Source of the DNA: a virus
IMG/VR virus record: IMGVR_UViG_3300021425_002125
Span: 1 to 23,182 of that record
Length of the DNA: 23,182 bases
Direction: 5' to 3' (one strand)
Part shown: piece after piece, positions 1-23,182 of the stretch
Layout of the letters: every line of letters begins with the position of its first letter
Position numbering within the stretch: the first letter of the stretch is position 1
Position numbers and translations under genes: made by a program
The notes under the pieces: model-generated
The model's database searches: none
Told to the model about the DNA's origin: nothing
The model's input: the letters and a program-made list of their open reading frames with translations, nothing else

Positions 1-1
1 G

Positions 2-112
2 GTAGAAGGCATTATGGGTGAAGAGGAAGTAGCAAACTTAAAATCTGCTTTAGACTCTAAAATAGCTGAAGAGATTAACCCAACTACTGAAACAAAAACA
101 ATCGGAGGTTAA
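2..112 (+). CDS. C-terminal end of an unidentified phage protein (partial)
   Basis: An open frame enters from the left edge and stops with TAA at 110-112, giving the last 36 residues of a protein. The visible part is acidic and probably helical, with a Glu-rich stretch followed by a Thr-rich tail ending in Ile-Gly-Gly. There is no motif that identifies it. The next gene starts two bases after its stop, so it belongs to the same rightward transcript. The end of this gene carries the GGAGG ribosome-binding site of the next one. Confidence 0.6.
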   Translation, partial: VEGIMGEEEVANLKSALDSKIAEEINPTTETKTIGG

Positions 113-113
113 T

Positions 114-221
114 ATGGAAGTCTTGATTGAGATAATTGTCATAACAGGCGTAATATTGTTTATAATATATAAAAAGAAACCAGAATGGATAAATTGGCTC
201 AAGTCTAAATTTAAAAAGTAA
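114..221 (+). CDS. Small single-pass membrane peptide (35 aa)
   Basis: The ATG at 114 is preceded at good distance by GGAGG (104-108), a strong ribosome-binding site. The 35-residue product begins with a short acidic N-terminus, has one hydrophobic segment at about residues 4-19 rich in Ile and Val, and ends in a Lys-rich tail with two Trp residues. It is too short to assign to a family. Its form (one membrane segment, basic cytoplasmic tail) and its place before another membrane protein fit a small lysis-associated or inner-membrane phage peptide. That role is inference from position. Confidence 0.6.
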   Translation: MEVLIEIIVITGVILFIIYKKKPEWINWLKSKFKK

Positions 222-228
222 ATAATCT

Positions 229-579
229 GTGGATCAAGCAGTTAGTTTAATTACAGAGCTAGGTTTTCCCATAGCCGCATCATTGGGCTTGGGATTCTTT
301 GTTTGGAAACTAATTATGCGAATCATTGACGGCATGGAAAATAAATTAGACACTGTCGATGAAAAAGTAAATGCATCTATTTCTGCTATGGAAGAAAGGT
401 TGGGAACAAAGCTTGATTCCCAGCATGGTATTTTGGTAGGGCTAATAGATAGAGTTAGAAGTTTAGACAATGAAATTATAAGACAGGACACCCTGATTAA
501 AACTATTTTGGGGGTGCCACAGCTTATAGATAGTAATAAAATTGCCAAGGCGGATAGAGATGACCAAAGAAGAGATTAG
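229..579 (+). CDS. Holin-like membrane/coiled-coil phage protein
   Basis: The product has 116 residues and a GTG start; I found no better start. A hydrophobic segment at about residues 8-30 is followed by an amphipathic coiled-coil-like region (about 33-95) and a charged C-terminus ending in Arg-Arg-Asp. Proteins of this form, with an N-terminal Leu-Gly-Phe-Pro-Ile-Ala membrane helix and a C-terminal Ala-Asp-rich tail, are common in marine phages and usually left as hypothetical. They resemble small holins, but I cannot show pore formation. The last 20 bases overlap the likely start of the next gene, so the cassette that follows is translationally coupled to it. Confidence 0.6.
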   Translation: MDQAVSLITELGFPIAASLGLGFFVWKLIMRIIDGMENKLDTVDEKVNASISAMEERLGTKLDSQHGILVGLIDRVRSLDNEIIRQDTLIKTILGVPQLIDSNKIAKADRDDQRRD

Positions 580-1057
580 GGAAGCTAAAGAAAAAGATTT
601 ATTAATAAAAATTATATCTTTTGTAGGAATAATTTTATTAGTAGGTATTTTTGTGCAAAATGTAAAAGCTGACGAAATGGTGCATAAATTTAAGTCACCT
701 TCATTTTCTGGTATTGGTACATCTGCACATTATTTAACTATTGATTCACAAGAGTATCAAAGAAAATTAACTGTTAAAGAAGAACTTAAAGCTATCCAGG
801 AGCAAATCGAGAGAGATAAAGAAAACACAACCTTGGCTAGATTCATTCGTAACTTAGAGTCAAGAATATATGCACAGATATCCAGGCAGATAGTAGAAAA
901 TATGTTTGGAGAAACGCAGTCAACAGAGGGTACGTTTAATTTAGAGGGAAATACAATTAGTTATACTATCGAAGATGGTATGATTACACTAACAATAATT
1001 GCAAGCGATGGTTCAGAAACTATTATACAACTTCCTCTTGGTGACTTTTCTTTCTAG
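560..1057 (+). CDS. csgF: CsgF-like curli assembly protein
   Basis: CsgF binds the mouth of the CsgG outer-membrane channel and couples secretion to curlin nucleation. I chose the ATG at 560 over the upstream TTG (542); it gives 165 residues and overlaps the previous gene by 20 bases. A hydrophobic segment at about residues 14-30 ends in Val-Lys-Ala, a plausible signal cleavage site. The mature N-terminus then carries Phe-Lys-Ser-Pro-Ser-Phe-Ser-Gly, closely matching the Phe-Arg-Asn-Pro-Asn-Phe-Gly-Gly element of E. coli CsgF that sits in the CsgG pore. A helical middle and a beta-rich C-terminus (about 128-163) complete the family fold. The gene overlaps csgG by 50 bases in another frame, as expected of a functional pair. 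Identification is by remembered family features; no alignment was run. Confidence 0.88.
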   Translation: MTKEEIREAKEKDLLIKIISFVGIILLVGIFVQNVKADEMVHKFKSPSFSGIGTSAHYLTIDSQEYQRKLTVKEELKAIQEQIERDKENTTLARFIRNLESRIYAQISRQIVENMFGETQSTEGTFNLEGNTISYTIEDGMITLTIIASDGSETIIQLPLGDFSF

Positions 1058-1826
1058 TTGTGCATTGCTGTTCGACCCAATAGAAAACAATTTACCACCA
1101 ATACAAGAATCAGAACCAGCAAAGATTGGATCTTTGTTGGTACCCAGCTTAGCTAATATAAAAATAGCGAGTGACAAAAAACCAGTAGTAGCAATTTATG
1201 CTGGATCGTTTACAGATCAAACTGGTCAACGTAGAAGTAACAGTACATACGCAACCTTTAGTTCTGCGGTAACTCAAGCACCAGATGCTTATCTAATTAG
1301 AGCGTTAAAACATGCAGGATCTAACAATAGTGGTTTCTTTGAGGTTGTGGAGCGTGTTGGCTTAGATAATGTTACTAAAGAAAGACAAATTATAAGAAGC
1401 ACGCGTCAGGATTTTGACGAAGAAAAAAAATTACCACCACTAATGTTTGCTGGCTTGATTATGCAAGGTGGTGTGATATCTTACGAAAGTAACATTAAGA
1501 GTGGAGGGGCTGGTGCTAGATATCTAGGCATAGGAATGTCTAGGCAATATAAACAAGACACAGTCACCATATCTCTTCGCACTGTTTCCGTAACTACAGG
1601 CAAGGTATTGCTTGAAGTATTAGTTACTAAAACAATATTAAGTGCATCTTTAGATAATGATGTATTTCGTTTTGTAGCTAATCAAACAGAGCTAGTAGAA
1701 ATAGAAAACGGCTTAGTAAGAAACGAATCTATAGACATAGCATTACAAACAGCAATAGAAACTGCAGTCCTGGAAACAATAAAACAAGGAACAACAAAAG
1801 GTTACTGGAGTATAAATGAAGAATAA
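1008..1826 (+). CDS. csgG: CsgG-like outer-membrane curli secretion lipoprotein
   Basis: CsgG forms a nonameric outer-membrane channel that exports curlin subunits. From the ATG at 1008 the protein has 272 residues; a TTG at 999 would add three. It begins with a lipoprotein signal whose lipobox is Leu-Ser-Ser-Cys (Cys18). Family signatures are clear: Asp-Gln-Thr-Gly-Gln followed by Phe-Ser-Ser-Ala-Val, the Glu-Arg-Gln-Ile-Ile-Arg helix, the Tyr-Glu-Ser-Asn-Ile-Lys-Ser-Gly-Gly-Ala-Gly-Ala-Arg-Tyr stretch, Thr-Lys-Thr-Ile-Leu, and a C-terminal Gly-Tyr-Trp. Length matches E. coli CsgG. By eye, the constriction residues Tyr51/Asn55/Phe56 of E. coli correspond here to Ser/Thr/Phe with a one-residue insertion. 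The gene starts inside csgF and overlaps the curlin-like gene by 11 bases, so all three are probably made in fixed proportion. Confidence 0.93.
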   Translation: MVQKLLYNFLLVTFLSSCALLFDPIENNLPPIQESEPAKIGSLLVPSLANIKIASDKKPVVAIYAGSFTDQTGQRRSNSTYATFSSAVTQAPDAYLIRALKHAGSNNSGFFEVVERVGLDNVTKERQIIRSTRQDFDEEKKLPPLMFAGLIMQGGVISYESNIKSGGAGARYLGIGMSRQYKQDTVTISLRTVSVTTGKVLLEVLVTKTILSASLDNDVFRFVANQTELVEIENGLVRNESIDIALQTAIETAVLETIKQGTTKGYWSINEE

Positions 1827-2541
1827 ATTTTTAATTGGTTTGTTATTTAGCGTATCTGTATTAGCGGACAATGAAGTTCATGTTGATCAAAGTGGTAACT
1901 CAGCATCTATTGATTTAGAACAGTTAGGATCATCTAACTTAATCGGTGGAACTCAAGCAACATCTGGAACCATGACCGCTTTAGATCTAGACGGAGTTTC
2001 AATGACTCTTGATATTAATCAGATAGGTAGTAGTAATATATTTAGATCAGACGCTATAGATGGTGATAACTTTACAGGTTTTTTTGAGTTTGATGGTGAC
2101 TCTAATGTATTTGATTTATTATTGAACAGCACAGGATTAATTACTGCTGATTATGTAAACATGAATATAGATGTTACTGGTAGCAGTAATACATTTGATT
2201 TAAAAGCAGGCGAGGATGATGATGTGTCTTATCTTGATTTGGACTGGATTATATCTGGAGACTCAAATGATTTTGATTTTGACATTGACTATGAGAATGC
2301 TACAAACTATGTAGATGTTAACGGAAGCAGTAACACAATTAACTTTCTTGGTAATGGCTATGGAGGCTCAACTTCTTCAGACGCTGGTTACTTTTACTTG
2401 GATCTAGATGGCAGTTCAAATACATTCAATATTAAACAACAGTCAACATTGGCTAGAGACTGGATATCAATTACTAGCTCTGCTTCTAATTCTAATATCT
2501 GTATCATTCAAAGCGACGGCGGAACAACAACCAGCTGTTGA
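1816..2541 (+). CDS. Secreted curlin-like repeat protein (Asp-rich)
   Basis: This 241-residue protein has a short signal peptide (residues 1-17, ending Val-Leu-Ala) and a GGAG site at 1807-1810. It carries about nine repeats centred on Gly-Ser/Asp-Ser-Asn-x-Phe/Ile, with the key Asn at residues 28, 41, 74, 97, 125, 151, 173, 202 and 227, at 13-33 residue spacing. The first two copies have the Gln-x-Gly-x-x-Asn spacing of curlin (CsgA/CsgB) repeats. Later copies are flanked by Asp and aromatic residues rather than the Gln/Asn ladder of true curlins. Two Cys (229, 241) lie near the C-terminus. Its place after csgF and csgG makes it the natural export substrate. The family is inferred from repeat style and context; fibre formation is untested. 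The last 134 bases also encode the start of the FecR gene in another frame. Confidence 0.72.
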   Translation: MKNKFLIGLLFSVSVLADNEVHVDQSGNSASIDLEQLGSSNLIGGTQATSGTMTALDLDGVSMTLDINQIGSSNIFRSDAIDGDNFTGFFEFDGDSNVFDLLLNSTGLITADYVNMNIDVTGSSNTFDLKAGEDDDVSYLDLDWIISGDSNDFDFDIDYENATNYVDVNGSSNTINFLGNGYGGSTSSDAGYFYLDLDGSSNTFNIKQQSTLARDWISITSSASNSNICIIQSDGGTTTSC

Positions 2542-3571
2542 TGTTGGAAATATATCTGAGTTAAACGGATCTGCACAAGTAGTAAGAGGTCAGCCATACA
2601 GTGCTGAACTAAAGTTTAATATCCAACAAAACGATGAAGCTATAACTACCAATGGTCGTATGGCTATTACATTCCTAGATGATTCTAAAGTTAAGCTAAC
2701 TGAACACTCACAACTAACTATAGACGAATACGTCTTTGATCCTAACCCTAGCAAATCTAAAATGGCTATCACCTTTGGTCTTGGCACAGCCAGGTTTATC
2801 ACAGGCAGTCTTAATAAAATAGATAAAAATAATATAGACTTAAAAACACCTACAGCAAACATAGCTATACGTGGTACTGACTTTACAGTAACTGTAGATG
2901 AAACTGGACGTAGTTTATTAATACTATTACCTGATATTAATGGTTTGTCTAGCGGTGAAATATTGGTAACTACAGCCATGGGTACAGTTACACTTAATAA
3001 ACCATACCAAGCTACAACCGTAGATGTATTTGAAAAAACCCCAACCAAACCAGTTATTTTAGACTTAACTTTGGATATTATAGATAACATGCTTATTGTT
3101 AACCCACCAAAACAAAATACACAGTTAACAGAAGAAACAACAGCAAACACATCAAGCAATATACTGGATGTGGATTATCTAGAGTTTGAAGATTTAGACA
3201 AAGATTATCTAGAGGATGATAGTCTTGAGTTTACGGAGCTTGACTACAATTGGTTAGATGTAAATTTTCTTGAAGACCTTTTAGACATATTAGATGAGCT
3301 TGAGGTAATACAAGAAGAAGATCAGTTGGCACAAGATGCAACCACATTAAATATAGTTGGAACTAGACTTGGTCAAGATCTAGAAACTCAAATCACAACT
3401 TACATGACAGGAGAAAAGCTAACTATAATAAGAAGCGTAAACAATACTGCAAGAGTAGATATTGATTCTGATACGGGTTATACAGTTATTTTTATTCAAG
3501 ATGGAGTATCTAGAGTGGTATCAATAAACGGAGGGGAGGGTAGCACCATAAAGGTTACCCAAAGCAACTGA
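2408..3571 (+). CDS. Secreted FecR-domain protein with acidic repeat region
   Basis: The product has 387 residues. The ATG at 2408 is the only start that includes the hydrophobic signal segment (about residues 19-38, ending Ala-Thr-Ala), although it lies inside the curlin-like gene. Residues 48-170 form a FecR domain: Gly-Ser-Ala-Gln-Val-Val-Arg-Gly, Asp-Asp-Ser, the Gly-Leu-Gly-Thr-Ala-Arg-Phe turn and the hallmark Ile-Arg-Gly-Thr (154-157). A very acidic region follows (about 250-310), with the 12-base sequence GATTATCTAGAG repeated 30 bases apart at 3173 and 3203. The C-terminal 70 residues look beta-rich. FecR domains work in the periplasm as signalling or structural modules, and in many bacteria they neighbour CHASE2-cyclase genes, as here. 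No sigma factor is present. The stop overlaps the next start by one base (TGATG). Confidence 0.85.
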   Translation: MAVQIHSILNNSQHWLETGYQLLALLLILISVSFKATAEQQPAVDVGNISELNGSAQVVRGQPYSAELKFNIQQNDEAITTNGRMAITFLDDSKVKLTEHSQLTIDEYVFDPNPSKSKMAITFGLGTARFITGSLNKIDKNNIDLKTPTANIAIRGTDFTVTVDETGRSLLILLPDINGLSSGEILVTTAMGTVTLNKPYQATTVDVFEKTPTKPVILDLTLDIIDNMLIVNPPKQNTQLTEETTANTSSNILDVDYLEFEDLDKDYLEDDSLEFTELDYNWLDVNFLEDLLDILDELEVIQEEDQLAQDATTLNIVGTRLGQDLETQITTYMTGEKLTIIRSVNNTARVDIDSDTGYTVIFIQDGVSRVVSINGGEGSTIKVTQSN

Positions 3572-5316
3572 TGAGAATATTTTTTTTATTATTAACTATA
3601 TTAGCAGCACCTTTAGTATTTCAAAGTCCTCCTACAGAAATATTAAAGTTAAAAGTATTTGATTATTTGGTACCCGAACAACAACCATCTGGCTATTTCA
3701 CAATACTAAACATAGATGAAAATTTTATAGACCAGGAAGGAGGCTATCCTTTACCCAGACAGAGACTTGCAAAAATAAATAATGAAATATTAAATAATGG
3801 TGCTCTTGGTATTGGTTGGGTCATATCTTTTCCTCACCCTGATCGACTTGGGGGAGATAAAGAGTTTGCAGAGTCTTTACAACAAGGTACATCAATATTG
3901 GCAATGTTTGAAGCCCCAAATCAAATATACCCAAAAACAGTTGGTACAGTGATCCTAGGTGAAGAAAAAGGTGGTATGTTATCTCAAGGTGTAGTTCAAA
4001 ATACTATCAACCTTAGAAATTATGTACAACAGGGTATTGCAACTGCACCTACTGATCTTGATAACCTTGTACGAAGAATCCCACTTTTATTAAAAACACC
4101 AGACGGATATGTTCCTGCATTTGGAACAGAGGTATTAAAGTCATTAGTTGGTGCTGAAACCTATGTAATAAAAACCAATGAACTTGGTATAGAAGAAATT
4201 AGAGTTAAGGGATTGCCACCAGTCAAGACAGACAGTTTAGGTCGCAAGTGGATTAGTTGGGTAGACACACCGCAAACCACATTAAGTGAAATGAATGTCC
4301 AGGGTAAGTTTGTTTTTGTTGGAATAACTGCTAATGGAATCATGCCACAAATTGCAACTCCAGTTGGATTATTAGAACCACATAAAATTCAAGCAGCATT
4401 ATCTGAGTCAATTCTTATAGAAAACTCTCCTTATATTCCTGACTGGCATTTAGCAGCGGAAATTTTAATTTTAGGAATTTTTGTGTCGCTGACATGGCTC
4501 ACAATTAATTTTCTTGGCATAGGTAAGGGTCTAAGTATAGTAATTATTTTGCTCTTCACTACGGGCTTCTCAGGCGTTTTTAGCGTTCAGAAAGGCATTT
4601 TGTTGGATTTTTCATGGACTTTTATCTCACAAATCATAACTTCCACTGTTGCTTACTATATTAACTTCAAAAAACAATATAAATTGCGTCAACAAATTAA
4701 AAAACAGTTTGAGCATTATCTAGATCCAAGACAAGTTAAACAATTACAAAACAATCCTGACCTTCTGAAACTCGGGGGAGAGAAAAGAAACTGCACATTT
4801 CTATTTACAGATGTCAGGGGTTTTACAAATCTATCTGAAAAACTACCACCAGAAGAAGTTACAGATATTATGAACAAAGTTTTAACTGTTCAAGTTAAAT
4901 GTATCCAGGCACATGGTGGCATGGTAGATAAATTCATCGGCGATGCCTGTATGGCAATATTTAATGCACCATTGGATTTAGACTGCCATGAAGAAAGAGC
5001 TATAGCATGTGCAAGAGATATGCGTACAGCCATTCAACAATTACAAAAAGATTTATCAGAGCCCGTAGCTATTGGGTGTGGAATCAATAGTGGGTACGCA
5101 GTAATTGGAAACATGGGATCAGATACTAGGTTTGATTATTCAGCAATTGGTGATGCTGTTAATGTTGCAGCAAGACTTGAATCAGCTACCAAGGAAGCAG
5201 GGGTTGATATATTGATTGGTGAATCAACTGCAAATAAGTCGCAAATTGGGTTAAAATTACTAAAACCAATAAAAGTTAAAGGTAAAAGTAAACCTTTAAT
5301 TATATACACAGTATAA
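3571..5316 (+). CDS. CHASE2-domain class III adenylate cyclase
   Basis: The product is 581 residues: an N-terminal signal anchor (1-18), a periplasmic CHASE2 sensor domain (about 25-290), three closely spaced membrane helices (about 293-317, 322-341, 345-366) and a cytoplasmic class III cyclase domain (about 404-581). Catalytic residues are all visible: metal-binding Asp414 (Phe-Thr-Asp-Val-Arg-Gly) and Asp458, substrate-specifying Lys454 (Asp-Lys-Phe-Ile-Gly-Asp) and Asp528 (Ala-Ile-Gly-Asp), and transition-state Asn531 and Arg535 (Asn-Val-Ala-Ala-Arg-Leu-Glu). The Lys/Asp pair predicts ATP as substrate and cAMP as product. CHASE2 detects unknown extracytoplasmic signals; the adjacent FecR protein is the likely partner (inference). 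The gene is full length and starts on the last base of the FecR stop. Confidence 0.95.
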   Translation: MRIFFLLLTILAAPLVFQSPPTEILKLKVFDYLVPEQQPSGYFTILNIDENFIDQEGGYPLPRQRLAKINNEILNNGALGIGWVISFPHPDRLGGDKEFAESLQQGTSILAMFEAPNQIYPKTVGTVILGEEKGGMLSQGVVQNTINLRNYVQQGIATAPTDLDNLVRRIPLLLKTPDGYVPAFGTEVLKSLVGAETYVIKTNELGIEEIRVKGLPPVKTDSLGRKWISWVDTPQTTLSEMNVQGKFVFVGITANGIMPQIATPVGLLEPHKIQAALSESILIENSPYIPDWHLAAEILILGIFVSLTWLTINFLGIGKGLSIVIILLFTTGFSGVFSVQKGILLDFSWTFISQIITSTVAYYINFKKQYKLRQQIKKQFEHYLDPRQVKQLQNNPDLLKLGGEKRNCTFLFTDVRGFTNLSEKLPPEEVTDIMNKVLTVQVKCIQAHGGMVDKFIGDACMAIFNAPLDLDCHEERAIACARDMRTAIQQLQKDLSEPVAIGCGINSGYAVIGNMGSDTRFDYSAIGDAVNVAARLESATKEAGVDILIGESTANKSQIGLKLLKPIKVKGKSKPLIIYTV

Positions 5317-5324
5317 GGATTATT

Positions 5325-5810
5325 ATGGCATTAAAAAGTTTATTAAAAAATGTAGTGGGAGCAGTTGCTCCAACATTGGGAACAGCATTGGGTGGTCCTA
5401 TGGGAGGCATGGCGGCAAACCTTATAGCCGAAACATTGGGCGTACCAAACAATCCAAAGTCTATAGAAAGAGCAATAGCTGAAGCAACACCAGAACAAAT
5501 GCTCCAGCTCAAAAAAGCAGAGCAGGAGTTTGAGCAACAGATGAAACAGTTAGATGTTGATATATTTAAATTAGAAACTGATGACAAGCAAAATGCTAGA
5601 AAAAACTTTAGCAAAGATTGGACAACAAGAATTATCGGTATCATTACTTTGAGCGGATTTATGAGTTATATATTTTTAGTAACCATACAACCACCAGAGC
5701 AAAACAGTGAAGCCTTAATAAATTTAGTGCTAGGATATTTAGGTGGTTTAGCTAGTGCTGTGATATCTTTTTATTTTGGAGCTTCTCAACAAAAGGAGGA
5801 TAACAAATGA
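5325..5810 (+). CDS. GTA-type 3-TM holin
   Basis: The 161-residue protein has a Gly/Ala-rich amphipathic N-terminus (1-35), a charged Gln/Glu-rich coiled coil (about 58-97), then Asp-Asp-Lys-x-x-Ala-Arg and two clear membrane segments (about 107-122 and 129-152), the second ending Leu-Gly-Gly-Leu-Ala-Ser-Ala-Val-Ile-Ser-Phe-Tyr-Phe-Gly. This C-terminal signature is that of the 'holin of 3TMs, for gene-transfer release' family found in gene transfer agents and many marine phages. It would open the inner membrane at lysis. An AAGG site precedes the ATG. It follows the cyclase gene by eight bases, so the cassette upstream is in the same late transcript. No endolysin is recognisable in the window. 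Confidence 0.85.
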   Translation: MALKSLLKNVVGAVAPTLGTALGGPMGGMAANLIAETLGVPNNPKSIERAIAEATPEQMLQLKKAEQEFEQQMKQLDVDIFKLETDDKQNARKNFSKDWTTRIIGIITLSGFMSYIFLVTIQPPEQNSEALINLVLGYLGGLASAVISFYFGASQQKEDNK

Positions 5811-5959
5811 GCTGGTTTGGTAATTTATTAGCAAAGATAGGTCTAGTTGAGTCTGAGGTAGTTAGAACAAGGGATAAGAAAGGGCGTTATGTTGCAGACG
5901 ATCCCAGGACTGCCAAGAATGAAGCTTACAAAACTGTAAAAAAAAGAAAGAAAAAATAA
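5807..5959 (+). CDS. Small basic phage protein (50 aa)
   Basis: The ATG at 5807 overlaps the holin stop (ATGA) and is preceded by a strong AGGAGG at 5794-5799. The 50-residue product has an N-terminal amphipathic helix, a central Gly-Arg-Tyr-Val-Ala-Asp-Asp-Pro-Arg-Thr motif and a Lys/Arg-rich tail. Small proteins with the same Asp-Asp-Pro motif often sit after holin genes in marine phages (from memory). The function is unknown. The basic tail and coupling to the holin suggest a nucleic-acid- or membrane-binding accessory. Confidence 0.75.
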   Translation: MSWFGNLLAKIGLVESEVVRTRDKKGRYVADDPRTAKNEAYKTVKKRKKK

Positions 5960-5962
5960 ACA

Positions 5963-6385
5963 ATGTATGAATATAAATGCACTGTTACTAGAATAGTTGA
6001 TGGTGACACTATTGATGCTGAGATTCATTTGGGTTTTGATATAAATTTCAAATCTAGAATCAGGCTTTATGGAGTAGATACCCCAGAGTCAAGGACTAGA
6101 GATCTCGATGAAAAAGCTAGAGGCAAGTTAGCTTCAAGTTTTTTAAAAGAAAAGATTGAAAGTGCTAAGCTTGTAAAGGTTCAAACAAAGCTAGATAAGA
6201 AGGGTAAATTCGGCAGAGTTCTAGGAACTATATTTGCTGATGACTTAGATTTAAATATTGAAATGATAAAGAAAAACTTAGCCGTTGCTTACCATGGTCA
6301 GTCAAAAGACGATATAGAGGCAGAGCATATGCATAATAGAGAAAAACTAATAAAGGCAGGAGTATTCATACCAACAGAGAGTTAA
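5963..6385 (+). CDS. Staphylococcal-nuclease-like (thermonuclease) protein
   Basis: The 140-residue protein covers the whole SNase fold. Motifs in order are Arg-Ile-Val-Asp-Gly-Asp-Thr-Ile (10-17), Arg-Leu-Tyr-Gly-Val-Asp-Thr-Pro-Glu (34-42), Gly-Arg-Val-Leu-Gly (84-88) and Asn-Ile-Glu-Met-Ile (98-102). The catalytic residues of the S. aureus enzyme (Arg35, Glu43, Arg87) match Arg34, Glu42 and Arg85, and the calcium ligands match Asp15, Asp39 and Thr40, so it should be an active Ca2+-dependent DNA/RNA endonuclease. There is no signal peptide, so it acts in the cytoplasm or in the virion. It starts three bases after the previous stop. Degrading host nucleic acid or processing DNA are possible roles. 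Confidence 0.92.
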   Translation: MYEYKCTVTRIVDGDTIDAEIHLGFDINFKSRIRLYGVDTPESRTRDLDEKARGKLASSFLKEKIESAKLVKVQTKLDKKGKFGRVLGTIFADDLDLNIEMIKKNLAVAYHGQSKDDIEAEHMHNREKLIKAGVFIPTES

Positions 6386-6386
6386 C

Positions 6387-8069
6387 GTGGCTGGATTTAA
6401 ACTTACAACATTTAGTGGATTAAACGAAAAAATTGCACCTAGGTTATTACCCGAGGATGTAGCACAAAGCACTGAGAATGCTTTTTTAGATAGAGGCAGA
6501 TTAGAGGCTTTACCTCAAGATGTTAATGATGCATCAGAGTCAGGTCCCACGCACCCAGCATCACATATAACCACATCCACTAAAACAATATTTAAAGCAA
6601 CAGATAATGAGTGGTTTACCTTTAATGATGACGTTAATGTTATTAAAAGCCCAATCAAGGAAGATGCATTTAGTAGGTTTTACTTTACAGGGGTAAGCGG
6701 ATCTTCTGGCTTTCCAAGAATGGTGGATGCCTCAAATGGTATAACTGGATCAGGTCCTTATCCTGTAACATCCTACAGACTAGGCTTACCTATCCCCGCC
6801 GCATTTACAGCTGCACCGTCAGTCAATAATGCAACAGCAGCAGACGGAGCTGCTATATCTTCTAGAGCATATCTTTATACAGAAATAACTGCATTTGGTG
6901 AAGAGGGTCCGCCCAGTGCTGTTAGAGCTATAGATATTGTGGATGCCTCTGATGGAGCCACAGTAACTATATCACTACCAGCAGCTACAAGCGGAACTTA
7001 TAATATCTCTAAAAGAAGAATATATAGAACAGATATAAATGGTGTATTTAGGTTTGTTAAAGATGTTACTGGAACCTCTGCTGGAACAACAACAGAGGCA
7101 GTGCTAGACGCCTCTCTCGGGGAAGAAATAGAATCAACAGATAATCTTGCACCACCAGATGATACCTCAGCAGATCACCCAGATGGACCTATGTTTGGTA
7201 TCACTACTATGCCCAATGGTATAACAGCAGGATTTAGTGGTAACACTTTGCTTTTTAGTGAAGCCTTTTTGCCACACTCTTATCCACTAGCCAATCAATT
7301 AACAACCTCAACAGACATAGTTGCTATAGCATCTATAGCATCTGGTTTACTAGTAACAACAAACGGAAAGCCACTTATTGCATCAGGCACAGATCCAAGT
7401 GCCATGGCTATGGTAGAGATAGACGCAAACCTTCCATGTGCTAATAAAAGATCTCTTGTTGATATGGGAGAGTACGCAATATATTCATCACCAGACGGTC
7501 TAGTATTAGCTTCTAATTCAGGAATACAACTTATTACACAACAGATATTTACCAGAGATCAGTGGCAGGATTACTACCCTTCTAACGTAGAGGGTTATGA
7601 GTATGAGGGAAAGTATCTTGGATTTACTTGGGATGGTTCAGATGTAAATACTAAAAAGGGTTTTATCTTTGATCCAAGGGGTGGCAAGAATGCTTTTGTA
7701 GATTTAGATTTTTATGCCCATGCTGGTTACAACGATAGAGAAAACGATGAGCTTTATTTGGTTATTGGTGGAGTTCTAAAAAAGTTCGGCAGATCAAGCA
7801 GTAAAAGAACTTATACATGGAAATCAAAAGAGTTTTATACCAATAGACCCATATCACCAGGTGTAGCAAAAGTAAGTGCTGACTCTTATAACAGTTTAAC
7901 TTTTAAACTTTATGCTGATGGTGTTTTGAAACATACTCAAACAGTTACTAGTAACAATATATTTAGATTACCTGGAGGGTATAGAACAAAATCCTTTCAT
8001 ATTATTTTAGAAGGAACAGACCCAGTCAACGAGGTTTGCGTATATGAAAGTCCCCAGGAGATAACCTAA
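6387..8069 (+). CDS. Virion structural (tail/DNA-stabilisation-like) protein
   Basis: A GTG start one base after the nuclease stop gives 560 residues. The N-terminus (Leu-Leu-Pro-Glu-Asp-Val-Ala-Gln followed by Asp-x-Gly-Arg-Leu) is typical of a family of virion proteins common in marine podoviruses and loosely resembling head-to-tail stabilisation proteins. The rest is beta-rich, with an Ala/Thr-rich immunoglobulin- or FN3-like stretch (about 145-250) and repeated short strands in the C-terminal half that may form a propeller. The stop overlaps the tail-fibre start (TAATG). The structural role is well supported by context; the exact position in the virion is inferred. Confidence 0.7.
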   Translation: MAGFKLTTFSGLNEKIAPRLLPEDVAQSTENAFLDRGRLEALPQDVNDASESGPTHPASHITTSTKTIFKATDNEWFTFNDDVNVIKSPIKEDAFSRFYFTGVSGSSGFPRMVDASNGITGSGPYPVTSYRLGLPIPAAFTAAPSVNNATAADGAAISSRAYLYTEITAFGEEGPPSAVRAIDIVDASDGATVTISLPAATSGTYNISKRRIYRTDINGVFRFVKDVTGTSAGTTTEAVLDASLGEEIESTDNLAPPDDTSADHPDGPMFGITTMPNGITAGFSGNTLLFSEAFLPHSYPLANQLTTSTDIVAIASIASGLLVTTNGKPLIASGTDPSAMAMVEIDANLPCANKRSLVDMGEYAIYSSPDGLVLASNSGIQLITQQIFTRDQWQDYYPSNVEGYEYEGKYLGFTWDGSDVNTKKGFIFDPRGGKNAFVDLDFYAHAGYNDRENDELYLVIGGVLKKFGRSSSKRTYTWKSKEFYTNRPISPGVAKVSADSYNSLTFKLYADGVLKHTQTVTSNNIFRLPGGYRTKSFHIILEGTDPVNEVCVYESPQEIT

Positions 8070-9313
8070 TGGCTAAAGCCAGAGGAACCTTTGTTGTACC
8101 TAGAGCTTTTGATCATGAAGGAAAAAGATTTGCCTCTAATGTAAATGAGTCTATTGCACAGCTTAAAGGAGAGATAGGAAATCCTCTTGATGCGGCTGTA
8201 ACCTTTAGGGATCTTATTGATAAAGGTATTGTAAAACGCGATATAAGAATTAGTGGAACAGGTTCTGTTGTTGGTGGAAGCTCAACCAACGTGATTATTG
8301 GGGATGAGGAAGTTTTAGATACTCCACCAGTACCAACTGGACTTAATGCCACAGGTGCTTTTCAAAATATAGTTTTAGACTGGGATAATAAAAATTTTGT
8401 AGGCTTTTCTCATGCTGAAATATGGTCTGCAACCTCTAATAATTTTGCAAACAGATCTTTTGTTGGACAGACTACTGCCAATGTTTTTAATCATCAAGTA
8501 GGAACTAATCAAACAAGATATTATTGGATACGTTTTGTTAACACTCAAGACACTCCAGGACCCTTTAATTCAACAACAGGAACATCAGCAAGTACTGCAT
8601 TAATAAATACAGCAGACATTAATGATGGTGCTATATCTTCTGTAAAGATACTTGATGGTGCTATCTTAAATGCAAAGATAGGCACAGCAGCTATAGACAG
8701 TGCAAAGATAGCAGATGCTGCAATTACTTCAGCCAAGATAGCTGACGCTAATATAACCAACGCTAAGATAGCTGATGCAACCATTACAAACGCTAAGATT
8801 AGCGACCTCAATGCTACAAAAATAAACGCTGGTCAGCTTGATTCTGCAAGAATTAATGTTGATACTTTGAATGTAAAACATTTTGATAATGTTAGTACAG
8901 ATATAAAATCACATACAGGAGCCTTTGTACCGCTTTTAAGATACGGTTCAGCTATAAGAGGTAGTGGCGGAAACACTACATACACAGGATCCAATGCGTC
9001 CTTTGTGCCAGTAACTATTACTCAGGTTAGAAATAATGCTTCTTACTCTGTAGTTTTGTCTGCCGTGCTAGGTAATGTTAATGGTGGTAAAGTTCAATAT
9101 TCTCTAAATAACTCTACGTGGATAACCGCCTCGGGAGGAGAGGCTAATATTTATTGGAGTGCGGGTACATATCGTGGATACACCTACACGTATCAGGGAC
9201 AGATAACAAATATGACGACCTCGCAGAGTACTGTGTATTGGAGGGTTTACTTTTCTGGAACTTATAATCATACACACATGCAATTGCACGTTACAATGGA
9301 TAACACAACCTAA
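8069..9313 (+). CDS. Tail fibre / receptor-binding protein
   Basis: The product has 414 residues: a conserved N-terminal attachment region (1-85), an FN3-like domain (about 88-175; Pro-Pro-Val-Pro-Thr-Gly-Leu, Tyr-Tyr-Trp-Ile-Arg), a decapeptide repeat shaft (about 190-248; Ala-Lys-Ile-Ala-Asp-Ala-x-Ile-Thr-Asn) and a C-terminal tip (about 285-414) rich in Tyr, Trp, Thr and Asn. This is the plan of gpJ-like or short tail fibres, with the tip binding the host receptor. The DNA of the tip is clearly richer in G+C than the shaft, about 47% against about 32% in sampled lines. A tail-fibre chaperone follows directly (TAATG), which supports the call. Confidence 0.82.
   Translation: MAKARGTFVVPRAFDHEGKRFASNVNESIAQLKGEIGNPLDAAVTFRDLIDKGIVKRDIRISGTGSVVGGSSTNVIIGDEEVLDTPPVPTGLNATGAFQNIVLDWDNKNFVGFSHAEIWSATSNNFANRSFVGQTTANVFNHQVGTNQTRYYWIRFVNTQDTPGPFNSTTGTSASTALINTADINDGAISSVKILDGAILNAKIGTAAIDSAKIADAAITSAKIADANITNAKIADATITNAKISDLNATKINAGQLDSARINVDTLNVKHFDNVSTDIKSHTGAFVPLLRYGSAIRGSGGNTTYTGSNASFVPVTITQVRNNASYSVVLSAVLGNVNGGKVQYSLNNSTWITASGGEANIYWSAGTYRGYTYTYQGQITNMTTSQSTVYWRVYFSGTYNHTHMQLHVTMDNTT
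8641..8820 (+). repeat. Six tandem 30-bp repeats in tail-fibre shaft
   Basis: Six units with exactly 30-bp period are marked by AAGATA or AAGATT at 8645, 8675, 8705, 8735, 8765 and 8795. Each encodes a decapeptide like Ala-Lys-Ile-Ala-Asp-Ala-x-Ile-Thr-Asn. Units vary at third positions, so the repeat is kept for protein structure (fibre shaft) but could still recombine to change shaft length. Confidence 0.9.
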
Positions 9314-9681
9314 TGAAACACTTTACTATATATAAAACAGAGACTGGTATTATTGAATCTGTAATTAGCTCTGATTGCGAAGTTGATGATATTTTGGTTG
9401 GCTCGGATGAAACTATTGTAGAGGGATATTATTCACCATCAAGTATAAAGTTTGTTGACGGCAGCCCAGTTAATGTGTCGGTTGATTTTTGGGATGATGT
9501 GAGATCACAAAGAAACATTCTTTTGCAAAACTCAGACTGGACGCAAATGTCTGACAGCCCCTTATCAGATTCTAAAAAAACAGAGTGGGCAAATTATAGA
9601 CAATCTCTAAGAGATTTACCCAGCTCACAGCACGAAGCGGAGAACTTAGATAGTGTTGCTTTCCCTACAGAGCCTTCTTAA
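9313..9681 (+). CDS. Tail-fibre assembly chaperone
   Basis: The protein has 122 residues. The C-terminal half carries the family signature: Arg-Asn-x-Leu-Leu-x-x-Ser-Asp-Trp-Thr-Gln (about 76-87), Asp-Ser-Pro-Leu-Ser-Asp, Lys-x-x-Trp-x-x-Tyr-Arg-Gln-x-Leu-Arg-Asp-Leu-Pro and a final Phe-Pro-Thr-Glu-Pro. This is the phage tail assembly chaperone type found beside tail fibres, where it helps fibre folding or attachment. The N-terminal half (1-65) is variable in such proteins. The start overlaps the fibre stop as TAATG, indicating coupled translation. Confidence 0.85.
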   Translation: MKHFTIYKTETGIIESVISSDCEVDDILVGSDETIVEGYYSPSSIKFVDGSPVNVSVDFWDDVRSQRNILLQNSDWTQMSDSPLSDSKKTEWANYRQSLRDLPSSQHEAENLDSVAFPTEPS

Positions 9682-9725
9682 TTAGTAATATAATGCTACA
9701 TTATTATATAATTTAATGGTATCTT
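9682..9725 (+). promoter_or_regulatory. AT-rich gap with -10-like boxes and a small hairpin
   Basis: This is the only real gap within the late gene run. It holds two TATAAT boxes (9689-9694, 9707-9712) and a short inverted repeat, ATAATG (9690-9695) and CATTAT (9699-9704), with a three-base loop. No good -35 box and no T-tract are visible, so it could be a weak late promoter or a processing site. The following gene has no clear ribosome-binding site. Confidence 0.3.
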
Positions 9726-10139
9726 ATGGATAAAATGCTATCACAAGTAGATGTTAGAGTTTATTGGGATCATATAGAACCTGGTTTGCGGGAAATAAAA
9801 AAAGAAGCAAAACCAGAATGGAGACCAGAAGACATATACTCAGCACTAGTAAATGGGGTAGCAGAGCTTTATGTAGATATAGAGCAAGACCCATGTGAGA
9901 GCTTTATTATTCTACAAGTAAAGCCTAGTATTTTTAAGCCCACGCAATCATTGTTAATTTGGGTGGCTTATGATAAAAGAGAAAATGCTAATGGCAAATA
10001 CATGGAGTATATTGAACATATGGCTGAAAAAAGAGGATGTAACAAAGTAGAGTTTTGGACACCCTGGAAAGGATTAGCAGATGTCTTGTCTCATATCGGT
10101 TATGAAACAAAACAATACATAGTGGAGAAAAAAATATAA
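9726..10139 (+). CDS. GNAT-fold-like phage protein
   Basis: The product has 137 residues. A helical N-terminus is followed by Glu-Leu-Tyr-Val-Asp, then strand-like stretches (Ser-Phe-Ile-Ile-Leu-Gln and Ser-Leu-Leu-Ile-Trp-Val-Ala-Tyr) and a C-terminal Gly-Tyr-Glu-Thr, a layout that recalls GNAT acetyltransferases. The usual acetyl-CoA loop (Arg/Gln-x-x-Gly-x-Gly/Ala) is not clear; Lys-Arg-Glu-Asn-Ala-Asn-Gly-Lys stands at that place. Comparable proteins sit before the internal virion genes of T7-like marine phages. Function is unproven and it may be non-catalytic. The stop overlaps the next start (TAATG). Confidence 0.5.
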   Translation: MDKMLSQVDVRVYWDHIEPGLREIKKEAKPEWRPEDIYSALVNGVAELYVDIEQDPCESFIILQVKPSIFKPTQSLLIWVAYDKRENANGKYMEYIEHMAEKRGCNKVEFWTPWKGLADVLSHIGYETKQYIVEKKI

Positions 10140-10714
10140 TGTCAGGCGGCGGCGGATCAACAGAAATTAAAGACACACCACAACAAAAAGCATTAGCTTC
10201 AATTGCTGCACAAAGATTTAATCTTTATCAACAATATTATGTGCCTTTGGAAAATCAATATATATCAGAAGTACAAAATCTTACATCTGTTGGTAAATTT
10301 AAAGATGTGGAAGGAGTAGTTTCAGCATCTTTAAATCCAGAATTTCAAAATGCTAGAAAAATGGTATCTAATAATTTAATGCAACAAAATGTTGATCCTG
10401 GTAGTGGTAAATTTCAATCAGCAATGTCAAGTATCTCACAAGCACAAGGACGAGGCATGGGCTTGGGGGTTGCAAGTGGCTTGTCAGGACAAGTAGATAG
10501 ATACTATCAAGGTATGCAAAATATTGTAGCCATGGGTCAAGGTCAGGCGGGACAAGCAATGTCAGGTCTTGGAGATATAGCTCAGTACTCTGGTCAGGTT
10601 GCAAGAGCTCAAGCACAAGGAGATATGTCAGAATATATGGGTAGACAAGAAATGGCTGGAACTGCTTTGGGAACAGGTTTAGGTATTTACGGAACATTTG
10701 GAAAAATGGGTTAA
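10139..10714 (+). CDS. Internal virion protein (T7 gp14-like)
   Basis: The 191-residue protein starts Met-Ser-Gly-Gly-Gly-Gly-Ser, a glycine-rich opening common in this protein type. It is largely helical, with many Gln, Ala and Gly and repeated Gly-Gln-Ala or Gly-Gln-Gly motifs in the C-terminal half (about 100-165). It ends in a Gly-rich stretch with membrane-like character. Position before two more small Gln/Gly-rich proteins and two very large ones matches the ejection-protein block of T7-like phages, whose gp14 forms a channel in the outer membrane during DNA entry. Equivalence is inferred from context and composition. Confidence 0.6.
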   Translation: MSGGGGSTEIKDTPQQKALASIAAQRFNLYQQYYVPLENQYISEVQNLTSVGKFKDVEGVVSASLNPEFQNARKMVSNNLMQQNVDPGSGKFQSAMSSISQAQGRGMGLGVASGLSGQVDRYYQGMQNIVAMGQGQAGQAMSGLGDIAQYSGQVARAQAQGDMSEYMGRQEMAGTALGTGLGIYGTFGKMG

Positions 10715-10718
10715 AAAT

Positions 10719-11210
10719 ATGTACGGACTATTTGAAAATAACGAAATGGATCTTAGAAACCTTACAATGAATGGATTTAACTATGGTGGCAATAATAATT
10801 ATGTAAATCCTTTTAGAAGTGGAGATCAAGGTGCACAAGAAACATTAGCAGATTTATACGAGGCTGAATTTCAAGATTATTTAAATAGATTTTTTCCCGT
10901 AGAACAAGACCTTATTCAACAAATGACTACGGGCTTTGAACAATTACAACAAGAAGAAATTAGTAGAGCACAAGAGGCGGTAGCAAGACAATATAGTAGT
11001 GCCAGGGGTCAGCAAAAAAGAAGAATGCAGGGTTACGGGTTAGATTTAAGACCTGAGACACAGTCAGATTTTCAAAGATCAGAAACTTCAGCACTGGTTG
11101 CAGCAAGAAACTTTGCAAGGGAAAGGGCGGAGCAAAGAAGGCTTGACATAACATCAGGCGGACTGGGCAGTGGAATGACAAGCAAATCATTAATAACACA
11201 AGGAGCGTAA
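10719..11210 (+). CDS. Internal virion protein, Gln/Arg-rich
   Basis: I prefer the ATG at 10719, four bases after the previous stop, over the TTG at 10698; it gives 163 residues. The N-terminus is Asn/Gly-rich. The middle and C-terminus are helical and rich in Gln, Glu and Arg (about 45-140) with likely coiled-coil character, and the end is Gly/Ser-rich. It matches no family that I can name. It lies in the ejection-protein block and is probably a virion component. Confidence 0.6.
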   Translation: MYGLFENNEMDLRNLTMNGFNYGGNNNYVNPFRSGDQGAQETLADLYEAEFQDYLNRFFPVEQDLIQQMTTGFEQLQQEEISRAQEAVARQYSSARGQQKRRMQGYGLDLRPETQSDFQRSETSALVAARNFARERAEQRRLDITSGGLGSGMTSKSLITQGA

Positions 11211-11212
11211 CA

Positions 11213-11491
11213 ATGGCAAGTGGATTAGGATTGATTGGTGCTGGTCTTAAGACAAAGGAGCAAGCATTTAAGGGTTTAAATGTTGCAGCCTCAGAAGAGG
11301 CGAGAAATACAGCAATGCAAAAACAATTAGAGGGACAAATGGCAGCTGCCGAGATGAGTCAGGCAGCAACACTAACTTCTGCTGGTGGAATGGCTGGTGC
11401 ATATGCAGGTGCAAAAGCTGGAGCTGGAGCAGGTCCTGTGGGTGCACTTATAGGTGCAACTGTGGGTTTTTTATTTAGTAAAATAATATGA
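11213..11491 (+). CDS. Small Ala/Gly-rich virion protein
   Basis: The product has 92 residues. Residues 20-50 form an Ala/Gln-rich helix. Residues 56-92 are a glycine-zipper-like hydrophobic segment (Gly-Ala-Tyr-Ala-Gly-Ala-Lys-Ala-Gly-Ala-Gly, then Gly-Ala-Leu-Ile-Gly-Ala) ending Phe-Leu-Phe-Ser-Lys. Such segments insert into membranes, which fits a minor ejection protein. It overlaps the next gene by four bases (ATGA). Confidence 0.65.
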   Translation: MASGLGLIGAGLKTKEQAFKGLNVAASEEARNTAMQKQLEGQMAAAEMSQAATLTSAGGMAGAYAGAKAGAGAGPVGALIGATVGFLFSKII

Positions 11492-13200
11492 GTTTTTCAA
11501 GAGGATTTAGTAGTGGGTACTCTGCTATATTAGATGGCAGACGATTAGCTTTGCAAGAGCAAGAAGCTGAAAGAATACGTAAAAGAGACGAAAGAGCAGC
11601 CAAGATAGAAGAGGAAAGGTTGTCTATAAGTAAAGAAGAAAGCAAGAGACAAGAAAAAAGACTTGAGCTCTCCGAAGATGAAACTTTTGGTTTTTACACT
11701 GACTCCACTGGGGCAAGAGTAACAAAAGATAATGCTTTCTTTGAAAACGAAAGCGGTGAAATCGTGCAAAAACAAGGGATTAAATTCAATCCAGGAACGG
11801 CACAATACAGATCAGAACTTGTTAGTGACTTAAAGTATAAAAACTCACCAGAGTTTAGAGCAATGGGCAAGCGTCAAACCCAATCTGATATAGAAAGTCA
11901 AGAATTACAAAATACAGCAGATCGTTTAGGATTAAACATAAGACTTCAGACAAATGAAGGAGCATCTTTACTTGGTTTTTGGAATGAGTTTGATCCTATA
12001 GTTAATGACCCCGAGGGTTGGTCAAAAAGATCAGATGTAGAAAATGACCTTTTTGAGCAGAGAATTGCTGCTCTTGCATATCAACATGAAAAAATTTATG
12101 GCAACAATCCTTTAGAAGTTATGGCGGAAAAACATATACCAGGATATCAAACTGCAGCGGATTTACAGGGAGTTATACAAAAAAATCCTGATGCAGCTAC
12201 AAATATAAACTTAGAAGATTATGGCTCGGGCTTAGATAGTTTGTTTGCGTTGCAAACTAAAAAACATATTGGTAAAAAATTTAAAAGCAATAATGTTGAA
12301 GGAACAGTTATAGGATTAAGTTTGAACTTAAAAGAATACGATATAGACGCACAAAATAACTCTGTAATTTTAAATGCTAATTACGAGGTTGAAAAGAAAG
12401 ATGGTAGTGTGGTAACAGTGCCAGGGGTTTTAAATGATACTAACAGAGAAATTATAAGACCTGACTTGGCAAAAAGTGATGATGTTGCTTTTTCCTTAAC
12501 AGACCTAATAGACTTTACAGCAGCTGGCGGAGCTATGCTTGGTCTCATGGTAGACCCAAAATATGCACCTATGTTTACAAGTGCAAAGGGTGCAGCCAAA
12601 AAACAAGCTATGATGTACCCAGCATCTAATTATGGAGATTTTAAAAAGATAGATGTAGATGCAGCAAAAGCTTTTAATCAACAGTCTGTAAAAATAAGCA
12701 AAGACTTTAAGCTAGGAGATATAGAGGGATCTTATGGAGAGCTTTTTGGTAGTTCTAAATCAAACATAGGTTTAGAGCTGACAATCATAGAAGACATGAA
12801 AAATAATTTGCCGTATGTAAACAGGCTCTTAGAGGAAACTGATGAAGATGGCTATGATGGTTTTAGAATTAAAAGAGATGAGAACGGAGATCTTTTGCCT
12901 ATTTGGAAGTTGAAAACAATTGCAATGAAAAGCCAAGAACAAATACGAAATGAAATGCTTGATGGCTCCACAAACATGTTTGCTAAAAATAGTATAAATA
13001 AAAAGACCTTTACATTTGACAAACTAGACCAGGATCTTACAAATCAAATGAGCATGGATGAATTGGAAGATAATCTTGACAAGATAAAGCCTGGGCTTTT
13101 TGGTGAGTTAAAGTCTATATTGGAAGAGGCTGGTATAGAACCTACGACAGATGAAATTTTAGACTATGCAAAAGAACTCGAGATAGGCGGTTTAATTTAA
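11488..13200 (+). CDS. Large internal virion protein with N-terminal coiled coil
   Basis: The product has 570 residues. After a short Gly/Ser-rich start, residues about 16-66 form a strongly charged coiled coil rich in Glu, Arg and Lys. The rest is mixed alpha/beta with no catalytic motif that I recognise. It stands between the small ejection proteins and the 1684-residue protein, the position of gp15 in T7-like phages, whose product joins gp16 in the channel that carries DNA across the periplasm. It has no signal peptide. The gp15-like role is inferred from position; there is no clear sequence match. Confidence 0.6.
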   Translation: MSFSRGFSSGYSAILDGRRLALQEQEAERIRKRDERAAKIEEERLSISKEESKRQEKRLELSEDETFGFYTDSTGARVTKDNAFFENESGEIVQKQGIKFNPGTAQYRSELVSDLKYKNSPEFRAMGKRQTQSDIESQELQNTADRLGLNIRLQTNEGASLLGFWNEFDPIVNDPEGWSKRSDVENDLFEQRIAALAYQHEKIYGNNPLEVMAEKHIPGYQTAADLQGVIQKNPDAATNINLEDYGSGLDSLFALQTKKHIGKKFKSNNVEGTVIGLSLNLKEYDIDAQNNSVILNANYEVEKKDGSVVTVPGVLNDTNREIIRPDLAKSDDVAFSLTDLIDFTAAGGAMLGLMVDPKYAPMFTSAKGAAKKQAMMYPASNYGDFKKIDVDAAKAFNQQSVKISKDFKLGDIEGSYGELFGSSKSNIGLELTIIEDMKNNLPYVNRLLEETDEDGYDGFRIKRDENGDLLPIWKLKTIAMKSQEQIRNEMLDGSTNMFAKNSINKKTFTFDKLDQDLTNQMSMDELEDNLDKIKPGLFGELKSILEEAGIEPTTDEILDYAKELEIGGLI

Positions 13201-13215
13201 AAAAGGATACATGGT

Positions 13216-16200
13216 GTGGCAGATCAAAAACTTATTGAAAGATATAAACAAAAGCAACAGGAGCTTAACGAGCAAAGCCCTGAAAATCCTTTAATCGAAG
13301 CATATAAACAAAAACAACAACAAACTCCAAGTAGGAGTCTTTGGGGCTACACAAAGGCATACCTAGACGCGGGTGCAAGCACCGCCTGGACAAATGCATC
13401 TACGGCTCTTAGCACAAACTTGTTAGAGGGTGAGTTTGCAAAAATTGATGTTGCAAAAGGTAAATATGGCTTTGGTGACATGGTATATGACATGACCAAA
13501 AGCGTTCTATCAAAAGGTGTTAGAGGTATTTTTGACCCAGCCGACATTGTCACAGGCAAAAGCCCATACTCTAAATACTATAAAAGCAACAAAGTGAGAC
13601 ACGCAGAATCTTATGCTAAAGATGAGCAATACAGACAACAAGTAAATGAGATGGAGAAACGAGTTTTAGATGTATTTGATAAAAGAGTATTAGCAAAACA
13701 AAGAAGATTACAAAAAAAATTCGAAGAAAAAGGATACAACGATTTAAGCGAAGGTGCTATTAGCGGTATATCTTCAACTATGCAATTTATACCCGCAGCC
13801 ATTGCAACTTTTGCTACAAGAAGCCCAAAAGTTTTAGAAGGATATATAGGGTTAATGAGTTTGCAATCAAAAGGGACATCTTTTGCAGACTCTATAAGTA
13901 ACGGGGCTGATTATTCACAAGCAATGTCTAACTCTAATATGAATGGATTAATTGAGGGAGCCCTGGGAAGAGTAGGCTTTGGTCCTAATTCAAAGTTTAT
14001 GAAAGAGTTTGTGTCTAAAAATGATGGTGCCTTTAAAAGAATGGGCAAACAGGCGTTCCCAAGTCTTGCTTTAGAGTTGGGTGCGGAAAATGCAACTACT
14101 ATTCTACAAGAAACATCCACAGTCATGCATGACATACAAAGCGAGCTTAAGATAGCTTTAGATAACCAGGATAATCCGCAATACAAAGGTCCGTCTGTTG
14201 GAGAACTTTTGACTGATTACATCGCAACAACATCTTTAGCAACTGTTGTTGGTGTTGGTGGAACGATTGGTGTGACGGGATCAATAAAATATACAGGCGA
14301 CACTTTAGGCAAACTCGCTGAAGCGGGAATAAAAAAAGGCGATGAATACATTAAAGCACATCAGAAAGTGGTTTCTAATGTAACAAAGTCTAATGCAGTT
14401 TTAGATAAGTTTACACTTGATACAGCAGATCAAGAAAACTTTAATGAGTTTGCTAATAATGAAGATTTGGCTGAACATATAGCAAGAGAAATAGTTGTGC
14501 TTGATTTAGATAACTATAAACCTACAAAAAGAAAAGTTAAGTTCCCAAGAATGGACAGACCTGTAAAAGCTAGAAGCGTTTTAAACAGAGCTATCTCTAA
14601 AGATTTTTACAAGCTTGCTGAATTAAAATATGCAATTGGTGGTCAGATACCCAAAAACTATTATTCAAAAACTGGTGCAAAAGATTTTGATGAGTTACAA
14701 GTTCTTTTTGAAGAAGAGGGATTTTTAAATCCTGACAGAATTATGCAAATGAACTCTAACAAGCCAGATGTAAACAAAGAACAAGAGATTATGGATTTAA
14801 TTTCTAAAAATCCTGAAAACATAGCATCAATAGAAAATCGTGGAGGATTTGAAAATCAATATGATTTAGCTATGATTGATTTTCTTAGACAGCAAGAAGC
14901 TCCAGTACAAGAGAAAAAGATACAGTCACAAAACAGACTTAAAAAAGATGATGTAGCTGAATCTTTAGATAGATTGATTGAAAGGGGTGAGGTTGTTGAA
15001 GATGCAAATGGATTCAGATTATCTGACAGTAGAGATGCAGATTTTGTACCTTTAGATCAACCAACAGAACCAGTAACTTTAGAAGACTTACAAGAAGTAA
15101 CCCCTGACTTTACCCAAGAAGAGCAAGCTCAAACAGAAGAAGATATAAGATCAGGAAAATTGCAAAAAATATTATTAGCTAAAAAAAGACCCAAAAAGAA
15201 AAACAATGTAATAGATGACCCAGATCCAATGAACTCATTTGATTATAATGACCTAGGATCTTTTTTAAATATAGCAGAAAGAATTTCAATAAAATACGCA
15301 GACACTTTTTCACACTTAAGAAAAATTGAAGGAGGTTTGCTTGAGGCACATGGCTTTGAAGGGGTCGAGGATCAATTCAAAAAAGCTGGAATAGATCCTA
15401 ACAAAAAAGATTGGAGACCAAGCTTGCAAGCAGATATATTCCAAGGTCCAGTTGTAGAAGTTCAGAAAAAAATAGAATCAGATATAGTGCCAAAGATGGC
15501 AAAGCATATTGAAAAAAGCAAGCTAGATTTAGAAACATTCAGTCATTTTTTATTAAACCTACATGCGACTGAGAGAAATAGTTATATAAAGACTACGAAT
15601 CAAGAGGAGCTCGCCAAACTAAATGCAAGCAAAGATCAAACAGCAAAAGATATAAAAAGAATTTCAAAATTAAAAGAGAAGATAGAAAAAGAATCAGGGT
15701 CAGGAATAACCAATGAAGATGCAAAAGACAAGCTTAAAGAATATGGTATTGAGCTTATGCAGGATGGCAAGGCTATTGCTTTTAATGAACAGGGCAAGAA
15801 TCTGTTATTTGGATACGAAAGTTTTATAAGACCTATGCTTGACATTAAAAGAAACGCTTACAAAGAGGCGGGTCTTGTCAAAGAAGATCTTGTAGACGAC
15901 TGGAATGATAGATATAAATACTATGTACCATTAAAAGGAATAGCAGAAGATACATTGAACTTAAATGGAGTTTCTCGGGAAAGAAAAATATCAACCAGCG
16001 GTATGATTAATAAACAGTTAGGAGTACCAAGAAACATAGAAAAGGCTGCAAAAGGCAGGAGCTCTGTAGCAGCAGATCCAATTGCACAAACAATATCTGA
16101 TGCATTGTCAGCAACAATATATCAGCAAAAAAATAATGTTTACAAAGCTGGAGGAGAGCTTGCACTTGCATACCCACAATCTGAGTTATGGGATGTAAAG

Positions 16201-18270
16201 CCTGATAGGGACGGAACTAGTTGGTCTTTTGATACAAACCCAAGACAGCCTGGTACTTCTCAAATCTTATTTAAGTCAAACGGGAAATCATACGCACTAA
16301 CATTAAAAAAACAAAAGATAGCTGTGGCTTTTGAAAATTTAGATAACTCTGTATCCGAAGGAATTTTAAAATTTGGAAGACCTTTGGTTTCATACCTTTC
16401 ATATATTAATACATCTATAGATCCAGAATTTATAATGAATAACTTTTTAAGAGATGTTCAAACTGGTTATTACAATCTATTGACAGAAAGAGATATGGAG
16501 GGAGGAAGACTAGAGGGACTTGAAGAGTTCGCCAGAAAAGATGTTGCAAAACATTACAACGCGAAAAACCTTTTTAAAAACATGAAGTCATATTATAAAT
16601 ATGAGCGTTCAAGAAATTCTGAAAACCCAATGGACAGACAATCATCAGAATACAAGCTGATTGAAGCATTTAAAAAAGCAGGAGGTCAAACAGGATTTTT
16701 AGATCAAAAGACTCTTGAGGAAAGAGAAAAACACATGAAAGACCTTATGGATATCTATCAAGGAGATCTTAAGGCAAATGCTAAAAAAACTTTAGGTGCA
16801 ACTTTAAACTATATTGAGGATGTAAACTTTTCTGTAGAAAACGCAGCAAGAATCACAGCATTTGAAGCTTTTGTAAATGGAAAAGGGGGGCTAGAAAAAG
16901 TTACTCCAGCAGATTTAGATAGAGCTGCAGCTCTTGCTAAAAACTTAACAGTAAACTTTAATAGAGGTGGAACAAGTACAGGAGCAATAGGATCTATGTA
17001 TTTGTTTTTCAATGCGAGTATACAGGGAACAGTTAATGTATTTAGAGGGGCTTCAACTAAACAAAAACAAAAAATATTTGCATCTTTAGCAAGCATTGGT
17101 TCTGCATCAGCAATGTATAACATTCTCTCAAGCGGAGAAGATGATGACGGTAACCTTTATTATGAAAAAATATCAGACTTTGACAAGATGACTGGATTAA
17201 TAATGATGTTCCCAAATGTAGGAAAGATTGATGGAAAATTTACTATAGAAAAATATGGGATATCAGGACAAGGCAAAAAGTATTTTATGATAGATAACAA
17301 GGGCAAGAAAAGACCAGTAGGAGTTAAAATCCCACTTCCTTATGGATATGCGTTTTTTCACAATGTTGGAAGAATTTCTACAGAGGTTGCTCTTTCCAAG
17401 GGAATGGAAAATTATGACAGAGATGTGGGTGAAGCGGGTCTTGAGCTTGCACAGTCTTTGGTTTCTAATTACAGTCCAATAGGTTTTGATAATAGTGACA
17501 ACACATTTAAAAACATAACAAAAACCATTACTCCTGATTCTTTAGCCATGATCCCGGCAAAACAAGTGGTAGAACTTTTGGTTAACGAAGATTTTTTTGG
17601 GTCGCCAATTTATTATCAAAACTTTCCAGGGCAAAACAAACCAAGCTCATGGCATGAAAATAATAAAACAGGTGACTGGATTGAAAAAACTACAAGAGCT
17701 ATAAATGAAGCAACAGGTGGGACAGATTTTGCCCCAGGAAATATAGATATAGACCCATCAGTAATTCAATATTTTATTGACTACGCAACTGGTGGTTTAG
17801 GTAGAAACCTAGGAAGGGTTGCTAGGCAGTTTTCTCCAGACGATGCTGGTTTAGAACAAACACCATTTTTAAGAAGAATATTTGTAACAACAAGAGATGT
17901 TCAAGATAGTTCAAAGTTTTATGATAATTATATTGATCTATCAGACATACAAAAAATGTACACAGACGGAAGAGACTCAGAAATAGATAATGATGTATGG
18001 TTAGATAAAAATCATCCCTGGGCTAGAGAGCTTATAAATACGCAATCGGAAAGAAGAACAAGAAAGCTTGGCAATAGATCTTTTCTTAAAGAGGTTGATA
18101 AAAAACTAAAGGGGTTTAGGGAAAAAGAAGATAAAATAAGATCGAAGTATTACGAAGCTGACAAAGAAAAATACTATCAAGAACTGGAAATGTTAAATCT
18201 AGAAAGAAATTTATATTACAGAACTTTTAATGAGTCTATTGAAAAGGTTAAGAAATCGCAGAGCCGATAA
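13216..18270 (+). CDS. Giant internal virion/ejection protein (gp16-like, LPD38-type region)
   Basis: The product has 1684 residues from a GTG start with AAAGGA upstream; a nearer ATG at 13211 is out of frame. The N-terminus has Lys/Gln-rich repeats (Tyr-Lys-Gln-Lys-Gln-Gln, residues 10-36). Hydrophobic stretches lie at about 181-203, 336-356 and 1290-1308. The segment at about 1058-1090 (Ser-Tyr-Leu-Ser-Tyr-Ile-Asn-Thr, Asn-Asn-Phe-Leu-Arg-Asp) and that at about 1249-1281 (Phe-Asn-Arg-Gly-Gly, Phe-Phe-Asn-Ala-Ser) resemble the LPD38 region of large polyvalent phage proteins. A charged coiled coil closes the protein (about 1605-1680). I see no lytic transglycosylase motif, unlike T7 gp16. The likely role is ejection into the host with the DNA. 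Confidence 0.75.
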   Translation: MADQKLIERYKQKQQELNEQSPENPLIEAYKQKQQQTPSRSLWGYTKAYLDAGASTAWTNASTALSTNLLEGEFAKIDVAKGKYGFGDMVYDMTKSVLSKGVRGIFDPADIVTGKSPYSKYYKSNKVRHAESYAKDEQYRQQVNEMEKRVLDVFDKRVLAKQRRLQKKFEEKGYNDLSEGAISGISSTMQFIPAAIATFATRSPKVLEGYIGLMSLQSKGTSFADSISNGADYSQAMSNSNMNGLIEGALGRVGFGPNSKFMKEFVSKNDGAFKRMGKQAFPSLALELGAENATTILQETSTVMHDIQSELKIALDNQDNPQYKGPSVGELLTDYIATTSLATVVGVGGTIGVTGSIKYTGDTLGKLAEAGIKKGDEYIKAHQKVVSNVTKSNAVLDKFTLDTADQENFNEFANNEDLAEHIAREIVVLDLDNYKPTKRKVKFPRMDRPVKARSVLNRAISKDFYKLAELKYAIGGQIPKNYYSKTGAKDFDELQVLFEEEGFLNPDRIMQMNSNKPDVNKEQEIMDLISKNPENIASIENRGGFENQYDLAMIDFLRQQEAPVQEKKIQSQNRLKKDDVAESLDRLIERGEVVEDANGFRLSDSRDADFVPLDQPTEPVTLEDLQEVTPDFTQEEQAQTEEDIRSGKLQKILLAKKRPKKKNNVIDDPDPMNSFDYNDLGSFLNIAERISIKYADTFSHLRKIEGGLLEAHGFEGVEDQFKKAGIDPNKKDWRPSLQADIFQGPVVEVQKKIESDIVPKMAKHIEKSKLDLETFSHFLLNLHATERNSYIKTTNQEELAKLNASKDQTAKDIKRISKLKEKIEKESGSGITNEDAKDKLKEYGIELMQDGKAIAFNEQGKNLLFGYESFIRPMLDIKRNAYKEAGLVKEDLVDDWNDRYKYYVPLKGIAEDTLNLNGVSRERKISTSGMINKQLGVPRNIEKAAKGRSSVAADPIAQTISDALSATIYQQKNNVYKAGGELALAYPQSELWDVKPDRDGTSWSFDTNPRQPGTSQILFKSNGKSYALTLKKQKIAVAFENLDNSVSEGILKFGRPLVSYLSYINTSIDPEFIMNNFLRDVQTGYYNLLTERDMEGGRLEGLEEFARKDVAKHYNAKNLFKNMKSYYKYERSRNSENPMDRQSSEYKLIEAFKKAGGQTGFLDQKTLEEREKHMKDLMDIYQGDLKANAKKTLGATLNYIEDVNFSVENAARITAFEAFVNGKGGLEKVTPADLDRAAALAKNLTVNFNRGGTSTGAIGSMYLFFNASIQGTVNVFRGASTKQKQKIFASLASIGSASAMYNILSSGEDDDGNLYYEKISDFDKMTGLIMMFPNVGKIDGKFTIEKYGISGQGKKYFMIDNKGKKRPVGVKIPLPYGYAFFHNVGRISTEVALSKGMENYDRDVGEAGLELAQSLVSNYSPIGFDNSDNTFKNITKTITPDSLAMIPAKQVVELLVNEDFFGSPIYYQNFPGQNKPSSWHENNKTGDWIEKTTRAINEATGGTDFAPGNIDIDPSVIQYFIDYATGGLGRNLGRVARQFSPDDAGLEQTPFLRRIFVTTRDVQDSSKFYDNYIDLSDIQKMYTDGRDSEIDNDVWLDKNHPWARELINTQSERRTRKLGNRSFLKEVDKKLKGFREKEDKIRSKYYEADKEKYYQELEMLNLERNLYYRTFNESIEKVKKSQSR

Positions 18271-18289
18271 ACATATAATGCGAGGGAAT

Positions 18290-18349
18290 ATGAATATAGA
18301 AATACCAGCTCTGCTGAAGGTTTCTATAGTTAAGATATCAGAGTATTAG
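18290..18349 (+). CDS. Possible 19-residue micro-ORF or gene remnant
   Basis: An ATG preceded by GAGGGA opens a 19-codon frame ending TAG at 18347-18349, with an in-frame ATG at 18278 as alternative start. The peptide alternates acidic, Pro, Leu and Lys residues and looks like the start of a beta-rich small protein. It overlaps the convergent integrase end by 20 bases. It is the last possible gene of the late block and may be a truncated gene or chance. Confidence 0.25.
   Translation: MNIEIPALLKVSIVKISEY
18295..18328. terminator. Hairpin between convergent late genes and integrase
   Basis: An 8-base inverted repeat, TATAGAAA (18295-18302) and TTTCTATA (18321-18328), encloses a second one, CAGC (18306-18309) and GCTG (18313-18316). 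It lies where the rightward late transcript and the leftward integrase transcript meet, the expected place for a bidirectional terminator. No T-tract follows on either strand, so a terminator is not certain; it could instead be a recombination-related site. Confidence 0.4.
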
Positions 18350-19130
18350 TTGTCTCACAAGCATCATTCAAATAATCTTTTGATAAGTGTGCATACCTAT
18401 TTACTATATTAAAGTCAGACCACCCACCAAGATGCTGTAATGTATGTAAAGGAGTGCCATTTTGCACATGGTGAGTAGCCCAAGTATGCCTAATATCATG
18501 CCATCTAAAACCCTGGAGATTTGTTTTTTGTAAGGCGTTATACCAACCAGTATTAGAAGCTCTTGACATTTTCTTACCCGCATATGTAAAAACATATTTA
18601 TGATTTTTTTCTATAGAGTCTAATAGCTCTTTACATCTTCCATTCAAAGGCACGCATAAGCTCCTGCCATTTTTAGTTTCAGTGCCGTCAATTGCTATCT
18701 GATCTTCCTTGATATCACTCCATTTAAGATTAAAGCAGTTGGACATTCTAACCCCGGTGAGGAGTGAGAAGACAAAAGGCTTTTTTAGATGCAGGGGGAG
18801 AGCATCATGCAGCTTCTTTATGTCTTCCAAAGTAAAGTATTTAAGTCTTTTAGGGGAATCCTTTACCTTTTTAATAATGGGCTTAGTGTCCAACCACCCT
18901 AACTCTTCATATGCATACATAAGTATTGCACGGAAGTAGCTTAAATATCTGTTAACAGTTCCAGGCGACCCCTTTATGCCTGATCTAGCAACAGCTATTT
19001 GTTCTTTTGTAATAGTTTTAATATCTTGATTTGCAAACAAAGGCTCAAAATACTTTCTATAGGTAAAATCATTCTTACCCATTTTATTAAACCTATAATA
19101 TTCTTTTATTGCGTCAGTTAATGTTTTCAT
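18330..19130 (-). CDS. int: Tyrosine integrase
   Basis: The 266-residue site-specific recombinase joins phage and host attachment sites. The N-terminal SAM-like core-binding domain spans about 1-85, the catalytic domain about 95-260. All active-site residues can be seen: Arg128 (Thr-Gly-Val-Arg), Lys153 (Thr-Lys-Asn-Gly-Arg), His211 and Arg214 (His-Asp-Ile-Arg-His), Trp237 in the second His position (Gly-Gly-Trp-Ser), and nucleophile Tyr246 (Asn-Arg-Tyr-Ala-His-Leu). It is short for a phage integrase because the arm-binding domain seen in lambda Int is missing. The start overlaps the stop of a frameshifted small ORF upstream (ATGA). It is the last gene of the leftward block, convergent with the late genes. 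Confidence 0.95.
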   Translation of the reverse strand: MKTLTDAIKEYYRFNKMGKNDFTYRKYFEPLFANQDIKTITKEQIAVARSGIKGSPGTVNRYLSYFRAILMYAYEELGWLDTKPIIKKVKDSPKRLKYFTLEDIKKLHDALPLHLKKPFVFSLLTGVRMSNCFNLKWSDIKEDQIAIDGTETKNGRSLCVPLNGRCKELLDSIEKNHKYVFTYAGKKMSRASNTGWYNALQKTNLQGFRWHDIRHTWATHHVQNGTPLHTLQHLGGWSDFNIVNRYAHLSKDYLNDACETTNTLIS

Positions 19131-19263
19131 TTTTTATTTTTTGCAATTAATATTTTCTCATGCTGAGTCCATATTCTTTTAAACTCAGAATCTTTTGATT
19201 TTTTTTTAGCTTTTTTTATTGCGTTAATTTTTTTTTGTTAAACCGTTCATTATTTGCCCCCAT
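19127..19263 (-). pseudogene. Small Lys-rich ORF upstream of int, broken at an A9 run
   Basis: Reading leftward, an ATG at 19263 (or 19250) opens a frame that meets nine A residues (minus strand; plus 19228-19236) and then stops. If one base is gained on the first frame, or one lost on the second, the frame continues to a TGA at 19127-19129 that overlaps the integrase ATG. The joined product would have about 45 residues, very basic (Lys/Asn-rich start, Lys-Lys-Ala-Lys-Lys-Lys, then Phe-Lys-Arg-Ile-Trp-Thr-Gln-His-Glu). It could be an excisionase-like or regulatory protein. The break may be a real mutation, a programmed or slippage frameshift, or an assembly error. Confidence 0.5.
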
Positions 19264-19273
19264 TAAATATTCT

Positions 19274-19303
19274 ATGTATACATTATAAACATGTATTACG
19301 CAT
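19274..19303. promoter_or_regulatory. Operator-like palindrome and ATGTAT repeats over the int promoter
   Basis: The palindrome ATGTATACAT (19274-19283) touches the -10 box, and ATGTAT recurs at 19291 in the spacer, with ACATGT at 19289-19294. Such clustered half-sites across -10 and start are typical of a repressor site. The binding protein is unknown; the RHH protein of this window is one candidate. Confidence 0.35.
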
Positions 19304-19312
19304 TATTGTCAA
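19282..19312 (-). promoter_or_regulatory. Sigma-70-like promoter for the integrase unit
   Basis: On the minus strand a perfect TTGACA (plus 19307-19312) and a perfect TATAAT (plus 19282-19287) are separated by 19 bases, slightly long. The -35 box lies in the last codons of the nuclease gene. The start point falls about 20 bases before the first ATG of the small ORF. Confidence 0.6.
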
Positions 19313-19757
19313 TAACATATTTTTTAAATAGGCTTATAGGAATTAAGCAGGCTTTTTTAGTTTGACTATCTCCTTCACCCAATAGATCTTGAACCCTTAT
19401 GTTATTTAGTAAAATGCACTCTAATATTTTTTTTGGTTTTATCCACAGGTTTTCTACACCAGTGTGTATTATCCAGTAGTCAGCCTCAGTGGAGAGCAAA
19501 GCAGACGGCTTACCAAACATATATAGTTCAATAATAATGTTGTCAGTCTCTTGGCTTTTATAGTCTACCTTTACTTCTATTTTTAAATCTTTTTCAGGAA
19601 CAAAAATGTCATACGGTTTAAATTTGCCTGGAATTAATACAGCAGTATGATACTTTTTTTGTATAGACTTTAAGATCTTTTGTTCTAGTTCTTGCCCAAC
19701 CAGTAGATCTTTTTTAAAAGCCTTACTCGAACTTGTCTTTGACTTCTGAATAGTCAT
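19296..19757 (-). CDS. PD-(D/E)XK nuclease-like protein
   Basis: The product has 153 residues. An N-terminal helix with Gly-Gln-Glu-Leu-Glu (21-25) is followed by Pro-Tyr-Asp-Ile (Asp50), then Ile-Glu-Val-Lys-Val-Asp (Glu61, Lys63), giving the Asp...Glu-x-Lys metal-binding core, and a later Glu-Ala-Asp-Tyr-Trp-Ile-Ile-His strand. This layout is that of phage endonucleases related to Holliday-junction resolvases. It lies at the end of the recombination operon, which fits branch resolution or DNA processing. Its start overlaps the preceding gene by 35 bases and lacks a clear ribosome-binding site, so it is probably translated by coupling. Confidence 0.75.
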   Translation of the reverse strand: MTIQKSKTSSSKAFKKDLLVGQELEQKILKSIQKKYHTAVLIPGKFKPYDIFVPEKDLKIEVKVDYKSQETDNIIIELYMFGKPSALLSTEADYWIIHTGVENLWIKPKKILECILLNNIRVQDLLGEGDSQTKKACLIPISLFKKYVIDNNA

Positions 19758-20211
19758 TTTGAGACATTATTGATTTTATAGATATGTCATTAAACTTATG
19801 ACCAGATGTTATTATCTTGTTTAATAAGTTTATGCACTTATGATCTTGTGGATACATTTCTGACTGGCATGTAGCAACATGAATAACTCTTTTTATTGCA
19901 TCGCCAACTGTTAGATTGTCTATATTTTTCAATTTTTGTAACTCCCTCCATCTATCTTCTTGTGAAGACACTTGCCTTATCTTGAAACCTTCTGCGGCAT
20001 TTTTAATATTTATTATTTTTCTTTTTAACTCTGGTAATTCATTCCATTCTCTTATTTCATCCTCATGTCTACCACAAGTCTTACACCGAATATCTCCTAT
20101 TGTTGTAGAGCAAACCCTGCCATTACAGGGTGAACCTGAGAGGGAAGACTCCCCTAGTACAGATGAGAGCCTCTCAGAACCTGAGAGACTCTTTTCTAGT
20201 TTTGCATTCAT
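19723..20211 (-). CDS. DUF1289-type Cys-rich protein with C-terminal extension
   Basis: The product has 162 residues. Residues about 27-62 carry Cys29, Cys34, Cys43 and Cys46 (CX4CX8CX2C) followed by Glu-Ile-Arg-Glu-Trp-Asn, the signature of DUF1289, small bacterial proteins predicted to bind Fe-S or zinc. DUF1289 proteins are usually little longer than this domain; here a 100-residue helical extension follows, with two more Cys (about 114 and 126). The N-terminal 27 residues repeat Ser-Leu-Ser-Gly-Ser twice, from a DNA repeat. The start overlaps the upstream gene by four bases (ATGA). Function is unknown; a role beside recombination genes is inferred. Confidence 0.7.
   Translation of the reverse strand: MNAKLEKSLSGSERLSSVLGESSLSGSPCNGRVCSTTIGDIRCKTCGRHEDEIREWNELPELKRKIINIKNAAEGFKIRQVSSQEDRWRELQKLKNIDNLTVGDAIKRVIHVATCQSEMYPQDHKCINLLNKIITSGHKFNDISIKSIMSQNDYSEVKDKFE
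20167..20191. repeat. 25-base near-palindrome in the 5' end of the DUF1289-like gene
   Basis: GAG, one base, CTCTCAG, AAC, CTGAGAG, one base, CTC forms two arms of eleven bases that pair except at one position, around a three-base loop. In the leftward mRNA this hairpin lies 20-44 bases inside the coding region. The sequence GAACCTGAGAG occurs at 20177 and again at 20132, 45 bases away and in frame. Confidence 0.6.
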
Positions 20212-20531
20212 TTGCTTTCTTTAGATGAACCAGCTCCATTTGTGTTCTTTGTATCTGATTCTACCGCATCTTCAGCTTGTTGTACAACCGTGTACTTCTC
20301 TGGGAGAAGACCTGTAAGTTGATTTTGGTCAACCTGATTTCCTAGTTGAACCAGTCTTATAACCTCAGTAAGCAAAGGCATAATACTATTTGAATGAAAG
20401 TTTAAAACATTCAAACGATTAACCGCTTCTTTAGATAGGCTATCTAATTCATACTCTCTAGCCTCTCCATCCACATTTAAGGTGATATTTTTTACAGCCT
20501 CTTCACCACCAGGCGTTACAATTTTACCCAT
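20208..20531 (-). CDS. Small phage protein, DUF6447-like
   Basis: The product has 107 residues. After a Gly-rich start, residues about 16-60 read as a short beta-hairpin (Ile-Thr-Leu-Asn-Val-Asp-Gly, Glu-Tyr-Glu-Leu-Asp-Ser-Leu-Ser) followed by a helix (Glu-Ala-Val-Asn-Arg-Leu). This pattern of 'Asp-Gly ... Tyr-x-Leu-Asp-Ser-Leu-Ser-x-Glu-Ala' is typical of small phage proteins such as DUF6447. The tail (75-107) is polar, rich in Asn, Ser and Lys, and likely disordered. It sits between the SSB-like and DUF1289-like genes; function is unknown. The family name is from memory and not checked. Confidence 0.6.
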   Translation of the reverse strand: MGKIVTPGGEEAVKNITLNVDGEAREYELDSLSKEAVNRLNVLNFHSNSIMPLLTEVIRLVQLGNQVDQNQLTGLLPEKYTVVQQAEDAVESDTKNTNGAGSSKESK

Positions 20532-20539
20532 ATTTCCTC

Positions 20540-20800
20540 CTAGAAAGGTAAGTCATCTTCTGTAATGTCCTTTGGGAACACTTCATTAGATTTTGGTTTT
20601 ACACTCTGTGCTTCTTTAGGTGTTAAAGCAAAGCTCAAAGCAGGTGCTTTATCTGGTGCACCTGGAGATCTTCTCCATGCACTAACCCAAAAATCTGCTC
20701 CGTTTACATTAAGCTCTCCCCTAAAGTCAGGATGTTTTTCAGTTTCTTTTTTATCGTTTTTCCAAATCGCACCGCGATTGGTATTATCATATTCAGCCAT
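20540..20800 (-). CDS. SSB-like DNA-binding protein with acidic tail
   Basis: The ATG at 20800 with GGAG upstream is preferred over the longer frame starting at 20827; it gives 86 residues. It opens Met-Ala-Glu-Tyr-Asp-Asn-Thr-Asn-Arg-Gly-Ala and contains His-Pro-Asp-Phe-Arg-Gly and Phe-Trp-Val-Ser-Ala-Trp-Arg, strands of a small OB-like or DUF736-like fold. The C-terminus ends Glu-Asp-Asp-Leu-Pro-Phe, matching the acidic Asp-Asp-x-Pro-Phe tip by which single-strand binding proteins recruit partners. It lies in the ERF/YqaJ recombination operon. It is half the length of a classical SSB, so the binding role is inferred. Confidence 0.7.
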   Translation of the reverse strand: MAEYDNTNRGAIWKNDKKETEKHPDFRGELNVNGADFWVSAWRRSPGAPDKAPALSFALTPKEAQSVKPKSNEVFPKDITEDDLPF

Positions 20801-20801
20801 T

Positions 20802-20969
20802 CTATTTCTCCTTATCAGCCCAGTCATCTAAAATCTTGTTAACCATATAGGCAACCTTACGATCATAAAACCTATGACCAGCCTTTTTACTGGCAGACAC
20901 TAGTTTATCGTAAGTGGATTTATTAATCCTTGAACTAATTGATTTTTTTTCATTTTTATTAATAGTCAT
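20802..20969 (-). CDS. Small ribbon-helix-helix-like protein (55 aa)
   Basis: The ATG at 20967-20969 directly adjoins the stop of the YqaJ gene and has GGAGG upstream. The 55-residue product has a Lys-rich start, one beta-strand (Ser-Ile-Ser-Ser-Arg-Ile), then two helices (Tyr-Asp-Lys-Leu-Val-Ser-Ala-Ser and Ala-Tyr-Met-Val-Asn-Lys-Ile-Leu-Asp-Asp-Trp), as in Arc/MetJ-type DNA-binding proteins. It could regulate the operon or the int promoter. The stop is one base before the SSB-like ATG. Confidence 0.65.
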   Translation of the reverse strand: MTINKNEKKSISSRINKSTYDKLVSASKKAGHRFYDRKVAYMVNKILDDWADKEK

Positions 20970-21908
20970 TTATTCCTCCAGTAGTTTGGTATAAATTCTG
21001 GTGTCGCCCTCTGACCTATAGCCTTCCATAATGTCAAAAGGAATATCCTGATCCTTTACCAATCTGGCGTAGTTTATTCGACCCCTAGCTTGTGTCATAT
21101 GACATTTCACTCTTGAGGTACTAAATGCTCCTCCGTGCCTCTTCACAGCTTCGGCTGAAAGTTCTTTCTTTCTTTTATCAAGCAAGCTTTTCCTTTCGTT
21201 GAGCTCATTTAGTTCGGTTAATACATCTGCAAGCTCTGACGTCTCATCATCATCATCTACAGATTTATAATTGACTCCTGGTTCTTCTTTTGTCTCTGAC
21301 CACATAGCAATATACTTAGGATCTTTAGATGCATCTTTGTACCAGTCCATAAATTCCTTAGCTTTTGGTATGTAAATTTCTGCCCACCTAGGGTCTCTCT
21401 CTACCCATTCTTGATAGTGTGCATCTTCATACCATTGAAAGAACAACATCTCATCTATATCCATGCACTCCATGCCCATTTGCATTTGATGCCAATAGTT
21501 TCTTTTTTGCTCTTTAACATTCTTAACTGGTTTAGTTTGCGGGCATTTAATTTCAACAGCAGAAACTTTTCCATTTCTACCAGAAACAATAACTCCGTCA
21601 GGAGACATACCCAACCAATCATGTTCAGGGTGCACAACAAAAGATGGCTGAGTTATTTTATAACCCATGCTCTTTAATTGTTCTAAAGCAACTGGTTCGT
21701 GATTACTACCATAGGTAATAGCAAACATAGCTCTCTGATCAAAAGGGTCTTGAGATAAGTTGTGAGCCTCTCTATAGATATCTCTACCTAAAGCTTCCCA
21801 TTGGTTTCCTTTAGCCCACATACACTCTTTGACGGCACGAGGTAGCCTTGTACCAGTTATTCTGTTTTTTCTTTGATCATGCCATTCAGGAGTACCTTGT
21901 TTAATCAT
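20970..21908 (-). CDS. YqaJ-family (lambda-exonuclease-like) 5'-3' exonuclease
   Basis: The 312-residue protein resects double-stranded DNA ends for annealing recombination. Motifs: Gly-Thr-Pro-Glu-Trp-His-x-x-Arg (5-13), His70-Glu71-Pro, Ser-Pro-Asp104-Gly, Ala-Val-Glu119-Ile-Lys121-Cys-Pro, and Tyr138-Trp-His-Gln141-Met-Gln. Asp104, Glu119 and Lys121 form the PD-(D/E)XK metal site. A coiled coil (about 222-255) and a basic C-terminal region follow. It directly follows the ERF gene (8-base overlap), the usual exonuclease/annealase pair of Red-like systems. Confidence 0.93.
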   Translation of the reverse strand: MIKQGTPEWHDQRKNRITGTRLPRAVKECMWAKGNQWEALGRDIYREAHNLSQDPFDQRAMFAITYGSNHEPVALEQLKSMGYKITQPSFVVHPEHDWLGMSPDGVIVSGRNGKVSAVEIKCPQTKPVKNVKEQKRNYWHQMQMGMECMDIDEMLFFQWYEDAHYQEWVERDPRWAEIYIPKAKEFMDWYKDASKDPKYIAMWSETKEEPGVNYKSVDDDDETSELADVLTELNELNERKSLLDKRKKELSAEAVKRHGGAFSTSRVKCHMTQARGRINYARLVKDQDIPFDIMEGYRSEGDTRIYTKLLEE

Positions 21909-22524
21909 TCTTGTACACCTTTGTAAATGCTAATACTAATTGTTTTTTGATCTCATCATCGCCACTTAAGTTAGCCACCTTTTCATATTTCTTATATATC
22001 TCTTTGGCTTTTTCCTTATTTGCACATGCTTTTATTTCTTTGGTGAAGTCATCAACCATAACGGCTGTTTCGTCTACCTCTTCAGCAGGTGCTCCTTGAT
22101 CAATGCCTTCAAGTTCAGGCTCTACGACACCCTCAAAAGGTACGCAAAAAGTTTCAAGCAAAGCGTTACGATATGCGAAAGATCTTGCAGACTCCAAGTC
22201 TTTACCTTGTTGTGACTTGCTGTGCCCAACATAAGACCTGTCAACATAAGACCCATCTTCAGTACATATAAACCTTAAGGTTCCAACAACTCTTGTAAGT
22301 GTTGATCTTCCATCGTCTAAAAATTTAGTTGATACCTTAAGATCAGGTTGGACTAAAGTAAGTATGTTGTTATCATGCAGTGGTTTTGAAAAGGATTGTA
22401 TGATCTGATCTATACCCCTGTATTTATATTTTTGAAATGTATTAACGCCCTCTTTTGCAATAGGATTTTGATACATATAATTTTGCACATTTTTAAGTGC
22501 TGTATATATTTCTTTATTACTCAT
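21901..22524 (-). CDS. erf: ERF-family single-strand annealing protein
   Basis: From the ATG at 22524, which has GGAGG upstream, the protein has 207 residues. The ERF core covers about 5-130: Lys-Tyr-Lys-Tyr-Arg-Gly-Ile-Asp (33-39 region), Val-Gly-Thr-Leu-Arg-Phe, and the Gln-Gly-Lys-Asp-Leu-Glu-Ser-Ala-Arg-Ser-Phe-Ala-Tyr-Arg-Asn-Ala-Leu-Leu segment. The C-terminal part (135-207) is acidic then helical. It anneals complementary single strands made by the YqaJ exonuclease next to it. It is the first gene of the leftward operon. Confidence 0.9.
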   Translation of the reverse strand: MSNKEIYTALKNVQNYMYQNPIAKEGVNTFQKYKYRGIDQIIQSFSKPLHDNNILTLVQPDLKVSTKFLDDGRSTLTRVVGTLRFICTEDGSYVDRSYVGHSKSQQGKDLESARSFAYRNALLETFCVPFEGVVEPELEGIDQGAPAEEVDETAVMVDDFTKEIKACANKEKAKEIYKKYEKVANLSGDDEIKKQLVLAFTKVYKND

Positions 22525-22541
22525 AAAAACCTCCTGCAAGA

Positions 22542-22581
22542 ATTGTAAACTTTTAATAAATTAAAAACAATACTTTACAAT
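22542..22581. promoter_or_regulatory. Inverted repeat and leftward promoter in the divergent region
   Basis: The perfect inverted repeat ATTGTAAA (22542-22549) and TTTACAAT (22574-22581) is separated by 24 bases, about three helical turns between centres. It overlaps a possible leftward promoter for the ERF operon: TTGTAA (plus 22575-22580) and TATTAA (plus 22553-22558), 16 bases apart. A regulator could control both directions from here. Confidence 0.4.
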
Positions 22582-22603
22582 GATTTATATTTAAAGTTAA
22601 TAT
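22574..22603 (+). promoter_or_regulatory. Rightward promoter of the replication initiator gene
   Basis: TTTACA (22574-22579) and TAATAT (22598-22603) are 18 bases apart, about 20 bases before the initiator ATG. GTGAGGGA at 22610-22617 supplies the ribosome-binding site. The -35 box coincides with one arm of the inverted repeat. Confidence 0.5.
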
Positions 22604-22622
22604 ACGCCAGTGAGGGAAAAAT

Positions 22623-23182
22623 ATGTCGCTTGAATACATTACAAAAGTTTTAAAGGTTGAGGTAAATTCAACACAAAAATTATTGCTAATTGTTCTAGCT
22701 AATTACTCTGATGAGTTTGGGACTTCATATCCCTCCCATAGAAAGTTGACTGAACTCACAGGACTTTCCCTCACAGCTATTAAAGACAATTTAAAAAAAC
22801 TAAAAGATATGGGTTATATAGATTGGGATCGTAGAGATAATACAAGCAATTTATATAAAATATTAGGGGGGTCGGCAGACGGCTATGGGGGGTCGGCAGG
22901 TGGCTACAATACTAAAGCTTATACTAAAAATGAATTTATATTAGATATTGATTTGATAAATGAGATTTATAAAAGCAAATGTGATCAATCATTTTATGTA
23001 CATTCACAAAATGCACACAAGTATGTTGTTCCATATAAAAAACTAAAAGAGATAGCTAAATCCAAGAAGGGTTATGTCTCGCCCAAAACGGGGAGAAAAA
23101 TAGATTTCACATCAAAAGACTTTTGGGAAGCTTACTTTGATATAGCAAACTCAGAAGGGCACAAGAAGTGGATAAGATCTTT
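22623..23182 (+). CDS. Replication initiator with N-terminal helix-turn-helix (partial)
   Basis: The frame runs open to the right edge: 186 residues are visible. Residues about 12-80 form a winged helix of the HTH_36 type (Gln-Lys-Leu-Leu-Leu-Ile-Val-Leu-Ala-Asn-Tyr, Ser-Tyr-Pro-Ser-His-Arg-Lys-Leu, Thr-Ala-Ile-Lys-Asp-Asn-Leu-Lys-Lys-Leu, Gly-Tyr-Ile). A Gly-rich linker (82-95) made by two 21-base repeats follows, then a charged region. This layout matches phage initiators in which the origin lies inside the gene, as in lambda O (parallel inferred). It is divergent from the recombination operon, and replication genes probably continue to the right. Confidence 0.75.
   Translation, partial: MSLEYITKVLKVEVNSTQKLLLIVLANYSDEFGTSYPSHRKLTELTGLSLTAIKDNLKKLKDMGYIDWDRRDNTSNLYKILGGSADGYGGSAGGYNTKAYTKNEFILDIDLINEIYKSKCDQSFYVHSQNAHKYVVPYKKLKEIAKSKKGYVSPKTGRKIDFTSKDFWEAYFDIANSEGHKKWIRS
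22866..22907 (+). repeat. Two 21-bp G-rich iterons inside the initiator gene
   Basis: Two adjacent 21-base units (22866-22886 and 22887-22907) share 18 of 21 positions; both begin GGGGGGTCGGCAG. They are strongly G-rich in an AT-rich genome and are flanked on both sides by AT-rich DNA (22835-22865 and 22908-22980). They encode Gly-Gly-Ser-Ala-x-Gly-Tyr twice. They are candidate origin iterons. Confidence 0.7.

Follow-up and report, generated by a model that had tools for sequence, protein, structure and literature searches.

A conserved small basic gene overlapping a phage integrase, interrupted at a run of nine A residues in one virus record

The window considered here, that is the whole stretch of DNA analysed, comprises the 23,182 bases of one virus record, which is assigned to a phage because it contains a match to an internal virion protein (phrog_511) together with genes for an Erf-like annealing protein and a RecE-like exonuclease. 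On its minus strand, the gene of a tyrosine integrase is directly preceded by a small gene for a basic protein, whose reading frame is broken at a run of A residues. The features of this locus are the following:

19282 to 19312, minus strand: TTGACA, 19 nt, TATAAT, promoter-like (by eye)
19257 to 19261, minus strand: GGGGG, putative ribosome-binding site for the small gene (read from the sequence)
19127 to 19250, minus strand: small basic gene, out of frame here, 40 aa in close relatives (frame analysis and homologues)
19224 to 19250, minus strand: ATG frame as it stands, MNGLTKKN and then TAA (frame analysis)
19228 to 19236, minus strand: A9 run (T9 on the plus strand), 8 A in the related loci L006, L009, L010 and L077 (frame analysis and close copies)
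19199 to 19207, minus strand: second A9 run, in frame (AAA AAA AAA), of equal length in L006, L009, L010 and L077
18330 to 19130, minus strand: tyrosine integrase, 266 aa, its start overlapping the stop of the small gene as ATGA (PF00589, E 3.7e-25; phrog_1, E 1.4e-53)

No match to the DNA of 18200-20000 was found among annotated phages, an Rfam search and a tRNA search were likewise without result, and a search of genome contigs with the integrase retrieved distant integrases only (22-40% identity).

As it stands, the ATG at 19250 opens a frame of 8 aa, whose TAA (19226-19224) lies directly after the A9 run. The second frame, INAIKKAKKKSKDSEFKRIWTQHEKILIAKNKK, comprises 33 aa and terminates at the TGA of 19129-19127, which overlaps the integrase ATG at 19130-19128. 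Frame analysis and homologues thus confirm the claim of an earlier note that the A run divides one coherent basic product, and its claim that the stop of the small gene overlaps the integrase start holds as well. Reinitiation of translation within the second frame was rejected, since no ATG, GTG or TTG codon precedes its stop, and a chance open frame was rejected because the second frame is matched by 30 homologues among 79 relatives of the integrase.

When run lengths from 5 to 13 were tried by script, the final TGA was reached at 5, 8 and 11 only, and runs of 9 or 10 A both led to an early stop. The joined product has 40 aa with 8 A and 41 aa with 11 A rather than the roughly 45 residues estimated before, and the window copy has a surplus A instead of lacking one. 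A run of 10 A, previously taken for the intact gene, yields MNGLTKKKLTQ and then a stop, the intact length being 8 A. Similarly, the -1 ribosomal shift that had been invoked to join the frames is a dead end, reading LTQ and then a stop; joining requires a +1 (or -2) move of the ribosome, or a message that has lost one (or gained two) A. The A9 run is not unusual in itself, since two A/T runs of at least 9 are present in the window and, under a first-order Markov model of its sequence, 2.31 are expected on average. Eight A/T runs of at least 8 were listed; the seven others lie in open frames, which argues against a general homopolymer problem in the record.

A search of viral contigs with the window's integrase gave 79 loci (L002-L080). 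An intact homologue of the small gene stands directly before the integrase in 30 of them (27 with ATG starts only, 30 once GTG starts and a looser motif were admitted), and in all 30 it overlaps or abuts the integrase start. The earlier proviso that no homologous product might exist anywhere does not apply, homologues being plentiful. In the four closest copies, L006, L009, L010 and L077, the gene encodes MNGLTKKINAIKKAKKKS[KQ]D[SP]EFKKIWTQHEKIL[IV]AKNKK with 8 A each; the protein is identical in the last three, so that the four copies amount to about two lineages. A flank scan permitting any 5-14 bases between the flanks, which may leave out records near-identical to the window, recovered the same four contigs with 8 bases each. 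The comparison of homologues with 8, 9 or 10 A that the earlier note had proposed hence returned 8 A in the four close copies, all intact, and its equation of 10 A with an intact gene did not stand. More distant homologues examined have no long A run at the corresponding codons; in L092, which is among these, an A9 occurs later in the gene with the frame unbroken.

Substitutions in the small gene are mainly synonymous, as in L006/L009 (pN 0.024, pS 0.17), L029/L042 (pN 0.037, pS 0.84) and L021/L037 (pN 0.037, pS 0.60), a few close pairs with 1-4 changes being uninformative for pN/pS; this pattern points to purifying selection, and the gene, as judged from sequence comparison, is real and conserved. 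Residue 25 is K in 30 of 30 homologues and in 21 of 21 aligned sequences, and the window copy has R at this position (K25R).

An alignment-based search for the family gave 43 loci. A relative of the window's integrase is present in 27 of these, overlapping or abutting the small gene in 26, and in L101 a gap of 519 bases separates the two genes. The remaining 16 loci, including L117, which is cut at the contig end, have no detected relative of this integrase and may hold other integrase types. Members with the AKNPEFKKLW core and no detected integrase relative were seen in L095, L097-L100, L105, L111, L118, L120-L123 and L125-L127. For nine of the 16 the flanks were listed: gene orders differ, and in several the small ORF lies within packed operons.

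The proteins are basic, have 40-54 aa and share the core AKxxAKDPEFKKLWxxKLxxLL, with a computed pI of 9.9-11.1 in six members. Alignments A1 and A2 consist of 14 and 21 chosen distinct sequences rather than all rows, and over the 21 sequences eight columns are invariant, including E22, F23, K24, K25 and W27. Pfam, PHROGs and NCBIfam gave no convincing match (best PF25298, E 0.0032, below its curated cut-off), and no excisionase family in these collections matched at E up to 1. Structure prediction gives a hairpin of two helices (residues 3-17 and 21-39, mean pLDDT 88.4); one structure search returned 16 matches, all weaker than E 0.001, and another five, the best at E 0.34, a fold this simple rendering such searches uninformative. 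Among annotated phages, the 33-aa second frame had no match and two other family members had weak matches only (3 records at E 5; 1 record at E 0.3), and a literature search brought up no paper recognised as describing the small gene. As far as sequence comparison can tell, this is an unnamed family of small basic proteins. Its genes immediately precede the integrase in much of one integrase clade, and they also occur in loci with no detected integrase relative. The family is a more lasting result than the frameshift; the gene is easily missed in annotation because of its size and, in the window copy, its frameshift.

The integrase start in the window, as in L006 and L009, has no Shine-Dalgarno match of at least 4 bases; such matches occur at 20 of the 30 family loci and at 28 of the 49 other loci. 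The integrase of the window's lineage therefore probably depends on translational coupling, in which case a true frameshift should lower its level. The idea that the integrase overlap is special to the small gene was rejected: an ORF of at least 30 codons overlaps the integrase start in 69 of the 79 relatives, these ORFs belonging to 12 unrelated clusters, and other neighbouring genes of the record overlap too (e.g. at 3571, 5807, 8069, 9313, 10139, 11488 and 20208). The overlap may be ordinary dense packing. Across loci, the neighbour upstream of the integrase has been swapped while the overlap persists.

A mosaic junction was observed at 18330-19400, the integrase being 98% identical in aa to that of L002 and the upstream part resembling L006. 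In L002 a different small gene lies upstream of the integrase. The small gene and the first 60 bases of the integrase share 98-100% DNA identity with L006, and further into the integrase identity falls, to 75-82% in some parts and to 65-90% across much of the remaining gene. The candidate at 19282-19312, possibly promoter and operator of the pair of small gene and integrase, is not listed by a promoter scan, since its 19-nt spacing lies outside the 16-18 nt of that scan. By eye, an imperfect inverted repeat, ATACAT...ATGTAT, surrounds the second hexamer (TATAAT), and this stretch is well conserved with L006.

Very probably, the A9 run reflects an indel from 8 to 9 A in a single record, be it real or an artefact, and not a programmed feature. 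At somewhat short of an even chance, we infer that the ninth A is present in the phage DNA as a real frameshift allele of the window's lineage. It would have arisen by ordinary replication slippage, when a conserved small gene, cotranslated with the integrase in relatives, gained one A in an A8 run. Translation would then end at the eighth codon, some 90 bases short of the integrase start, and the small protein would be lost. Coupling would be lost as well, and integrase translation should fall, given a start that lies within the ATGA overlap and has no Shine-Dalgarno match of at least 4 bases; some leakage could come from a minor share of messages having 8 A. Support comes from the intact gene at the integrase in 30 of the 79 relatives and the 8 A of the four close copies. 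A real allele is somewhat favoured over a consensus error because K25R, in the same copy, alters a position that is K in all homologues compared, a hint that constraint has been relaxed. On the other hand, K to R is conservative and a single change, and with the gene intact in 30 of 30 relatives its loss is less likely than a consensus error at a homopolymer.

Such an error, introduced by sequencing, amplification or assembly into a phage that has 8 A and a plainly intact gene, is a serious contender, though it falls clearly below an even chance. The earlier note had kept it as an alternative, rightly so in view of the homopolymer position, where errors are frequent, and of the 8 A in four of four close copies. 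Moreover, the integrase of the related record L077 has an evident 22-nt duplication relative to L009 and L010, which probably reflects faulty assembly or a broken gene, and IMG/VR records hence do contain glitches. An error is made less probable by the open frames around all other A/T runs of at least 8, one of which is the A9 of the same gene, and by K25R.

Far less probable is phase variation, in which replication slippage within the population would change the run between 8 and 9 A and so toggle the small gene and the coupled integrase. The early position of a homopolymer in a gene overlapping the integrase would suit it, as would the overlapping or abutting position of 30 of 30 family members at the integrase; run length is constant, however, among the four contigs found with the flanking sequence, and a long A run is missing from this site in the more distant homologues. 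That the run acts as a contingency locus, its 8/9-A variation switching the small protein with the coupled integrase and thus biasing some virions against integration, is more doubtful still.

Least probable of all is programmed slippage of RNA polymerase or ribosome at the A9 to give a set amount of full product. Certain IS elements and the dnaX gene of T. thermophilus do use nine A in this way, but the hallmark of purposeful slippage is that homologues keep the length of the run (PMC1088944), and a conserved slippage site is absent here, the four close copies being in frame with 8 A and the distant homologues having no long run. A programmed -1 frameshift was rejected as well, since it enters LTQ and a stop instead of a conserved downstream frame. 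In addition, the one-base deletion required on poly(A) is inefficient: in a GFP test of poly(A) runs, E. coli RNA polymerase showed no detected deletion slippage and T7 RNA polymerase stayed below 20% (PMC6260861), figures that may not fit the polymerase transcribing this phage. If true, a control switch of this kind would give the phage a simple means of hedging lysogeny; the comparison with close and distant homologues speaks against it, and the slippage switch proposed earlier is unsupported.

Temperate phages such as lambda have overlapping xis-int gene pairs. The locus resembles these in that a small basic gene lies directly upstream of the integrase, its stop overlapping the integrase start. 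It differs from them in that the product, of 40-51 aa, is predicted as a plain two-helix hairpin and has no family match, an excisionase family included. Members of its family also occur in loci with no detected relative of this integrase, which may hold other integrase types.

With the programmed A9 slippage of IS elements and T. thermophilus dnaX (PMC1088944) the window shares nine A between two frames, whereas homologues do not keep its run as a slippage site and are plainly in frame. A closer likeness is found in the 'pseudo pseudogenes' of Baranov et al. 2005, in which a mutation lengthens 8 A to 9 (PMC1088944). Here, too, an in-frame run of 8 A has been lengthened to 9, breaking the frame, and intact homologues with 8 A exist elsewhere; in contrast to those cases, the ninth A comes from one record and may be an artefact, and messages with 8 A are hypothetical. 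If the ninth A is real, the window copy would belong to the class of pseudo pseudogenes.
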